This document shows, one piece after another, positions 1 through 64,000 of a stretch of DNA of 64,000 bases. Position 1 is the stretch's first letter. Each line of letters starts with the position of its first letter. A program made the translations under genes and the position numbers. Origin of the DNA: Seleniivibrio woodruffii (GTDB lineage: Bacteria; Chrysiogenota; Deferribacteres; Deferribacterales; Geovibrionaceae); the NCBI RefSeq assembly GCF_029267515.1, contig NZ_JAJUIS010000003.1, positions 186,001 to 250,000 of the forward strand. The letters run 5' to 3'. Below the pieces are notes generated by a model, which did not search any database, was not told where the DNA came from, and saw only the letters and a list, made by a program, of their open reading frames with translations.

Positions 1-258
1 GTGGAGCAGAAATTCACCGTTCGCCAGAAGCAGAACGAGGAACGACCAGAACAGAAGCGCGTGGTTGAAACCGAAACTGCCCCTGATAACGCTTTTCTGG
101 AAAATCGCGTTTATGAGTGTTGCCGCGGTTCTGATACCGCCTCTGTCGGTTCTGTTCAGCGGTCTTCCCTGCCTGACCAGTCCTATCTTTTTCGTTAAGC
201 TGTAGGCAAAGAAGCCCATTGAAACAGCAAATAATATGATAAAAGGTATATTAACCAT
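1..258 (-). CDS. ETF-linked membrane iron-sulfur oxidoreductase, N-terminal part (partial)
   Basis: The 86 codons from the ATG at 258 stay open to base 1, so only the N-terminus is present. It shows two hydrophobic segments (about residues 3-20 and 66-85) joined by a basic loop containing RQGRPLNRTDRGG. This matches the nitrate-reductase-gamma-like membrane domain that precedes the heterodisulfide-reductase-like Fe-S domains of the membrane protein often encoded beside etfBA. That protein moves electrons between reduced ETF and menaquinone. The ATG overlaps the etfA stop by 8 bp and has an AAGGTGG ribosome site, so the genes are probably coupled. The Fe-S domains would lie outside the window and were not seen. 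Confidence 0.8.
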   Translation of the reverse strand, partial: MVNIPFIILFAVSMGFFAYSLTKKIGLVRQGRPLNRTDRGGIRTAATLINAIFQKSVIRGSFGFNHALLFWSFLVLLLANGEFLLH

Positions 259-1579
259 TTCTGCCACCTTTTTCAGCCCTTCTTCTTCTTATCTCTTCAG
301 TGAGAGCGGGAACAATTTCGAACAGGTCGCCGACTATGCCGTAGGTTGCCACCTCAAAAATTGGCGCGTCCTTGTCCTTGTTTATAGCGATGATAACGTC
401 GGAATCCTGCATACCCACAAGGTGCTGGATAGCGCCGGAGATTCCGCAGGCTATATATATTTTCGGCCGGACTGTCTTTCCTGTCTGTCCCACCTGTCTG
501 GAGTGCGCCATCCATCCTGCATCCACAGCGGAGCGGGATGCGGACACTGTTCCGCCGAGCTCTTCGGCGAGTTCCTGAAGTATCTTGAAGTTCTGGGGAG
601 CCATCATACCCCTTCCGCCGGAAACGAGTATTTCGGCGCCGGAGATGTCAACGTCGTCCGCTTTTTTGTCGGAAACGATGCTGAGAACCTTGCTGAGGAT
701 ATCATCTTCCGCAACAGGGGGCTGCTCGGTGATGACGACGGCTTTGGATGCGTCGGCTTTTTGGGGCATACCCATGACGCGGGGACGTACTGTCGCCATC
801 TGTGGACGGTATTTGTCGCACATGATGGTAGCCATGATGTTTCCGCCGAAAGCGGGGCGGGTTTGCATAAGGTTGCGCTTGTCGTCGATGTCAAGTCCCG
901 TACAGTCAGCCGTGAGTCCCGTTGCAACCTCTGTTGCCACAGCACCCGCGAGGTCGCGTCCCATACCGGTTGCTCCCATGAGTATGACTTCGGGTCTGTA
1001 TTTTTCCACGAGCCAGCACATAGCCCTGTGATAGCTCTGTGTCCTGTAGTTTTTTAATACCGGCATATCGGCGAGATATACTTTTTCAGCTCCGTATCTG
1101 CCTGCCTCATCGGCGAGGTGCGACACGTTTTCGCCCATGACCACCGCGCAGAGCTCAACTCCCAGCTTGTCGGCAAGTTTTCTTCCCTCGCCCAGAAGCT
1201 CCCATGAAACGTCTGCGGCAAGCCCTTCGGTCTGCTCCACAAACACCCAAACGCCTCTGTACTGTGCGAGATATTCTTTAAGTTTTTTGTCCTCGTCGGA
1301 AAGTTCCTCTTCCGCGCCGCCTGCAGCTTTCTGTTTCTCCCATGCCTCAAGCTGTGCTTTCTGCTCGTCTGTAAGGAACATGTAGAGCGCTTCGGCGGGA
1401 CATACTTTAACGCATTTGTCGCAGCCGATACATTTCGCTTCGTCTATGATAGGCGAGCCCTCGCCGTCCATCTTAACAGCGTCAACGGGGCAGGCGCTTT
1501 CGCACCTTGCTCCGCAGGCTATGCAGGTGTCGGGTTTAAGCCTCGCTTTGCCTCTCGGTTTTTTGATTTTTTCTGCCAT
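251..1579 (-). CDS. etfA: Electron transfer flavoprotein alpha subunit with N-terminal 2x[4Fe-4S] ferredoxin domain
   Basis: This 442-residue protein is longer than a plain EtfA of about 320. Residues 19-61 hold two ferredoxin clusters: C19-x2-C22-x3-C26-x3-C30-P and C50-x2-C53-x2-C56-x3-C60-P. The ETF alpha N-domain follows. The C-terminal FAD domain begins near VSGGRGM and contains SRSAVDAGW, GQTGKTV and GISGAIQH, the usual FAD/AMP contacts. With EtfB it accepts electrons from acyl-CoA-type dehydrogenases. The ferredoxin extension suggests an extra route to Fe-S partners, possibly the membrane oxidoreductase encoded immediately downstream. It follows etfB by 13 bp in one operon. Whether this ETF bifurcates electrons cannot be decided from the sequence alone. 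Confidence 0.95.
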   Translation of the reverse strand: MAEKIKKPRGKARLKPDTCIACGARCESACPVDAVKMDGEGSPIIDEAKCIGCDKCVKVCPAEALYMFLTDEQKAQLEAWEKQKAAGGAEEELSDEDKKLKEYLAQYRGVWVFVEQTEGLAADVSWELLGEGRKLADKLGVELCAVVMGENVSHLADEAGRYGAEKVYLADMPVLKNYRTQSYHRAMCWLVEKYRPEVILMGATGMGRDLAGAVATEVATGLTADCTGLDIDDKRNLMQTRPAFGGNIMATIMCDKYRPQMATVRPRVMGMPQKADASKAVVITEQPPVAEDDILSKVLSIVSDKKADDVDISGAEILVSGGRGMMAPQNFKILQELAEELGGTVSASRSAVDAGWMAHSRQVGQTGKTVRPKIYIACGISGAIQHLVGMQDSDVIIAINKDKDAPIFEVATYGIVGDLFEIVPALTEEIRRRRAEKGGRNG

Positions 1580-1592
1580 CTTCTTTAATTCC

Positions 1593-2405
1593 TTATACCG
1601 TGATAATGTCTTTGGCGACCATCTTGTCCAGAAGGAGCGATGCCACCTGCTTTGGATCGTTTATGCCTGTGCCTATCATTTCCCCTTTGTCGCGCTGGGG
1701 CGAGAATATCTTGCTTACCCATGTGGGGGAACCTTTCAGACCTATTTTGTTAACATCAAGCTGAAGAACCTCGTTATTCCACATTTCAACCTGTGCCTCT
1801 TTTGAGCGCAGTCTCATGGGAACTGTGGGGTATCTTGGGCGGTTTATCTCCCGCACGACGGTTATCATCGCCGGAAGTACAGTCTGAACCGTCTCGTATC
1901 TGCCTTCGAGCTTTCTGCGTACAATGAGTTTTTTCGCTTCAACGTCCAGTTCCACGATCCTGTCAACCAGAGTTAGCTGTTCCAGTTCCATGCGGGTTGC
2001 GATTCCGGGACCAACCTGGGCTGTGTCGCCGTCGATGGTCTGTTTTCCGCAGAAAACTATGCCGACTTCGTCCTCTTCGGCAAGTTTGCGGATAGCGGCG
2101 GTAAGAACGTTGCTGGTGGCAAGTGTATCCGCGCCTCCGAAAACCCTGTCGGACACAAGAACTGCCCTGTCCGCACCCAAAGACAGAGCCTTCCGCAATG
2201 CTGCCTCGGCGTTGGGGGGTCCCATAGAGACAGCAGTGACCTTAAATCCGTATCTGTCCTTGAGTCTCAGACATTCTTCCAGTGCGTGTGTGTCATAGGG
2301 GTTGACGATGAAGGGGATACCGTCTCTGACCAGAGTGTTTGTTTTTGGGTCGATCTGCACCTGAGTTGTGTCAGGTACCTGTTTGATACATGCTATGACC
2401 TGCAT
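1593..2405 (-). CDS. etfB: Electron transfer flavoprotein beta subunit
   Basis: The protein has 270 residues and the EtfB fold markers: the opening MQVIACIKQVPDT, the nucleotide-loop motif CGKQTIDGDTAQVGP near residue 120, and the family segment REINRPRYPT near residue 185. It forms the heterodimer with EtfA encoded next. It is the first gene of the minus-strand operon, and its start faces the efflux operon across a 370-bp gap, so its promoter must lie in 2406-2775. No dehydrogenase partner is visible in the window. Length and motifs are normal for the family. Confidence 0.96.
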   Translation of the reverse strand: MQVIACIKQVPDTTQVQIDPKTNTLVRDGIPFIVNPYDTHALEECLRLKDRYGFKVTAVSMGPPNAEAALRKALSLGADRAVLVSDRVFGGADTLATSNVLTAAIRKLAEEDEVGIVFCGKQTIDGDTAQVGPGIATRMELEQLTLVDRIVELDVEAKKLIVRRKLEGRYETVQTVLPAMITVVREINRPRYPTVPMRLRSKEAQVEMWNNEVLQLDVNKIGLKGSPTWVSKIFSPQRDKGEMIGTGINDPKQVASLLLDKMVAKDIITV

Positions 2406-2775
2406 AACTACCTCATTTATATCATTTCACGCCGGTTTAACGTCCGGCAGTGTAAATTTCTCGCTGAGTGAGTTCTGTGGCATAATAATAAAGGTGGGTA
2501 ATACATCCGCACACATGCCTCCTGTGCGGCGTTTACGTTATTATGAACACAGGAAACAAACGGCGTTTACAATCATGTAAAGTACCATAAAAAAAAGTTA
2601 ATACAAACTGTTTTTTCGTTTTATTCCGTAAAAAATCTGAAGGTTTAAACGTTACAATCTTCAAGAACTCTGAATCCATAGGAAAAACACATTCCTTAGG
2701 GAACAAAATGTAATATATACTGTCATATAGGTTACAAAAGAATACAAAACGGGAAAATAAAGAGAGAAAACACTG
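2406..2775. other. Divergent intergenic region between etfB and the efflux operon
   Basis: These 370 bp carry no convincing gene. They become very A+T-rich from about 2575. Two features stand out near the etfB side. One is the 10-mer CGGCGTTTAC, present twice in direct orientation at 2527-2536 and 2561-2570. The other is an inverted pair CCTGTG/CACAGG at 2521-2526 and 2548-2553. Both divergent promoters and any operators must lie here. The repeats could be regulator sites for the etf operon, which is inference only. Confidence 0.5.
2709..2736. promoter_or_regulatory. Candidate operator/promoter of the efflux operon
   Basis: An imperfect palindrome TGTAA...TTACA spans 28 bp, centred about 53 bp before the outer-membrane gene start. 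It contains a possible -10 hexamer TATACT at 2716-2721; no good -35 is seen. The word GTTACAA recurs at 2651-2657 and 2731-2737. TetR-type repressors often bind such sites ahead of efflux operons, but no regulator gene is adjacent here. Confidence 0.35.
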
Positions 2776-4206
2776 ATGACATTATTAAGAATTTTTATGT
2801 ATCTGTCTGTTGTCCTTTCTGTTTCCGGCTGTGCGTCTGTTGGACGGGACTATGTTCGCCCCGATTCGAACCTGCCCGCCGGCTGGCATACGGCACTGAA
2901 CAACCCTGTTAAAGCGGAAGCGGACAACCCGCAGATGGTAGGACGGTGGTGGACTGTTTTCAGCGACGATACCCTGAACAGACTGGTGGGTATGACCGTT
3001 GACGGCAATCTCGACCTGAAAAAGGCATACGCAGTGCTTGCAGCTTCAAGAGCGAAGCTGGGCATGACCGAAGCGGACGGAAAACCGAACCTTTCGGCAT
3101 CTGCGTCGGCAAAAGGAACCTATTACGGCGATGACAGTCTGTCCGACAGAACGCTGGACAGCTATTCAGCCGGATTTGACGCTTCGTGGGAGATAGACCT
3201 TTTCGGCGGAGTAAGACGCAGCATAGAGGCGGCTTCTGCGGATGCAGGGGCATCGCGGGAGGCTCTGCACGACGTACTTGTATCCCTTACGGCGGAAACG
3301 GCGAAAAACTATATATCACTGCGTGTTGCACAGAACAGCTTGGTGTATACCGAGCAGGATATAGCTGTCAAATCTGAGCTTTACAACATAGCTAACAGCA
3401 AATATCAGGCGGGAACTGGCAGCGAGGCGGATGTTAAAACCGCTTTGTATACACTGGAATACGCCAAAACCGGACTTAACGACCTGCGTGTTGAAATAGC
3501 CGGCTATCTGAACCGCCTTGCCGTTCTGACAGGTCAGACGCCGGGCAGTCTGGACGGGATGCTTAAAAACGTTCAGCCTGTGCCTCTTGTGCCTGTAACC
3601 GCAGCGGTTGGTGTTCCGGCGGACATGCTTCGCAGAAGACCGGACGTGCGTCAGGCGGAGCGGGAGCTTGCGGCGCAGACGGCGCGCGTTGGCGTTGCAG
3701 AGGCGGACAGATACCCTAAGCTGACCCTCACAGGTTCCATAGGGCTTTCGTCAACCCAGTTCGGAAGTCTTTTCGAGACGGACAGCGCAAGCGCCTCTAT
3801 AGGTCCCAGCCTCACATGGAAGCTGTTTGACTTCGGAGCGATAAAGAACAACATAATAGTGCAGGACGAGACGAGAAAGCAGTATCTTGCGGCATATGAA
3901 TCCGCTGTGCTGACTGCCATGGAGGAATCAGAGAACGCCATGAAGTCTTATTCAGAGGAGTATGCGAAGACGCTTCAGCTTGCAAAAGCAGCGGATGCGG
4001 CGAAGGATGCCTATTATCTTACGAAAAACAGCTACGGTGCCGGACTTTCGGATTATTCAGACGTCATGTCCGCGCAGCAGGCATACATAAGCTATACAAA
4101 ACAGCTTTCCGCAAGCAAAGGTGCTGCGGGAACAGACCTGACGGCGCTTTACAAGGCGCTGGGCGGCGGCTGGGAATCAACTGTTACAGGGGAGAAGGAT
4201 AAATGA
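2776..4206 (+). CDS. TolC/NodT-family outer-membrane efflux lipoprotein
   Basis: This 476-residue outer-membrane factor forms the exit duct of a tripartite exporter. Its N-terminus is a lipoprotein signal ending in the lipobox VSGC (Cys about residue 19), followed by ASVGRDYVRP, typical of the NodT subfamily. Two OEP repeats follow; the second contains the conserved MLRRRPDVRQAERELAAQ stretch near residue 283, and long helical segments are evident. It is the first gene of a four-gene operon, overlapping the adaptor gene by 4 bp (ATGA). The order outer-membrane factor, adaptor, ATPase, permease indicates a dedicated exporter. The substrate cannot be told from sequence. Confidence 0.92.
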   Translation: MTLLRIFMYLSVVLSVSGCASVGRDYVRPDSNLPAGWHTALNNPVKAEADNPQMVGRWWTVFSDDTLNRLVGMTVDGNLDLKKAYAVLAASRAKLGMTEADGKPNLSASASAKGTYYGDDSLSDRTLDSYSAGFDASWEIDLFGGVRRSIEAASADAGASREALHDVLVSLTAETAKNYISLRVAQNSLVYTEQDIAVKSELYNIANSKYQAGTGSEADVKTALYTLEYAKTGLNDLRVEIAGYLNRLAVLTGQTPGSLDGMLKNVQPVPLVPVTAAVGVPADMLRRRPDVRQAERELAAQTARVGVAEADRYPKLTLTGSIGLSSTQFGSLFETDSASASIGPSLTWKLFDFGAIKNNIIVQDETRKQYLAAYESAVLTAMEESENAMKSYSEEYAKTLQLAKAADAAKDAYYLTKNSYGAGLSDYSDVMSAQQAYISYTKQLSASKGAAGTDLTALYKALGGGWESTVTGEKDK

Positions 4207-5465
4207 GCAATATCAACACTTCAGATATAGCCGCAACGGTCGGCTCCAAAAAGAAGAAAGTACGCGCAAAACTTATCTGGGCAGTTGTCATTGCCTGCGC
4301 GGTAATACTTGTGCTTCTTAAATTTTTCGCGGGCGGTAGGGGCGAAGTGCCCAGCTTTAAGACCGTTAAGGCGGACAAGGGCGACTTCACCGTGAAAATA
4401 TCGGCGACAGGCACCCTTGAGCCTACCAATCAGGTGGATGTCGGTTCCGAACTTTCAGGTACCATAAAGAACGTTTACGTCGATTATAACAGCAGAGTGA
4501 CAAAGGGGCAGGTTCTGGCGGAGCTTGACACGGAGAAGCTGGAGAGCCAGCTTACGCAGTATCAGGCGGCGCTGAAAGCTGCTGACGCGGCTATTCTTCA
4601 GGCGCAGGCGACTGAGCGTGAGACCCTTGCGAAACTGAACAGGCTTAAAAATCTTTACGATATAACCGAAGGCAAGTCGCCTTCGAAAACAGATCTTGAG
4701 GCGGCGCAGGCGGCGTATGACAGAGCGGTTGCGAATACTGCGTCTGCATTTGCCCAGTCCGCACAGGCGAATGCAAACGTCAAGACAGTGCAGACAGACC
4801 TCTCCAAGTCAAAGATACTCTCGCCCGTCAACGGCATAGTTCTGGTGCGCAGCATCGAACCGGGGCAGACTGTGGCGGCGTCCTATCAGGCACCCGTGCT
4901 CTTTACTCTTGCGGAAGACCTGAGGGAGATGGAACTTAACGTCGACGTTGACGAGGCGGACATAGGTCAGGTGAGTGAGGGTATGCGTGCGGAATTCACC
5001 GTTGACGCGTACCCCGAAAAGGTGTTCAAAGGCGATATAATACAGGCAAGATACGGTTCCGAGACCACGGATAACGTCGTAACGTATACGACAGTAATAA
5101 AAGTAGACAATAAAGATCTGCTGCTGCGCCCCGGCATGACCGCCACGGCTGACATAATAGTTAAGGAGCAGAAGGACGCTGTTATGATACCCAATGAGGT
5201 TTTCCGCTTTGCGCCTCCCGCTGTGAGTGAGAGCAGTGCCTCCTTCGTCAGCAAACTGATGCCCAGACCGCCGGTCAGAGAGAAAAAAGCACCTGCGCCC
5301 AAAGCTGAAGGGATGCAGACCGTTTATAAACTTGTGAACGGAATGCCCGAACCTGTGCAGGTGAAGACAGGCGAGTCAAACGGCAGCAGCAGGGAGCTTA
5401 TCGAAGGCGATATCAAGGCGGGTGACGATCTTATTGTCGGCACTCTTTCTGCAAAGGAGAAGTGA
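4203..5465 (+). CDS. MacA-like periplasmic adaptor (HlyD/RND-MFP family)
   Basis: A 420-residue protein with one N-terminal membrane segment (about residues 22-40), then the barrel-sandwich (lipoyl-like) halves. VDVGSELSGTIKNVYVDYNSRVTKGQVLAELD leads in, a long coiled-coil hairpin rich in Ala, Gln and Lys follows, and the second half includes SPVNGIVLVRSIEPGQTV. Beta-barrel and membrane-proximal domains come next. A Pro/Lys-rich insert lies near residues 355-375. It should bridge the outer-membrane channel and the MacB-like permease. The gene overlaps its upstream neighbour by 4 bp and its downstream neighbour by 1-4 bp, indicating translational coupling. Confidence 0.93.
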   Translation: MSNINTSDIAATVGSKKKKVRAKLIWAVVIACAVILVLLKFFAGGRGEVPSFKTVKADKGDFTVKISATGTLEPTNQVDVGSELSGTIKNVYVDYNSRVTKGQVLAELDTEKLESQLTQYQAALKAADAAILQAQATERETLAKLNRLKNLYDITEGKSPSKTDLEAAQAAYDRAVANTASAFAQSAQANANVKTVQTDLSKSKILSPVNGIVLVRSIEPGQTVAASYQAPVLFTLAEDLREMELNVDVDEADIGQVSEGMRAEFTVDAYPEKVFKGDIIQARYGSETTDNVVTYTTVIKVDNKDLLLRPGMTATADIIVKEQKDAVMIPNEVFRFAPPAVSESSASFVSKLMPRPPVREKKAPAPKAEGMQTVYKLVNGMPEPVQVKTGESNGSSRELIEGDIKAGDDLIVGTLSAKEK

Positions 5466-6151
5466 TGGGAAGTGCAGGCGCACCGCTCATTGAGCTTAAA
5501 GGTGTGACGAAGGTATACGGCATGGGGCTTTCAGAGATGCACGCGCTGCGTGGCATCGATCTGACCATCGAAAGCGGCGATTTCGTCGCGGTGATGGGTC
5601 CCAGCGGTTCCGGAAAATCCACCTGTATGAACATTCTCGGCTGTCTGGACACACCGACGGCAGGTTCCTATAAATTCGCCGGGCTGGAGGTGCGCGGACT
5701 GGAGAGAGACCAGCTCGCGAGACTTCGCAGAAACTACATCGGCTTTGTATTTCAGGGGTTTAACCTGTTGAGCCGTACCAGTGCGCTGGAAAACGTGGAA
5801 CTGCCGCTGCTTTACAGAGGTGTTTCGTCTGCGGAGAGAAAAGAGGCGGCTATGAAGGCGCTGAATCTTGTTGGACTCACAGGCTGGGAGAAGCACAACC
5901 CGAATGAACTTTCCGGCGGTCAGCAGCAGCGGGTTGCCATCGCCAGAGCCATAGTTACACATCCTTCGGTGCTTTTTGCGGACGAACCCACGGGAAACCT
6001 TGATTCGGCGCGGAGCATTGAGATAATGGAGCTTCTGACTCAGCTTAATAAAGAGAACGGCATCACCGTTGTAATGGTCACACACGAACCGGACATGGCG
6101 GAGTATGCGAAACGCTCCGTACATTTCAGAGACGGGCTGGTGGTTTCATGA
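5465..6151 (+). CDS. MacB-like ABC transporter ATPase
   Basis: About 228 residues, a stand-alone ATPase of the LolD/MacB class. Walker A is GPSGSGKS near residue 43. The Q-loop is in VFQGFNLL, the ABC signature is LSGGQQQR, Walker B plus D-loop is VLFADEPTGNLD, and a switch histidine lies in VTHEPDM. The frame also allows a GTG at 5462, but the ATG at 5465, which shares its A with the preceding TGA, is the simpler start. It powers the FtsX-type permease encoded next. In MacB these two parts are one polypeptide; here they are separate, as is common outside gamma-proteobacteria. Confidence 0.94.
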   Translation: MGSAGAPLIELKGVTKVYGMGLSEMHALRGIDLTIESGDFVAVMGPSGSGKSTCMNILGCLDTPTAGSYKFAGLEVRGLERDQLARLRRNYIGFVFQGFNLLSRTSALENVELPLLYRGVSSAERKEAAMKALNLVGLTGWEKHNPNELSGGQQQRVAIARAIVTHPSVLFADEPTGNLDSARSIEIMELLTQLNKENGITVVMVTHEPDMAEYAKRSVHFRDGLVVS

Positions 6152-7362
6152 GAATAATGCTTTTTAATACGATACTTCTGGCTCTGAGGGAGATACGCAG
6201 GAATGTTCTGCGTTCGTTTCTCACTGTGCTGGGAATAGTTATAGGCGTTGCGGCGGTGATAACCCTCGTTACAGTGGGCAACGGCACAACGGAACAGGTG
6301 ACTCAGCAGATAGCAAGCATGGGTAACAACATGCTGATACTTACCACAGGAAAAAGGATGGGCGGTCCCGACAGATCCACGGCTCCCGCCTTTTCCGTTG
6401 AGGACAGTGCCGCCATAAAGCGCGAGGTACATTCCATTGCCGCGGTGACACCCACGGCATCATCTTCCGTGACCGTAGTTAACGGCAACGAGAACTGGCA
6501 GACCACCGTCACGGGAACTGACAACGAATTTTTCCCCATAAGGAACAGGTCTATAACCAGCGGGCGGATGTTCGAGGAATCAGAGATATCCGGAGGACGC
6601 TCCGTCTGCATAATCGGAGAGACGGTACGCAAAGAGCTTTTCGGCGCGCAGGATCCTCTGGGACTTTCAATCAGGATGAACAACTTTTCTTGTAAGGTGA
6701 TAGGACTTCTCGACGTTAAGGGACAGTCCAGCATGGGAAGCGATCAGGACGACACCGTTGTCATGCCTCTTAAAACCGTTCAGCGAAGACTGACCGGAAG
6801 CAAAGATGTTAATATGATACAGATTTCCGTTAAAGACGGGGAATCCACAAGCGACGCTATCAGCGATATCGAAAGCGTGATGCGCGAACGCCGGCACCTT
6901 TCTTTTAACGAGGACAACAATTTCAATGTCATGGACATGAAAGAGATAACCCAGATGCTTACCAGCACCACGAAAGTTCTGACAGCCCTTCTCGGAGCTG
7001 TTGCCGCTGTTAGCCTTCTCGTCGGAGGCATAGGCATTATGAACATCATGCTTGTGTCCGTTACGGAGCGCACGCGGGAGATAGGCATCAGGCTTGCCAT
7101 AGGTGCCATGGAGCGGGAGGTTCTGCTCCAGTTCCTTGTGGAGGCGGTGGTTCTTTCGTCGCTGGGCGGTATAATCGGTATAATCATAGCTGTTATCGCT
7201 TCACTGGGAATTTCAACTGCGATAAACGTTCCTTATGTTTTCGACGGAGGAGTTGTCCTGCTGTCGTTCATGTTCTCAGTGGCGGTGGGTATCATTTTCG
7301 GATATTTCCCCGCTCTGAAAGCGGCGCGGCTCGACCCCATAGATGCTCTGAGACACGAATAG
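6148..7362 (+). CDS. MacB-like FtsX-family permease
   Basis: A 404-residue protein. The first membrane helix lies near residues 20-43 (LTVLGIVIGVAAVITL), followed by a periplasmic MacB_PCD domain to about residue 270. Three C-terminal helices form the FtsX domain, including VGGIGIMNIMLVSVTERTREIGIRLAIGA, the hallmark of MacB permeases. It couples ATP hydrolysis to mechanotransmission across the adaptor and the TolC-like duct. Its start overlaps the ATPase stop by 4 bp. The end, KAARLDPIDALRHE, is the canonical family C-terminus. It is the last gene of the efflux operon. Confidence 0.94.
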   Translation: MRIMLFNTILLALREIRRNVLRSFLTVLGIVIGVAAVITLVTVGNGTTEQVTQQIASMGNNMLILTTGKRMGGPDRSTAPAFSVEDSAAIKREVHSIAAVTPTASSSVTVVNGNENWQTTVTGTDNEFFPIRNRSITSGRMFEESEISGGRSVCIIGETVRKELFGAQDPLGLSIRMNNFSCKVIGLLDVKGQSSMGSDQDDTVVMPLKTVQRRLTGSKDVNMIQISVKDGESTSDAISDIESVMRERRHLSFNEDNNFNVMDMKEITQMLTSTTKVLTALLGAVAAVSLLVGGIGIMNIMLVSVTERTREIGIRLAIGAMEREVLLQFLVEAVVLSSLGGIIGIIIAVIASLGISTAINVPYVFDGGVVLLSFMFSVAVGIIFGYFPALKAARLDPIDALRHE

Positions 7363-7369
7363 ATTATGT

Positions 7370-7398
7370 TTGCCTCCGCGGGCTAATGGCTGTATATT
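7370..7398 (+). promoter_or_regulatory. Candidate promoter of the aldehyde dehydrogenase gene
   Basis: A TTGCCT hexamer (7370-7375) and a TATATT hexamer (7393-7398) are separated by exactly 17 bp, a plausible sigma-70 promoter for the gene starting at 7437. The segment GCCTCCG at 7372-7378 is the exact reverse complement of CGGAGGC at 7426-7432, which contains the ribosome site. However, the upstream copy lies before the expected transcription start, so pairing in this promoter's own mRNA is unlikely. Confidence 0.45.
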
Positions 7399-7436
7399 AA
7401 ATATTGTATATAAAACATAGGTTCACGGAGGCTCAT

Positions 7437-8855
7437 ATGAAAAAACTTTTCATCGGCGGGCAATGGGTTGACACCGGAACATATATGGACGTTCTCAACC
7501 CCTATGACGGTTCCCTTGTGGACACAGTCTGCACCGCATCGGCGGAACTTACAAAACAGGCTATAGACGCGGCTTTTGAGGCACGCGAGACCATGAAGCA
7601 CCTCTCAGCCGCCAGACGCGGAAAGATACTGGACAATATGGCGGCACTCATTGAGAGAGACAAAGAGGAGATTGCCGCGCTGCTCTGTGCCGAGGCGGGC
7701 AAAGGAATAATGTTTGCCAGAGGCGAGGCGGGCAGAACGGGCGAAAACTTCAAATTCGCAGCAGACGAGGCGCGCAGGCTCGGCGGCGAGCTTGTTCCTT
7801 ACGACGCTTCAGAATCCGGAACCAATCGTTTCGGCTATTTCAAAAGATATCCCATCGGCGTTATCGGCGCCATTACACCGTTTAACTTTCCACTTAACCT
7901 TGTTGCACACAAAGTGGGACCCGCAATAGCCGCGGGATGCCCTATTGTGCTGAAACCTGCATCCACAACACCCCTTACGGCTCATAAGGTCACAGAACTG
8001 CTCCTTGAGGCGGGGCTTCCCGCCTGCGGCATAAACCTTGTGGTGGGTTCCGGTTCCGTTGTGGGCAATACAATGGTGGAATCTGATAAGATAGCCATGA
8101 TAACCTTTACAGGTTCGCCCTCTGTGGGACTGGACATTAAGGCGAAGGCGGGCATAAAAAAGGTGACTCTTGAGCTTGGCTCAAACTCCGCAGCGATAGT
8201 GCACGAGGATGCGGACATCCGCTATGCCGTGCCGAAATGCGTTATCGGAGCGTTTGCAAACAGCGGACAGGTCTGCATCTCCATCCAGAGGATATACATA
8301 CACGAGAGCAGATATGACGAGTTCCGCACTATGTTTGTTGACGCAGTCAAAGCCAGCCGCAACGGCGACCCCAAAGATGAAAAGACGCTTGTGGGTCCCA
8401 TGATAGAGGAGAGAGAGGCTGTGCGTGCAGAGGGCTGGATAAAAGAGGCGGTTTCACAGGGTGCTGTCGTTGCAGTGGGCGGACACCGCAAGGGAACGCT
8501 CCTTGAGGCGACTGTGCTTGAAAACACAAACGAGAATATGACGATAGTGCGCGAAGAGGTCTTCGGACCCGTCGTTTGCATCATGAAATACAAAACTCTG
8601 GACGAGGTTATCGAGCGGGTGAACGATTCCCAGTTCGGACTTCAGGCGGGTATCTTCACAGACAACATCCAGAACGCCTTCAAAGCCATAGACAGGCTTG
8701 AAGTGGGCGGGGTAATGATAAACGATATGCCCACCTTCAGGGTTGACCAGATGCCCTACGGCGGCGTGAAGCTGTCCGGCACGGGCAGAGAGGGTCCCAG
8801 ATTTGCCGTTGAGGAAATGACTGAACTTAAAACAGTTATGTTCAATCTGAACTGA
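7437..8855 (+). CDS. NAD(P)-dependent aldehyde dehydrogenase
   Basis: 472 residues from the ATG at 7437, which is preceded by a CGGAGG ribosome site; an in-frame upstream ATG at 7404 has none. The ALDH fold markers are clear: ITPFNFPLN at the cofactor site, the Gly-rich FTGSPSVG, catalytic Glu246 in LELGS, and nucleophile Cys280 in SGQVCIS. The C-terminal motif EVFGPVVCIMKY is also present. It oxidises an aldehyde to the acid via a thioester. Family resemblance is to lactaldehyde, succinate-semialdehyde and non-phosphorylating GAPDH-like members, but the substrate cannot be assigned. It is monocistronic, with a candidate promoter and a strong terminator. Confidence 0.93.
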   Translation: MKKLFIGGQWVDTGTYMDVLNPYDGSLVDTVCTASAELTKQAIDAAFEARETMKHLSAARRGKILDNMAALIERDKEEIAALLCAEAGKGIMFARGEAGRTGENFKFAADEARRLGGELVPYDASESGTNRFGYFKRYPIGVIGAITPFNFPLNLVAHKVGPAIAAGCPIVLKPASTTPLTAHKVTELLLEAGLPACGINLVVGSGSVVGNTMVESDKIAMITFTGSPSVGLDIKAKAGIKKVTLELGSNSAAIVHEDADIRYAVPKCVIGAFANSGQVCISIQRIYIHESRYDEFRTMFVDAVKASRNGDPKDEKTLVGPMIEEREAVRAEGWIKEAVSQGAVVAVGGHRKGTLLEATVLENTNENMTIVREEVFGPVVCIMKYKTLDEVIERVNDSQFGLQAGIFTDNIQNAFKAIDRLEVGGVMINDMPTFRVDQMPYGGVKLSGTGREGPRFAVEEMTELKTVMFNLN

Positions 8856-8864
8856 TGATATCAC

Positions 8865-8903
8865 GGGTTCCCCGCTTTGTTCGGGGAACCCTCTGCTTTT
8901 TTT
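8865..8903 (+). terminator. Intrinsic terminator after the aldehyde dehydrogenase
   Basis: A perfect 10-bp stem GGGTTCCCCG (8865-8874) pairs with CGGGGAACCC (8882-8891) across a 7-nt loop. A T-run at 8897-8903 follows after a short spacer. It lies 9 bp after the stop codon, so it ends the aldehyde dehydrogenase transcript. Confidence 0.9.
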
Positions 8904-8919
8904 AATTACGGGGGATGGT

Positions 8920-10983
8920 GTGAAAAGACTTTTGCTGCTGTTTGCAGTTCTTCTTGTTTCTGCGGCCGGATTTGCCGCCGGGATAACCGACAACGACATC
9001 AGAGGGTTTTTCCCTAAGGCGGACGATCTGCCTGGCGGTTCAGAACTCTGGCTTGGAACCGGCGTGCGTGCCACTCCGTCCAAAAATAATACAGCATACA
9101 GTGCAACGTATTCATACTACTCCGGTAAATCCGACAAGCTGATGAACATAGTCCGTAAAAAACAGTACCAGACCAACGTTGCAGTATATTCGTTCAATAA
9201 CTTTGTGGATGCCGAAAAACTCTTCAAACAGCTTACCGACGACGCTCCGAAAAACCGTTCCCAGATGGTGCGTTTCGGTGAGCGCGGACTGTTCTTTATT
9301 TTTCCGAAATCCGGCTATATCAACGATGCGGACTTCTATCTTGTGTTCATAAACAGAACCTTCGTGGTATGGATACAGGCTGACGACGGTTTTGCCATAA
9401 TGGACGTTGCCAACCCTGTCAACGACGCTATCAAAAAATTCATATCGGATAACCCGAAACTCTACATGACCAAGGCGATACACCTTCAGGCATCCGGAAA
9501 CGGGTATGAGACCCAGACAAAACGTATTGAATTTACTACGGATTTTCCGTCCAGCATAAAGTTGTCCGGCAAGGTGTTCGATAAAAAAATGACCCCTATG
9601 CAGGGTGTCAGAGTTACTGTTCTTGAAACGGGCGATTCCGTTCTTACAGGCGGAAACGGCAGCTTTGCAAAAACCCTGCTGCTGGACGGCATAAAGGATA
9701 TTGAGCTTTCGGCGAACTTTTATATGGAACCGGATGCAGTTTCAAAATCCGGCAGATTCGAAAGCGGACTGGCTGAAACTGTGCTGACCGGTACCGACGG
9801 GGACAGCCGCACACAGCTATGGAAACTGGACAGTGTTGCCGAGAATTATTTCGGTACGGCTTATATAAAGACATCCAAGGGAACGAACGGATATCCCGTC
9901 TCCGGCAAGATAATGAAGAACGGTCAGGTTAACCTTACGCTGGACTGTTCCAACACCGGCATAGACTTCAAATGTCAGCAGGTTTTCACCGGACAGATGA
10001 AGTCCGGCAGGATTCAGGGCAAATGGAACGGAACAGGCGGCGGCGGAACCTTTGTCTCTGATCTTACCAAATATTCGCCTGTTACACGCAAGGTAATGAT
10101 AACGAAGGATATTGCTGACCTGAGAACGATGATATCAAACAATACGGGAGTTTATACTCAGGCGGATACTCCTTCGCTGGTTGTGTCCTCCAACGCCAAT
10201 AACAACGCAGTGGTTTACCTCAGACCGGATATGAACAAACTCGGACTGGACGAGGTTTCGACGGCGGGAGTTAAGCTGGTGCTCACCCACGTTCCGAAAA
10301 ATCAGACTGGAAGTCTTTCTGTGTTTCTGTTTGATGCTGATATGGGTGCGGACAAAAAACTTAAACTGGGCAGGGGAACCTATTCCGGACAGGCTGTTTC
10401 CTCCGAGGAACCTTATAAGGCTGAATTTGAAGTGTACGACATGATGAAGGACGGAAACGCTTTCGCTCTGGGTACCGTTCAGGAGGCGAAAGCCAACGGG
10501 TTTCACGTTTTCTCCGGTCCTTCGGAGCAGTATGATACGCTGAAACCGTATTTCCTGATAACCGAATATTCCGATAAGGGTAAACTCCGCACTGAGAAAC
10601 CGTTCACGTTGTCCGGCAATATATCCAGGGGCGGAGATTATGTGGGCGACAGAAACAAGCCACAGCAGGACGGTACTGAGGACTTGTGTTTTGAGGGTGT
10701 TTTCGCATATCCGGGCGGACGTCTTACTTCTTTCGAACTTGAGATAAACGGTACGATCAAGCGGGTGTTCAACACCAATCCCGTTGACATTTATCCGCTC
10801 ATAGGTATTGTTAGAGACGGAAACCTTGTAAACCGGAAGGACGGCAGTCTTAACATCATGCTTACGAAGGCTAAGGAACAGTTCGGTCTCTGTGTGAACG
10901 GCAGCTATAAACCGGATAAAAACGAAAGGATAATATACAGATACACCATCGACGGCACGCCATATGAAGGGTTTGCCGAGTAG
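8920..10983 (+). CDS. Large exported protein of unknown function
   Basis: A 687-residue protein with no family I recognise. The start is a GTG at 8920, eight bases after a GGGGGA ribosome site; the nearby ATG at 8915 hits a stop at once. Residues 1-20 form a signal peptide (KRLLLLFAVLLVSAAGFAAG). Residues 25-180 form an alpha/beta region. Residues about 210-260 resemble a carboxypeptidase-regulatory/Ig-like beta domain (KVFDKKMTPMQGVRVTVLETG). The remainder looks beta-rich, with repeated SGK/GRIQGKWNG turns. No lipobox or C-terminal anchor is seen, so a periplasmic or secreted location is likely. It is followed 8 bp later by the small candidate selenoprotein and then kdsA. Confidence 0.85.
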   Translation: MKRLLLLFAVLLVSAAGFAAGITDNDIRGFFPKADDLPGGSELWLGTGVRATPSKNNTAYSATYSYYSGKSDKLMNIVRKKQYQTNVAVYSFNNFVDAEKLFKQLTDDAPKNRSQMVRFGERGLFFIFPKSGYINDADFYLVFINRTFVVWIQADDGFAIMDVANPVNDAIKKFISDNPKLYMTKAIHLQASGNGYETQTKRIEFTTDFPSSIKLSGKVFDKKMTPMQGVRVTVLETGDSVLTGGNGSFAKTLLLDGIKDIELSANFYMEPDAVSKSGRFESGLAETVLTGTDGDSRTQLWKLDSVAENYFGTAYIKTSKGTNGYPVSGKIMKNGQVNLTLDCSNTGIDFKCQQVFTGQMKSGRIQGKWNGTGGGGTFVSDLTKYSPVTRKVMITKDIADLRTMISNNTGVYTQADTPSLVVSSNANNNAVVYLRPDMNKLGLDEVSTAGVKLVLTHVPKNQTGSLSVFLFDADMGADKKLKLGRGTYSGQAVSSEEPYKAEFEVYDMMKDGNAFALGTVQEAKANGFHVFSGPSEQYDTLKPYFLITEYSDKGKLRTEKPFTLSGNISRGGDYVGDRNKPQQDGTEDLCFEGVFAYPGGRLTSFELEINGTIKRVFNTNPVDIYPLIGIVRDGNLVNRKDGSLNIMLTKAKEQFGLCVNGSYKPDKNERIIYRYTIDGTPYEGFAE

Positions 10984-10991
10984 GAGATGCA

Positions 10992-11162
10992 ATGGAAGAT
11001 TTTATAGGACTTATAGTGTTTATAGTTCTGGTGATTTTTGTTGCCAGACTTAAACCGGGCGCGGGCTGAGGCTCCATCAGCGGGAGCTGCAGTATCGAGG
11101 ATCGATACAAAAAAATTAAGAAAGAAAAAGAAAAGGACAAAGATGAAAAACCTTTACAGTGA
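10992..11162 (+). CDS. Candidate small membrane selenoprotein (in-frame UGA at codon 26)
   Basis: The ATG at 10992 has an AGGAGA ribosome site 4 bp upstream. It opens 25 codons: a short acidic start, one membrane helix (residues 4-18, [13 protein letters not shown]) and RLKPGAG. Then comes UGA (11067-11069). The frame continues for 30 codons as [13 protein letters not shown] and a Lys/Glu-rich tail, stopping at 11162. If the UGA is read as selenocysteine the product has 56 residues, with Sec26 and Cys33 forming a possible redox pair just after the helix. A hairpin at 11092-11108 has the geometry of a bacterial SECIS. The tail overlaps kdsA by 20 nt. If the UGA is a true stop, the product is a 25-residue membrane peptide. 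Function is unknown. Confidence 0.55.
11092..11108 (+). promoter_or_regulatory. SECIS-like hairpin downstream of the in-frame UGA
   Basis: GTATCGA (11092-11098) pairs perfectly with TCGATAC (11102-11108) around a GGA loop. The loop begins 29 nt after the UGA at 11067-11069. Known bacterial SECIS elements are stems with a small apical loop, a G in the first loop positions, and about 16-37 nt between UGA and loop, so this one fits. A second small stem (GCTCC/GGAGC, from 11071) sits between them. A chance palindrome inside coding sequence is the alternative. Confidence 0.5.
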
Positions 11163-11946
11163 AATTAAAGACGGGCTGTTTCTGATATCAGGTCCCTGTG
11201 TGATAGAGAATCAGGACATGCTGCTGCGCATCGCGGGCAGGGTTCAGCAGATAACGGACAGGCTGGGCATAAAATATATCTTTAAAGCGTCGTTTGACAA
11301 AGCGAACAGAACTTCAGTAACAAGTTTCCGCGGTCCGGGTATGGAAGAGGGGCTGAAAATGCTGGCAAAGGTGAAGGCAGAGACGGGGCTTCCCATCCTT
11401 ACCGATATCCACGAGGCATATCAGGCGGCTCCAGTTGCGGAAGTTGCCGATATCCTCCAGATTCCTGCATTTCTCTGCCGCCAGACAGACCTGCTTGTGG
11501 CTGCGGCGAAGACGGATAAAATAGTGAACATCAAAAAGGCGCAGTTCCTTGCCGGAAACGACATGGGGCATCCCTGCAAAAAAGTTACAGACAGCGGAAA
11601 CGATAAGGTAATACTTACAGAGCGCGGAACCATGCTCGGTTACGGCAACCTTGTAGTTGACTACAGAAATCTTGTGGATATGGCACAGTTCGGTTTCCCC
11701 GTGGTGATGGACGTCACCCATGCGGTTCAGAAACCGGGAGGACTGGGAGGAAAAAGCGGCGGAGACAGAGGATACGTTCCCTATCTGGCGAAGGCTGCGG
11801 CTGCTGTGGGTGTTGACGGTTTCTTCTTTGAAACACATGAAGATCCGGAAAACGCGCTGTCCGACGGTCCCAACATGGTGACGCCGGACAAGCTGGAAGA
11901 GATTCTTAAATCCATCATAGATATAAGGACGGCGATCGGCAAGTGA
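11143..11946 (+). CDS. kdsA: 3-deoxy-8-phosphooctulonate synthase (Kdo-8-P synthase)
   Basis: 267 residues from the ATG at 11143, preceded by AAAAGGACAAAG. An in-frame TTG at 11038 would add a 35-residue basic, low-quality extension and is rejected. The enzyme condenses arabinose-5-phosphate with phosphoenolpyruvate in the first committed step to Kdo, needed for lipopolysaccharide. Motifs include [28 protein letters not shown], the CRQTDLL substrate loop and [11 protein letters not shown]. Cys19 in GPC is the metal ligand of the metal-dependent class, so that class is inferred. The gene overlaps the candidate selenoprotein by 20 nt and hemW by 4 nt. Confidence 0.97.
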
Positions 11947-13034
11947 GCGGATTATACGTCCACGTTCCGTTCTGTAAAAACAAGTGCGGCTACTGCGGGT
12001 TTTATTCCGCAACAGACGCATACGACCTGACCGAGAGGTATTTTGACGCTGTTCTTAAAGACCTTTCGGCGCGCAAAAGAAAAAAATACGAAACTTTATA
12101 TATCGGCGGCGGGACACCATCTTCGGTGTCCCCTGTTCTGCTCTCAGTTTTTCTGGACAGGCTGTTTTCTGCCGTCGGTTCAGATTTCACGGAATCCACA
12201 ATTGAAGCTAATCCAGAAAGTTTAACGGCTGATTTTCTGTCTGTTGTGAAAGACTTCGGATTTTCACGCCTGAGTGTCGGATGCCAGAGCACCGACGAAA
12301 GCGTTTTGAAACTGCTTGGCAGGATACACGGAAGGAACGATATCTTCCGCACCGCGGAATCAGCCCGCAGGTTATGCCCGGATACTGCGCTTAATCTCGA
12401 TATGATATTCGACATACCGTCAGTTGAAAATTCAGTTCAGATGAAGACCCTTGAGGACATTGTATCAATTTCACCGGAGCATGTATCCGCCTATTCCTAC
12501 AGCTTTGACACGGAATATCTGAAAAATGCCGAACCTTGCTGTGAGTCGGCTTTCATAGAGGTTAAGAGGTCGCTTGAGGCAGCCGGATACCTTAAATATG
12601 AGATATCCAATTTCGCACGTAAAGGGTATGAGAGCAGGCACAATATCGGTTACTGGATGCTGAACGATTACGACGGGCTCGGTTCCGCGGCGTGGTCACT
12701 GGAAAATTATGACGGAGGGCGTGTGCTTCGCGGAAAGGTGTCGGACGTTGCAGCCTATATCACCGATCCGACAGCATATGCCGAAACCGATAGAACTGAA
12801 GGTGTTCATGCGCTGGCACAGGAACTCGTTTTCGGATTAAGGATGCTTGACGGAGTGGATTTTTCTTCGTTAAAATACAGATACGGGGATATGCTCAATA
12901 TTTTTAATGAGCGGATAGAAAAACTTGTTTCGGAAGGGATGCTGACATGGCAAATGGAAAAACTGAAAATTACGGAAAAGGGAGAACTGCTTTTGGATTC
13001 TGTGCAGGAATTTTTGTGGGACTGTTTGCCCTGA
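11943..13034 (+). CDS. hemW: HemW-like radical SAM protein (haem chaperone / coproporphyrinogen III oxidase-like)
   Basis: 363 residues from a GTG at 11943 that overlaps the kdsA stop (GTGA). The radical SAM cluster motif is C11-x3-C15-x2-C18 in [15 protein letters not shown]. It is followed by [23 protein letters not shown] and NLDMIFDIP, and ends in a HemN_C-type winged region ([14 protein letters not shown]). The motif lacks the fourth Cys of true HemN, so HemW is the better name. HemW proteins bind haem and help load it into respiratory proteins rather than oxidise coproporphyrinogen. Its last 88 nt are shared with a tetrahaem cytochrome gene in another frame, which fits a link to haem proteins. 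Confidence 0.88.
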
Positions 13035-13285
13035 CGGTATACGCAGGATGTGCGGGAGACTGCATGACCTGCCACCCCAAGCTGAAAGGGAGCAAAGACC
13101 ATATAGCCCTCACAACCTGTATAAAATGTCATACTCCTGCCAGTAAAAAACTTTTCGAGTTCGGTTCGTCAAACAAGGAGGGCTGCGGTGACAACTGTTT
13201 CGACTGCCACAAAGAGTGGCCGAAAGACGGAAACCATGCTCCGATGCTTAAATGTGAAAACTGCCATAAGAAATACAAAAAATAA
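12947..13285 (+). CDS. Small tetrahaem c-type cytochrome
   Basis: 112 residues with four haem-attachment motifs: C39MTCH43, C58IKCH62, C84FDCH88 and C103ENCH107. A hydrophobic segment (about residues 16-33, ending VYAG) is the export signal that delivers the protein to the periplasm. The start is the ATG at 12947 with GGAAGGG upstream, and later in-frame starts would cut the signal. This places the whole signal sequence inside the 3' end of hemW, an 88-nt overlap in a different frame. Extra cysteines at 35 and 80 are not in CxxCH motifs. It is probably a soluble electron carrier; haem c attachment would use the Ccm system at 33995-38599. Confidence 0.9.
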   Translation: MANGKTENYGKGRTAFGFCAGIFVGLFALTVYAGCAGDCMTCHPKLKGSKDHIALTTCIKCHTPASKKLFEFGSSNKEGCGDNCFDCHKEWPKDGNHAPMLKCENCHKKYKK

Positions 13286-13315
13286 TTTAGTTTTTTAATA
13301 AATTTACGTTATAAT
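13286..13315 (+). promoter_or_regulatory. Candidate promoter of the bacteriohemerythrin gene
   Basis: A perfect TATAAT -10 box lies at 13310-13315, 30 bp before the start codon. A weak -35-like TTTAGT lies at 13286-13291 with an 18-bp spacer, in a T-rich tract. The same tract could also act as a weak terminator for the cytochrome gene. Confidence 0.45.
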
Positions 13316-13345
13316 CAATTCTTATTATTTAATATTGGAGGAGAC

Positions 13346-13759
13346 ATGAAGGCAGAATGGAGTGACAGCCTTATCAGCGGAAACGAAACTATCGACTCCC
13401 AGCATAAGGATCTGTTTAAACACATCAATTCCTACTTCGACAGTCTTGAGAAACTGTACGGTCACGAAATTACAATTAAAACACTGAATTACCTTCTGAA
13501 ATATGTCAGATTCCACTTCGGAACCGAAGAGGATCTGATGAAAAGATACGGTTATCCCGATTTCAACGAACATCTCAACGACCACAGAAAACTGGTGGAC
13601 GAACTTATGACCTGTTATAAATCACTTATTGCCGACGGTCACAGCGAGGAGATAGTGGAAAGACTCCGTGTGCTGTTGCAGGAATGGCTTGTGGAACACA
13701 TAATGGGTTATGACAAAAAGCTGGCTTCGTTTATGAAAGAGAACGGCTTCTGCGCCTGA
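13346..13759 (+). CDS. Bacteriohemerythrin
   Basis: A single-domain hemerythrin of 137 residues. All diiron ligands are recognisable: H20 (in DSQHKDLF), H57 and E61 (FHFGTEED), H76 and H80 (EHLNDH), and H118 and D123 (WLVEHIMGYD). The start has a strong GGAGGAG ribosome site. Such proteins bind O2 reversibly and serve in oxygen sensing, delivery or scavenging in microaerophiles and anaerobes. There is no fused MCP or signalling domain. It is probably monocistronic, and its stop abuts the convergent pilus operon. Confidence 0.96.
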   Translation: MKAEWSDSLISGNETIDSQHKDLFKHINSYFDSLEKLYGHEITIKTLNYLLKYVRFHFGTEEDLMKRYGYPDFNEHLNDHRKLVDELMTCYKSLIADGHSEEIVERLRVLLQEWLVEHIMGYDKKLASFMKENGFCA

Positions 13760-14923
13760 CTATTTCGTTTTTCTGTCGGCGGCATCAAGGTATGACTGAA
13801 TAGCAGAGGCTCGCTGCATGGCGTTTGTTCTGAGCCCGTTTTCGGCGGATGGCATTTCCGCAAGTCTCGTATAATTTTTCAGCGCTTCATCATATTTCTG
13901 CTGAACGTCCAGAGAACGGGCAAAAGCATAAAGGAAATAGCCGTCGCCGGGGTTTAGCTGTACAGCTCTGCGGTAAGCGGTTTCAGCCCTTACATAGTCT
14001 CCTGTGTTCTCCTGAATAATACCTGCGGTGTAGTAAATCTGACCTCCGCCTGTGCCTGAGGAGTTTCCGGAAAGAAGGTCTAGCGCCCTATCGGAGTACC
14101 CCATTTCCGACATTTCAAGTGCCGCCGCGCTTATTACGGAAGCGTCGGCAGTGTATGGATTGTTATTTATTATCCCCTGAATTTCGTTCAGCTTTCCAAG
14201 GCGTATCTTCGCGGTGAGAAGCCCTGTGAGGGTGGGTTTTGTAACCTTTTCTGCCATTGCTTTGGCATAAAATTCCTCAGCTTTCCTGTTGTTTCCTGAA
14301 CGAAGGGCAGAGGATGCCTGTGCGGTCAGGGTGTTGTATTCTATCTTGCGGTCATATTCTTTTTTTGCACGCCCGGAAAGAACGAATGGCTGGCTGGTTC
14401 GCTGCGCCGGAACTGCGGCAGGAGTCTGCTGTTGCGGCTGTGATGTTTCCGGTGCGGGTGTTTGCGCAGGCTGCTGCGTTTCAGGAACGGGGACAGCCGC
14501 CTGAGGAACCGGCAAAGGTGCGGGTCTGCTGATTTCCGGCAGACTGTTCATCGCTGCAAGCCGCTGTTTGTTTGCAGCCGTAGGGTCAAATTCCGGTGAC
14601 TGTGCCATTGGTGCCGTCTGAGGTTTGGCTGGTTTCGGATTTGGTTCCTCAGAAGGTTTTGATACCGGCACCGGCTGTGCAGGCTGCGGTATTTTCTGTG
14701 CGACGTCTGCCGCAGCGTTGACTTTATATTTACTGTCGCCTGTGGGCATGAAAAGCACTATCAGAAAACCTATGACGGCGACCGCAAGCAGTACCAGAAG
14801 GGATTTTCTGGGTCCTTTCCCTCTGCCGCCGGACGGTTTAAGGTTCAGCAGGCTCGGAGGCACCGCGCTGCCGGATTTTTTTGTACTGTTCACTTTTTTA
14901 AGGCTGTCAAGTATCAGGCTCAT
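13760..14923 (-). CDS. TPR protein of the pilus operon (MshN-like)
   Basis: 387 residues. The cytoplasmic start MSLILDSLKKVN resembles the MshN/GspB-type opening. A single membrane helix follows at about residues 39-58, then a long Pro/Gln/Ala-rich periplasmic linker to about residue 180. TPR-like helices occupy the C-terminal half (YYTAGIIQENTGDYVRAETAYRRAVQLNPGDGYF). It starts 2 bp after the secretin stop, matching the mshL-mshN order of MSHA pilus clusters. It probably acts as an inner-membrane anchored assembly factor or a bridge toward the secretin. It is the last gene of this minus-strand operon. Confidence 0.8.
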   Translation of the reverse strand: MSLILDSLKKVNSTKKSGSAVPPSLLNLKPSGGRGKGPRKSLLVLLAVAVIGFLIVLFMPTGDSKYKVNAAADVAQKIPQPAQPVPVSKPSEEPNPKPAKPQTAPMAQSPEFDPTAANKQRLAAMNSLPEISRPAPLPVPQAAVPVPETQQPAQTPAPETSQPQQQTPAAVPAQRTSQPFVLSGRAKKEYDRKIEYNTLTAQASSALRSGNNRKAEEFYAKAMAEKVTKPTLTGLLTAKIRLGKLNEIQGIINNNPYTADASVISAAALEMSEMGYSDRALDLLSGNSSGTGGGQIYYTAGIIQENTGDYVRAETAYRRAVQLNPGDGYFLYAFARSLDVQQKYDEALKNYTRLAEMPSAENGLRTNAMQRASAIQSYLDAADRKTK

Positions 14924-14925
14924 AT

Positions 14926-16551
14926 CTATCCGTCTATCAGGGTTGTTGTTATCAGAATAACAAGTTCCCGTTTCTCTTTTTCTGTGGAGCGAGCTTTAAA
15001 AAGCATACCGAGACCTGGTATATCGCCCAGAATGGGTATCCTGCGCTCGTTTACAACATCTTTGTTGGTTATTAGTCCGCCCATGACTATGGTTGTTCCA
15101 TTCTGTACAGTGAGAACCGTTCCCGCCTCTCTCATATTCACCTTGGGATAGCTTGCAACTGAATATGAATTGCCCTGATCGTCCAGTTCATACTGGTAAG
15201 CTATCTCTTCGATGCTGGAAAGGATGGGCACGATGTGGAGCGTTATCCTGTTGTCCTCCATAACGTTTGCCGTGACACCGAGAGTTATGCCGTCGAGCAC
15301 TGTTGACCGTTCGTATGTCACCGTCTGGGTGTTTTCCTCTGTGTCCGTGTCAACCTTCTTTTCCCAGAACGGGTTAAGCTGACCTGATGTTATCATTGCA
15401 CTCTGACCGTTCAGAACCCTTATGCGCGGGTTGCCGAGAGATTCTATGCGCCCCTGTGTGGCGATGAACTGGAACAGGTTGTCGTAAGACTGCACTATGC
15501 CTACGGGTGTCTGGGAGCCTATCAGGTCGCCGATGAGCGTTACTCCGTATCTGCCGTTTTCACTTGTCCAGTTTATTCCGTATGCGCTGGAGTCTGTGAG
15601 CACGACCTCCATTATCTTCGCTTCAATGAGAACCTGTTTGGACGCATCCTTTATGGTCTGGCTGATGTATTCGTCTATTATGCTTACGACGTGAGGAGGT
15701 GCGTATACCCTGAGAAGTCCTGTGAGGCTGTTGAAAGAGTATCCGCGCAGACCTCTGTAGTATGAACTTTTTATCTGGGTACCTGAGGATGATGCGGAAC
15801 CGGAAGAGGATGCGCCGGATGCGCCTTTAGCACCGGAAGTGCTTTTCGCGTCTGATGAACCGGATGCCGCGCCCTGCTGACCTGCCGCTGCGCCGGAATC
15901 GCCTGAGTCAGATTTCGGCTGCCCGTTTTCGTCCGCAACTTCGGGAAAAATCATTCCGTAAACTGCATTGAGGATATTAAGCTGCATGTTTGCCATGGTG
16001 CCGGATTTTGAATAGACTATCTTGTAATCGCCGCTGAGTTCGGTTGACGTGGAGTCGGAACCGAATATGTTGCCGCCGATTGTGGATGTCTGGTCGGCGT
16101 TCACGGTTGTATAAGGTATTTTGTATGTTTTTGCCACATATGCGGAAATTTTCAGTGTGCTGCCTGTCACGGAATATGCTATTCCTGCATTTTCGCATAC
16201 TGAATCCAACGCTTCCCTTGCGGGCATGTTTTTAACTGTCAGAGTGAAGGGTTTGCTGACGTTTACTTCCGGTCCGATGATGAGGTTCAGCCCTGATTCT
16301 GCTGCTATCATGTACAGAACTGAAGAAAGATTCTGCTCAACAGCGTCCACTGATACGTACACATTTTCAAGAGGGTCGTTGTCTACTACCGGTTTAGATA
16401 TTACAGGCGGAGGAGGAGGCGCGAGCGGTTTAACCGCCTGTGCCCTGGAAAAATCGGGCATGATCACTGCTGCCTGTTTCTTTTCCGCAACAGTCGCGCA
16501 GGATGCCAGTGAAATTGCCAGAAGAAAAGTTAATATTGAACGTAATACCAT
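14926..16551 (-). CDS. mshL: MSHA/type IV pilus outer-membrane secretin lipoprotein (MshL-like)
   Basis: 541 residues. The signal ends in lipobox SLASC (Cys about 18). An STN/secretin N-terminal domain follows (residues 70-125, SVLYMIAAESGLNLIIG), then a Gly/Ser/Ala-rich linker at about 214-260 (bases 15770-15910). The secretin core includes VLIEAKIMEVVL and the closing ERRIPILGDIPGLGMLFKARS. It forms the ring through which the pilus leaves the outer membrane. Its start lies 22 nt inside the preceding gene. The Gly/Ser linker looks like disordered sequence, not a gene break. Confidence 0.93.
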   Translation of the reverse strand: MVLRSILTFLLAISLASCATVAEKKQAAVIMPDFSRAQAVKPLAPPPPPVISKPVVDNDPLENVYVSVDAVEQNLSSVLYMIAAESGLNLIIGPEVNVSKPFTLTVKNMPAREALDSVCENAGIAYSVTGSTLKISAYVAKTYKIPYTTVNADQTSTIGGNIFGSDSTSTELSGDYKIVYSKSGTMANMQLNILNAVYGMIFPEVADENGQPKSDSGDSGAAAGQQGAASGSSDAKSTSGAKGASGASSSGSASSSGTQIKSSYYRGLRGYSFNSLTGLLRVYAPPHVVSIIDEYISQTIKDASKQVLIEAKIMEVVLTDSSAYGINWTSENGRYGVTLIGDLIGSQTPVGIVQSYDNLFQFIATQGRIESLGNPRIRVLNGQSAMITSGQLNPFWEKKVDTDTEENTQTVTYERSTVLDGITLGVTANVMEDNRITLHIVPILSSIEEIAYQYELDDQGNSYSVASYPKVNMREAGTVLTVQNGTTIVMGGLITNKDVVNERRIPILGDIPGLGMLFKARSTEKEKRELVILITTTLIDG

Positions 16552-17075
16552 TTTTTTCCCCAGTAACCCTCCAGCAGAACTCTTGAATCGTCAACTGCTG
16601 TGAGGCGGCTGTAGTTGTCAACATTTTCGCCCTGATTTATAAGCCTGCCGTTAACCACGGCGCATTTTTTGTTTCTGCCGTTCATTACGGCCGAAACAAC
16701 GTATTCGGGGGCAGAGGGCTTTTCCGCCTGAATTTCGGCTGAAACTTCCGATCCGGTCTGCGCAGTTGTCTGCTGCGTCACCATCCGGTTGAAAAAACCT
16801 GCAATAAAAGGATTCCCAAGGTAGTGCGACATATCGAAAGGCTCAATAGGCTCCGGATTTTTCCCTGTTGTAAGCGCTTTTGTGAATTCAGCGTCTTCTT
16901 CGGGGATTGAAATATCGAATACATGCCGCATCTTTCCGAATCTTTCGGATACTATGCTTTCCATGGAAGACTCTATCACAGACCTCAGAAAAAATACACA
17001 GAAAAGGACTGCCAGAGGGAGCGACAGCTTTATCAGACTTGCGGCGGGGAGCTGTTTCAGTTTCTTAATATTCAT
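16530..17075 (-). CDS. Pilus assembly protein, MshK/GspB-like
   Basis: 181 residues from the ATG at 17075, which overlaps the upstream stop by 11 bp; a longer frame to 17105 is less likely. One membrane helix lies near residues 16-36. A periplasmic stretch follows, ending in a small conserved C-terminal domain with VVNGRLINQGENVDNYSRLT and VLLEGYWGKKWYYV. The pattern, an INGR-like turn followed by a V.L..G strand, is that of the MshK, PilP, GspC or GspB periplasmic domains. Those domains link inner-membrane components to the secretin encoded next. The exact subfamily is uncertain. Confidence 0.72.
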   Translation of the reverse strand: MNIKKLKQLPAASLIKLSLPLAVLFCVFFLRSVIESSMESIVSERFGKMRHVFDISIPEEDAEFTKALTTGKNPEPIEPFDMSHYLGNPFIAGFFNRMVTQQTTAQTGSEVSAEIQAEKPSAPEYVVSAVMNGRNKKCAVVNGRLINQGENVDNYSRLTAVDDSRVLLEGYWGKKWYYVQY

Positions 17076-17595
17076 ATACGCCGCCGTAATATGGCTGATT
17101 TGCACTTATTAAAAAGCGCACTGTATTTTTATCCGTTGATTTTAGAAACGTAAGTTTTTTTACAGTTATGACAGGAGCTACGCTGTTTTCCAGATAATTA
17201 ACTATAGCGCTTATCTGTGAGGGGTTTGTCGGTTCTATCTCAAATTCCAGTTCGGCAGTGTAGGAACCGCCGCTGTCTGTTATGTCATTCAGCATCTTTC
17301 CGCCGTATAGAGTTCGGAAGTTTTCCAGCGTTTCCAGAAGGAGGCGTTTGGCTTCAACAGGCGTCAGATAAGGAAGATTTACGGAGCTTAGAGCCGTTTC
17401 AAGTCCGTTTAGCCTTATCTTTGTATCGCCAGCTCTGTAAAGGTTCGCTGTTCTCTGCATGTCTCTTATGCTGTTTTCCATTGCGCCGTTGATAACGCCG
17501 AGCATTATCAGAAGCAGCGAAAGGGTGAATATCATACTGCTTAAAGCGACGAGCAGTTTGTAGCTTCTGAAAATCCTCAGAAAGATATACATCAT
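17065..17595 (-). CDS. Pilus assembly protein, MshJ/PilO/GspM-like
   Basis: 176 residues with one N-terminal membrane helix (about 16-36), a short coiled segment, and a C-terminal alpha/beta domain (ELEFEIEPTNPSQISAIVNYLENS) like the ferredoxin-fold domain of PilO and GspM. It overlaps the preceding PilMN-like gene by 4 bp (ATGA) and the following MshK-like gene by 11 bp. Position and topology, rather than clear sequence identity, support the call. Such proteins pair with PilN-like partners to form the inner-membrane alignment complex. Confidence 0.7.
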   Translation of the reverse strand: MMYIFLRIFRSYKLLVALSSMIFTLSLLLIMLGVINGAMENSIRDMQRTANLYRAGDTKIRLNGLETALSSVNLPYLTPVEAKRLLLETLENFRTLYGGKMLNDITDSGGSYTAELEFEIEPTNPSQISAIVNYLENSVAPVITVKKLTFLKSTDKNTVRFLISANQPYYGGVYEY

Positions 17596-18992
17596 CCGCC
17601 CGCCTGCTGCTGAACAGCTTCGCCCTTTTTGAATAGAAGTTTTACAGTGACGGTCATATCGTCGGTTTTAAAAGCTGTATTATCTTCAAGGGTATAGCCG
17701 CCCTGTGATTTGATTTTTTCAAGCTCGTAATGAAGGCTGTCCTTGAAACTTTCCATCTGTGCCAGCTTGTTGAAATGCAGCACACCGCCTATTTCCACAA
17801 TTTTTTCGCCGTCTTTGGACGCGTCGAAATTCACCAGCTCATAATCTCCCATGGCAAGCAGTTCCGCAAAGAGACCGAAATCTCTGGATACGCTCTGCTG
17901 TCTTTTTTCCAGCGTGCGGTAATAGTGGAGGTCAAACTGCTTTTCGTGTCCGGCTGAAACCTCCGTCAGATAATTCTTTATCTTTCTGCTGAGGCTCTGA
18001 GCCTGCATTGTTATTGTCGATTTATTGTCGTAAAGTGTTAAAACCGCAGAAGCCGACATCAGAAGCAGAACCAGAACACAGGCGAGCGCAGCGCTGTTTA
18101 CGATTGACGTTGCAAAGTTTTTTGCCTGAGTCTGTATTATCTGTCGCGGAGTCATGTCGTATGCGCTGTCCAGATAACAAAGGGAGATAGGGATCAGATA
18201 TTCCTGAAAAATATCGTTAGGGCAGTTTTCCACTATGCCCATGGGGATAAGGGTGGACTGAGCCACACCTGAAAATTCGTAGAACATGGTGGAAAGTTCA
18301 CGCATGTCGGCGAGTTTGCCGGAGAATACGATATTGTCTATCTTCATGCGGAGGTTCTTCGTTGCGTACATGTATGTCAGGTTAAGGTATTCGTAATATG
18401 CGCTTAAAAGGTTGGAACCTTTTTCAGTGGGGTTGTTTCTGGTGTAAACTATATAGTCGTTGATGCAGATGGTGACGCATATCTTCGTTTCGTCGGCGTA
18501 TGCGTGGAAAACGGTCTTATCCGGAAAGTATTTATTCACCAGCGCGCAGAGAGCGAAGTCGGATATTGTAAACATATTGAGCTGCTGCATGGTTTTGTCG
18601 TTCAGACCGGAATCGTTATAAAGCACGGAAGAGGGCACCATCAGAACCTTATATGTGAGGTTGCCGGAAGAGTCAGGAATCTGAGCCGTATTAGCCTTGT
18701 ACGCCATCAGGTATTCCTGTGCCGGGTCTATGTTCTCTTTCAGTTTGTTCATGGAGATTATTCTGAACGTTTCCGAATCTTTAACAGGGGGGAGAGTGAT
18801 TGTCTCTTCAACTGTGTCGAAATAGCTCATGCCGATATTTAAGGGCATCCCCTTTGAAAGATAGTGGATATTATCAACATCCGTGGTATAATATTTAAGC
18901 ATAGAGAAAGTTTTCCCTTTCTTTTGCATTACCACAGCCTTAGCAGTTACTGTTTCGGCGGATTTGGATAATTCGGCACTGAATAATTTCAT
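17592..18992 (-). CDS. Pilus alignment-complex protein, MshI or fused PilM-PilN-like
   Basis: 466 residues from the ATG at 18992; the frame extends to a TTG at 19016 without a ribosome site. The first 300 residues are cytoplasmic with scattered PilM-like features (KLFSAELSKSAETVTAKAV and alternating beta strands). A membrane helix follows at about residues 305-328. The C-terminal part is PilN-like, coiled then alpha/beta (QAQSLSRKIKNYL, ELVNFDASKDGEKIVEIGGV). A PilM-like half joined to a PilN-like half would be the MshI arrangement. Actin-like ATPase motifs are not clearly visible, so nucleotide binding is doubtful. It is first in the operon and divergent from the response regulator by 50 bp. 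Confidence 0.68.
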   Translation of the reverse strand: MKLFSAELSKSAETVTAKAVVMQKKGKTFSMLKYYTTDVDNIHYLSKGMPLNIGMSYFDTVEETITLPPVKDSETFRIISMNKLKENIDPAQEYLMAYKANTAQIPDSSGNLTYKVLMVPSSVLYNDSGLNDKTMQQLNMFTISDFALCALVNKYFPDKTVFHAYADETKICVTICINDYIVYTRNNPTEKGSNLLSAYYEYLNLTYMYATKNLRMKIDNIVFSGKLADMRELSTMFYEFSGVAQSTLIPMGIVENCPNDIFQEYLIPISLCYLDSAYDMTPRQIIQTQAKNFATSIVNSAALACVLVLLLMSASAVLTLYDNKSTITMQAQSLSRKIKNYLTEVSAGHEKQFDLHYYRTLEKRQQSVSRDFGLFAELLAMGDYELVNFDASKDGEKIVEIGGVLHFNKLAQMESFKDSLHYELEKIKSQGGYTLEDNTAFKTDDMTVTVKLLFKKGEAVQQQAGG

Positions 18993-19042
18993 GAATAACA
19001 ATACTATGGCAGTCAAACTATTTCAAGAGAATTGATGTTTAA

Positions 19043-19642
19043 ATGTTGCGTATTTTAGTTGTAGAAGACGACGAGGCAATCCGTAGCCAGCTTTGCTTCG
19101 CGCTTGAAAAAAAGTATGATGTGACGGAAGTTGCTAACGCTCCTGAGGCGATTTCGGAGACCGACAGAGGTGCGTTCGATGTTGCCGTGGTGGATCTCGG
19201 TCTGCCGCCGAATGAGCAAAGCCCTGTTGAGGGACTGAAAGTTATAGACCATCTTCTGTCCGTCTCCCAGTGCAAAATAATAGTTCTGACAGGGCAGAGC
19301 ACCAAAGAGTGCGCAATGAGCGCCCTTGAGCGCGGGGTATTCGATTTTCTCGTGAAACCCGTCAAGATGGAACAGCTCTTCTATTCCATTGAACGGGCGG
19401 AACTTTTCATCAGCACCGAAAGGGAACTTCAGAAACAGGGCGTTGAACGCATCGAGTTTCAGGTGAAGATAGGCGACGGGCTGCAGAAGCTCAGGGAACT
19501 TGCGGAGAAAAATATCATTCTGCGCGTGCTTAACGATACCGGATTCAACGTTTACCAGTCTGCAAAAATTCTTGGCGTCAAACGGGAAAGCCTCTATTAT
19601 TTTATAAAAAAATTCAACCTCGTCAGAAAAACAGATGCTTAA
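19043..19642 (+). CDS. Response regulator with receiver and Fis-type HTH but no AAA+ domain
   Basis: 199 residues. The receiver domain (1-120) has acidic pocket E8-D9-D10, phospho-acceptor D51 in VVDLGLPP, the Thr in IIVLTGQS and Lys in FLVKPVK. A linker of about 40 residues leads directly to a Fis-type helix-turn-helix (ILRVLNDTGFNVYQSAKILGVKRESLYYFIKKF). This is the layout of an NtrC-family regulator with the sigma-54 ATPase domain missing. It overlaps the next gene, a histidine kinase, by 8 bp, so they form a two-component pair. Divergence from the pilus operon suggests pilus control, which is inference. Confidence 0.9.
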   Translation: MLRILVVEDDEAIRSQLCFALEKKYDVTEVANAPEAISETDRGAFDVAVVDLGLPPNEQSPVEGLKVIDHLLSVSQCKIIVLTGQSTKECAMSALERGVFDFLVKPVKMEQLFYSIERAELFISTERELQKQGVERIEFQVKIGDGLQKLRELAEKNIILRVLNDTGFNVYQSAKILGVKRESLYYFIKKFNLVRKTDA

Positions 19643-20690
19643 CCATGTGTTCGTAGCAATTATTACCGCCGGAATCATAATAATCACATCCCACTATGCA
19701 ATAAACTATGTCACAAACAGATATCTGGGAATAATTTCAGAACTTATCAAAATGAACGAGGTGGACGGCTTTGACCCCGTTATGCTTCTGCGCCATCTTG
19801 AACCCTTTCTGAAAAGGCTGGGGATAACGGATTTCGGGTACTATCTCTTTTATCACAATGTCGAATACGTCCGCAGAAACGGTTCCCACAAAAAATCCAT
19901 AACCAAGTTTGTTCATACGTCGGAATATACGGTTTACATCGATATCGTGCCGGGGTTCAGATTCATCGAGTCGGATTTCATCACCAGAGTCCTGGTGGAG
20001 GTCATTTTCCTGCTTTTGAAGGCTGATGTTAACATACAGACCACAGCGGCACAGAAAGCATTCAGAAAATCCGCTGAGCTGCAGGCGTTTATCAATCATG
20101 ACGTTAAAAACCTGATACAGTTTGTCAACGTGCTTGAGTTCAATCTTTCACAGGTGGACGACGATGCCGGATACCGCAGGTTCGTCAGGTATATGCAGAA
20201 GAGTCTGCCGGGACTTAAAGTACGGGCGGACAAGATACTGTCAGCGCTGAACAGTACCCAGCCGGAGATAGACAGTGTTCCTGAAAAACTTATGCCTATG
20301 ATGATGGCGGTCGATGCCGCCGGAATTTATGGCGTGACCATTCATACGGATACCCCTGCCGACAAAGAGATAACCGCGCGTAAAAGGGGACTAACCGTTA
20401 TTATTGAAAATATCATAAAGAACTTTTATGATAAGAGCATATCGGAGCACGGCATTGAGCTTTTCGTTGACGTATCCGAAGATGCGAACGCATATGTGAT
20501 GAGGTTCAGGGACAACGGATCACCCATTGCCGACTGCGAAAAGATATTTGAACCCTTCTTTTCGGGGAAGGTGAACGGGCTTGGCATAGGGCTTTTCCAC
20601 TGCCGCAATATCGCCGCCGGAATGGGTGGGAAACTGACGGCGGAGAATACCTTACAGGGTCCCGTCTTTGTTCTGTCCATAAATAAATGA
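19635..20690 (+). CDS. Membrane histidine kinase (PrsK-like)
   Basis: 351 residues. One N-terminal membrane helix (about 5-25) is followed by a sensor region of about 130 residues. The H-box is INHDVKNLIQFVNVLEFNL with a phospho-acceptor His, as in PrsK-type kinases. The N-box is VIIENIIKNFYDKS. G-boxes follow in RDNGSPI and GLGIGLFHCRNIA. It is the likely partner of the upstream receiver-HTH protein, since their genes overlap by 8 bp. The signal is unknown. The stop overlaps a possible early start of the prepilin gene, so the three genes form one transcript. Confidence 0.88.
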   Translation: MLNHVFVAIITAGIIIITSHYAINYVTNRYLGIISELIKMNEVDGFDPVMLLRHLEPFLKRLGITDFGYYLFYHNVEYVRRNGSHKKSITKFVHTSEYTVYIDIVPGFRFIESDFITRVLVEVIFLLLKADVNIQTTAAQKAFRKSAELQAFINHDVKNLIQFVNVLEFNLSQVDDDAGYRRFVRYMQKSLPGLKVRADKILSALNSTQPEIDSVPEKLMPMMMAVDAAGIYGVTIHTDTPADKEITARKRGLTVIIENIIKNFYDKSISEHGIELFVDVSEDANAYVMRFRDNGSPIADCEKIFEPFFSGKVNGLGIGLFHCRNIAAGMGGKLTAENTLQGPVFVLSINK

Positions 20691-20698
20691 GGTGCGCA

Positions 20699-21352
20699 AT
20701 GTCTGAAAAAGGCTTCACTCTGGTCGAGCTTGCTATTGTGCTGGTTATCATCGGCGTGCTTATCGGCGGCGTGATAAGAGGTCAGGGGATGATAGAAGAC
20801 GCCAGAGGGAAAAAGGTCGTCACCGACGCCACAGTTCTTGTGAACGCTCAGTACAGATATTACGAGAGAATGGGAAGATATGCCGGAGACAGCGACAACA
20901 ACGGAATAATCAATTTTGGAACCCTGAACTCAGCGGCGCCGAACGATGCCAATGTGACGGATAACACAGACGTTGACTTTGCTTTCAACGAACTCAAGAC
21001 AGTAGGCATATTTCCTGCTTCTTCAACAAATGCGCTGCTCGCCACTACCCAGCGCGGCGGATTTATGTATTTCGCCGGGGGCACAATCACCGATACGGCT
21101 GGCAATTCTTTGCCTGTTAACATGGTGGTGCTGCGCAACGTCGAGTGTGTTGCGGCATTCGCCCTTGAGCTGAACGTTGATTCCGATGCGCCTGATTCAG
21201 CAACGGGCGCTTCAACAGGCAAGATAAGACGGCTATCCGGAAATGCGTTCGCAGGCGACAGTTGGACGGCAACAGACGGCGATTGTGTTTCAGGCGGCAG
21301 AGTTATCGGCACAAACACAACCAACGTGGCATATATTTTCAGCGGACTGTGA
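20699..21352 (+). CDS. Type IV prepilin-like protein
   Basis: 217 residues from the ATG at 20699, which has a GAGGTG ribosome site; the ATG at 20687 lacks one. The class III leader is MSEKG followed by FTLVELAIVLVIIGVLIGG: Gly at -1, Phe at +1, Glu at +5, then the helix. A prepilin peptidase would cut and N-methylate it. The body contains few cysteines, two near the C-terminal half (VECVAAF, DGDCVSGG) that could form the pilin D-loop disulfide. It is long for a major pilin. It could be the main subunit or a minor pilin of the MSHA-like system; no other pilin gene is in the window. Confidence 0.92.
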   Translation: MSEKGFTLVELAIVLVIIGVLIGGVIRGQGMIEDARGKKVVTDATVLVNAQYRYYERMGRYAGDSDNNGIINFGTLNSAAPNDANVTDNTDVDFAFNELKTVGIFPASSTNALLATTQRGGFMYFAGGTITDTAGNSLPVNMVVLRNVECVAAFALELNVDSDAPDSATGASTGKIRRLSGNAFAGDSWTATDGDCVSGGRVIGTNTTNVAYIFSGL

Positions 21353-21393
21353 ATATTGTCTGGTAACATTCACATATTTGTATTCATGTTTGC

Positions 21394-21422
21394 TTGACTT
21401 AGGTGCATAACCTCTTTAGAAT
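21394..21422 (+). promoter_or_regulatory. Strong sigma-70-type promoter with internal inverted repeat
   Basis: TTGACT (21394-21399) and TAGAAT (21417-21422) are separated by 17 bp, a near-consensus promoter 28 bp before the lipoprotein start. The spacer holds AGGT (21401-21404) and ACCT (21410-21413) in inverted orientation, a possible repressor half-site pair. A GGAGG ribosome site lies just before the ATG, so good expression is expected. Confidence 0.75.
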
Positions 21423-21449
21423 AAATTATTGTTTTTTGGAGGTTATTAA

Positions 21450-22529
21450 ATGAGAAAAATTGTATGGTTATTGCTTATCGCATCCCTGACAGTGGTTCTG
21501 TCAGGTTGCTGGGATGGCGACAGTTCATCCGACAGCGAAGATTCATCTGACAAGGTCAGTGAAGTTCTTTCGTCTGATGAAAAAACTCTCTTCACTGAAG
21601 AAGAGCTTGCCGTTATCGACAGCATGAGCGACGAAGAGATAGTTGTCGCTGCAAACGCTGAACTTGACACTGCAAATTCCGACGGCTCCATAAGTTCAGA
21701 CGAGCTTGCTAAGGTAAACGCTTTTTACAAAATGGCAGCTGAGAAGAGCGACGAAGGCAAGGTTCTTTATGCTGTCTCAAGCGTTGCAACAGCGACTGAC
21801 CTTGTTGCATCCATCACAACTCGCGATGCAGACGGAAAGGATCGTATGCCCATCGTGTCAAACGCGACCAATTATATCAAAGGCAGCCTTGTAGATTCAT
21901 ACTACAGCAGCGTTTCTGCCAGTATAGATTCATCACTGGCTCTGCTTGACAATATTGACAGCAGCTTTGCGGTCAACATGACTTTCGGAGGCACCGCATA
22001 CGATGTTGACTACGGCGACGTGCTCACGCTGAAGGCGGCGCTTGAAGCTGCTAAAATGAACATCGCTTATGCTTACGCATACAACATCAAAAGCGAAACA
22101 AACTATCTTTATTTGTATGACTTCACAGCGGAGAATGAGGATTTTCTGACTCCTTCTGCCGAAGCGGAGGCTGTACTTTCTGCCCAGAAAGCGGTTGCTC
22201 TTGCAATGCTTGAAAATCTCAAGGCTGCTAACGACTATATTTCCGCTGAAACTGACAGCCAGTCCGACGACCTTGTGCTTATCGATGGTAAATATGCGGA
22301 AGACGTTGATTCATATTACAATCAGATCGTTGACTCTATGAACGGTACCGCTGATTTTGTGTATGCTAATATGTCTGCGGATCTTTCAAAACTTTTTACA
22401 GTGCTTGCTCTCAGAGGCTATGTTACCTCTACTGATGATGATACACTTGGAGGTCTGTTTGGCGGAGATACGACCAACCTTCAAAATCTTCATATAAATA
22501 TTTTGGAAGCAGCCGGAATGGCAGGATAA
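21450..22529 (+). CDS. Acidic Ser/Asp-rich lipoprotein of unknown function
   Basis: 359 residues. The signal peptide ends in lipobox VLSGC (Cys about 20), followed by a disordered Ser/Asp/Glu stretch (DGDSSSDSEDSSDK) that likely tethers the protein away from the membrane. The rest looks largely helical. A single EF-hand or dockerin-like loop, NSDGSISSDEL, near residue 79 could bind calcium, but it lacks the first Asp. No family is recognised. It has its own promoter and a strong terminator, so it is probably monocistronic. A surface or periplasmic location beside the pilus genes is inferred from context only. Confidence 0.85.
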   Translation: MRKIVWLLLIASLTVVLSGCWDGDSSSDSEDSSDKVSEVLSSDEKTLFTEEELAVIDSMSDEEIVVAANAELDTANSDGSISSDELAKVNAFYKMAAEKSDEGKVLYAVSSVATATDLVASITTRDADGKDRMPIVSNATNYIKGSLVDSYYSSVSASIDSSLALLDNIDSSFAVNMTFGGTAYDVDYGDVLTLKAALEAAKMNIAYAYAYNIKSETNYLYLYDFTAENEDFLTPSAEAEAVLSAQKAVALAMLENLKAANDYISAETDSQSDDLVLIDGKYAEDVDSYYNQIVDSMNGTADFVYANMSADLSKLFTVLALRGYVTSTDDDTLGGLFGGDTTNLQNLHINILEAAGMAG

Positions 22530-22537
22530 TAACAACT

Positions 22538-22567
22538 GCGGGCGCTTTGCGCCCGCTCTTTTCTTTT
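22538..22567 (+). terminator. Intrinsic terminator after the acidic lipoprotein
   Basis: A perfect stem GCGGGCGC (22538-22545) pairs with GCGCCCGC (22549-22556) across a TTT loop and is followed by TCTTTTCTTTT. It lies 8 bp after the lipoprotein stop and just before the next gene, which therefore needs its own promoter or read-through. Confidence 0.92.
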
Positions 22568-22575
22568 CAGGTACA

Positions 22576-23238
22576 ATGAAACATTCTGTCATAAAACGTT
22601 ATTCCTTTCTTTTAATACTGATTCTTGCGATCATTCTCCTGCTGTACGCCTTTGTTTTCCATCCGTCTATAAAAAGTGAAGGTTCCGATGAGAACGTATT
22701 TCAGATGAAAGACGTTCATTCCGGCGCGCTGACGGGTTACGGGTCTTACGAGGTCTCCTTTAAAAGTCTTGATTTCGAAGCGGAAAAATTTCTGAACATG
22801 AAGTTCAACGCCATGCAGACAATGTATGTAGATGGCTTTGCACTTAAACTGAATATAGACGATATTGAAAAATTTAAAAAAGGCATGACTTCAGCGGATA
22901 GCATTGATACGTTCAGAGGGTTTATGCTGAACGCTGACAGCGGACTTATGCGCGGACGGATGATAAATGCAGTTGAGATGAAAGGTTTTCGCCTGGATAT
23001 AAATATCGGAGGGGAGAAACGTTATATCGTGGCTTCCGACAGGCTGCTGATGAAACGCGGAAAGCCTGTTATGATGGCGGCAACTGTGATTGCAGACCTG
23101 AAAACCGGTAAAACATACGGCACGCTCGGCTGTACTTTCGACCGAGGTTTTTCAAAGATTAAATTCATAAGAGAAGTCTATCTGATGGAAGGGAAGAAAC
23201 AGACCCCTGCTGAGCTTAAAGATATTGTGCTTTTCTGA
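22576..23238 (+). CDS. Membrane-anchored protein of unknown function
   Basis: 220 residues. A basic start is followed by one strong membrane helix (about 9-29, SFLLILILAIILLLYAFVF). The periplasmic part is predicted to be beta-rich and contains the paired motifs SYEVSFKSLDFEAEKF and MKGFRLDINIGGEKRYIVASD. The overall impression is of a LptC-like or lipid-handling beta domain, but this is weak and no family is assigned. The ribosome site CAGGT is modest. The gene starts 8 bp after a terminator and ends at a hairpin shared with the convergent M23 peptidase gene. Confidence 0.78.
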   Translation: MKHSVIKRYSFLLILILAIILLLYAFVFHPSIKSEGSDENVFQMKDVHSGALTGYGSYEVSFKSLDFEAEKFLNMKFNAMQTMYVDGFALKLNIDDIEKFKKGMTSADSIDTFRGFMLNADSGLMRGRMINAVEMKGFRLDINIGGEKRYIVASDRLLMKRGKPVMMAATVIADLKTGKTYGTLGCTFDRGFSKIKFIREVYLMEGKKQTPAELKDIVLF

Positions 23239-23264
23239 AAAAAAAGCCCGCGTGAAGCGGGCTT
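23238..23264 (-). terminator. Intrinsic terminator of the M23 peptidase gene
   Basis: AAGCCCGC (23244-23251) pairs with GCGGGCTT (23257-23264). Read on the minus strand the stem is followed by eight T residues, a strong terminator 13 bp after the peptidase stop. On the plus strand the downstream T-run is poor, so it may only weakly end the gene at 22576. Confidence 0.88.
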
Positions 23265-23276
23265 GTGATGATTCTC

Positions 23277-24197
23277 TTATCTTGCGCCGACAATGAAGCG
23301 CGTGGGGTTAACCGGAACGCCGTTAACAAGCACTTCGTAGTGGACGTGGGGTCCGGTGCTTCTGCCTGTGTTGCCGACCAGTGCTATTCTGTCGCCTTTT
23401 GAAACTTTCTGCCCTGCCTGAACAAGGTTATTGCTGTTGTGCGCGTATTTCGTCATATAGCCGAAACCGTGGTCAATTATAACGACCTTTCCATATCCGT
23501 TCTTGCGCCCGGAGAAGATAACGGTTCCTTTTGCAGCCGCGCGTATGGGTGCGCCGTATTTAGAGGCGATATCAAGTCCCTCGTGGAAAACGCGTCTTCC
23601 TGTGAAGGGTGAAATTCTGTAACCGAAACGGCTGGATATCCATCCGCTTGCGGGCCATATGGATGGAGTGGAGCTTAAAACCAGCTTTTGTTTTTCAAGT
23701 ATATCGGCGAGTTCCGAAAGGCTCATGGCTCTTTTTTCAAGGTCTGTGCCGAGGCTTGAAAGTGTGTTGGAAAGGTCTTTGAAATAGTCCTTGTCCTTCT
23801 GTTCGTTGGCTTTGGTGATATCTGTTACGGGGTCAAGTTCCTTGCCGCCCATAGCAAGCTGTTTCTTTTCGCTTGAGATTTTACCGCCGAGCGATGCAAG
23901 TCCTCTGACCTTCTCCTCAAGCTCGACGACGGAAGCCAGTTTGTCGTTGATGACGACCATCTGGTTTTCGTAGCCTGCTATCTGGTTTTTAAGTTTTTCG
24001 TTTTCCGATTTATAGGTGAGGAGAACTTCTTTTTCTTTTGAGATCTCGCTGAGTTTGTAAAACCCGACGCATGAGACAGCGGCAAAAACGGCGCTGAAGG
24101 CAAGAACACCGGCAACAACGCTGCCGCTGAACTTACGGGTTTTAACTTCGCCGAGCCGTGACTCATCGAAAATCATGACCGTATATTTCTTCTTCAT
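23277..24197 (-). CDS. M23-family peptidoglycan endopeptidase, membrane anchored
   Basis: 306 residues. One membrane helix lies at about residues 26-46, followed by a coiled coil (about 50-110) rich in Glu, Lys and Asn. The C-terminal LytM/M23 domain has zinc ligands in FHEGLDIA (H and D) and HVHYE (HxH), plus the usual FGYRISPFTG lead-in and GNTGRSTGPH. All catalytic features look intact, so it should cleave peptide cross-links in the cell wall. The start has GGAGG. The gene appears monocistronic and is followed by a strong terminator. Confidence 0.95.
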   Translation of the reverse strand: MKKKYTVMIFDESRLGEVKTRKFSGSVVAGVLAFSAVFAAVSCVGFYKLSEISKEKEVLLTYKSENEKLKNQIAGYENQMVVINDKLASVVELEEKVRGLASLGGKISSEKKQLAMGGKELDPVTDITKANEQKDKDYFKDLSNTLSSLGTDLEKRAMSLSELADILEKQKLVLSSTPSIWPASGWISSRFGYRISPFTGRRVFHEGLDIASKYGAPIRAAAKGTVIFSGRKNGYGKVVIIDHGFGYMTKYAHNSNNLVQAGQKVSKGDRIALVGNTGRSTGPHVHYEVLVNGVPVNPTRFIVGAR

Positions 24198-24313
24198 TCC
24201 GCCTCCGTTAAAATTTTAATTATCAAGTTTACACGAAACTGCCGATTATATCAAGAAATTATCCTTATCAGGCAATTCGTGCGTAAGTTGCTGTTATATT
24301 TTTGTTTACAGGT

Positions 24314-26020
24314 TTATGACAGTTCTTTGATCAGTTCAGCCACTCTTTCTGTACATTTTTCAACGGGCACCTCTTCCGTTGTTCCCGTTTTTCTGACGGT
24401 TACTTCAACGCAGCCTTTTTCCAGCGTTTTTTTGCCGATGGTGACGCGGACGGGTATGCCGATCAGTTCCGCATCGGTGAATTTAACGCCTGCGCGTTCG
24501 TCCCTGTCATCTAAGAGGGGTTCAAGCCCCATATCGTTCAGTATTTTGTATATCGTTTCCGCATTTTTCATAACGTCCTCGTCCTTAACGGCGAGGGGCA
24601 CCACGCACACTTTGAACGGGGCGAGCTGCACAGGCCACACTATGCCTTTTTCGTCGTGATTCTGTTCTATGGCTGACGCTGCGACACGGGTTACTCCGAT
24701 TCCGTAGCATCCCATGATGAACGGCTGTCTCTTTCCCTCGCTGTCGAGGAAGTTTGCGTTCATTGCTGCGGAGTATTTTGTGCCGAGTTTGAAGATGTGT
24801 CCCACCTCTATACCCTTGGTTATGACGTATTTTCCTCCGCATTTGCAGCATTTGTCGCCTGGGTTTGCGTTGCGGAAGTCGTCAACGTCGGCAAATTCGA
24901 AATCTCTGCCGTGGTTGACGTTCAGAGTGTGGGTCTCTTTAAGGTTAGCGCCGACGCAGTAGTTCACCATAGCGGCAACTGCGAAGTCGCCGTAAACGGG
25001 AACCTTCATGCCGACAGGACCTGAAAATCCCATAGGGCCGCCTGTTGCTTCCTCAATCTCTTCGGGGCTTGCCAGCTCAACGGTTGTTGCGCTGAAATAG
25101 TTTTTAACCTTCGCCATGTTCATTTCGTGGTCGCCGCGCACCATGATTCCTACGAGTTTGTCATCGACACGCACTATCATGGTTTTTGCTATGGAAGCGG
25201 CAGGGATGTTCAGGAAGTTTGCCACCTCCTCAACAGTCTTGGCTTTAGGTGTCGCCACGTCTTCCGAGGGTTTAAGCTCGTCAGCGGATTTAGTGTATTC
25301 GTCAACGCATACCGCTTTTTCAAGGTTTGCGGAGTAATCGCATGAATCACAGCTTATAACGAAGTCTTCGCCTGTGTCTGCAAGCACCATGAACTCGTGG
25401 GAGAACGAACCGCCTATGGAGCCAGTATCTGCGTCCACCACTTTGTATTTCAGTCCGCACGCCTCGAATATGCGGCAGTATGCCTGACGCATGTTCTCAT
25501 AGCTGATGTTTGCGCCTGCGTCGTCCATGTCGAACGAGTAGGCGTCTTTCATCATGAACTCCCGTCCGCGCATGAGACCGAAACGCGGACGAACCTCGTC
25601 ACGGAATTTTGTCTGTATCTGATAAAGGTTTATAGGCAGGTTTTTATATGAGCTGATGAAGCTGCGCACAACGTCGGTGATGACCTCTTCGTGGGTGGGA
25701 CCGTAGCAGAACTCCCTGTCGTGACGGTCTTTGATGCGCAGAAGTTCTTTTCCGTAATAGTTCCAGCGTCCGGATTCCTTCCAGAGTTCGGCGGGCTGGA
25801 CGGAGGGCATGAGAAGCTCTATTGCGCCCGCTTCGTTCATACATCTGCGGACGATATCCTCAACCTTGCGGATAACGATAAGCCCCAGCGGAAGATAGTT
25901 GTACACGCCGGATGCGAGTTTTTTTATCATACCCGCGCGGAGCATGAGTTTATGGCTTACCACCTCTGCCTCGGCGGGAACCTCGCGCAGGGTGGGGATG
26001 AAAAATCTGCTGTATCTCAT
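24314..26020 (-). CDS. proS: Prolyl-tRNA synthetase (bacterial type with editing insertion)
   Basis: 568 residues, the usual bacterial length. Class II motifs are visible: FRDEVRPRFGLMRGREFMMKDAYSF (motif 2 region), CYGPTHEEV, and motif 3 GCYGIGVTRVAASAIEQ. The INS (YbaK-like) editing domain lies between them (SIAKTMIVRVDDKLVGIMVRGDHEMN). A C-terminal anticodon-binding domain follows. It charges tRNA-Pro with proline. The start at 26020 has an AAGGAGAG ribosome site. It is divergent from the MshE-like gene and appears to be transcribed alone. Confidence 0.98.
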   Translation of the reverse strand: MRYSRFFIPTLREVPAEAEVVSHKLMLRAGMIKKLASGVYNYLPLGLIVIRKVEDIVRRCMNEAGAIELLMPSVQPAELWKESGRWNYYGKELLRIKDRHDREFCYGPTHEEVITDVVRSFISSYKNLPINLYQIQTKFRDEVRPRFGLMRGREFMMKDAYSFDMDDAGANISYENMRQAYCRIFEACGLKYKVVDADTGSIGGSFSHEFMVLADTGEDFVISCDSCDYSANLEKAVCVDEYTKSADELKPSEDVATPKAKTVEEVANFLNIPAASIAKTMIVRVDDKLVGIMVRGDHEMNMAKVKNYFSATTVELASPEEIEEATGGPMGFSGPVGMKVPVYGDFAVAAMVNYCVGANLKETHTLNVNHGRDFEFADVDDFRNANPGDKCCKCGGKYVITKGIEVGHIFKLGTKYSAAMNANFLDSEGKRQPFIMGCYGIGVTRVAASAIEQNHDEKGIVWPVQLAPFKVCVVPLAVKDEDVMKNAETIYKILNDMGLEPLLDDRDERAGVKFTDAELIGIPVRVTIGKKTLEKGCVEVTVRKTGTTEEVPVEKCTERVAELIKELS

Positions 26021-26121
26021 TTTTATCTCTCCTTGATAAAAAGAAAAATCTATAACATAATCCGGCTGTACGCGCCAGAGTTAATAATATTCTATAATCC
26101 TGCGCGTGTGAAGAAATAATT

Positions 26122-26142
26122 TTTCTGCTATAATCGCAGAAA
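26122..26142 (+). promoter_or_regulatory. Extended -10 promoter inside an inverted repeat, ahead of the MshE-like gene
   Basis: TGCTATAAT gives a perfect extended -10 (TG at 26126-26127, TATAAT at 26129-26134). A recognisable -35 is missing, as is common for extended -10 promoters. TTTCTGC (26122-26128) and GCAGAAA (26136-26142) flank the -10 as a perfect inverted repeat, a good position for a repressor site controlling the pilus motor genes. Confidence 0.55.
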
Positions 26143-26186
26143 TATTGATTTACAAAGTCGGTCTGCCGCTTTCAGAGGTTTGAACT

Positions 26187-27857
26187 ATGTCTAAGAAAAC
26201 AGTCGGACAGCTTCTTAAAGAGCTTGGCTATGTCACAGAGGAACAGATTCAGGTTGCTCTCGAAGTTAAAAAGATAAGGGACAGGCTGCTGGGCGAGATA
26301 CTCATTGAGCTGTCATTCGTCTCCCCGCGGGAGATCGCCCTTGTTGTTGCAAAACAGTCCGGCAGACCCTACATAGACATAAACGAACATCCGCCGTCAA
26401 AGGATTCACTGCGTCTTTTCGACAAAAGCGTCGCGAAGCAGCTTGAGATAATTCCACTTGAGAACAAGCCGGAGAAACTTGTTGTCGCCGTTGCCGACCC
26501 GTTCAACATCAACACTCTTGACATCCTCCGCAGAAAGGCGGGGAAAGAGGTGGAGATATACGTCTGCGACAGGGACTCAATTCTCAAAAATATAGAGATA
26601 AACTATTTCCTGCTGGAAAAACCAATTGAGGAGGAGGTCAGCAGGATAGTTAAGCGCTATACAGCCTCAGGTTCGTCCGCGGAGATTCCCCAGCTTCTTG
26701 AGCACATAATCAACAGCGCCATTATAACCCGCGCAACGGATATACACATATCGCCGGAGAGCATTGCCACCCACGTGTTTTTCAGGGTTGACGGCATCCT
26801 GCGTCACTTTTACGTTTTTCAGAGTGAACTGCACAACGCAATTTCGTCCCGCATAAAGATTCTTTCAAATCTGGATATCGCCGAACAGCGTCTTCCGCAG
26901 GACGGCTCAATGACACATACCTTTTTCGACGAGAACTTCGACATAAGGGTTTCCACCATCCCCACCATCCACGGGGAGGGAATCGTTATGAGGGTGCTCA
27001 GCAAGAACGTATCGCTGTTCAATCTTGACAGCCTTGGTTTTGAGAAACCCACTCAGGTGCGGCTTGAGAAACAGCTCGCACGCCCCCACGGCATACTTCT
27101 TGTCACAGGTCCCACAGGTTCCGGTAAAACGACGACTTTGTACGCTTCACTGCGCAAGATAAACTCGCTCCAGCGCAAGGTGCTCACAGCGGAAGACCCA
27201 ATAGAATACAAATTCCCGTTCATAAAACAGACGCAGGTCAACGAAAAGGCTGGGTACACCTTCGCCCGCGCAATGCGCGCGTTTCTTCGTCAGGATCCTG
27301 ATGTTATCCTGCTTGGTGAGATGCGGGACGAGGAGACAGCGGAAATGGCTATGCGCGCCGCGATAACAGGTCACCTTGTGCTCTCCACGCTCCACACAAA
27401 CGACGCTGTTACGGCTATACCCAGACTTCTGGAAATGAACATAAATGATTATATGATTGCCTCCGGTGTGGGCGGAATCCTCGCCCAGCGGCTTGTGCGC
27501 AAGGTCTGCATATTCTGCCGCAAAGAGGCCTCCATAAAAGGTTCGGAACTGCTTAAAATGGGCATCCCGGAAGATATGCTAGCGCGCAACGGCATAACGC
27601 CGGAATACGATGTTAAGTATATGCGCGGCGAAGGCTGCGAAATGTGCAAGGATACAGGATATTCCGGCAGGGGCGTCATAAGCGAGCTTCTGGAGATAAC
27701 GGACGAAGTTGGCGATCTTATCGTCGCCGGAGCGTCGCCTCTCAAAATATATACAAAGGCAGTCGAGTCGGGTATGATTCCGATACTCGAATCGGGGCTG
27801 CTTAAAATGATGAAGGGTATCACCACCCCTGAAGAAATATTGAGGGTTGCGCTCTAA
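26187..27857 (+). CDS. mshE: Pilus assembly ATPase (MshE/PilB/GspE family) with MshEN-like N-terminus
   Basis: 556 residues. The N-terminal 60 residues hold two tandem MshEN-like motifs (VGQLLKELGYVTEEQIQVAL and RLLGEILIELSFVSPREIAL), the module that binds c-di-GMP in MshE proteins. The GspE core follows: Walker A GPTGSGKTT at about 308-316, Asp box AEDPIEY, Walker B VILLGEMRDEETAEMA, His box TGHLVLSTLHTND. A zinc tetracysteine uses CIFC and CEMC. It drives pilus extension. It shares one base with the next gene, the platform protein. The two GGDEF proteins in the window make c-di-GMP control plausible. Confidence 0.95.
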   Translation: MSKKTVGQLLKELGYVTEEQIQVALEVKKIRDRLLGEILIELSFVSPREIALVVAKQSGRPYIDINEHPPSKDSLRLFDKSVAKQLEIIPLENKPEKLVVAVADPFNINTLDILRRKAGKEVEIYVCDRDSILKNIEINYFLLEKPIEEEVSRIVKRYTASGSSAEIPQLLEHIINSAIITRATDIHISPESIATHVFFRVDGILRHFYVFQSELHNAISSRIKILSNLDIAEQRLPQDGSMTHTFFDENFDIRVSTIPTIHGEGIVMRVLSKNVSLFNLDSLGFEKPTQVRLEKQLARPHGILLVTGPTGSGKTTTLYASLRKINSLQRKVLTAEDPIEYKFPFIKQTQVNEKAGYTFARAMRAFLRQDPDVILLGEMRDEETAEMAMRAAITGHLVLSTLHTNDAVTAIPRLLEMNINDYMIASGVGGILAQRLVRKVCIFCRKEASIKGSELLKMGIPEDMLARNGITPEYDVKYMRGEGCEMCKDTGYSGRGVISELLEITDEVGDLIVAGASPLKIYTKAVESGMIPILESGLLKMMKGITTPEEILRVAL

Positions 27858-29065
27858 TGCAGGTATACAGAATCAGACTGCTGGATGCTTACGGCAGGGT
27901 TAAATCCAAGATAATCGAAGTTGAGAATGAAGAGGATATAAACGGTTACGTTGCCAGCCTCGGCTCAAATGTGATAGGTGTTGCCAAACTTCCATCATAC
28001 ACAAGATTTCTGAATCGTAAAAAGAAAATACAAACCAGCGAAATAGTGGAGGTTATTGACAACCTCCATATGATAGTTAAGTCGGGTCTTCCGGTTAACT
28101 CCGGTCTGATGGATCTTGCGTCTGACAGCGAAAACCCCGCCATGGCGGATATGCTGAACGATCTGAGTTACAGGGTGCAGACTGGTATGACCTTTTCACG
28201 CGCAATGGCAAAATATGAAAACGTGTTCACCGGAATGGTTGTTAACCTCGTGCGCATAGGCGAAGAGACAGGACAGCTCGACAATACCCTTAAAAATGCT
28301 GCAGAACACCTTAAAAAGATGTCGGACCTGCGCACAAAAACAAAATCCGCTCTTATCTATCCGTCGTTTGCGTTCGTCGCCATGATAGGCGTTATGGTGT
28401 TCTGGCTCGTTGTCGTCATGCCAAAGATGATAGAGGCTTTCAAATCTTTCAACATAGAGCTGCCGCCCACAACTCGTTTCATCATGTGGCTTTCAGACTT
28501 TATGCAGAGCTATATTCTGCTTCTGATTCTGGCTGTGACAGGAGTCGTTATCCTCAACGGCATGATGCGGAAAAAATCAGAGGAATACAGGTTTGCCACG
28601 GACAGGATAATCACGAAGCTGCCCGTTTTCGGGATAATCGTTAAGAACTATAACTATGCTTTCATAGCGGAATATATCAGGCTTATGATATCCGCGGGTC
28701 TGCCGCTTTATTCGGCGCTGAACATAATGGAGGAGAGCCTGCCCAACCTCGTGTATAAACGCTCCATAGCTTCCGCAAGGGATATGATAGCCAGCGGACG
28801 TTCGTTCTCCGCGGCACTTTCCGAGCAGAAGATGTACCCCAGAATAATCACCCGTATGGTCGGCATCGGCGAGCAGACAGGAAACCTTGACAACCAGCTC
28901 GGCAACGTCGCCGAATATTACTATTACAAAGTAGATACCATAGCCAACAACATATCCAAAATGATAGAACCTATAGTCATAGGCGTTGTCGGGGTGTTTA
29001 TGCTCGTCATCATGATAGGGCTTATGGGACCCATATTTACCCTAATCTCCAGTATGCCCACCTAG
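27857..29065 (+). CDS. mshG: Inner-membrane pilus platform protein (MshG/PilC/GspF family)
   Basis: 402 residues with two T2SSF domains (about 65-190 and 265-390), each with membrane helices near SALIYPSFAFVAMIGVMVFW and GVVGVFMLVIMIGLMGPIF. The conserved motif VGIGEQTGNLDNQLG in the second repeat mirrors VRIGEETGQLDNTLK in the first. It works with the upstream ATPase at the base of the pilus. The A of its ATG is the last base of the ATPase stop. Transcription after its stop enters a palindromic repeat element. Confidence 0.95.
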   Translation: MQVYRIRLLDAYGRVKSKIIEVENEEDINGYVASLGSNVIGVAKLPSYTRFLNRKKKIQTSEIVEVIDNLHMIVKSGLPVNSGLMDLASDSENPAMADMLNDLSYRVQTGMTFSRAMAKYENVFTGMVVNLVRIGEETGQLDNTLKNAAEHLKKMSDLRTKTKSALIYPSFAFVAMIGVMVFWLVVVMPKMIEAFKSFNIELPPTTRFIMWLSDFMQSYILLLILAVTGVVILNGMMRKKSEEYRFATDRIITKLPVFGIIVKNYNYAFIAEYIRLMISAGLPLYSALNIMEESLPNLVYKRSIASARDMIASGRSFSAALSEQKMYPRIITRMVGIGEQTGNLDNQLGNVAEYYYYKVDTIANNISKMIEPIVIGVVGVFMLVIMIGLMGPIFTLISSMPT

Positions 29066-29190
29066 TTCGGCGGCTATATGCGGCGCATTACTGCGTCAGT
29101 GTCTCCTCGAAACTGCTCACATACTCCGTATGTATGCTCGCAGCCCGCTCGTCGTCACTTCCTTGTACTGCTTGCATCTAACCGCCGAAC
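29065..29190. repeat. MITE-like inverted-repeat element A
   Basis: About 126 bp bounded by GTTCGGCGG (29065-29073) and CCGCCGAAC (29182-29190), a perfect 9-bp terminal inverted repeat that continues imperfectly inward (CTATATGC versus GCATCTA). Its middle holds a second palindrome, CTGCTCACATAC...GTATGTATGCTCGCAG. The left end includes the last base of the platform-protein stop codon. It has no coding capacity. It resembles the non-autonomous palindromic repeats scattered in gaps of many genomes. Confidence 0.7.
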
Positions 29191-29287
29191 ATCGGGCTTT
29201 ATAACCGTCGTATTTCGTCGTCAGCTTTCGTTCGTTTCACAAAACCTTCCTTGAACTACTCGCTTCTAAAACCAGATGAAGATATCC

Positions 29288-29362
29288 GTCTTTGCGAGGA
29301 ATGAAATGACGAAGCAATCTGTAAAATTCAGGTTGCTTCGGGCGAACAGCCCCTGCGAAGAC
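29288..29362. repeat. Palindromic dispersed repeat, copy 1
   Basis: GTCTTTGCGAGGAATGAAAT is followed by GACGAAGCAATC. This arm is repeated in reverse complement about 10 bp later (GGTTGCTTCGGGCGAACAGC then CCCTGCGAAGAC), making a long imperfect hairpin. The words TTTGCGAG and GCGAAGCA/GACGAAGCA recur at 43301-43358. The rest of this 402-bp gap (29191-29287 and 29363-29467) holds no gene that I can support; TAGGTGAGAA before 29468 is the ribosome site of the next gene. Confidence 0.65.
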
Positions 29363-29467
29363 AAAATGTTTAAGTTCTTTCGAAGCAGCCTCATTAATAA
29401 AAACTACCCCTTTATTTCTTAAACAGACGGAGGTAAAATCAGTTAAGTAAACAAACATAGGTGAGAA

Positions 29468-30289
29468 ATGTTCCGTCTTATTACACTTATAACCGCATCA
29501 ATTGTTATCTGCTCGTGCACCTTTACTTATGAAGTGCCATATCAGGATGTATCCGCATCAAAACTTCCTGCTGCGCACGTGATGCAGAAAATGAACATAA
29601 AGGCGGCTTATCTGCCTATGGATGAAAATAACCCTTCTCAAAAGCTCGAAGACAACGGTTCCGGTGTTAAGCAGCTCATGATAATGCCTATTGCCAAACA
29701 GATAAACAAATCAGCAAAGGATATTCTGCCGCAGTATTTCACAGAAACGGCTGTTCTGGAGTCTGCAAAGTCCGACAAAGGACTGATAATCTCCGTTGAA
29801 CTTCAGGATTTCGATTTTAATACCACAGTCAGGGGATTTAATACATGCGGCGTGACGCCTAAACTGAACCTCCGTATACACTTCATGGACAGCGGCGGAC
29901 GGGAACTTTACCGCTCCGACACTGTTTCGTCCATAGACCATGTGGAATACAGCTGCACAAGCACAAAAGAGGCGCAGGAGGTCTGGAACGCCCGATTATA
30001 CGCAGCAGCGGGTGACGCTTTCATAAAGTCGCTGGACAGTATGCTTAACTCGTATGCCGTTAATAACTATCTCCGCGGTCAGTCTCAGGAGAAAGCCCCT
30101 GAACCATCTCCATACGTTCCCGACGGAGCAACGGAAAAGGAGAGGCTGCGCGCCGCATTTGAGCATGGATACATAGATTCCGCCCAGCTTACAAAAGCAA
30201 TCGGCGAGCTTGGCGGTGACAGGTCAAAACTTCTGGAATCATTCCTGAACGGTAAGATAGACGCGAAAAAATTCGGAGAGCTGTACTGA
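29468..30289 (+). CDS. Lipoprotein sharing N- and C-terminal domains with the adjacent caspase-like lipoprotein
   Basis: 273 residues. Lipobox VICSC (Cys about 17) follows a hydrophobic signal. Residues about 30-200 form an alpha/beta domain resembling YajG-type lipoproteins (LIISVELQDFDFN, PKLNLRIHFMDSGGRELYRSD). The last 50 residues (KERLRAAFEHGYIDSAQLTK to NGKIDAKKFGELY) closely match the C-terminus of the next protein, and the N-terminal domains correspond as well (IQDFSFEG, INLGVKVTVTDKNRMTIWE). It therefore looks like a paralogue lacking the inserted PDZ and protease-like domains. It shares one base with the next gene. Function is unknown. Confidence 0.85.
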   Translation: MFRLITLITASIVICSCTFTYEVPYQDVSASKLPAAHVMQKMNIKAAYLPMDENNPSQKLEDNGSGVKQLMIMPIAKQINKSAKDILPQYFTETAVLESAKSDKGLIISVELQDFDFNTTVRGFNTCGVTPKLNLRIHFMDSGGRELYRSDTVSSIDHVEYSCTSTKEAQEVWNARLYAAAGDAFIKSLDSMLNSYAVNNYLRGQSQEKAPEPSPYVPDGATEKERLRAAFEHGYIDSAQLTKAIGELGGDRSKLLESFLNGKIDAKKFGELY

Positions 30290-32355
30290 TGAAATCGATT
30301 AAATATTTCTTAATATTGTCAATGCTTATAATGGTCGGCTGTGCGAGCCGGATCGACATCCCCATGGTGGAAAACACGACGGTGATACCTGACAGGGTGA
30401 ACATGGTAAACATGCGGGTGGGTATCGTGCTGCCCGATGAAAATCTGGTTAAGTCCTATGTCATAGGCAGCGCCACAGAGAATATACCCGCCGGAAAACA
30501 TCTTAGGATTATGGAGAAAAAGTATTTTCCGGTTGCGTTCACATCGGCTGTGGCGGCTGTGCCGGGCAGTTTTCCTGATAACGTGGATGCGCTGATATCT
30601 GCCGACATTCAGGACTTTTCATTCGAAGGAGTACAGGTTGCCGCAGGATTCGGAATGAAATACCGAATTAACCTCGGCGTGAAGGTCACTGTTACCGATA
30701 AAAACCGTATGACCATCTGGGAGACCACAGCCAGAAGCGTGAAAGAGAGCAGGTCGGTGGTATCTCCGGTCATTCCGTATAAAACACTTATGGCGGAGGC
30801 ACTCTCCGCCGCCATGGACGACTGCTTTAAAAAACTGAACGAAGAGATAGCCCTTTCCGGCGAGCTTCAGGCATACGCGGCAAATCTCAGGAAACAGCCC
30901 GCTGTTGCCGCTGCTCCGGTTCGTCAGACATATGCCGCGCCTGTGCAGACGGCACAGCCTGTACAGACTGCACAGGCTGCACAGCAGAGCGGAGCATATC
31001 TGGGAGTTAACATACAGGCTTTAAGCACTGAAAAACAGCTTATGATAACAAGGATAGTAGCGTCCAATGCGCGGTTCAGAGCCGGTCTGTCAGGTGTTGA
31101 GGTTGTCGGTGTTTTGCCGAACAGCCCCGCGGAGACCGTGGGTATCCATACTGGCGACATAATAGCGGAAGTGAACGGAACGGCTGTCACGTCAGCAGAA
31201 TCGTTCGTATCGTTCATCGGGTCGCAGTCCCCTGCTGCCAAAATAACTCTATACGTTATCCGCGGTACACGCCCTTCCTATTTTGACGTGGTGCTCGGCT
31301 CAACTGCTGACGCGGGTAAACCTGCACAGCAGACCTATTCATCGGTTCCTGCTCCTGCCGCCGAACCCCAGCCTGCCGAAAACGAACTGCCGCCTTACAG
31401 AGAGGACGCATACGCTGTGGTTATCGGTATCGACTATAAAGGGCGAAGCGACATACCCGCGCTGAAATACGCCTCTTCGGATGCGCAGGAAGTATATAAC
31501 ATACTGACAGACAGAAGATACGGGGGCATCCCGAAAGAGAATGCCGTGCTTCTGCTGAACGAGAACGCCACGCGCAACAACATCGTAGCCGCACTCAGAA
31601 AGATAAAAACGTGGGACGGATACATGTATGTCTATTTCTCCGGTCACGGCGCTCCTGTAACATCCGGCGAAAAGGTTACGGATGCCCTTATAGTTCCCTA
31701 CGACAGCGTTCTTTCCGATCCCGATTCGCTGTCTGATACTGCGGTCAGGGTCAGCTACATAGAGGATATGGTGGACTCGTCAAACGCGAAGGGTGTTCTG
31801 GTGGCTCTGGACGCATGTTTCACGGGCAGCGGAAAATCCATCGTAGCCAAGGGCGGCAAGCCCATAGTGGGCATGATGGCTGCTCCGGACATCATAAAGA
31901 CAGTCGGTTCCGGCAGGGTGATAATAACCTCATCGGCTGCAAATCAGCAGTCGTGGGAGGATGACAGCGAATACAAATCCGGTCTGTTCAGCCACTTCTT
32001 TAAGGAAGGACTCACAGGCAAGGGCGGAAACGGCGTATGGGTGACCATTAACGACATATCTGAATACATAAAAAACAACGTTGCCAAGGCGGCTTTCAGA
32101 CTTAAAGGTCAGCAGCAGGATCCGCAGGTGATAGGAACAGGCGATTTCACAGTCAGCCGCAACTGGGAAAAATCCAGACTGATGGATGAGGAGACAGGGA
32201 AAAATAAACTGAAAGCGCTCTTTGAAAAGGGGCTTATTAACTCCGCACAGCTTTCCAAAGGCTTGGATGAGCTGAAAAAACCTGTGAAATCCAAACTTAT
32301 GGACGCCTTTCTGAAAGGAAAGGTCGACGACAAGAGTTTCGGGGAACTTTACTGA
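30289..32355 (+). CDS. Lipoprotein with PDZ and caspase-like (C14) domains
   Basis: 688 residues. Lipobox MVGC (Cys about 18) is followed by a YajG-like domain to about residue 200 and an Ala/Gln/Pro linker. A PDZ domain spans about 238-345 (VVGVLPNSPAETVGIHTGDIIAEVNG) and another Pro-rich linker follows. The caspase/metacaspase-like domain spans about 375-625, with the likely dyad His453 in YFSGHGAP and Cys510 in LDACFTGSG. The opening YAVVIGIDYKG and RVIITSSAANQQSWE are also typical. A 50-residue C-terminal module matches the previous protein. The lipobox and PDZ place the protease domain in the periplasm or at the cell surface. Substrate and activator are unknown. Confidence 0.9.
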   Translation: MKSIKYFLILSMLIMVGCASRIDIPMVENTTVIPDRVNMVNMRVGIVLPDENLVKSYVIGSATENIPAGKHLRIMEKKYFPVAFTSAVAAVPGSFPDNVDALISADIQDFSFEGVQVAAGFGMKYRINLGVKVTVTDKNRMTIWETTARSVKESRSVVSPVIPYKTLMAEALSAAMDDCFKKLNEEIALSGELQAYAANLRKQPAVAAAPVRQTYAAPVQTAQPVQTAQAAQQSGAYLGVNIQALSTEKQLMITRIVASNARFRAGLSGVEVVGVLPNSPAETVGIHTGDIIAEVNGTAVTSAESFVSFIGSQSPAAKITLYVIRGTRPSYFDVVLGSTADAGKPAQQTYSSVPAPAAEPQPAENELPPYREDAYAVVIGIDYKGRSDIPALKYASSDAQEVYNILTDRRYGGIPKENAVLLLNENATRNNIVAALRKIKTWDGYMYVYFSGHGAPVTSGEKVTDALIVPYDSVLSDPDSLSDTAVRVSYIEDMVDSSNAKGVLVALDACFTGSGKSIVAKGGKPIVGMMAAPDIIKTVGSGRVIITSSAANQQSWEDDSEYKSGLFSHFFKEGLTGKGGNGVWVTINDISEYIKNNVAKAAFRLKGQQQDPQVIGTGDFTVSRNWEKSRLMDEETGKNKLKALFEKGLINSAQLSKGLDELKKPVKSKLMDAFLKGKVDDKSFGELY

Positions 32356-33167
32356 TGAAAAGATTTCTCTTTCTCATACTGCTTTTTGCGGCGCTTTCCG
32401 CCAACTGTGCTGAAAATCCAGTAACAGTGGAGGCGGAGGGTGTTTCTGTTATGGGTGATTCCGACACCATGAAAGAGACAGTCATGCGCGCCCTGAACGA
32501 TGCCCGCAGGAACGCCATTGAGACAGCGTGCGGGATATTCATAAAATCCAGAACTCTGGTGTATAACAGCCAGCTTGCCGAAGACCTCGTATATGCGTCC
32601 GTGAAGGGGCGTATACTGAAATATAACATTATTTCACAGGGATTTGCGCAGGGAAGCAACAGCGAATACTCGGTAAGTATAAGAGCTGTGGTGGAACCTT
32701 ATCAGCCGGAAAAGACAAGCGGTCTGTCCGTTGATCTTGCCATGTCGAGGGCGCAGGTTAAGCAGGGGGATACTGTCAGCATAAGCTACAGGGTAACGGA
32801 GGACGCCTACGTCTATCTGTTCTCCATAGCCTCAGACGGTTCTGTAACGCTGCTTCTGCCGAACAGTGTTCAGAGGAGCAACTTTGCACAGAAGGACAAA
32901 ACCTACGTCTATCCCGACAGCGAATGTAAAATTGTTCTTACGGCACAGTTCCTTCCGGGATTCAAAGGTAAATCCGCCGAGGAGAAGATAAAAATAATCG
33001 CCACAAGGCAGAAGGACGACCTTCTTACCCTTGGATTTCAGGAGGGGATGTTTATAACCTACAGCGCCTCTTCAACAGGTATGATAAGCGATCTCGTCCG
33101 CAGACTGAACAGGCTGGACCCGTCCGACTGGGCGGACGACACCGTGACCTATACCATTGTCAGGTGA
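32355..33167 (+). CDS. Exported DUF4384-type protein of the caspase-like operon
   Basis: 270 residues with a signal peptide ending near LSANCA; a lipobox is possible but weak. Residues 25-115 resemble the LPP20/FlgT-N fold (ALNDARRNAIETACGIFIKS). The second half carries the DUF4384 pattern (VKQGDTVSISYRVTEDAYVYLFSIASDGSVTLLLPN). DUF4384 and caspase domains are known to occur together, sometimes in one polypeptide, so this third gene probably acts with the caspase-like lipoprotein. Its start shares a base with the preceding stop. Its own stop abuts the convergent ccdA stop with no gap. Confidence 0.85.
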   Translation: MKRFLFLILLFAALSANCAENPVTVEAEGVSVMGDSDTMKETVMRALNDARRNAIETACGIFIKSRTLVYNSQLAEDLVYASVKGRILKYNIISQGFAQGSNSEYSVSIRAVVEPYQPEKTSGLSVDLAMSRAQVKQGDTVSISYRVTEDAYVYLFSIASDGSVTLLLPNSVQRSNFAQKDKTYVYPDSECKIVLTAQFLPGFKGKSAEEKIKIIATRQKDDLLTLGFQEGMFITYSASSTGMISDLVRRLNRLDPSDWADDTVTYTIVR

Positions 33168-33908
33168 TCAGTAGTTTATATTGCCCAGCGCAGGGAATAT
33201 CCTGAAAAGGAAGATACTCACCGCCTGCATACTGTCCGTCGCCATAAGAACACCGATTATTATAAGCAGTGCGCCTGATATCTTTTCCACCGCCATAACT
33301 ATCTTTCCTGCCTTTCGCACTGTGGAGAATACAAGTCCCACAGCCATTGCAGAGAGCAGAAACGGTATCCAAAGCCCGAAACCGAAAACGGCAAGAAGCA
33401 TGATGCCGCTGGTGACGGTCTCTTTTGCCGCGGCAAGTGACAGAATGCCCGCAAGGATGGGACCTATGCAGGGTGTCCAGCCGAAAACGAACGCCACACC
33501 AAGAAGAAACGCATTTACAAAAAACGGAGCGCCCTGTTTCGAGCTGTAGTGCCATTTTTTGTGCATCATGAGTTTATTGATGCGGAAGATGCCCGTCATG
33601 TGCAGACCGAGTATGATGATTACCACACCCGCAACCCTTCCGATTATGAGCTTATATTCTTTAAGAAACATTCCTATTTTTGTAGCTCCGGCACCGAGCA
33701 GGATGAACACCAGCATGAAGCCTAAGCCAAAAAATACTGCACCTAGAAAGACTTTAAGTCTTGCCGTCTTTTTATCGCCTGTTGTAAGGGTTTCGATGGA
33801 TTCGCCGGACATAAAAGAAAGGTATCCGGGGAGCAGCGGTAAAACGCATGGTGATAAAAAGGAAAGTACGCCCGCAAGGAACGCTGTGAAAAAAGATACA
33901 TTGTCCAT
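33168..33908 (-). CDS. ccdA: CcdA/DsbD-family thiol-electron transporter for cytochrome c maturation
   Basis: About 246 residues with six membrane helices. The two redox cysteines lie in the family motifs SPCVLPLLPGY (helix 1) and GWTPCIGP (helix 4). Such proteins pass reducing power from cytoplasmic thioredoxin to the periplasm, keeping apocytochrome haem-binding cysteines reduced. It is divergent from ccmE, so the whole local region serves c-type cytochromes. The ATG at 33908 has no visible ribosome site; a weak -10-like TAAATA lies exactly 6 nt upstream with TTGCAT 17 bp further up, so leaderless translation is possible. Confidence 0.93.
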   Translation of the reverse strand: MDNVSFFTAFLAGVLSFLSPCVLPLLPGYLSFMSGESIETLTTGDKKTARLKVFLGAVFFGLGFMLVFILLGAGATKIGMFLKEYKLIIGRVAGVVIIILGLHMTGIFRINKLMMHKKWHYSSKQGAPFFVNAFLLGVAFVFGWTPCIGPILAGILSLAAAKETVTSGIMLLAVFGFGLWIPFLLSAMAVGLVFSTVRKAGKIVMAVEKISGALLIIIGVLMATDSMQAVSIFLFRIFPALGNINY

Positions 33909-33994
33909 GTGCAATATTTACAAATTTCTACTTGATTATGCAACTTTTTTTTAACATCATAGTCTATGCTTTAAAGAAGCTGAAAGAGGTCATA

Positions 33995-34408
33995 ATGAAG
34001 AAATCGTATAAGTTTATTCTTGCAGGCGTTGTTTTCGCCGGAATTATCGGCTGGCTGTTTATGTCCAGCTTTAAGCAGGAGAGCGTCTATTATCTTGAGG
34101 TTCACGAAGTTACCCATAACCCCGAAAAATACAACACAAAGGGGATGAGGGTCACAGGCAACGTCTTGCCCGGAACCGTCACACAGGATTATAAAAATCA
34201 GTATCTTCTTTTCACTATTCAGGATATACAAGGTAATCCCGATACGATGAAAGTGGAATATCACGGTATCATCCCCGATACTTTTAAAGAGGATATACAC
34301 GTTATCGTCGAAGGAAAATACGATCCGGAGAAACAGGTTTTTAACGCGGCAACAGTTCTGACAAAATGTCCGTCAAAATATGAAGCCGAAGTTGAACAAA
34401 AATCATAA
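33995..34408 (+). CDS. ccmE: Cytochrome c maturation haem chaperone CcmE, cysteine (CxxxY) variant
   Basis: 137 residues from the ATG at 33995 (AGAGGT ribosome site); an in-frame start at 33932 adds a non-conserved extension. One membrane helix (about 6-24) precedes the OB-fold (VTGNVLPGTVTQ, TMKVEYHGIIPDTFKE, VIVEGKYDPEKQVFNAATVL). Where classical CcmE has the haem-binding HxxxY, this protein has Cys125-P-S-K-Tyr129. The CxxxY form is known from archaea and Desulfovibrio-like bacteria, where haem is held through cysteine and CcmH is absent. No ccmH or ccmG is found in this cluster, in agreement. Confidence 0.95.
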   Translation: MKKSYKFILAGVVFAGIIGWLFMSSFKQESVYYLEVHEVTHNPEKYNTKGMRVTGNVLPGTVTQDYKNQYLLFTIQDIQGNPDTMKVEYHGIIPDTFKEDIHVIVEGKYDPEKQVFNAATVLTKCPSKYEAEVEQKS

Positions 34409-34437
34409 TCGCCTGTCTCTGCTTAGACTGAACTGTG

Positions 34438-34456
34438 AATAATAATTTTTATTATT
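34438..34456. promoter_or_regulatory. A/T palindrome between ccmE and ccmF
   Basis: AATAATAA (34438-34445) and TTATTATT (34449-34456) form a perfect inverted repeat around TTT, 62 bp before ccmF. It may be an operator or a weak A/T hairpin. No firm promoter hexamers are seen nearby. Confidence 0.3.
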
Positions 34457-34517
34457 TACATACGCTTGTTTAAGACGTGTTAGGTCGTGCTTTATTCAAA
34501 ACCAATAAGGGAGAATT

Positions 34518-36434
34518 ATGGGACAGTTAGGTAATTTATTTCAGATTCTGGGTCTTTTGTCCGGCTTCGCCGCATTCGGTATGTATGCCTATGCCATGCA
34601 GACCCAAAACAAGTCCACAGCAAAGCTGGCGGACTCTATCATGATCGGTCAGCTGGTTGCCTTTTCTCTGGCATCCTGCGTTCTGGTCTATGCCCTTGCG
34701 ACAGGCTATTTCAAAATGGAGTATGTTGCGCAGTACACCGACTCGAAACTTCCGTTTGTTTATAAGATAAGCGGCTGGTGGGCAGGTCAGGCTGGTTCGC
34801 TCCTTTTCTGGGGCTGGCTTGTCACGCTTTTTGCGGTGATAGAAATTTTCCGCACAAAGAATTACGACACAAAATACAGGTCTGCGGTGCTTGCCGTTTC
34901 GGCGCTGACATCCACCTTTTTCCTGATACTCACAATTTTCGTTACAAACCCCTTTGCAGAGCTGGACTTCTTCCCCGCCGACGGTATGGGTATGAACCCG
35001 CTGCTGCAAAACCCCGGTATGCTGTATCACCCGCCCACCCTTTTCCTTGGATATGTGGGATACACCATAACTGTCGGACACGCCTTTGCTGCGCTTGTCA
35101 CTAAAGACGTATCCGCAAACTGGGCTGTAGACACACGCAAATGGACCGTTATCACATGGATTTTCCTTACGATAGGTATCGTTCTCGGCGGCGAATGGGC
35201 TTATGTTGAGCTTGGCTGGGGCGGTTACTGGGCATGGGACCCTGTTGAAAACGCTTCACTGCTTCCCTGGCTTACATCAACGGCTCTGCTGCACTCCGCT
35301 ATGATTTACGAAAGACGCGGCAAACTGAAAATATGGACGCATATGCTTGCGCTCATCTCTTTCCAGCTCTGCCTGTTCGGTACGTTCATCACAAGAAGCG
35401 GCGTTCTGGATTCCGTGCACACGTTCGCAAAATCATCTCTGGGATATTTCTTCCTGGCGTTTATAACGCTGACGACGGCTATATTCCTTAAATATCTGTT
35501 CCCTATGCTTAAAGAACTGTCAGACAAAGAGGAGCACCATTTCACTTTCTTCTCACGCGACGGGATGTTTTTCCTCGCAAACTGGCTGTTCCTCGGACTT
35601 ACCATAGTTATAGGCGTCGGAACCATGATGCCCATCATTTCCGGTCTGGTAATGCCCGACAAGATTACTGTGGGTATTCCCTACTTTAACAGAGTTTCCG
35701 CTCCCTTCTTTGTCCTTATCCTGCTTGCCGGCGGTATAGCTCCGCTTCTGCACTATGGAAAGATGGACAGAAAGGAGCTTATCATGAAGCTCGCGCCTTC
35801 GACAATCGCAATGGTTGCCGCTATGGGTGCTCTTGTTGCTGCCGGACATAAAGAGATTCTGCCTATAATGCTTCTCGGATTTACCACTTTTTCTCTGGTA
35901 TCAATCCTTGTATCCATTATAACGACCGTTAAGAAAGGCGGCGCCAATGTTCTGCTTAAAAACAGAAGATACTACGGCGGTCTGATAATCCACATAGGTG
36001 TGGTTATGATGGCTTACGGAATTGTGGCATCTTCTTTCTATAACGATAAAAAAGACGTTACCGTTGCTCCCGGCGAAAAGTTCGAGTTCAGCGGATACAC
36101 TCTTGAGGTTGGCGAACTTAACGCGCGCGAGATGCAGAACTACGTTTCCGTATATGCGCCCGTGACAGTTTATAAGAACGGTAAAGAGCTTATGACCCTT
36201 GCGCCGGAAAGACGCTTTTATGAGAAGAACGAGCAGGCTTTCGCAGAGGTTGCCATCAGCTCGAAACTCTACGGCGATCTTTACCTTATACTTGCCAGCT
36301 ATTCGAAAGCTGAGAACTACGTCGGTATTCAGGCTGTATTCCAGCCGTTCATCACATGGATATGGATAGGTTGTGTAACCATGGTATTGGGCGGACTTTA
36401 CGGTATTTCCGGCAGGAAAAAGAAGAATGCCTGA
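34518..36434 (+). CDS. ccmF: Cytochrome c haem lyase component CcmF
   Basis: 638 residues with about 14-15 membrane helices. The haem-handling WWD signature is in WGGYWAWDPVENASLLPWL. The flanking histidine motifs NPGMLYHPPTLFLGYVGY and STALLHSAMIYERRG are present, and a periplasmic domain precedes the last helix. It attaches haem delivered by CcmE to apocytochromes. It starts after GGGAGAATT, and its last 8 bp are shared with ccmA. With CcmH missing, CcmF may act alone at the final step here, as proposed for systems with cysteine-type CcmE. Confidence 0.96.
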   Translation: MGQLGNLFQILGLLSGFAAFGMYAYAMQTQNKSTAKLADSIMIGQLVAFSLASCVLVYALATGYFKMEYVAQYTDSKLPFVYKISGWWAGQAGSLLFWGWLVTLFAVIEIFRTKNYDTKYRSAVLAVSALTSTFFLILTIFVTNPFAELDFFPADGMGMNPLLQNPGMLYHPPTLFLGYVGYTITVGHAFAALVTKDVSANWAVDTRKWTVITWIFLTIGIVLGGEWAYVELGWGGYWAWDPVENASLLPWLTSTALLHSAMIYERRGKLKIWTHMLALISFQLCLFGTFITRSGVLDSVHTFAKSSLGYFFLAFITLTTAIFLKYLFPMLKELSDKEEHHFTFFSRDGMFFLANWLFLGLTIVIGVGTMMPIISGLVMPDKITVGIPYFNRVSAPFFVLILLAGGIAPLLHYGKMDRKELIMKLAPSTIAMVAAMGALVAAGHKEILPIMLLGFTTFSLVSILVSIITTVKKGGANVLLKNRRYYGGLIIHIGVVMMAYGIVASSFYNDKKDVTVAPGEKFEFSGYTLEVGELNAREMQNYVSVYAPVTVYKNGKELMTLAPERRFYEKNEQAFAEVAISSKLYGDLYLILASYSKAENYVGIQAVFQPFITWIWIGCVTMVLGGLYGISGRKKKNA

Positions 36435-37137
36435 AACTCTGGTTGAGTTTAAGAAAGTAAATAAAAAATACGGACACATCCACGCATTGCGGGATGTGTC
36501 CGTTTCCCTTAATAAAGGAGAATTTGTCAGCGTTTTCGGACCCAACGGCGCGGGCAAATCCACCTTTCTGAAACTTCTCTGCACCATGACTCCGCCCACA
36601 AGCGGACAGATTCTTTACGAAAATACCCCGCTCAACAAATTACAGGACAGTTTCCGCAGCAGGTTCGGTGTGATATCTCATCAGCCCTTCCTTTACAGCG
36701 AGCTGACGGCGCTTGAAAACCTGCGCTTCTATGCGAAACTGTACGACGTACAGAACATTGACGAGCGCATCAAAGTGCTTCTGGACAAGGTTGAGCTTTA
36801 TAAACGCAGAAACGACAAGGTGCGCGGCTATTCGCGCGGGATGCTGCAAAGGCTCTCTATTACAAGAGCGCTTCTGCACGACCCTGAGATTGTCGTTCTG
36901 GACGAACCCTATACGGGGCTTGATACCCACGCTTCGGACATCCTTACACGCATACTTATGGAGCTTTTCGACGACCACAAGACCATCGTAATGGTGACCC
37001 ACAACATGAAACAGGGTTATGATGCGGCGTCCAGACTCGCCATAATAAAGGGCGGTCAGCTTGTGTTCAACGAACAGAAGGCGAACATAAGCGTGCAGGA
37101 GTTTGACGAACGCTATATTGAGGCGGTGAGCAGATGA
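36427..37137 (+). CDS. ccmA: ABC ATPase of cytochrome c maturation (CcmA-like)
   Basis: 236 residues. Walker A is GPNGAGKST near residue 39, Walker B is IVVLDEPYTGLD, and a switch His lies in MVTHNMKQ. The signature loop is degenerate (YSRGMLQRL in place of LSGGQ-type), as in several CcmA-like ATPases. With CcmB and CcmC it releases haem-loaded CcmE. It overlaps ccmF by 8 bp and ccmB by 4 bp. Identification rests as much on context as on sequence. Confidence 0.93.
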   Translation: MPETLVEFKKVNKKYGHIHALRDVSVSLNKGEFVSVFGPNGAGKSTFLKLLCTMTPPTSGQILYENTPLNKLQDSFRSRFGVISHQPFLYSELTALENLRFYAKLYDVQNIDERIKVLLDKVELYKRRNDKVRGYSRGMLQRLSITRALLHDPEIVVLDEPYTGLDTHASDILTRILMELFDDHKTIVMVTHNMKQGYDAASRLAIIKGGQLVFNEQKANISVQEFDERYIEAVSR

Positions 37138-37811
37138 AATATCTCGGTTCAATCTCCGCCATCGTCAGCAAAGACGTTCTCCATGAGCTGAAATCAAGGG
37201 AGATAGTGGTCTCCATGCTCCTTTTCTCCGTGCTTACGGTGGTTGTTTTCAGCTTTATCTTTGAACCCGGTTCTCAGTTCAAAAACGAGGTGGTCGGCGG
37301 TATCCTCTGGATGTCGTTCGTCTTCGCGGGGATTCTGGGGCTTAACAAATCCATGATGAGTGAAGTTACAGGCGGGAACTTTTCAGCTCTGCTGCTTGCT
37401 CCTGTTGACCGCAGCGCCATATTTTTCGGCAAGGCAATAAGCAATTTCATTTTCATAGCCATGGTGGAGATATTCACCATTCCGCTTTTCATGGTTCTTT
37501 ATAACGTAAACATCTTCGCATACGGCGCTATGCCCGTAGTGATTTTCCTTTTAGGCACATATGGCTTTGCCATACTTGGCACACTGTTTTCAATAATCTC
37601 CGTGAATACCAGAACCAGAGAGGTGATGCTGCCCCTTCTGCTTCTGCCCATAATCGTTCCGGTAATTCTGTCGTCTGTTCAGGCGCTGAATATATACATT
37701 CTCGGACACGATCCGGCGGATGCCGTTAAATGGATGCAGCTTCTTGCCGGTTTTGATGCTATATTTACGGTAGTTGTTTTCGCTGTGTTTGATTTTATAG
37801 TAGAGGATTGA
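37134..37811 (+). CDS. ccmB: Haem exporter permease subunit CcmB
   Basis: 225 residues with six predicted membrane helices. Family stretches are visible: KDVLHELKSREIVVSMLLFS at the start, GILWMSFVFAGILGLNKSM, LLAPVDRSAIFFGKAISNF and LLLLPIIVPVILSSVQA. It forms the CcmABCD complex with its neighbours. The start overlaps ccmA by 4 bp, and ccmC follows after 1 bp. Length and topology are normal. Confidence 0.94.
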   Translation: MKYLGSISAIVSKDVLHELKSREIVVSMLLFSVLTVVVFSFIFEPGSQFKNEVVGGILWMSFVFAGILGLNKSMMSEVTGGNFSALLLAPVDRSAIFFGKAISNFIFIAMVEIFTIPLFMVLYNVNIFAYGAMPVVIFLLGTYGFAILGTLFSIISVNTRTREVMLPLLLLPIIVPVILSSVQALNIYILGHDPADAVKWMQLLAGFDAIFTVVVFAVFDFIVED

Positions 37812-37812
37812 T

Positions 37813-38478
37813 ATGAAGTTACAGAAACCTTTGGATATCGCCGCCATAGTGCTTATCATTGCGGCGCTTTATATGGCCTTCATGTTCGCTCCCGTGGAGC
37901 GGATGATGGGCGCCGTGCAGAAGATTTTCTATTTCCACGTCGCATCCGCATGGATAGCGTTCTTTGCTTTCTTCGTAACGTTCGTTTTCAGCATCCTGTT
38001 TCTGGTGAAACAGAATTTCCTGTTTGACGATATAGCGGAAAGCTCCGCGGAGATAGGCATAATGTTCTGTACGATAGTGCTCATCACAGGACCTATCTGG
38101 GCAAGACCCATATGGGGCGTATGGTGGACGTGGGATCCACGTCTTACGACTACCACAATCCTGTGGTTCATCTATGCGGGATACATCATGCTCCGCAAGT
38201 TTATCGAGGAAGCGGACAAAAGGGCTAAGTTCGCGGCGGCAATAGGAATTATCGGTTTCATCGACGTACCGATAGTCTTCTTTTCGATCCGCTGGTGGAG
38301 AACTATCCACCCCAACGTGGTTCAGAAAGGCGGCGGCGGTCTGCACCCCGACATGCTGAAAGCGATGCTTTTCGCTATCTTTGCGTTTTCGGTGCTTTAT
38401 GCCGCTATGATGCTGAAAAGGGTGCGCATTGCGTCACTCTCAAGAAGAATTGATGCTATAGGAGAGAACAATGGGTAA
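37813..38478 (+). CDS. ccmC: Haem delivery protein CcmC
   Basis: 221 residues with six membrane helices. The WWD motif is in WGVWWTWDPRLTTTTILW. Flanking histidines lie in FYFHVASAW and the second periplasmic loop (WWRTIHPNVV). CcmC presents haem to CcmE. It begins 1 bp after ccmB and overlaps ccmD by 8 bp (ATGGGTAA). All expected features are present. Confidence 0.96.
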   Translation: MKLQKPLDIAAIVLIIAALYMAFMFAPVERMMGAVQKIFYFHVASAWIAFFAFFVTFVFSILFLVKQNFLFDDIAESSAEIGIMFCTIVLITGPIWARPIWGVWWTWDPRLTTTTILWFIYAGYIMLRKFIEEADKRAKFAAAIGIIGFIDVPIVFFSIRWWRTIHPNVVQKGGGGLHPDMLKAMLFAIFAFSVLYAAMMLKRVRIASLSRRIDAIGENNG

Positions 38479-38599
38479 TTTCGGATATCTTTTCGCAGGT
38501 TATACAGTTATTTTCGTGCTTCTCGGTGCATATTTTTTCAGCCTCGGATCACGCCTTAAAAACCTTGAAACCAGAGTGGACTCACTGGAAAACAAATAA
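38471..38599 (+). CDS. ccmD: Small membrane protein CcmD
   Basis: A 42-residue protein: MGNFGYLFAGYTVIFVLLG, a membrane helix, then FSLGSRLKNLETRVDSLENK. The GYLFAGYTVIF opening, single helix and charged coiled C-terminus are the CcmD family pattern. It stabilises the CcmABC complex and helps release haem-loaded CcmE. It overlaps ccmC by 8 bp and is the last gene of the operon before a terminator. Confidence 0.9.
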   Translation: MGNFGYLFAGYTVIFVLLGAYFFSLGSRLKNLETRVDSLENK

Positions 38600-38605
38600 T
38601 TTCCA

Positions 38606-38635
38606 AAGGCTGCCTCATTCGGGGCGGCCTTTTTT
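38606..38635 (+). terminator. Intrinsic terminator after ccmD
   Basis: AAGGCTGCC (38606-38614) pairs with GGCGGCCTT (38623-38631), nine pairs with one G-T, followed by a T-run to 38635. It ends the ccm operon and lies at the very end of the convergent vapC gene. Confidence 0.88.
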
Positions 38636-39036
38636 CAATACAGCTTCAATTCAATATGCTGTCTGTAACTTTCGAAATCCTTATCCAGTGTGAAAACGGG
38701 AATGTTGTAGTGTGCTGAAACCGCACATATAAGAAAATCTGTATGAGAGCCTTGGACACCGTTTATACGGCAGGCATTAGAAAACTCAGCCGCAAGTTCA
38801 TATATTTCTGTGTTAAGAGGTAAATCCTCAAAAGAACGCATCCTGCCTTTCAGTTGTTCAAATTTTTCAGAGGATGATATTCCGGAGAGCAGTTCATGTC
38901 TGATAGCTCCGATTATTGCAACACGGGAGTCTTTTATAACATCAGTAAGGCGTGAAACAACATCAATGTCCTTCTCTGCTCTAGGTGTTTTACGCAGAGC
39001 AAGATACCGTACGGAAGTATCCACAAGCACTTTCAT
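38635..39036 (-). CDS. vapC: PIN-domain toxin (VapC family)
   Basis: 133 residues with the acidic PIN active-site pattern: Asp6 in VDTSV, Glu48 in RHELLSG, an Asp in SHTDFLICA and an Asp in LDKDFES. VapC toxins are Mg-dependent ribonucleases that cut tRNA or rRNA and slow growth when freed from their antitoxin. The start overlaps the antitoxin stop by 4 bp, the standard arrangement. Target is unknown. Confidence 0.93.
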   Translation of the reverse strand: MKVLVDTSVRYLALRKTPRAEKDIDVVSRLTDVIKDSRVAIIGAIRHELLSGISSSEKFEQLKGRMRSFEDLPLNTEIYELAAEFSNACRINGVQGSHTDFLICAVSAHYNIPVFTLDKDFESYRQHIELKLY

Positions 39037-39233
39037 TTACGATTTCTCAGTTTTTTGTAATCGTAATCACTGTCATAGTCCACGCTGCCGAAAAGTTCAA
39101 GTATCTCTTCCTGTTTCTTTCTAAGTATGAACTCTTTAAGTGCTGTATTCACTGTATCTTTTTTGGTCTTTATACCGCTTATCTTCTGTGCTTCTTTAAG
39201 GAGTGCATCGTCTATTGCAAGATTTGTTGCCAT
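39033..39233 (-). CDS. vapB: VapB-type antitoxin
   Basis: 66 residues from the ATG at 39233, which has GGAGGACA upstream; the frame opens at 39245 but that ATG lacks a ribosome site. The N-terminus (MATNLAIDDALLKEAQKISG) and TVNTALKEFI make the ribbon-helix-helix DNA-binding half. The acidic C-terminus (SVDYDSDYDYKKL) should cap the toxin. A palindrome just upstream is the likely autoregulatory site. Confidence 0.93.
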   Translation of the reverse strand: MATNLAIDDALLKEAQKISGIKTKKDTVNTALKEFILRKKQEEILELFGSVDYDSDYDYKKLRNRK

Positions 39234-39254
39234 ATTGTCCTCCATAGAGATAAC

Positions 39255-39274
39255 TTACACACTATAATGTGTAA
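39255..39274 (-). promoter_or_regulatory. Likely VapB autoregulatory operator
   Basis: TTACACA (39255-39261) and TGTGTAA (39268-39274) form a perfect 7-bp inverted repeat 21 bp before the vapB start. Its 6-bp centre supplies a TATAGT -10-like hexamer on the minus strand, so a bound VapBC complex would block transcription. Confidence 0.65.
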
Positions 39275-39286
39275 ATTAAAGCGGAA

Positions 39287-40441
39287 TCATGTGTTTCTCC
39301 TCATATGTCCGCGCAATACGATGCGTCCTGTCAAAATTGCGGAGGTCATGAGCACACCGAGAAACAGTATGAAGCTGTGCCACCCGAAATCCTCGTAAAT
39401 AAGCCCCGGAAGAATTGAGCCGAGTGCGCCGCCGGAGTAGTAAAATGCCACATACAGCCCGTTTGTTACCCCTTTATGCCTGTCGGCTATCTTGTTGACA
39501 TAACCGGCAGCCGCGGTGTGCGACAGGAACATGCTGGCGCAGAAAACGAACATGCCGAGGAACATCAGCCGCGTATCACCGGATATGAACAGCACCAGCG
39601 ACAGAACGAATGAGGTAAGTCCGGCGAACACAGTACGCAGTTCTGAACCAAGCAGTTTTATTATCTTCATGACGTTTACGGACATTGCAATGCCCATAAT
39701 GTAGCCTGTGTACATTATTCCTATCAGAAGTTCCCCCGCGTCCGGATTTATCTGGCGCAGGCGGAATGGAATGAAGTTGAGCACTGCAGCGAACATGAAG
39801 AACATGAAAAAAATCATGATGTAAATCATGGTGAAAAGCCGCTGTGATAGTATTTCCATTGCAGCGTGAGGGTTCATCTTAGCAAGAGTTGTTTTGTTTT
39901 CGGGAAGTGTGCGGATGAGATATACCGCAAAGGCGAGGCTGACTCCCAGAATCATGAACATCACCCGCCATCCGGCATAGTGGGCTATCAGACCGGAGAA
40001 AAAGCGTCCTGCGAACCCTCCGAAGATGGTCGCGGAGATATAGAGCGCCATGTTCTTCTGAACATTACTCTTTTCCGAAGTGTCGGCAATATAGGTCATG
40101 ATGCCGGTCAGGACGGCAGGGATAGCGCATCCCTGCAGGAAACGCACGCCCACAAGCAGATAGAAAGTGTTAGAGAAGAAGAACATGAACTGGCATACCG
40201 ACAGAAATGCCAGCGAGAAAAGCAGAACGCGTCCGGCGGAAACCGATTCAAGTATATATCCGTAGAAGACGGGCGCAACGGCAAGGGGAACCATGGTAGC
40301 TGTGGTCAGAAGCGATGCCTGCGACATGGACAGCCCGAACTCCTCCGCAATCATAGGCTGAACAGGCTGAGGCGCATACAGCGACGATATGGTCATCACC
40401 GTTGCGAACAGCAGAATTAAAAACTCCCTGCTTTGTTTCAT
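39287..40441 (-). CDS. MFS transporter (YnfM/AraJ-like)
   Basis: 384 residues from the ATG at 40441, which overlaps the preceding stop (ATGA); the longer frame to 40513 reads through the end of the upstream gene and is rejected. Twelve membrane helices are evident. LIHCS-like motif A between helices 2 and 3 is poor, but PLAVAPVFYGYILESVSAGRVLL and the inner repeat GLYVAFYYSGGALGSILPG fit the drug/sugar efflux class of MFS. It is coupled to a flavin ene-reductase, so it could export a compound that enzyme modifies. The substrate is unknown. Confidence 0.9.
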   Translation of the reverse strand: MKQSREFLILLFATVMTISSLYAPQPVQPMIAEEFGLSMSQASLLTTATMVPLAVAPVFYGYILESVSAGRVLLFSLAFLSVCQFMFFFSNTFYLLVGVRFLQGCAIPAVLTGIMTYIADTSEKSNVQKNMALYISATIFGGFAGRFFSGLIAHYAGWRVMFMILGVSLAFAVYLIRTLPENKTTLAKMNPHAAMEILSQRLFTMIYIMIFFMFFMFAAVLNFIPFRLRQINPDAGELLIGIMYTGYIMGIAMSVNVMKIIKLLGSELRTVFAGLTSFVLSLVLFISGDTRLMFLGMFVFCASMFLSHTAAAGYVNKIADRHKGVTNGLYVAFYYSGGALGSILPGLIYEDFGWHSFILFLGVLMTSAILTGRIVLRGHMRRNT

Positions 40442-41490
40442 CTGTAGCTGCGCAGATATTGCGGCGGGATGGGCGCTTCCGCTCCAAGCTCCCTTGCGGC
40501 ATGTATTGTCCACTGATGATTTTTTAGGTGTCCTCTGCCTATCATAACAATGTCCGCTTTGCCTTCGGCAACGATACTCTCAGCGTGCTGTGCCTCAGTG
40601 ATAAGCCCCACGGCGGAGGTCGTCATGCCTGTCTCTTTTTTAATCTTTTCCGCGAATGGTACCTGAAATCCGGAACCCGCGGGTATTTTTGCAAGTGCAA
40701 CGCCTGCTGTGGAAACGTCTATAAGCGCCACTCCAAGCGGTTTGAGCATGTTCACCAGCTTAACGGAATCCTCCGGCTGCTGTCCGTCCGGCAGCCAGTC
40801 CGTAGCACTGATGCGGACGGATATCGGTACTGCTGTGCCTATGGCAGACTGGACAGCTTTAACCGTTTCTATGAGGAAGCGCGCCCTGTTTTCAAGGCTG
40901 CCGCCGTATTCATCTTCGCGCTTGTTGGAGATTGGCGAGATGAACTCACTGAGCAGATAACCGTGTGCTGCGTGCAGTTCTATAATCTGTGCTCCGGCAC
41001 GTACAGCACGCATAGCTGATTCTGCGAATCTATCGGTCATTTCATGTATCTGGGCAACTGTCATTGCCGCAGGTGTCTGACATTCGGTGTCAAAGGGGAT
41101 TGCGCTGGGAGCCAGCAGGTCTGTCCAGTCTGTGAGTGGTTTGCCGCCCAGCCACGGTTTGTCGGTACAGGCTTTTCTGCCTGCATGGGCTATCTGTACG
41201 GCTGGAACTGCGCCCTGCGACTCTATGAACGAGAAGATTCGGGCGAATCTGTCCGCCTGCTCATCGTTCCAGAGACCGAGGTCGTAAGGGCTGATGCGCC
41301 CTTCAGGCGAAACTGCGGTGGCTTCTATAATAACTGCGCCTGCGCCGCCCGCGGCTATGGAACCGTAATGGACCAGGTGCCAGTCGTTCGGAAGACCGTC
41401 ACTTGCGCTGTATTGGCACATGGGTGGTACGACGACGCGGTTGCGGAGGGTTACTCCGTTCAGGGTGATCGGTTTAAATAATTCTGACAT
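40438..41490 (-). CDS. Old-yellow-enzyme family NADH:flavin oxidoreductase (YqjM-like)
   Basis: 350 residues from the ATG at 41490, which is six bases after AGGAGG; earlier ATGs are too close to it. The YqjM-class signature PPMCQYSA gives the flavin-tuning Cys. The FMN and substrate motifs include QIAHAGRKA, ELHAAHGYLLSEFISP (His pair for the carbonyl), NKREDEYGGSLENR and the phosphate-binding VGLITEA...DIVMIGRG. It is an FMN ene-reductase for activated C=C bonds. It is first in a two-gene operon with the MFS transporter. Confidence 0.94.
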   Translation of the reverse strand: MSELFKPITLNGVTLRNRVVVPPMCQYSASDGLPNDWHLVHYGSIAAGGAGAVIIEATAVSPEGRISPYDLGLWNDEQADRFARIFSFIESQGAVPAVQIAHAGRKACTDKPWLGGKPLTDWTDLLAPSAIPFDTECQTPAAMTVAQIHEMTDRFAESAMRAVRAGAQIIELHAAHGYLLSEFISPISNKREDEYGGSLENRARFLIETVKAVQSAIGTAVPISVRISATDWLPDGQQPEDSVKLVNMLKPLGVALIDVSTAGVALAKIPAGSGFQVPFAEKIKKETGMTTSAVGLITEAQHAESIVAEGKADIVMIGRGHLKNHQWTIHAARELGAEAPIPPQYLRSYR

Positions 41491-41618
41491 AAGCATCCTC
41501 CTATTAATAAAATCATATAGTAACAATAATGCTCATGCGCTATACTTCACAAGTGTTTTTTGGATTGCAGGGCATACGCCCGAAATGTTATAAACAGATG
41601 TGCGGTAGAGGTGCTGAC

Positions 41619-41861
41619 ATGATATATGAAAAACTGCTGAAGGTGGCGCTTAAAGCGTCAAACGAACAGGATCTTCCGGATACGCTGTTCGCGAGCATAA
41701 GATTTATCTGTGAGAATAAAAATTCTGATATTGAGCTGATACACGAGCTTATCGACCATCTGGAAAATTATGAGCCTTTCGGCGACGTCGGATGCGGGAA
41801 TCTTTTTTCCAGCACAAAGGACGTTGAGCAGTGCGTCGCGAAGCTGCTCAAGATTGCCTGA
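41619..41861 (+). CDS. Small protein of unknown function
   Basis: 80 residues from the ATG at 41619 after GAGGTG. An upstream frame opening at 41529 has no ribosome site and poor composition. The protein is helical and acidic in the middle (DIELIHELIDHLENYEPFGD), with cysteines at VGCGNLF and VEQCVAK. No family is recognised. The last 14 bp overlap the 3' end of the convergent ferredoxin gene. Confidence 0.6.
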   Translation: MIYEKLLKVALKASNEQDLPDTLFASIRFICENKNSDIELIHELIDHLENYEPFGDVGCGNLFSSTKDVEQCVAKLLKIA

Positions 41862-42045
41862 CAGCTCCGTAACGGCATATGGGGATGCACTTTCCGCATC
41901 CGGTGCATTTTGCCGTATCGATGCGTATCAACTTGCGGTTGTCCGCATCCGTGAAAAGTGTTATAGCGCATTCGCGGCACTGTGTCACGCACGCCCCGCA
42001 GCCTCTGCATCTGCCTGTTACAATCTGAACCCTTTCGTTTGCCAT
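41848..42045 (-). CDS. Small 2x[4Fe-4S] ferredoxin-like protein
   Basis: 65 residues from the ATG at 42045. Two cluster motifs are complete: CRGCGACVTQC and CTGCGKCIPIC, each CxxCxxCxxxC, although the usual Pro after the last Cys is replaced by Arg in both. The frame extends to 42063, but a TATAAT lies exactly 6 nt upstream of the ATG at 42045 and no ribosome site is seen, suggesting a leaderless start. It is probably a small electron carrier; the partner is unknown. It overlaps the convergent small gene by 14 bp. Confidence 0.85.
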   Translation of the reverse strand: MANERVQIVTGRCRGCGACVTQCRECAITLFTDADNRKLIRIDTAKCTGCGKCIPICRYGAVRQS

Positions 42046-42051
42046 CCGTCT

Positions 42052-42079
42052 ATTATACATCATTACATTTGTCTTGCAA
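42052..42079 (-). promoter_or_regulatory. Promoter placing transcription start at the ferredoxin ATG
   Basis: On the minus strand TTGCAA (42079-42074) and a perfect TATAAT (42057-42052) are separated by 16 bp. Only 6 nt lie between the -10 and the ATG at 42045, so the expected +1 is the A of the start codon and the mRNA would be leaderless. Confidence 0.6.
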
Positions 42080-42129
42080 TAACGGGACAGCCGGACAAGA
42101 TTATATAAACATTTGATTAAGAGGGATGT

Positions 42130-43290
42130 ATGGGTATAAGATTTGCAGTTGTTCTGGGCATTTTCGCCCTTATAAATATTTACGCATTTTCAAGGATAAT
42201 CACCCGCTGGCAGTGGGCGAAAGAGCACTTGGTGCTGGCGTGGGTGATAGTGGCTTTTATATTTCTGCTGGAGTTGCTTGCACCCATAGGCGACAGGATG
42301 TTCCTGCCGAGGCTCAAAAACGAAATGGGGCTGGCTTGGCTGTTCATAGCTGTCAACTGGGTTTCATACACAGCTTTCGGAATGGTGACGCTCCTTGCGG
42401 CATACGGTGTTATAACTGATGTCGGTGCAATAATCTGGCGGTTTATCGCGCCGCCCACGGACACTGTGGACATGGAGCGCCGCGTTCTGCTTACACTTGG
42501 AGTGCTGACAGTTGGTTCAACGGTGCTTGGAATCGGACAGGCGCACGCGGAACCGTCTGTCAAAGAGGTTAAGGTGCCCGTGAAAGACCTCCCGGAGCAG
42601 TTCGAGGGATTCCGCATCGCACAGGTGTCCGACCTGCATATTGGACCTACAATAGGGCGAAGGTTCGCTCAGACTGTGGTAAACCGTGTGAACACTCTTG
42701 ACGCGGATATCGTGGCGCTGACAGGTGACTTTGCCGACGGACACGTCAAAGATCTGCAAAACGATACCGCACCTCTGGCAGAGCTTAAAGCCAGGCACGG
42801 GGTTTATTATGTCACAGGCAACCACGAGTATTACTGGGACGCTCCAGGCTGGATAGAAGAGTTTGAGAGGATGGGTGCAAAGCCGCTTATAAACGCCCAT
42901 GAGATTATAAAAGTGAGAGGTGCGGAGATAGCCGTCGGAGGTGTGAGCGACTATTCAACGAGACACTACGGCGCACTCCACGCATCCAGTGCGAAGAGGG
43001 CGTTTGACGGCGTACCGACCGGAATGAAAAAGATAATGCTGGCGCACCAGCCCAACAGCTATGCCGACGCTTATGCCGCCGGAGTGGATCTACAGCTTTC
43101 CGGACATACCCACGCGGGTCAGTATTTTCCGTTCAGTCTGCTTATACCGTTCTTTCAGAAGTATTATAAAGGGCTTAACCGCCATAAGGATATGTGGGTG
43201 TACGTCAATACCGGAACGGGATACTGGGGACCGCCAATGCGCGTGGGCGTGCCTTCGGAGATAACCCTTCTGACACTGCACAGAGCATAA
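42130..43290 (+). CDS. Membrane metallophosphoesterase (calcineurin-like, YaeI-type)
   Basis: 386 residues. About four membrane helices occupy residues 1-145. The catalytic domain follows with all metal motifs: DLH in VSDLHIGPTIG, GDF in ALTGDFADG, GNHE in VTGNHEYYWD, and GHTHAGQ with the final two His. A His in MLAHQPNSY completes the set. The twin-Arg-like start seen in some homologues is absent. Homologues act on lipid-linked or nucleotide phosphates; the substrate is unknown here. It ends 10 bp before a palindromic repeat that separates it from the convergent nfn genes. Confidence 0.92.
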   Translation: MGIRFAVVLGIFALINIYAFSRIITRWQWAKEHLVLAWVIVAFIFLLELLAPIGDRMFLPRLKNEMGLAWLFIAVNWVSYTAFGMVTLLAAYGVITDVGAIIWRFIAPPTDTVDMERRVLLTLGVLTVGSTVLGIGQAHAEPSVKEVKVPVKDLPEQFEGFRIAQVSDLHIGPTIGRRFAQTVVNRVNTLDADIVALTGDFADGHVKDLQNDTAPLAELKARHGVYYVTGNHEYYWDAPGWIEEFERMGAKPLINAHEIIKVRGAEIAVGGVSDYSTRHYGALHASSAKRAFDGVPTGMKKIMLAHQPNSYADAYAAGVDLQLSGHTHAGQYFPFSLLIPFFQKYYKGLNRHKDMWVYVNTGTGYWGPPMRVGVPSEITLLTLHRA

Positions 43291-43300
43291 AAATAATGAA

Positions 43301-43358
43301 ACTGCTTCGTCCTTTCAGTCCTCGCAGAGATGTCTTTGCGAGCCGCAGGCGAAGCAGT
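43301..43358. repeat. Palindromic dispersed repeat, copy 2
   Basis: ACTGCTTCGTCCTTTCAGTC then CTCGCA on the left pairs, in reverse complement, with TGCGAGCCGCAGGCGAAGCA then GT on the right. The core words are shared with the copy at 29288-29362. It fills the gap between two convergent genes and could act as a bidirectional transcription stop. Confidence 0.7.
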
Positions 43359-43370
43359 CTCGTTATATCG

Positions 43371-44855
43371 TTATTCAGCTAACAGCTTATTTATCGATTC
43401 AGCAGCTTTACGCCCTTCTCCCATGGCAAGAATCACAGTTGCCGCGCCGAGAACTATGTCCCCGCCTGCGTAAACTCTGTCCATTGATGTTTTCTGGTCG
43501 CCGTCCGCAAGGATGTTGCCCCACCTGTTGACGTTTATCTCAGGTGTCGTATGGCTTATCAGCGGGTTTGAAGAGTTACCCAGCGCCATGATAACGCTGT
43601 CCATCTCAAGGACGAATTCACTGCCCTTTATCTCAACAGGTTTTCGTCTGCCGGAATCGTCCGGTTCACCCAACTCGTATTTCAGACATTCTATGCCGGT
43701 AACCTTGCCGTCCTTGTCGCCGATTATACGTTTCGGATTGGTGAGGAACAGGAAGGTGATTCCCTCCTCTTTGGCGTGGGCTATCTCCTCGCGTCGTGCG
43801 GGCATCTCTTTTTCAGTTCTGCGGTAGATGACGTAAACCTCTTCGGCACCGACCCGCAGAGCCATACGCGCCGCATCCATGGCGACGTTCCCGCCGCCCA
43901 CAACGGCTGTCTTTTTGCCTGTGAAAATAGGCGTGTCGGCTTTATCGGGAGTGTACGCCTTCATAAGATTTGCGCGGGTGAGGAACTCGTTTGCAGACGA
44001 AACGCCCACCAATCCTTCGCCCTCTATGTTCATGAAATTGGGCAGACCTGCGCCCGTGCCGACGAACACTGCGTCGAAACCGTCTTTCTCTAGCAGGTCG
44101 GACAGTTTTCTGGTGCGTCCCACGAGGAAGTTTTTCTTTATTGTGACCCCCATTGAAAGGAGGTTCTCTATCTCTTTGTCGAGGATAACTTTGGGCAGAC
44201 GAAATTCGGGGATGCCGTATATCATGACTCCGCCCAGCTTATGAAAAGCCTCGAAAAGCACGACCTCGTGTCCCGCCTTTCGAACGTCCGCAGCCGCTGT
44301 CAGTCCGGCAGGACCGGAACCGATTATCGCAACCTTTTTGCCTGTGGCGGGCGCTATCTCCGGCAGTGACATTCTGCCCTGTTCCCGCTCCCAGTCAGCG
44401 ACAAAACGCTCAATACGTCCGATTGCCACGGATTTATCCATGTCTTTCAGCGATTTGCCCACTGTACATTCCGCCATGCACTGTGTCTCCTGCGGGCAGA
44501 CGCGTCCGCAGATTGCGGGGAGCATACTGTTATTTTTGATGATGTTCACGGATTTCTGATAATCGCCCTCTGCTGCGGCTTTGATGAATCCGGGGATGTC
44601 GATTGCAACAGGACACCCCTTTATGCAGGGTGCGTTTTTGCACTGGAGGCATCTTTCCGCCTCAAGTCTGACCTGCTCCTCAAAGTAACCTATGGCGACT
44701 TCCTGTATGTTTTTCGCACGGACGGAAGGTTCCTGCGCGGGCATCTCCTGCATGGGGATGGCGAGTCTGTCCTTAGGTTTCAGTGCTGAAAAATCAATTT
44801 TTTCTATGAGTTCCCGCGCCTCATCGCGCAGTTTCTCTGCGGGTATGTATGACAT
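43371..44855 (-). CDS. nfnB: NfnB/GltD-like NADPH oxidoreductase subunit (large subunit of an NfnAB/SudAB-type enzyme)
   Basis: 494 residues. An N-terminal helical Fe-S domain carries CLQCKNAPCIKGCPV and the second set CGRVCPQETQCMAEC. FAD and NADPH Rossmann motifs follow: IIGSGPAGLTAAADVRKAG and VVGGGNVAMDAARMALRVGA. The C-terminal AGGDIVLGAATVILAMGEGRKAA binds FAD. Alone it would be called glutamate synthase small chain. No large subunit is present, and the partner gene upstream is the NfnA type, so the pair fits NADH-dependent ferredoxin:NADP oxidoreductase. The start shares a base with the upstream stop. Confidence 0.92.
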   Translation of the reverse strand: MSYIPAEKLRDEARELIEKIDFSALKPKDRLAIPMQEMPAQEPSVRAKNIQEVAIGYFEEQVRLEAERCLQCKNAPCIKGCPVAIDIPGFIKAAAEGDYQKSVNIIKNNSMLPAICGRVCPQETQCMAECTVGKSLKDMDKSVAIGRIERFVADWEREQGRMSLPEIAPATGKKVAIIGSGPAGLTAAADVRKAGHEVVLFEAFHKLGGVMIYGIPEFRLPKVILDKEIENLLSMGVTIKKNFLVGRTRKLSDLLEKDGFDAVFVGTGAGLPNFMNIEGEGLVGVSSANEFLTRANLMKAYTPDKADTPIFTGKKTAVVGGGNVAMDAARMALRVGAEEVYVIYRRTEKEMPARREEIAHAKEEGITFLFLTNPKRIIGDKDGKVTGIECLKYELGEPDDSGRRKPVEIKGSEFVLEMDSVIMALGNSSNPLISHTTPEINVNRWGNILADGDQKTSMDRVYAGGDIVLGAATVILAMGEGRKAAESINKLLAE

Positions 44856-45709
44856 TATTTATGCTCCTGAAGTTCGTCCACCGCCTGCTGAAGACGGCAT
44901 TTGTGGTTTGCCTCCTGCTCCTGCGGCTTGTAAGAGCGCTGGCGGAGCATCATGTTGTCGAAATCGACCTCGTGGGCATCAAATTCCGGTCCGTCAACGC
45001 ATACGAATTTTGTTTTTCCGCCGACGGTGACACGGCATCCGCCGCACATCCCCGTGCCGTCCACCATAATGGTATTCAGCGACGCAAACGTTTTAACGCC
45101 GAACGGACGGGTTGTCTCCGCGCAGAATTTCATCATTATTGCGGGACCGATGGCAACAGCAAGGTCAACGCCGCCCTTTTCGCATATCTCTTTCAGCGGG
45201 ACTGTAACGAGGTCTTTGCGTCCGTATGAGCCGTCGTCTGTGCAGACGATGAACTCGTCCGCTATGGCGCGCATTTCGTCCTCAAGGATGAGAAGTTCCT
45301 TAGTTCTCGCGCCCATTATGATTATCACCCTGTTGCCCGCTTTTTTCATCGCCTGCGCAATTGGATGCAGGGGTGCAACACCAATTCCGCCGCCGACACA
45401 GACCACCGTGCCGACCTTTTCAATATGCGTTGGCATCCCCAGAGGTCCCAGAACATTCTCCACAACATCTCCCGCATTAAGCTGTGCCAGTTTCAGCGTG
45501 GATTTGCCCACTACCTGAAAAATGACCGTTATGCTGCCGACCGTTTCGTCGGCATCGGCTATGGTGAGGGGAATCCTCTCGCTGTAATCGCTGTCCGCCT
45601 GCAAAATGACGAACTGTCCCGCACGCCGTTCACGCGCTATTTCCGGTGCTTCAAGCACAAGCTGAAACACGTCGCGGGAAAGCTGTGTTTTTTCCAATAC
45701 TCTGCTCAT
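44855..45709 (-). CDS. nfnA: NfnA-like FAD/[2Fe-2S] subunit (sulfide/dihydroorotate dehydrogenase-like)
   Basis: 284 residues. FAD-binding (RRAGQFVILQ, ERIPLTIADAD) and NAD-binding (VCVGGGIGVAPLHPIAQAMKKAG) domains precede a [2Fe-2S] site with Cys residues in MCGGCRVT and FVCVDGPEFDAHEV. This is the layout of NfnA and of PyrK-like proteins. With the downstream NfnB-like protein it would couple NADH and ferredoxin oxidation to NADP+ reduction, or run in reverse. The ribosome site is GAGG. It is the first gene of the operon. Confidence 0.93.
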   Translation of the reverse strand: MSRVLEKTQLSRDVFQLVLEAPEIARERRAGQFVILQADSDYSERIPLTIADADETVGSITVIFQVVGKSTLKLAQLNAGDVVENVLGPLGMPTHIEKVGTVVCVGGGIGVAPLHPIAQAMKKAGNRVIIIMGARTKELLILEDEMRAIADEFIVCTDDGSYGRKDLVTVPLKEICEKGGVDLAVAIGPAIMMKFCAETTRPFGVKTFASLNTIMVDGTGMCGGCRVTVGGKTKFVCVDGPEFDAHEVDFDNMMLRQRSYKPQEQEANHKCRLQQAVDELQEHK

Positions 45710-45947
45710 TTTTTACCTCAGATATTTGTTCCGAAATGCTAATTTCAGTCAGATTTTCTTTAATTGCAAGATATTTATGCGCCATAGCCCAGCCTTTGCG
45801 CCTAATGATGTTTTAAAACCTGAATGGATGTTATGCTATTTTTTAATATTGCTCAAAACAGATATTTGTAAATAGCTGAGAGGATGAAAAAGGGATTTTT
45901 TAGATGTATTGAAAACGTCGTTCTGTTTTGTTGGATTTATGCGCTCA

Positions 45948-46160
45948 TCAGTCGCGATATTTTTTTGTGAGACCGTTGAGAAATTTCCTCATGTGCTGGT
46001 CGCCAAGCGCCTGGAAATTGCGGTGATCGGGTCTGCGGAAGTATGCGGACACTTCTGATTTTGTAATTTTCACGCCGCCAATTTCGAATATTTCTATGAT
46101 GTCTGTATCTTTCAGTTCCAGCGCCACGCGCAGTTTTTTCACTATGTCGTTATTTCTCAT
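45948..46160 (-). CDS. DUF1456 protein, second half of a YehS-like protein
   Basis: 70 residues forming one DUF1456 repeat: NNDIVKKLRVALELKDTDII, EIFEIGGVKITKSEVSAYF, RRPDHRNFQALGDQHMRKFL, NGLTKKY. In enterobacterial YehS two such repeats are joined in one protein of about 156 residues, and this gene matches the C-terminal one (including APDHKNF-like and GDQ...FL.GL). Here it begins at an ATG inside the last codons of the preceding DUF1456 gene (11-nt overlap, +1 frame). Function of the family is unknown. Confidence 0.88.
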   Translation of the reverse strand: MRNNDIVKKLRVALELKDTDIIEIFEIGGVKITKSEVSAYFRRPDHRNFQALGDQHMRKFLNGLTKKYRD

Positions 46161-46377
46161 CTTTAACGCCCCTTTTGTATGTTATGAAGCCGTCCAGAAA
46201 GGCGTTCAGAATCTCGTCGGAGGTTTCCTGATAGTCCTGGTCTTCCTCTTTGGACATGATTGCGGGGATGTCTTCACGTTTAATGGGATGACCTCCCATA
46301 TCCAGTATTTTCAGGATTTTATTATCGTTAAGGTTCATGGCATAGCGGATGCGGCGAAGTATATCATTGTTGTTCAT
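46150..46377 (-). CDS. DUF1456 protein, first half of a YehS-like protein
   Basis: 75 residues forming one DUF1456 repeat: NNNDILRRIRYAMNLNDNKI, LKILDMGGHPIKREDIPAIM, SKEEDQDYQETSDEILNAFL, DGFITYKRG. It corresponds to the N-terminal half of YehS. No ribosome site is visible, and a promoter places the expected +1 at the start codon, suggesting a leaderless mRNA. It is followed with an 11-nt overlap by the second-half gene. The two products probably assemble together. Confidence 0.88.
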   Translation of the reverse strand: MNNNDILRRIRYAMNLNDNKILKILDMGGHPIKREDIPAIMSKEEDQDYQETSDEILNAFLDGFITYKRGVKDEK

Positions 46378-46383
46378 GGGGGT

Positions 46384-46412
46384 ATAATACAGATTGGCTG
46401 GCGATTCGTAAA
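46384..46412 (-). promoter_or_regulatory. Promoter placing transcription start at the DUF1456 ATG
   Basis: On the minus strand TTTACG (46412-46407) and TATTAT (46389-46384) are separated by 17 bp. Only 6 nt (ACCCCC) separate the -10 from the ATG at 46377, the geometry of a leaderless transcript. Confidence 0.6.
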
Positions 46413-46435
46413 GTTATTTGTTGCCTTTTATAACG

Positions 46436-46525
46436 CTTCGCATCTCGGCGTTGTCGGAAGAAAAACCGTCATCATGTACTTGTTTATGTACACTCAGCCG
46501 CTTTTTCTTCCTCCGCCTTGATATG
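46436..46525. repeat. MITE-like inverted-repeat element B
   Basis: A perfect 10-bp inverted repeat, GGAAGAAAAA (46456-46465) and TTTTTCTTCC (46502-46511), flanks a GTAC...GTAC core. Imperfect outer arms (GCATCTCGGCG versus CGCCTTGATATGC) extend it to about 90 bp. It fills most of the gap upstream of the DUF1456 pair and downstream of the alcohol dehydrogenase. It resembles element A at 29065 in plan but not in sequence. Confidence 0.6.
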
Positions 46526-46562
46526 CTTGGTTCTAAAAAGCAAGTTTAAGACAGCGTAACTA

Positions 46563-47714
46563 TCAAAGTGCTCTTTGCAGGATGCAGGAGGAAACGTCGG
46601 GTGTGATAGCTCCCGTTTCGCCGAGGGCTGTCATGCCGTGGCTTTTCAGCGCGTTCACAACGGCTTCAACGTCGGCTTTTATACCGTATTCGCTCAGCGT
46701 CAGCTTAACGCCGATACTGCGGAAGAGTTCCTCTATCTTTTCAATAGTGTGTTCCTCAGTTAAAGCCGCGCCTTCCAGTCCGAAAACGTTTTTGCCCATT
46801 TTCAGCAGTTTTTTTGATTTTTGAAGACGCATCTGGCGCAGAACGGCAGGCAGAATAATTGCCAGCGTCTGTCCGTGATCCAGCCCGTAAAGGGCGGTCA
46901 GTTCGTGACCTATCATATGTGTTGCCCAGTCCTGCGGAACACCAAGTCCGATAAGTCCGTTAAGCGCCTGATTGGAAGTCCACATCAGGTTTTTCTGCCA
47001 GCTTTCGGTGCGTCTGTTTTCCCAGTCTTTAGCAAGTGCGGCAACATTGCGCAGAAGCACCTCCGCATACCCCTCCTGAACCATACCGTCAGTGGGATAG
47101 GTGAGATACTGCTCTGTCGTGTGGACGAAGGTGTCCACCATGCCGTTAGCAAGCTGTCTGTCGCTTAGTGTTGTCATTACGGTATAGTCCATAACTGCGA
47201 ACACAGGGTAGACCGCTTCTGATTTGAAGAAGCGTTTTTCATGGGTTTCGGCCTTCGTTATGACTGAACCGCCGTTGGATTCGGAACCTGTGGCAGGAAG
47301 GGTCAGCACAGCGCCTATGGGCAGCGCTTTCTTAACTTTATGTTTCCACTCAAGTATATCCCAGCCGTCACCGTCATACAGTGCCGCTGCGGCAACGTAT
47401 TTCGCACCGTCGATAACGGAGCCTCCTCCCACTGCAAGTATAAAATCTATTCCGTTTTCCCGCACAGCCTCAACGGCTTTGTTCAGGGTTTCATAGTGGG
47501 GGTTCGCCTCAACGCCTGAAAACTCCGTGCAGGTATGTTCTTTCATCGCCTCTGTCACCTGAGAGTATACTCCGTTGGATTTGATGGAGCCTCCGCCGTA
47601 AATGAACAGAACTTTTTTGTCTTTCGGGATCAGTTTTGATATGGAACCGATTGTGTCTTTTCCGAAGATTATCCTCGTGGGGTTGTAGTAGTCAAAATTT
47701 TCAAAAGTGGTCAT
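46563..47714 (-). CDS. Iron-containing alcohol dehydrogenase (YqhD/BdhA-like)
   Basis: 383 residues. Metal ligands are Asp194, His198 (VDTFVHTTE), His266 (WATHMIGHE) and His280 (GLDHGQT), in the spacing of YqhD. The nucleotide-binding GGGSVIDGAKYVA and the opening FENFDYYNPTRIIFGKDTI are typical of NADPH-dependent butanol or aldehyde-reducing members. It likely reduces aldehydes to alcohols. It is monocistronic with a good GGAGGG ribosome site and an upstream palindrome. It could complement the aldehyde dehydrogenase at 7437, but the genes are far apart. Confidence 0.95.
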   Translation of the reverse strand: MTTFENFDYYNPTRIIFGKDTIGSISKLIPKDKKVLFIYGGGSIKSNGVYSQVTEAMKEHTCTEFSGVEANPHYETLNKAVEAVRENGIDFILAVGGGSVIDGAKYVAAAALYDGDGWDILEWKHKVKKALPIGAVLTLPATGSESNGGSVITKAETHEKRFFKSEAVYPVFAVMDYTVMTTLSDRQLANGMVDTFVHTTEQYLTYPTDGMVQEGYAEVLLRNVAALAKDWENRRTESWQKNLMWTSNQALNGLIGLGVPQDWATHMIGHELTALYGLDHGQTLAIILPAVLRQMRLQKSKKLLKMGKNVFGLEGAALTEEHTIEKIEELFRSIGVKLTLSEYGIKADVEAVVNALKSHGMTALGETGAITPDVSSCILQRAL

Positions 47715-47777
47715 ATTCCCTCCGTTCTATCTGAATAAAGAATATAGACGTGTTTTCGAAGATTGGAAGTGCGGTTC

Positions 47778-47794
47778 GTGCAAAATCTTTGCAC
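47778..47794. promoter_or_regulatory. Candidate operator between the alcohol dehydrogenase and GGDEF genes
   Basis: GTGCAAA (47778-47784) and TTTGCAC (47788-47794) form a perfect 7-bp inverted repeat in the divergent gap. A TATAAT on the plus strand at 47800-47805 places it over the -35 region of a possible promoter for the GGDEF gene. Confidence 0.4.
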
Positions 47795-47923
47795 AATCCT
47801 ATAATTCTGAGATGTGAATAGTACCGCCTTGTTAAATTTTAAATAGCTGACAACTTGATTAATTTGTATTCAGGTATAATATTAATTAACAAGCAGACTG
47901 TTTTTATCTTTTTGAGGTGTGTC

Positions 47924-49285
47924 ATGAAAGCAAACGGAGCATCACCGGACACCTGCATCAGTTTACAGATAACCGACAATGATATAATCCTGCTCCGTTC
48001 GCTTATGACGGATCCGGACGGGGTTATTATTTTCGCTCTGGACATGGAATACAGGTATGTTTCCTTTACTGTCAGCCACAAAAATGCCATGAAAGCGCTC
48101 TGGAACTGCGACATAGAGCAGGGTGTATGTATGCTCGACTACATCGGCTGCGAAGACGCCAGAAACAGAGCCTGTTATAATTTTAACAGAGCCCTTGCCG
48201 GCGAAAGGTTTACGGAAAGGGAGGTTTACGGCGGAAGGTACTGGGAGGACAGATACCAGCCCCTCTATGACGGGCAGTGCTGCATAGCAGGAATAAGTGT
48301 TTTCGCCATAGAGGTCACGCGTCTTGCGGAGGCAGAAGAAGAGCTCCGGACGGAGATGCTGGAAATGGAGCGGCTGAAAGAGCGCGAACTCATTTTCAAC
48401 AGCGTAGGCGAGGGACTCTACGGCGTTGATCTCAACGGCAACTGCACGTTTATAAATCAGGAGGCGCTGCGTATACTTGGTTACGAAGAGCACGAAGTCC
48501 TTGGAAAAGAGACTCACGCTCTGTTCCACCACCACCACGAGGACGGCAGGGTATACGAAAGAGACGACTGCATAATCCACCGTTCACTGGCTAAAAACAT
48601 GAAATCAGATGAGGTTACATGGCTTTTTAAGAAGACCGGTGAAAAATTCCCTGTGCGTGCCATCGCCACTCCGGTTAAAGATGGCGACAGTGTTACCGGT
48701 GTTGTGATAGCTTTCTGCGATATGACGGCGAAACACGAGGTTGAGGTGCAGCTTAAAAACGCCAATAAGGTGCTTAAACTGCTGGCAACCACAGATCCGC
48801 TCACAGGGATTTACAACAGAAGGTATTTCGAAGACAAGGGCGCGCAGCTCATTGCCGCCAGCAGAAAAGACGGCTCGGAACTTTCCGCTGCCATGTTCGA
48901 TATAGATTTCTTCAAAAAAATTAACGACAGATACGGTCATTCAGTAGGCGACAAAGTGCTCGTTATGGTTGCTGCAACAGTTACTAAACATCTGCGCAAA
49001 GACGATATTTTCGCCCGCATAGGCGGTGAGGAGTTCGTTATACTTCTGCCGAGAGCGGGACTTAAAGATGCCGTGGATATTTCGGAAAGGATAAGACACA
49101 GTATTGAATATGCCGTGACGGAGCATAACAACGAAAGGATAAGCTGCACAGTCAGCATAGGGGTGACCAGCGTAAACGAGGGCATTGCAAACCTTGACGG
49201 GCTTATAAGAAAAGCAGACGACAGGCTCTATGCCGCGAAGAGGCTCGGACGCAACAGAACCGTGGCAGAGGATCAGCCGGAATAG
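47924..49285 (+). CDS. PAS-PAS-GGDEF diguanylate cyclase
   Basis: 453 residues from the ATG at 47924 (GAGGTG ribosome site); the frame opens at 47855 without one. Two PAS domains lie at about 25-140 and 150-270 (LIFNSVGEGLYGVDLNGNCT, VLGKETHALFHHHHEDG). The GGDEF domain starts at TDPLTGIYNRRYF. The active site is GGEEF, and an inhibitory RxxD (RKDD) sits five residues before it, so both catalysis and product feedback are predicted. No membrane helix is present, so the sensor is cytosolic. The His-rich loop HHHH might bind metal. Its 3' end overlaps the convergent GGDEF gene by 13 bp. Confidence 0.94.
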   Translation: MKANGASPDTCISLQITDNDIILLRSLMTDPDGVIIFALDMEYRYVSFTVSHKNAMKALWNCDIEQGVCMLDYIGCEDARNRACYNFNRALAGERFTEREVYGGRYWEDRYQPLYDGQCCIAGISVFAIEVTRLAEAEEELRTEMLEMERLKERELIFNSVGEGLYGVDLNGNCTFINQEALRILGYEEHEVLGKETHALFHHHHEDGRVYERDDCIIHRSLAKNMKSDEVTWLFKKTGEKFPVRAIATPVKDGDSVTGVVIAFCDMTAKHEVEVQLKNANKVLKLLATTDPLTGIYNRRYFEDKGAQLIAASRKDGSELSAAMFDIDFFKKINDRYGHSVGDKVLVMVAATVTKHLRKDDIFARIGGEEFVILLPRAGLKDAVDISERIRHSIEYAVTEHNNERISCTVSIGVTSVNEGIANLDGLIRKADDRLYAAKRLGRNRTVAEDQPE

Positions 49286-52176
49286 GTCTCAACCCTGTTT
49301 CTCCCGTTTTCCTTGGCTTTATAAAGGGCGTCGTCCGCTTTGCGCACGGCTTCGTCCAGAGTGTCTCCGCTGTCAGGTATAATACTGAAAACGCCGATAC
49401 TCACAGTCATGCGGATACATACGCCGTCAACGTCCACACATATTTTTTCAATGTCGCTTCGTACCGTTTCCATGTACTGTCTGAGTGAATTCTCTTCCCC
49501 GCCAGTGGTGTACACGGCAAATTCCTCTCCGCCATATCTTGCCGCTGTGTCGTTCTCTCTCTGGAAATGGGATTTAATGACGTATGCAGCCTTTTGCAGG
49601 CAGAGATCTCCGGTCAGATGCCCGTAAGTATCGTTTATCCTTTTAAAGTGATCAAGATCGAGAATAGCCATGGAAAACCGCACGCCCTCCCTGCGGCATG
49701 TGCCGAACACCTGAACGGCGTTAGCAGAAAAATAGCGTCTGTTGTAAAGTCCTGTCAGACTGTCCTTTTCGCTGAGCTCCTGGAGGAGAATGTTTGCCTC
49801 GGTGAGTTTTTTGTTCAGCCTTTTCAGTTTTGTGCTCCAGTAAAGCATAACGGCAATGAAGAGTATTGCCATCACCGCAACCTTGATAAGCAGGCTGTAG
49901 TCGATCCTCTGGTCATATCTTATGCTGAGCCAGTTGCCCAGTATGCGGTTTTTCTGGTCTTCGCTGATTGTGTTTATCAGTTTCTGGAATATGGCGGTAA
50001 GCTGCGGTTCGTCGTTTCTTGCGGCGATACCCATCTCCCAGTCCTGTGAAAGTCTGGCGGATATTTTAACGTCCGTTATCTTCTGCTGGCTTATCTGATA
50101 GCCGATCGAGGGCATAGTGCCTATATATCCGTATATCCTGCCCTGCTGGAGCATCCGGATACCCTCTTCGTCGTTTTTGACCTCGACTATTTTAAGTCCC
50201 GGATATGTGCGTTTCAGCACTTCGGTTATGGCATAGCCTTTAACTGAGCCGAATGTTCTGTCCATAACGCTTTCCAGCCCGTCGATGAATGGTTCGTTTA
50301 CAGATGTTGCAACAACGTTCGGAACCACAAGATATGGCTTTGTGAAGTTGAGATATTTCATCCTCTCCGGTGTTTTCATGGCGAGGGAGAGGATGTCGCA
50401 CTTGCGGCTTTTAACGGCGAGCATGGTCTCCTCCCAAGACGCTGTGGGAACGATGACTATCTCGGCGGGGAGTTTTGGTTTTATCAATGCGAAAAAATCT
50501 GCAGCTATGCCGACGTGGGTCTTTCCGCCTTTAAGCTGTTCGAATGGTATCCAGTTCGGGTCAACGCACATGCGTATGACTTTTTTGTTTTTCAGATACA
50601 GCAGCTCTTCACGGGTGAAAAGCTGGTTCGGGCTGGCGCTTTCGGGCACCTTTGCTGTTATCCACTGGTTTTCAAGCCGGAGCCTGTCTTCGGGGCTGAT
50701 GCCCGCCATTGCCTTCTTTATTATGGAGTGCAGCAGCGGATATTTAGGGTTTATGCCGAATCGCAGATCCTCCATGCTGACCCCTTCCGGTGTGAATGCA
50801 CCGGCTATTTTCAGGTTTACCAGTGCGTATTTCTTTATGATGTTGTTTCCGGCGTTAAGAGCGGTTACAACTGCGTCCAGCCTGCCGAAGGAGAGGTCGC
50901 GCATCATCTCGTCCTGCGAGGTGTATTCCTTTGCGGGGCTGTTAAGAAGAGAGTTCAGTGTTTTTGTATAAAATATTTCAGACATGATCCCGACCCGCCT
51001 GTTTTTTAGCGATCCGAGACCGGTATATGAACCGAAATCGTCGCGGATGAAGACAACGTTCGGGATGCGGAAGTATTCGTCTGTGAAGAGGGTGTAGTCA
51101 GCACGTTCTTTCGTATAGGTGATATCGGCTATAACGTCCAGTTTGCCGTCGCGGAAACCGTGCAGCAGCGACGACCAGTTGTTAACGGAATAGAGGAAGG
51201 TGATTCCCGTCTGTCTGCTTATCATATCCAGCAGTGAGAGTGTGTACCCGGCAGATTCGCCGTTTGAAACGAAGCTGAACGGGGAATAGTCCGGCATGAG
51301 ACCCACGGAGAAAGCAGAGTGAGAACGTATGAACTGCTCTTCCTCATGAGTGAGTTTTATTTTATCCGGTTTTGTGATCTCCCTTCCGCTGAAAGTAGCC
51401 CAGCATTTTTCCAGATCCGATATTTCTGATTTAGGAATTGAGTTCAGCGTCTTTTCCATTATGGAAAAAAGTATGCGTTCATCTCTGCGGACGCCTAGTC
51501 TGAAATCTTCGTCCTGTAATTTGCCTATACCCGCGTTTCCTGCGGAAATTATGTTTGGCAGACTGTTTTCGCGGGCTATGAATTTACCTGTAAGCTCGCT
51601 GGCGACAACGGCGTCTGTCCAGCCGAAAGCAAGGGATTTCATCAGGTCTGCATAGTTGCTGTATTCTACAGTATCAAGCCCTGCTTCGCGCAGTATGGGA
51701 AGATAGTAAATGTCCTTTGCAACACCTATTTTCCTGCCTTTCAGGTTCGCAGGAGAATCTGCGGTAAATCTGCTGTCATCTGCCCGTTTGAAAAAAACAG
51801 TCTTTCTGTAGTGATACGGTTCTGTGAAAAGTATCTTTTCCGCCCGCTCCTTCGTGTATGATATTTCGTCTATAACGTCTATCTGTCCTGCGAGAAAAGC
51901 GTTATAGATATCCGTCCAGTTGCCCATGCGTATTGTCAATTTAAGCCCGGATTTCTTTTCCAGCATACGGAGAAAATCAACAGAGAACCCCTTTTCGGTT
52001 CCGTCTCGGAAAAAAGAGTATGGCTCGTTGTCATTAACAACGCCGATAATGACAGACTTCTTTTTAGCTATGAAATTCATTTCCTCCTGACTGAAAGAGG
52101 GCGTTGCCCATGCCTGCATCATAGAGGGGAGAGCGAGAAGACAAAAAAGAGTAAAAAATCTGGATAATTTCACCAT
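49273..52176 (-). CDS. Membrane diguanylate cyclase with three tandem periplasmic solute-binding domains
   Basis: 967 residues. A signal peptide (1-24) precedes three SBP_bac_3 domains at about 28-265, 275-510 and 520-760. They are recognisable by parallel openings (KKKSVIIGVVNDNEPYSFF, SHSAFSVGLMPDYSPFSFV, NKKVIRMCVDPNWIPFEQL) and the recurring TKERAE..LFTE motif. A membrane helix lies near 766-786. The GGDEF domain (DSLTGLYNRRYF) has active site GGEEF and an RxxD inhibitory site (REND). The layout indicates a transmembrane sensor that turns binding of small molecules, perhaps amino acids, into c-di-GMP synthesis. Most homologues have one or two such domains. Confidence 0.95.
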   Translation of the reverse strand: MVKLSRFFTLFCLLALPSMMQAWATPSFSQEEMNFIAKKKSVIIGVVNDNEPYSFFRDGTEKGFSVDFLRMLEKKSGLKLTIRMGNWTDIYNAFLAGQIDVIDEISYTKERAEKILFTEPYHYRKTVFFKRADDSRFTADSPANLKGRKIGVAKDIYYLPILREAGLDTVEYSNYADLMKSLAFGWTDAVVASELTGKFIARENSLPNIISAGNAGIGKLQDEDFRLGVRRDERILFSIMEKTLNSIPKSEISDLEKCWATFSGREITKPDKIKLTHEEEQFIRSHSAFSVGLMPDYSPFSFVSNGESAGYTLSLLDMISRQTGITFLYSVNNWSSLLHGFRDGKLDVIADITYTKERADYTLFTDEYFRIPNVVFIRDDFGSYTGLGSLKNRRVGIMSEIFYTKTLNSLLNSPAKEYTSQDEMMRDLSFGRLDAVVTALNAGNNIIKKYALVNLKIAGAFTPEGVSMEDLRFGINPKYPLLHSIIKKAMAGISPEDRLRLENQWITAKVPESASPNQLFTREELLYLKNKKVIRMCVDPNWIPFEQLKGGKTHVGIAADFFALIKPKLPAEIVIVPTASWEETMLAVKSRKCDILSLAMKTPERMKYLNFTKPYLVVPNVVATSVNEPFIDGLESVMDRTFGSVKGYAITEVLKRTYPGLKIVEVKNDEEGIRMLQQGRIYGYIGTMPSIGYQISQQKITDVKISARLSQDWEMGIAARNDEPQLTAIFQKLINTISEDQKNRILGNWLSIRYDQRIDYSLLIKVAVMAILFIAVMLYWSTKLKRLNKKLTEANILLQELSEKDSLTGLYNRRYFSANAVQVFGTCRREGVRFSMAILDLDHFKRINDTYGHLTGDLCLQKAAYVIKSHFQRENDTAARYGGEEFAVYTTGGEENSLRQYMETVRSDIEKICVDVDGVCIRMTVSIGVFSIIPDSGDTLDEAVRKADDALYKAKENGRNRVETYSG

Positions 52177-52492
52177 AATAATGCTCTCCGCTTGTTTTTA
52201 AGACCGGATATGACTGATTTTACACTTTACAAAATTTAAATTCCATAAAAAAAGTTGATTTCAGACGCTGCGCGGTGTGAACTACAGCTTTTTTTATGTG
52301 AAAAAAATGTCCGGACATAATTGTCCTTTTTGTGAATTTAACAGGTGCATCATGTGGTTAATCATTTAATTGTTTAAGAGACGAATTGTATCTTAATTCT
52401 TTTTTCACAGAAATTTACATATTTTATCTGGCTTTTTTATCCGCGATTCACATATTATGACTTACACACAAAAATGACGGAGTGTTATTATC
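52177..52492. other. Divergent intergenic region
   Basis: These 316 bp are A+T-rich with no convincing gene. They contain a perfect 12-bp palindrome ATGTCCGGACAT (52307-52318), followed by a half-copy TTGTCC. The 11-mer ATTCACATATT at 52446-52456 also occurs upstream of the lipoprotein at 21450 (21368-21378). The ribosome site for the next gene is ACGGAG before 52493. Confidence 0.45.
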
Positions 52493-53722
52493 ATGGAAAT
52501 TCTGACCTATTCAAGTATCTTCGACTATTTTTCCGCTACAACGGGTATAAGAGAGTCTGTTCTGCGCGAAAAACTGCGCACGGAAGGGATAGATTCAGTA
52601 TCAAATCTGCTCCGCAGATGCGGAAAAGAGATGTTTTCAGTTAATACCGTTCTTGCAGAGGATCTTACTGATTCCAAGGGAAAAATCAAAATTTTGGATA
52701 GTTCCCGCCCGCTTTACAGACATATTTCACTTTTACTTGGGCTTCATAAAGCGGACGACAATTTTGCAACATCACCCATTGTGCTTGAAATTAAGGATAC
52801 GGCTATCATCGGTTCCAGACAGTATATGACCAAAAGAGTTACGGACGTTATTATCGAGGCGGCGCAGAAGCACCCCGTTTTCGGCGGATATGCCTCTGCT
52901 CTTATACGAAAAGACAAGCGCTTCGAAGGGCTTATAAGTGCGTCTTTCCAGAAGATGTTTGCATCGACTGCCGGTGTTAGGGACGGCATGAGGATATTTC
53001 AGGATCTGCACAACAGTCAGCTTCTGCTTGAAAATACCGCGGCTATGGCAGTTCTTTGCGGCAGCGCGGCTCTTAACATGCAGAATTCCGTTACTGTTCT
53101 GCGAAGTGACAGTGCCCCCATGCAGCGTTTTATGTGTGCCTCTCTGCTGTTTTATCTGTTTCTGAAACACGGGAAAGGACATCTTTCCCTCTGCCAGAAC
53201 GACGAAGATATGAAAAGGATTCTTGATATATCCGGCAATACCTCTTTGCAGAAAATCACAAACGACAACTCTGTTGTCAGAAGTATTGTCACCGCACATA
53301 TATTCATTAAACTTCTGGAGCGCGGCGGTATGGCTCCGGCAGAAACTCAGGTGCACACACAGATTCAGTATCTTGCTGATGAAGGCTATGCAGATGAAGT
53401 CTCTGTTTCCCGCCTCAGAGAAATTTTTCTCGGTGAGCGCAGATTTAAAGGAATGGAGATTGCCCGCAGGCTTTCAAAAGTTTGTAAAAGCAAAACCTTA
53501 ATATGGGGAGCTGATGGGAGTCCGTGTTCTGTGCGTATACTTTGCGCAAATGGAAACTGCGAATATGCCAGAGGCGGTCGGATGTGCATTTCAAAAGATA
53601 TTACAGTTAAAGCTGACAGGGAATACCCGACAGCTGTCAGTGCCGGTGAATATCATCAATGCTTAAAGTTCGTAAATCAGTTCGAGGACTTTTTCAGATA
53701 TACGGAAGCAAAGGTCTCGTAA
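52493..53722 (+). CDS. Protein of unknown function with C-terminal cysteine cluster
   Basis: 409 residues with no signal peptide or membrane helix, so probably cytosolic. The first 330 residues look mainly helical (VTDVIIEAAQKHPVFGGYAS, VRSIVTAHIFIKLLERGG). The C-terminal part holds a cysteine cluster, C-x5-C-x4-C-x8-C, in GSPCSVRILCANGNCEYARG and GRMCIS, which could bind zinc or a cluster. I do not recognise a family. It is preceded by a long regulatory-looking gap and followed by a stable hairpin whose loop contains the stop codon, so it is probably transcribed alone. Confidence 0.82.
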   Translation: MEILTYSSIFDYFSATTGIRESVLREKLRTEGIDSVSNLLRRCGKEMFSVNTVLAEDLTDSKGKIKILDSSRPLYRHISLLLGLHKADDNFATSPIVLEIKDTAIIGSRQYMTKRVTDVIIEAAQKHPVFGGYASALIRKDKRFEGLISASFQKMFASTAGVRDGMRIFQDLHNSQLLLENTAAMAVLCGSAALNMQNSVTVLRSDSAPMQRFMCASLLFYLFLKHGKGHLSLCQNDEDMKRILDISGNTSLQKITNDNSVVRSIVTAHIFIKLLERGGMAPAETQVHTQIQYLADEGYADEVSVSRLREIFLGERRFKGMEIARRLSKVCKSKTLIWGADGSPCSVRILCANGNCEYARGGRMCISKDITVKADREYPTAVSAGEYHQCLKFVNQFEDFFRYTEAKVS

Positions 53723-53733
53723 GAGACCTTTGC
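53708..53733 (+). terminator. Hairpin containing the stop codon in its loop
   Basis: GCAAAGGTCTC (53708-53718) pairs perfectly with GAGACCTTTGC (53723-53733) around the 4-nt loop GTAA, which contains the first two bases of the TAA stop at 53720-53722. There is no T-run after it, so it may be a mRNA 3'-end stabiliser or an atypical terminator. Confidence 0.5.
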
Positions 53734-54021
53734 TTATGACAAAATGATAAAGAGACAATATTTCGGGTTGCTGTTGCCGTAAGTGTTTAAAAAACTGTTT
53801 ATTTCAGAAATCTTATCAAACTTGGTCATTTATTTCTGCGTTCACATAATATTCACGAAAAATCACATTAAAAATCACATTTCAGAAATTTAGATTTCAG
53901 CTTATAAGATTATGAACTATTGATATGTGTTATTGAAATATATTAATTCAGTGCATTAGTGTTTTGTCCCTATTTAATAGTGGCTTGTGCTGATTGATAA
54001 TGTTGTGTAAGGAGGTTGACG
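53734..54021. other. A/T-rich intergenic region before the vWA lipoprotein gene
   Basis: About 288 bp with no gene seen. It contains near-repeats AAATCACATTAAAAATCACATT (within 53868-53881 and flanks) and TTCACATAATATTCAC at 53841-53856. The ribosome site GGAGG at 54011-54015 is well spaced for the ATG at 54022. The promoter is not obvious; several TATxAT-like words exist. Confidence 0.4.
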
Positions 54022-57000
54022 ATGAGGTTGGTTTATGCTCTTCTATTAGTTGCAGCTGTGCTGGTTACCGGCTGCGGCGGAAGCTCAGGAAAAGGTTCCG
54101 GTGACGACTCTTCCCTGTCGCCGGAAACGTCAGACAAAACTGTTGATTATGCAGTGAGTTCCGACGTCAGTTTGACGCTAGATGATACTTTTAAAGTTGT
54201 TTCATCTGTGTCCAGCGGAGACAACGGAACCGTTGAACGTCAGGCGAAAGATACGGTTGCTGTTATCAAAGGTGATGAACTTTTTCTGATGGCTCCCGTT
54301 TTTGCATCGGATACCGATGTAGTTATCAGTTATGAGACGACAGCTGTGGCATATGTCCTTATGGATCCGGGGCTTCTTGGAATGAGCGCGGAGGGACAGG
54401 AGGCGGCTGTGGATATCATCAAAAACTCAGAGTATTTCGATGATCTTACACTTCTTATCAAGACCAATATAGAGAGCGGTTCTGCGGCTCCTCTTGATCC
54501 GCTGGTGTATCCTCTTCTTTCAGAGTATACCGTCAGTATCATTCAGGAGATCAACAATTCGCCGAAAATGAGATCCGTGCTTTATAAAGCTGCTGAATAC
54601 AAAACTGCAAAAGCGGCTTCCCTTAGTGATGATCAGTTTACTGCTGATGTCGCAAGCGGTGTTATGACAGTTTCGAACCCTAAAGCGGTATTTTATACCG
54701 CATATGCAGACAGTGACACTCTTTTCGATACCGTGGCAGCAAAGGAGGGGCTTGTTAACCTTACTTTCTCCGCGGACTGGCCTTATGTAGGTGCCAGATC
54801 GACAGAGCAGTCCCGTATCAATCTTTCGATGATACACACAACTTCGGATTCAGCGTATCCTGTTACGTTGGTCAGAGGTGGTGCGGATGACCTTTTGCAG
54901 GTTTCAACAGCAGAGGGTGCCGCGGCGTGGTATAATACGATAAAAGGTTTCGGTCTGCTTGTGGAAGGGCTTGGCGTTACAGCGGATTATACGAACTCTA
55001 CCAAACTTAGAAAGATTTTATATAAGGTAGGAGATGTTGCAGGCGCTATTCAGGAGAACGTGGGCGACGCTACAGCCATCATAGGCGGTGTCGCATATAT
55101 TGCCAGAGAGATAAACGAACAGGGTGGTATTGATGACCCTGAAATCAACAATATATGTCTGACCATCCAGAGAATTGCAGACTACACTGAGATGTTTTTC
55201 GGGAGCCTGCCTGATTCCGCTTATAAAGCTGATGCCATCGTAAAAGATATATACGGAGAAGATTCTCTTAACGATCTTATCAAAAAAATTAAAACAAAAG
55301 ACAGCGGAACTATTGCAGCTTTAAAAACGCATCTGCTTGCGAGTCTGGACAGCGGTACCGCTTCTTTTAATTGCCTTATAGCCTTCACAAAGAAAGACGT
55401 CAGCGATTATTCCTTCTGGGTCAAGAAACTTTCATCATTCTATGGAATGGCTGAGACCTATGATCTGGACGATGCCCTTATGGAGATGGTTGCTGATTCC
55501 AGCCAGGATTTCGTAAAGGCGGCTCTTAAAAATATCGCAAAAAGAGTTTTCGGAAGCGGTTTCGCAATAGCTGCATACGGAAACAAGCTGATTCCTTATG
55601 CATATGACATGGTTACAGCCCCTGACGATATCAAATTTTTCGTCAAGGATGGTAATATTGAGGACATGTCCATCCCCAGTGTCGGTTCTGTGATCATCAA
55701 AGTTAACGGCACAGAAGCATATAACACCAATACGGGAAAGACAGATCCCATAATAGCGGGCGAGGGTGATACGCTTACAGTGTCCTTCACAGCGAACGCA
55801 CCCGGATATGACGACGTTGCCAGAAAAAATGCCGACGTAGGCTATTTTATCGAGATCGGAGAAATGCTTGCTGCGCAGGCGGATGTGCGATTCCAGTATT
55901 CAGATCCGGTTGCCGCAGGCAAAAGCGTTGAACTAGCGTACAGACAGTATCTTTATATCAGCAAGGATAATTTCACAAGCACACCGGACTGGACGAGAGG
56001 CATACAGAGATATGGAGAATCGTCGTCTGAAACCACTTTCAGTGACGATGATTTTTCAAAAGATGCCTATTTCAAGGAAGACAGCTTCGGTTCAGAGTTT
56101 ACGGTTGTACTGCCCCATGATGTGAGGCAGCTGGATCTCTATCTTTCAACGTTCTCCGCTTATATGAACACAAAATTCACAATTCCCGTTGTTAAAAGCG
56201 GAGCACCGAAAGTGTCCATAACCAGTATCAGGACGGAAGATGATCCGTCAAAGTATATTTTTAAGGCGAAAGCGACCGACGATAACACTTCATCCGTTAA
56301 TATGAAATACTACTGGGATTTCGGCGACGGAAACATTTTTGACGGTGAAAGTCTCGTTTCCCACACCTATTCCAGTGTCGGTGAAAAAACAGTAAGCGTT
56401 GTCGTTACGGATGAGGATGGCAACACTGCAACCGAAACCGTAAAAGTTTATCCCACATCCAGTTCGACTGTATTTACGGATGTTGTATTCCTTGTGGACG
56501 TGTCCGGAAGTTATGATGATGACCTTGGTACATTCAAGAGCCTCGGAACATCAATCATCGGTGCACTTTCAACTCTCGGATCGAATGTTCAGGTTGGTGT
56601 TGCATCGTTCTCTGACTATCCGCAGTATCCTTACGGCGAATCATACGACTACTCTTTCCGCTATGATTCCGCGCTGAGCTACATAACAAGTAAATCTGTG
56701 GATGCCATAAATGCGCTGGGTATACTCAACGGATACGACAGCCCTGAATCACAGCTTGAGGCTCTGTATCAGCTTGCTACAAGTGACGGATGGCTTGATC
56801 AGGCGCAGAAGATCATCTTCCTCGTTACCGATGATTCATTCCATAACTCTGATGTGGAAACCGACTATCCCGGTCACGGATACACGGAGACTCTCGCGGC
56901 GCTCAATGCAAAGGGTATAAAGGTTGTGGGACTTATCCCTACCAGCTATACGATAAACGACGTTTCGCAGATAGCCTCAGATACCGGAGGTCTTGTGGTT

Positions 57001-57126
57001 AATCTAGGAGCTTCAAGCTCAGGTATTGTTGATGCGATCATGAATCTCAACGATACGAAAAGTAAAACCGTTAAGAAATCAAAATATGTTGTGGGAACAT
57101 CTAAACCTATGACACGCAACAGATAA
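54022..57126 (+). CDS. Large lipoprotein with PKD and integrin-beta-like vWA domains
   Basis: 1034 residues from the ATG at 54022. Lipobox LVTGC is followed by a Gly/Ser/Asp tether. Residues to about 600 are of unknown, largely helical fold. Then come beta-rich segments and a PKD domain (about 735-812, YYWDFGDGNIFDG). A von Willebrand A domain starts near 820. Its metal site D826-V-S828-G-S830-Y-DDDL resembles the integrin-beta DxSxSxxDDL motif, and YDSPESQLEALYQLA resembles the integrin-beta DSPEGG segment. A basic tail ends the protein. A surface adhesin or ligand-binding role is inferred. A hairpin lies after the stop. Confidence 0.9.
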   Translation: MRLVYALLLVAAVLVTGCGGSSGKGSGDDSSLSPETSDKTVDYAVSSDVSLTLDDTFKVVSSVSSGDNGTVERQAKDTVAVIKGDELFLMAPVFASDTDVVISYETTAVAYVLMDPGLLGMSAEGQEAAVDIIKNSEYFDDLTLLIKTNIESGSAAPLDPLVYPLLSEYTVSIIQEINNSPKMRSVLYKAAEYKTAKAASLSDDQFTADVASGVMTVSNPKAVFYTAYADSDTLFDTVAAKEGLVNLTFSADWPYVGARSTEQSRINLSMIHTTSDSAYPVTLVRGGADDLLQVSTAEGAAAWYNTIKGFGLLVEGLGVTADYTNSTKLRKILYKVGDVAGAIQENVGDATAIIGGVAYIAREINEQGGIDDPEINNICLTIQRIADYTEMFFGSLPDSAYKADAIVKDIYGEDSLNDLIKKIKTKDSGTIAALKTHLLASLDSGTASFNCLIAFTKKDVSDYSFWVKKLSSFYGMAETYDLDDALMEMVADSSQDFVKAALKNIAKRVFGSGFAIAAYGNKLIPYAYDMVTAPDDIKFFVKDGNIEDMSIPSVGSVIIKVNGTEAYNTNTGKTDPIIAGEGDTLTVSFTANAPGYDDVARKNADVGYFIEIGEMLAAQADVRFQYSDPVAAGKSVELAYRQYLYISKDNFTSTPDWTRGIQRYGESSSETTFSDDDFSKDAYFKEDSFGSEFTVVLPHDVRQLDLYLSTFSAYMNTKFTIPVVKSGAPKVSITSIRTEDDPSKYIFKAKATDDNTSSVNMKYYWDFGDGNIFDGESLVSHTYSSVGEKTVSVVVTDEDGNTATETVKVYPTSSSTVFTDVVFLVDVSGSYDDDLGTFKSLGTSIIGALSTLGSNVQVGVASFSDYPQYPYGESYDYSFRYDSALSYITSKSVDAINALGILNGYDSPESQLEALYQLATSDGWLDQAQKIIFLVTDDSFHNSDVETDYPGHGYTETLAALNAKGIKVVGLIPTSYTINDVSQIASDTGGLVVNLGASSSGIVDAIMNLNDTKSKTVKKSKYVVGTSKPMTRNR

Positions 57127-57133
57127 TAAAAAG

Positions 57134-57168
57134 GTTTTGGAGCCCTGTGAGATTCAGGGCTCCAAAAC
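57134..57168. terminator. Bidirectional hairpin between convergent genes
   Basis: GTTTTGGAGCCCTG (57134-57147) pairs perfectly with CAGGGCTCCAAAAC (57155-57168), a 14-bp stem with a 7-nt loop. It lies between the convergent vWA lipoprotein and histidine kinase genes and probably serves both, although T-runs are short and distant. Confidence 0.75.
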
Positions 57169-57184
57169 ATTCGTAAGATATTTT

Positions 57185-59536
57185 TTATTGATATTTAAGG
57201 GTTACTGACAGACCGTTCCTGTTTTCAAAACTGATCGTGCCTTTAAGCTGGCGGGCGAGGGATTTTATTATCATAAGACCGTATGACGTCTCTTTTCCGA
57301 AATTCTCTATGCTGCCTATGCCGCAGCCGTTGTCACTGAAAATCAGCGTTTTTTCATTCCCTTGCAAAAAGAAACTGATACCTATTTCCAGTTTTTTATC
57401 TTCCGATTTTGCGTATTTAACTGAGTTTGTGAAGAGTTCGTTTATGATCAGTGCGCAGGGCACAGCTTCGTCGAGAGTCAGGCTTATGTCCTGAATATCA
57501 GTGCTGACAGACATCTCGTCCATAATGTTGCTGGCGCGAAGCAGGTTGTCCAGCATCTTTTCGAAATACAGCTTTGCCCCCAGCTTTGAAAAACTGTTGG
57601 TTTCAAACAGCAGTTCGTGGGTGAGCGACATTGAAAGTATCTTCATTACACATTCGTTTATGAAGTCCTTTTCCGGTGAGTTATCAAGTTCTTCCGCATG
57701 GAGCGAAAGGAGGCTGCATATCATCTGGAAATTATTTTTTACTCTGTGATGAAGCTCTTTAAGAAGCACTCTGTTCTCTTCCAGTGAACTTAAAATCATC
57801 TCCTCGGATTTAAGCTCCTCAGTTATATCTCTGAAAATGAGAACTCCCATGCTGCTGCTTTCGTTTCTCAGGGTACTGAAGTTATAAACGACCGGTATCA
57901 GATGTCCGTCGCTGTGTACAAGGCTGTCTCTTCTGTTGCGTATGTTTTCGCCTTTTGAAAGGCAGGAGAGTATCTCACATTCCGAGCTGTGGGTTTCTCC
58001 GTTAAAAGTTTTGTAGTGGATCGAACTGTGATGGTCTTTATAAAGCAGTTCATCAGGGTGGTATCCCAATTTTTCCGCAGCGGAATTATTTATAAAGAAG
58101 ATAGTTCCTTCCCTGTTGATTCCTATTACGCCTTCGTTGAGTGATTCCAGAATGGATCGGTGCAGGCTGCGTATGCTGGAAAGTTCATATGCGAGATAGC
58201 TTTCGCTGGTGTTGTCCAGCACGGTTACAAACATGTAGTTTTTTCCGTCGAATTTCAGAGGTGAGGAATGGAGCGTGACGTGCACTGCGGTTCCGTCCGC
58301 AATAAGATTTTCGCACTGGAAAGGTAATCCTTCGTCAAAGCTGTTCAGAAAGTCCAGATAGTCCTCATCGGTGCAGAACAGTCTGCGTATGTGCATTTTC
58401 TGGATTTCGTCATGCTGATAGCAATAGAAGCTGTTCATTGCAAAATTTGTGTCTATTATGGTCATTGTGCCGATGTCAACAAGCATGGTCATTATGCCTG
58501 AACGTTTGAAGATAAGCTCATACCATGTTTTTTCCGATGCCAGCCGATCCATTTCCTGCGCTTTTTCCGTTATGTCGCGGGCTATGCCGATGATGCTCTC
58601 CGGTCTTCCGTCCATGCCGTAAATCACTGTCTGGTTCAGGTCGAACGTCAGAACGGTACCGTTTTTCGTTGTTATCCGTGATGAATCGCGAAGATTCTTT
58701 TTTATATCATGTCCGTCGGCTATCTTCCTTAGTTCCTTCACTCTGTCGTTGTCCAGTATAGCTTCGAGTCTTTCAGGATTGTTTATAAGCTCTTCCGGGG
58801 AAAAGCCGGTCAGGCGCAGGGAGGACATGCTTATGTATTCTATCTGCGGGCGCGGTCTTAGTTTTAATGAGAAAACTATGTCCCTGTTGGTTTCCGAAAG
58901 CTGCCTGAGAATACTGTTTGTGCTGTCCAGATCAGAACGCATCTTTTCGAAGTGCATCATAACTATGCCAAGGGCGGATAACAAAGTGAGAAACACAGTC
59001 AACTGCATACTTTCGTATGCAATATCAGCATCTTTGTGCAAGATGATCACTATGAACATCATAACGCTCCACGCGATGAAAGATGTTCCTGCAACTTTAC
59101 TGCCGATGCCTTTTACCTTTCTTATCAGCACCAGACCGGACATTGCGAAAACCGAACCTGCAAAAGTGTAGACTATAACGATTAATGCGTGTTCCGGATC
59201 GTCAAGGCGTATGAATCCGGGTAGCAGTGTGACGGTCAGCATCAGAGCGGACAGTTTAAGCGATGGAATTTTGCCGTATACGAAATGATAAACGCCCAGA
59301 CCTATGAAAATGCTGCTGGCGTAGTTCAACGCCATCGACAGGATGATGAAATGATCCAGCCCTGGGGAAACCATGGGGAGGGTGCGGAAAAGTACAGAGA
59401 TGGAGTTTATACCCCATCCGATGCTCCAGAGCAGCAGATAGCGCTTTCCCTCACTGTAGTATATGAACAGGAAGGTGAACGAAAGGGTTATCGCAGCTAT
59501 TATTACAGTGGCGGAATCATTCAGCAGATGGAGCAT
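57185..59536 (-). CDS. Membrane histidine kinase with PAS domains (HisKA_2 type)
   Basis: 783 residues. About seven membrane helices (1-205) are followed by three PAS regions: about 220-330 (TKNGTVLTFDLNQTVIYGMD), 340-455 and 465-580 (LNEGVIGINREGTIFFINNS). The phospho-acceptor is in ELHHRVKNNFQMICSLLSLH, the HisKA_2 pattern. The ATPase N-box is ALIINELFTNSVKYAKS and the G-boxes are SDNGCGIG and GLMIIKSLA. It is the last gene of the chemotaxis operon, starting 4 bp after cheB. A phospho-target is not encoded nearby. Such kinases often feed CheY- or CheB-like receivers. Confidence 0.92.
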   Translation of the reverse strand: MLHLLNDSATVIIAAITLSFTFLFIYYSEGKRYLLLWSIGWGINSISVLFRTLPMVSPGLDHFIILSMALNYASSIFIGLGVYHFVYGKIPSLKLSALMLTVTLLPGFIRLDDPEHALIVIVYTFAGSVFAMSGLVLIRKVKGIGSKVAGTSFIAWSVMMFIVIILHKDADIAYESMQLTVFLTLLSALGIVMMHFEKMRSDLDSTNSILRQLSETNRDIVFSLKLRPRPQIEYISMSSLRLTGFSPEELINNPERLEAILDNDRVKELRKIADGHDIKKNLRDSSRITTKNGTVLTFDLNQTVIYGMDGRPESIIGIARDITEKAQEMDRLASEKTWYELIFKRSGIMTMLVDIGTMTIIDTNFAMNSFYCYQHDEIQKMHIRRLFCTDEDYLDFLNSFDEGLPFQCENLIADGTAVHVTLHSSPLKFDGKNYMFVTVLDNTSESYLAYELSSIRSLHRSILESLNEGVIGINREGTIFFINNSAAEKLGYHPDELLYKDHHSSIHYKTFNGETHSSECEILSCLSKGENIRNRRDSLVHSDGHLIPVVYNFSTLRNESSSMGVLIFRDITEELKSEEMILSSLEENRVLLKELHHRVKNNFQMICSLLSLHAEELDNSPEKDFINECVMKILSMSLTHELLFETNSFSKLGAKLYFEKMLDNLLRASNIMDEMSVSTDIQDISLTLDEAVPCALIINELFTNSVKYAKSEDKKLEIGISFFLQGNEKTLIFSDNGCGIGSIENFGKETSYGLMIIKSLARQLKGTISFENRNGLSVTLKYQ

Positions 59537-59540
59537 ATTA

Positions 59541-60611
59541 TCACCATGCGGCGCATTGCTTCAGAACAGCGCCGGATATATTTTCCAGAGGGAGAACAAT
59601 GTCGGCTGCGCCCGCCTCGATAGCCATTTTCGGCATACCGAAGACAACGCTGGTTTTTTCATCCTGCGCGATGTTGTAAGCGCCGGCATCCTTCATCTCT
59701 TTCATACCCTTTGCGCCGTCGTCGCCCATTCCGGTCAGAATGACACCCACAGCGTTTTTGCCGACATATCGTGCGCCGCTGCGGAAAAGAACGTCAACAG
59801 AGGGTCTGTGTCTGCTGACAAGAGGTCCGTCTTTTATTTCAACGTAATATCTCGCTCCGCTCCGTTTTATTAGCATGTGCCTGTTGCCTGGGGCTATGAG
59901 CACCCTGCCGGGCAGGACGGTATCGTTGTCGTCCGCCTGTTTAACGGTGACTCGGCAAAGCCCGTTCAGCCTGTTTGCAAACGAGGCTGTGAAGTTTTCC
60001 GGCATATGCTGAACAATCACAACTCCGGGGCTGTCCGCAGGTAGTCCCTGCAGAAATACGCTCAGCGCCTCTGTACCCCCTGTGGACGCACCGACAAGAA
60101 TGACCTTTTCAGTGGTTTTTATCATGGCGTGTCCTGTGGGCGCCTCAAGCACGGCGTCGGCTGTGAGTTTCGGCGGTATCTCGCGGAATACGTTGCACAT
60201 CCGGTTCACTTTCACCTTTGCCGCCGCCTTAACCGCGTCGCATACCATTATTCTCGATTCCTCAAGGAATGCCTTTGTTCCTGATTTTGGCTTTTGTATG
60301 ATATCCACCGCACCGTATTCAATAGCTTTAAGGGCGGTGGCGGAGTTCTCTTCCGTAAGACTGGAGCACATGACCACGGGAATCGGATGCTGGCACATGA
60401 GTTTTTTCAGAAAGGTTATGCCGTCCATACGGGGCATTTCAACGTCCAGAGTTATGACGTCCGGCACGAAGGTTTTCATTTTTTCCGCCGCTGCAAAAGG
60501 GTCCTGGCAGGCGGCAACAGTTTCTATCGCAGAGTCGGACAGCAGTATCTCGGTAAGCACCTGCCGCACAACTGCGGAATCATCGACAACCAGCACTTTT
60601 AATCTGCCCAT
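59541..60611 (-). CDS. cheB: Chemotaxis protein-glutamate methylesterase CheB
   Basis: 356 residues. The receiver domain (1-120) has the DD pair in [12 protein letters not shown] and phospho-acceptor Asp in [11 protein letters not shown]. The methylesterase domain has catalytic Ser in [10 protein letters not shown], His in [13 protein letters not shown] and Asp in [11 protein letters not shown]. It removes methyl groups from, and deamidates, chemoreceptors during adaptation, antagonising CheR. It is coupled to cheD (1 bp apart) upstream and to the histidine kinase downstream. All catalytic residues are intact. Confidence 0.97.
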
Positions 60612-60612
60612 T

Positions 60613-61098
60613 TTATAACCCCTGAATTTTTGATATTTTTCTAAGGTATACGGTTCCTGTGTCCAGCGAAAAATAAAGTTTTCTGGTAAACTGCCCTCCG
60701 GTGTCGCTTGCGGTGATGACGTATCCGAGTTTTTTGAGAATCGTCATCGAGGCGGTAACGTTTCTGTTTCCCACCCCTGCGTCGTCATCGGAAACTGTGA
60801 ACATATTGCTCCCGCCGAATATTTTCACTTCGGTCTCTTTCTTTTCCGCGCCTGCATTGATTATTGTTTTGTTCATATACAAAACAGCGCAGTCAACGTA
60901 TTTCATAATATCCTCCCCGCGTTTAAGGGCTTCTGTGGAGGAGGGGAGCATACAGTGGCTCATCATGCCTATACCCAGCCTGCGGACGAACATGGTGATG
61001 CTTACGCAGGAGCCGAGCACTGTGTTTACAACCATAGGCGTATCTGCATAAAAAATTTCGCCCGGTTTTAGATACAGGCTGTCGGCTTGGTTAATCAT
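60613..61098 (-). CDS. cheD: Chemoreceptor glutamine deamidase CheD
   Basis: 161 residues. The catalytic Cys is in [11 protein letters not shown] and the His in [11 protein letters not shown], with the Thr/Ser-containing C-terminal strands ([19 protein letters not shown]) typical of CheD. It deamidates receptor glutamines and can interact with CheC/CheY systems. The start lies 1 bp after the cheR stop. Length and active site are normal. Confidence 0.95.
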
Positions 61099-61099
61099 A

Positions 61100-61960
61100 T
61101 CATATCCTGAAAAAAACAGTGGGTGCCACCGTATTCAGAGGCAGTTCCATCCCGTGCACGGATTCGGAATGTCCGAGAAACAGATATCCGCCGCGCACCA
61201 TGTTACTGCATATTTTCCCTATTATTTCATACTGGGTCTGATGATTAAAATATATTATCACATTCCTGCAAAAAACCACGTTCATTTCAACAGGAAGGTT
61301 GTAACTTTCGTTCATAAGGTTAAGCCTGCCGAAAGAGACCTTTTGCCTCAGTTCAGGCTTTATGCGTACGAGTCCCGATGCGGAATCCTTTGATCGGAGC
61401 ATATATTTTTTCTTAAACTGATCAGGTATATCGGACACTTTTTCTGTTGTGTAAACGGCTTTAACAGCCCGTTCCAGAACGGAATAGCTTATGTCGCTGG
61501 CATATACGCGGAAATTGCCTTTAAGCCCGAAATGTTCCGCAAGAACCATGGCAAGGGTGTACGGTTCCTCACCAGTTGAACAGGCGCTGCTCCACACGTT
61601 AAGTGTGCGTTCAGTGCCCAGCCCGTTCTTTTCCAGTTGTGGCAGAAGCCTTTCAGTCAGAAATTCAAAATGATTCGGTTCTCTGAAAAAGTCTGTTTTG
61701 TTTGTTGTGATGGTGTCGATGAGGTTCATCTGTTCCCTTTCGGCACCGGGGTCTGCGCTGTTGAAAACCAGCGCAATGTATTCCCCGTATGTCGAAAGGT
61801 GAAGAGCTTTGAGTCGCTTGCGGAGTCTGCCTTCGACCATATCTTTTTTGGTCAAAGGCAGTCTTATTCCGCACTTGTCTTGTATATATGTTTGGATAAT
61901 GCCAAATTCATCGGATGTCAGTTTCTGGCTGTAAATATCGCAGTGCAGTTCCGCATCCAT
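61100..61960 (-). CDS. cheR: Chemotaxis protein methyltransferase CheR
   Basis: 286 residues. The N-terminal helical domain (to about 85) contains LRKRLKALHLSTYGEYI. The SAM-binding methyltransferase domain follows: TTNKTDFFREPNHF, NVWSSACSTGEEPYTLAMVL, VYASDIS and NVVFCRNVIIYF. It methylates receptor glutamates in adaptation. No TPR extension or C-terminal pentapeptide-binding loop insertion was noted. Gaps to cheW (10 bp) and cheD (1 bp) indicate one operon. Confidence 0.97.
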   Translation of the reverse strand: MDAELHCDIYSQKLTSDEFGIIQTYIQDKCGIRLPLTKKDMVEGRLRKRLKALHLSTYGEYIALVFNSADPGAEREQMNLIDTITTNKTDFFREPNHFEFLTERLLPQLEKNGLGTERTLNVWSSACSTGEEPYTLAMVLAEHFGLKGNFRVYASDISYSVLERAVKAVYTTEKVSDIPDQFKKKYMLRSKDSASGLVRIKPELRQKVSFGRLNLMNESYNLPVEMNVVFCRNVIIYFNHQTQYEIIGKICSNMVRGGYLFLGHSESVHGMELPLNTVAPTVFFRI

Positions 61961-61970
61961 TTTCCGTAAC

Positions 61971-62480
61971 CTACTCCGCGTGTTCTTCCGCAGCCGGCTG
62001 TGCTATGGCAGACAGCTCGTTCATGGAGAATACGGCGTTAACGTTTAAAATTATCACAAACCCGCTTTCGCGCTTCGCCATTCCGGCGATGAAGGCGGTG
62101 TTGAGCTGTGTGCCGATTCTTGGCGCATCCTCGATAACACTGTCTTCGAACTCCACAACCTCCTGCACGGAATCCGCCAGTGCGCCGAGAATGGTGGATT
62201 CGCCATCTATCTGCATTTCAACGATTATGATGCACGTGTTTACACTGCGTTCCGTTGCGCCCATGCGGAATTTCTTTTTCAGGTCAACGACAGGCACCAC
62301 ATTCCCGCGAAGGTTTATTACCCCCACCATGAAATCAGGAGTATGGGGAACCTTTGTTACGCCCGCGAAATCCATAACCTCGCGGACTGACATGATGTCA
62401 ACTCCGTAGACCTCTTCCGCCAGTCTGAATGTCAGAACCTGACATGAGGTGCCGTTTTTTACGGCTGTGTTCTCTTCCAT
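61971..62480 (-). CDS. cheW: Chemotaxis coupling protein CheW
   Basis: 169 residues from the ATG at 62480, which follows GGGGGAG; a longer frame to 62507 would overlap the MCP gene. The SH3-like double barrel has the usual motifs: VLTFRLAEEVYGVDIMSVRE, GVINLRGNVVPVVDLKKKF and TCIIIVEMQ. It links receptors to the kinase CheA, whose gene is not in the window. It lies 13 bp downstream of the receptor gene. Confidence 0.95.
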   Translation of the reverse strand: MEENTAVKNGTSCQVLTFRLAEEVYGVDIMSVREVMDFAGVTKVPHTPDFMVGVINLRGNVVPVVDLKKKFRMGATERSVNTCIIIVEMQIDGESTILGALADSVQEVVEFEDSVIEDAPRIGTQLNTAFIAGMAKRESGFVIILNVNAVFSMNELSAIAQPAAEEHAE

Positions 62481-62493
62481 GGTTCTCCCCCTG

Positions 62494-64000
62494 TCAGAAA
62501 CTTTCAAAATCTAGGTCGAGGTTATCCTTTTTACCGTCGGAAAGGTCGAGATGTATCCCTTCTCCGTCCTTTTTGCCTGCGGATTTATTGGCGCTCATGG
62601 TCGGCTTTTCTATATGTTTCGCTGTCAGTGCAGGTTTTACCGCCTTCTTTGTCAGCGATGCGTATTTGGCGCTGAAGTTTGTGTCCCCCTTCATTTTAAA
62701 GAAGGATACCGCGTGCTGAAGTGCCTCGGACTGGCTGGAAAGTTCTTCCGCCGTTGCCGCCATCTCTTCGGATGCGCCCGCGTTGCGCTGGATAACCTGA
62801 TCGAGCTGCTGGATAGCAGTGTTTATCTGTTCGCCGCCTGTACGCATTTCGCTGCTGCCCGCGGTTATCTCCTGAACCAGTTCAGCCGTTTTCTGTATAT
62901 CCGGCAGTATCTGGCTGAGAAGCTGCCCCGCGCGCTCGGCTATCGCCACGCTTGAAGACGAAAGCTCGCTTATTTCGCCAGCCGCTTCCTGACTGCGTTC
63001 TGCGAGTTTGCGAACCTCCGCGGCGACAACCGCGAAGCCTTTTCCGTGCTCGCCAGCTCTTGCCGCCTCTATAGCCGCGTTGAGCGCGAGAAGGTTTGTC
63101 TGGCGCGCTATCTCTTCAATGATGGAAATCTTGTCCGCTATCTCTTTCATGGCTTTGACAGTCTGCTGAACTGCCTCTCCGCCCTCTTTGGCATCGCCAG
63201 CCGCTTTCAGAGCTATTTTTTCGGTTTGCAGTGCATTATCTGCGTTTTGGTTGATGTTGGAAGCCATTTCTTCCATGGATGCCGATGCCTCTTCCGCGCT
63301 TGCCGCCTGTTCTGTTGCGCCCTGCGACATATCCTGCGCCGCGCTTGAGAGTTCCCTTGAACCTGAGGCAACGTTGTCTGCGGAAGTGCGCACGTCGGTG
63401 ATTATGCTTCTGAGTTTTCCAACCATATCCCTAAGAGCGTTCGCAAGCTGTCCGACCTCGTCTTTCTGGTTTACGTCAAGCTGCGCGTCAAGATTACCGT
63501 CTGAGAGCTGTAAAGCAAAGTTTACACCCTTGAAAAGAGGACCAGTTATGGCTTTTGTGAGCAGAAATCCTATGAAAAGTCCCAGCGCTATCCCGACAAC
63601 TGCGAAAATAACTATCATAGTTATAGCGCTTGCTATCTCGCTCATCATTTTTTCCTTCTGATCATCAACAGTCAGGGATACGACTTCCATTGCAGAACGG
63701 GCGTTCTCGATAAGTGTCTTTTCTATCTCTATCTGTTCCTTTGTCTTTACAAAGTATGAGTCGATGGCGGTCTTGTATTCGCCGAGCTGCTTTACAAGAC
63801 TGGATGTCAGTTCGCCGGGGTGCTGAACCGAAAGCGCGCGTGCTGTTTCGGCAGTCTGCTCGAAGTTATCCTCATACTGCTGTAAGTATTCGTCTTTGTG
63901 GGAGATTATAAACTCTTTTCCGGCAAGCCTGACCTTCAGAAATTCACTGATGACCTTCTGGGCTTCTAAAGAGTTGTATGTTGCCATCGCTCTGTCGGAG
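62494..64000 (-). CDS. Methyl-accepting chemotaxis protein (partial, 5' end off window)
   Basis: The reading frame stays open to base 64000, so the N-terminus, including the first membrane helix, is missing. Visible are a helical periplasmic region ([20 protein letters not shown], 4-helix-bundle-like), a membrane helix, and HAMP ([20 protein letters not shown]). The signalling hairpin follows with the tip [20 protein letters not shown] and [18 protein letters not shown]. The C-terminus ends [10 protein letters not shown] with no CheR-tethering pentapeptide. An internal ATG at 63987 is not the true start. The ligand is unknown. Confidence 0.93.

Follow-up and report, generated by a model that had tools for sequence, protein, structure and literature searches.

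Caspase homologues of bacteria have mostly been discussed as cytosolic enzymes of death and defence, and for most of them neither location nor partner is known. In a 2012 survey, 529 of 671 prokaryotic caspase homologues came without localisation information, and many were encoded in operons (PMC3501461). Fusions of a caspase to DUF4384 have already been reported (PMC6426788, PMC7475262). As for the better characterised proteins to which the present locus can be compared, the residues of the S1 region in the metacaspase TbMCA2 include Asp95 and Asp211 (PMC4357240), and the rings of FlgP are built through a hairpin insert (PMC12222027). Here we describe an operon from Seleniivibrio woodruffii, found in a window of 64,000 nucleotides (contig NZ_JAJUIS010000003.1, positions 186,001 to 250,000), which encodes a lipoprotein with a PDZ and a caspase domain, a second lipoprotein without the caspase, and an exported DUF4384 protein.

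Organisation and genomic site of the operon

The operon is located on the + strand and consists of gene A (29468-30289, 273 aa), gene B (30289-32355, 688 aa) and gene C (32355-33167, 270 aa). An earlier note on this DNA had read it as three genes, including a lipoprotein PDZ-caspase and a DUF4384 protein, joined by single-base overlaps; the ORF calls and the domain matches agree with this description, and the one-base stop/start overlap TGATG is found at both junctions (30287-30291 for A/B and 32353-32357 for B/C). Orthologous A-B-C operons are present in two of the four congeners examined (G003 and G004), and dN/dS against the nearest one, G003, is 0.11 for A and 0.08 for both B and C, which allowed us to consider all three as real genes. 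A scan for promoters and terminators returned signals no better than those of shuffled sequence.

The operon has been inserted between pilC and ccdA, and two congeners lack it. In G001, G002 and G007, pilC and ccdA adjoin with no operon between them. A functional link to pili or to cytochrome c maturation was rejected, since both flanks are present in genomes devoid of the operon; carriage by a phage or a plasmid was rejected as well, with zero phage matches and only remote plasmid matches. Upstream of the operon, at window positions 29066-29190, lies a dispersed repeat of about 120 bp; this intergenic stretch has 28 matches in the genome, about 14 of which are near the full repeat length at 76-89% identity, and fragments of the repeat also occur at the empty pilC-ccdA site of G001. 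In the same gap of this congener (L199:5911-6439), an apparent short antitoxin-type frame was read by eye on the minus strand.

B is a caspase of the metacaspase type

Lipoprotein calls were made by inspecting the lipobox by eye. That of B is at Cys18 (MVGC), with the cysteine conserved in the orthologues, and is followed by an N-domain, a PDZ domain (residues ~235-334, positions 30991-31290; PDZ_2, 2e-10, 238-334), the caspase domain (residues 375-614, positions 31411-32130; Peptidase_C14, 2.7e-11) and a C-terminal tail (residues 632-688, positions 32182-32352). Neither the N-domain of A nor that of B could be assigned to a known family. Among PDZ domains, that of B is most similar to those of DegP/DegQ/HtrA and keeps a carboxylate-loop-like motif, YLGV, at residues 237-240.

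The catalytic motifs of B are SGH453G and DAC510F. His453 and Cys510, which the earlier note had described as intact, are both present in 67/67 relatives, and D398 and D508 are invariant in the same set. In the structure model of B (mean pLDDT 57) most of the caspase part reaches 70-90 and the N-domain stays below 50; the fold matches MALT1, the yeast and Candida metacaspases and GSU0716, and the sequence profile of the caspase matches Yca1, AtMC4, MALT1 and TbMCA2. D398 and D508 align with Yca1 positions and fill the motif positions that would correspond to Asp95 and Asp211 of TbMCA2, so that B is predicted to cut its substrates after Arg or Lys. As judged from its sequence, B is a metacaspase-type Peptidase C14, with the caspase fold, the SGHG and DxC dyad, and acidic S1 positions.

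The same genome also encodes a second exported C14 caspase of 442 aa (L062:1390-2718; G000:C14 ~27267), with a FliP-like flagellar ORF directly upstream; caspase matches of similar length are found in congeners, including those lacking the operon.

Tail-bearing relatives carry exchangeable front modules

Species genomes were scanned, and the caspase and tail part was found, at 57-64% identity, in four MAGs: one from Nitrospirota and three assigned to 'Deltaproteobacteria', the latter labelled Myxococcota by the tree tool. With a search of these genomes, the distinct tail-bearing caspases amount to 13 in all. The tail-bearing caspases are monophyletic (100/100) across Deferribacterota, Nitrospirota and Myxococcota/'Deltaproteobacteria' MAGs; within Deferribacterota this clade was seen only in the genus studied here, and for this reason horizontal transfer, in either direction, is likely.

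Inspection revealed lipoprotein starts in 11 of the 13 tail caspases, in the case of the protein at locus L031 through an upstream frame, and ordinary signal peptides in the other two. Ahead of the caspase, members of the clade have a lipoprotein N-domain, in some cases together with a PDZ, or else TPR, TPR and PDZ, or ankyrin, TPR and PDZ; by their domain architecture, these front modules are interchangeable, the PDZ being one among others. Lipoproteins with ankyrin repeats are common among the wider relatives, too. The Nitrospirota MAG, with 16 caspase-profile matches genome-wide, contains a tandem array of six caspases, each beginning with a lipobox-type sequence (L149:6009-17326), and at its locus L160 the genes for a lipoprotein, a caspase made as a lipoprotein and a DUF4384 protein follow each other in tight order, reproducing the layout of the A-B-C operon; the small lipoprotein at L160, unlike A, has no tail. 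At L031:5322-6969 the caspase gene is split over two overlapping frames near 5593-5642, by either a frameshift or an assembly error.

The DUF4384 protein is a conserved partner

The product of C has a signal peptide and no credible lipobox, and combines an N-terminal, putative FlgP-like domain of SHS2 type (residues ~23-110) with DUF4384 (135-219; 2e-18). The partnership was surveyed in 155 genomes of the class that includes L031, using a caspase profile at E<=1e-25 and looking for DUF4384 within 6 kb. Such a domain was found near 36 of the 70 caspase-profile loci, on the same strand in 36/36 and directly downstream in 17; in the reverse count, 28 DUF4384 genes had such a caspase at <=6 kb, where chance alone would give about 0.8. 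Moreover, DUF4384 occurs in 31/32 of the caspase genomes versus 78/155 overall (Fisher p 4e-10; the counts take no account of relatedness between genomes, and this exaggerates the significance of the co-occurrence without affecting its direction). All four genomes behind L030-L033 have DUF4384 genes; in the L030 genome, the gene most similar to C lies away from the tail caspases.

The search for conserved synteny, suggested by the earlier note as a check, showed that the pairing of caspase and DUF4384 recurs in other phyla. The three-gene composition was only partly retained: the caspase and DUF4384 are conserved, A-like proteins were seen in this genus alone among the genomes searched, and the PDZ is exchangeable. 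C is, on the evidence of these neighbourhoods, a true, conserved partner of such caspases. Taken together, the invariant dyad, the purifying selection and the synteny in other phyla give good support to the view that B is exported and lipid-anchored, that its caspase is probably active, and that a DUF4384 protein is its conserved partner.

The N-terminal ~90 residues of C match the FlgP-type PDB structures 9hmf, 9yec and 8z5n over a helix and the following hairpin insert. The match is modest (wide alignment, 1e-5 for 9hmf and 0.0025 for 8z5n; narrow alignment, 0.003 and 0.13, respectively), and in the model of C the pLDDT of the hairpin region is <50; by analogy with FlgP, we infer that C may form rings. 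When the model of C was searched with Foldseek, the matches were weak and scattered over unrelated beta-sandwich proteins, and they were set aside.

Gene A and the common FGELY tail

The lipobox of A is at Cys17 (ICSC here, ISAC or AAAC in its two orthologues) and is followed by an N-domain (residues 18-205) and by a C-terminal tail (residues ~218-273, positions 30119-30286). The description of A and B as paired lipoproteins holds for their anchoring and falls short of their relationship, as the two proteins have the tail and remotely related N-domains in common: the tails are 54% identical over 56 aa and both end exactly in FGELY. The N-domain of A is closest to that of the L031 caspase (6e-10) and further from that of B (1e-5 to 7e-4), and the L031 caspase is the sister of the B caspase in the tree (support 82/97), so that A looks like an L031-type caspase minus the catalytic domain, i.e., a caspase paralogue that has no caspase domain. 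A regulatory or decoy role for A could be envisaged.

FGELY closes 16/16 tails (13 caspases and 3 A proteins), the tail-bearing caspases having been picked out by this very ending; a profile search with the whole caspase and tail alignment found no full-tail member with another ending. Against G003, dN/dS is 0.027 in the tail of B and 0.03 in that of A, compared to 0.025 in the caspase domain of B, which indicates that the constraint on the tail equals that on the catalytic domain. We rejected the idea that the tail is a SHOCT domain, since neither in A nor in B does it match a Pfam family above cut-off, and SHOCT at no level shown.

With E at -2 and an aromatic last residue, FGELY resembles a class III PDZ ligand. 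In a set of 31 proteins, all five PDZ caspases carry the tail and a PDZ is found in 0/19 of the tail-less ones (hypergeometric p ~0.005, calculated by hand and uncorrected for relatedness). These two observations make a contact between PDZ and tail worth testing; it could not be the only role of the tail, as several tail caspases have no PDZ.

Proposed function and alternative explanations

We tentatively suggest, at slightly less than even confidence, that the operon encodes a scaffolded, signal-gated and envelope-anchored protease module of the metacaspase type, specific for Arg/Lys. B, and with it A, would be held at the outer membrane, facing the periplasm, where C would oligomerise into a ring- or arc-like scaffold gathering the two lipoproteins. 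The exchangeable front module, here the N-domain and the HtrA-type PDZ, would sense or recruit a protein ligand, and clustering would turn on cleavage after Arg/Lys, with stress repair or death as conceivable outcomes. The common FGELY C-terminus would act as a docking signal, possibly as a ligand of the PDZ of B, and through this docking the caspase-less A would modulate B.

Among the alternatives, a DegS-like housekeeping quality control of the envelope, in which the PDZ binds the exposed C-termini of misfolded OMPs and thereby activates the caspase to degrade or to signal, with no death function, is unlikely, though the most probable of them. In its favour, the PDZ of B is nearest to those of DegP/DegQ/HtrA and keeps its YLGV motif; however, most relatives have TPR, ankyrin or other modules in place of a PDZ, and a housekeeping role fits poorly with an operon that is dispensable, being missing from two congeners.

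We regard as improbable a gingipain-like role, in which B would process particular proteins, secreted or surface-bound, to their mature form by cutting at Arg/Lys. The envelope location and the basic P1 specificity, predicted from residue equivalence, would suit such an enzyme, but among the relatives whose surroundings were read there is no recurrent neighbour that could encode a substrate, and the neighbours pilB/pilC and ccdA/ccm are present also in genomes without the operon.

About as improbable is defence or self-limitation, in which the module would kill or arrest the cell from the periplasm on sensing phage, predator or envelope damage. Caspase homologues do occur in cytosolic defence systems, and the patchy distribution, the insertion at one site, the swapping of modules and the tandem caspase arrays of the Nitrospirota MAG would all be in keeping with it. 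On the other hand, B is exported rather than cytosolic, PADLOC gives it only a generic caspase match, A and C match none of its models, as partner proteins of known caspase-bearing defence systems would, and the lack of phage matches and the remoteness of the plasmid ones speak against defence, too. Finally, although pseudo-orthocaspases exist in bacteria (PMC6426788), a non-catalytic scaffold role of the caspase domain is very improbable, given the dyad and S1 acids invariant in 67/67 relatives and the low dN/dS of this domain.

Returning to the scaffolded protease module, we consider it rather doubtful, yet worth stating, that it exemplifies a widespread unrecognised class of lipid-anchored outer-envelope caspases with swappable sensors, a FlgP-like/DUF4384 ring, FGELY docking and a caspase-less sibling as regulator; if true, this class would be the periplasmic counterpart of scaffold-activated caspases. 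The locus thereby draws attention to extracytoplasmic proteases of a kind that has been little studied. An exported, lipid-anchored family that keeps a constant partner gene, and whose C-terminal pentapeptide does not vary, offers handles, namely C510, FGELY and the predicted oligomerisation of C, for studying the role of caspases beyond the cytoplasm and the way in which they become activated in that setting.

Comparison with known systems

The earlier note could name no described system of this composition. This stands for the architecture, as no PDZ caspase or lipoprotein caspase was found described in the open-access literature searched, and not for the caspase-DUF4384 association, which is not new: in cyanobacterial and alphaproteobacterial proteins the caspase is likewise tied to DUF4384, but as a fusion, whereas here DUF4384 belongs to a separate product, C, which also has the putative FlgP-like domain. 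With the metacaspases and orthocaspases (C14; Yca1, AtMC4, TbMCA2 and the bacterial GSU0716, PDB 3bij) B has in common the caspase fold, the His/Cys dyad and the acidic S1 positions; unlike them, it is lipid-anchored and exported, with exchangeable front modules and the conserved FGELY C-terminus. HtrA and DegS-DegP are, as B, envelope proteases with a PDZ, but in these a trypsin-like protease precedes the PDZ, whereas B has a C14 caspase and the order PDZ-protease, and does not belong to the HtrA/Deg family. As for FlgP, Lpp20 and FlgT, which are outer-membrane-associated proteins of SHS2-type fold, with FlgP and FlgT forming rings, the N-domain of C aligns with a helix and a hairpin insert that would follow it in C as well; C differs from them by its DUF4384, by having no credible lipobox, and by caspase rather than flagellar neighbours.
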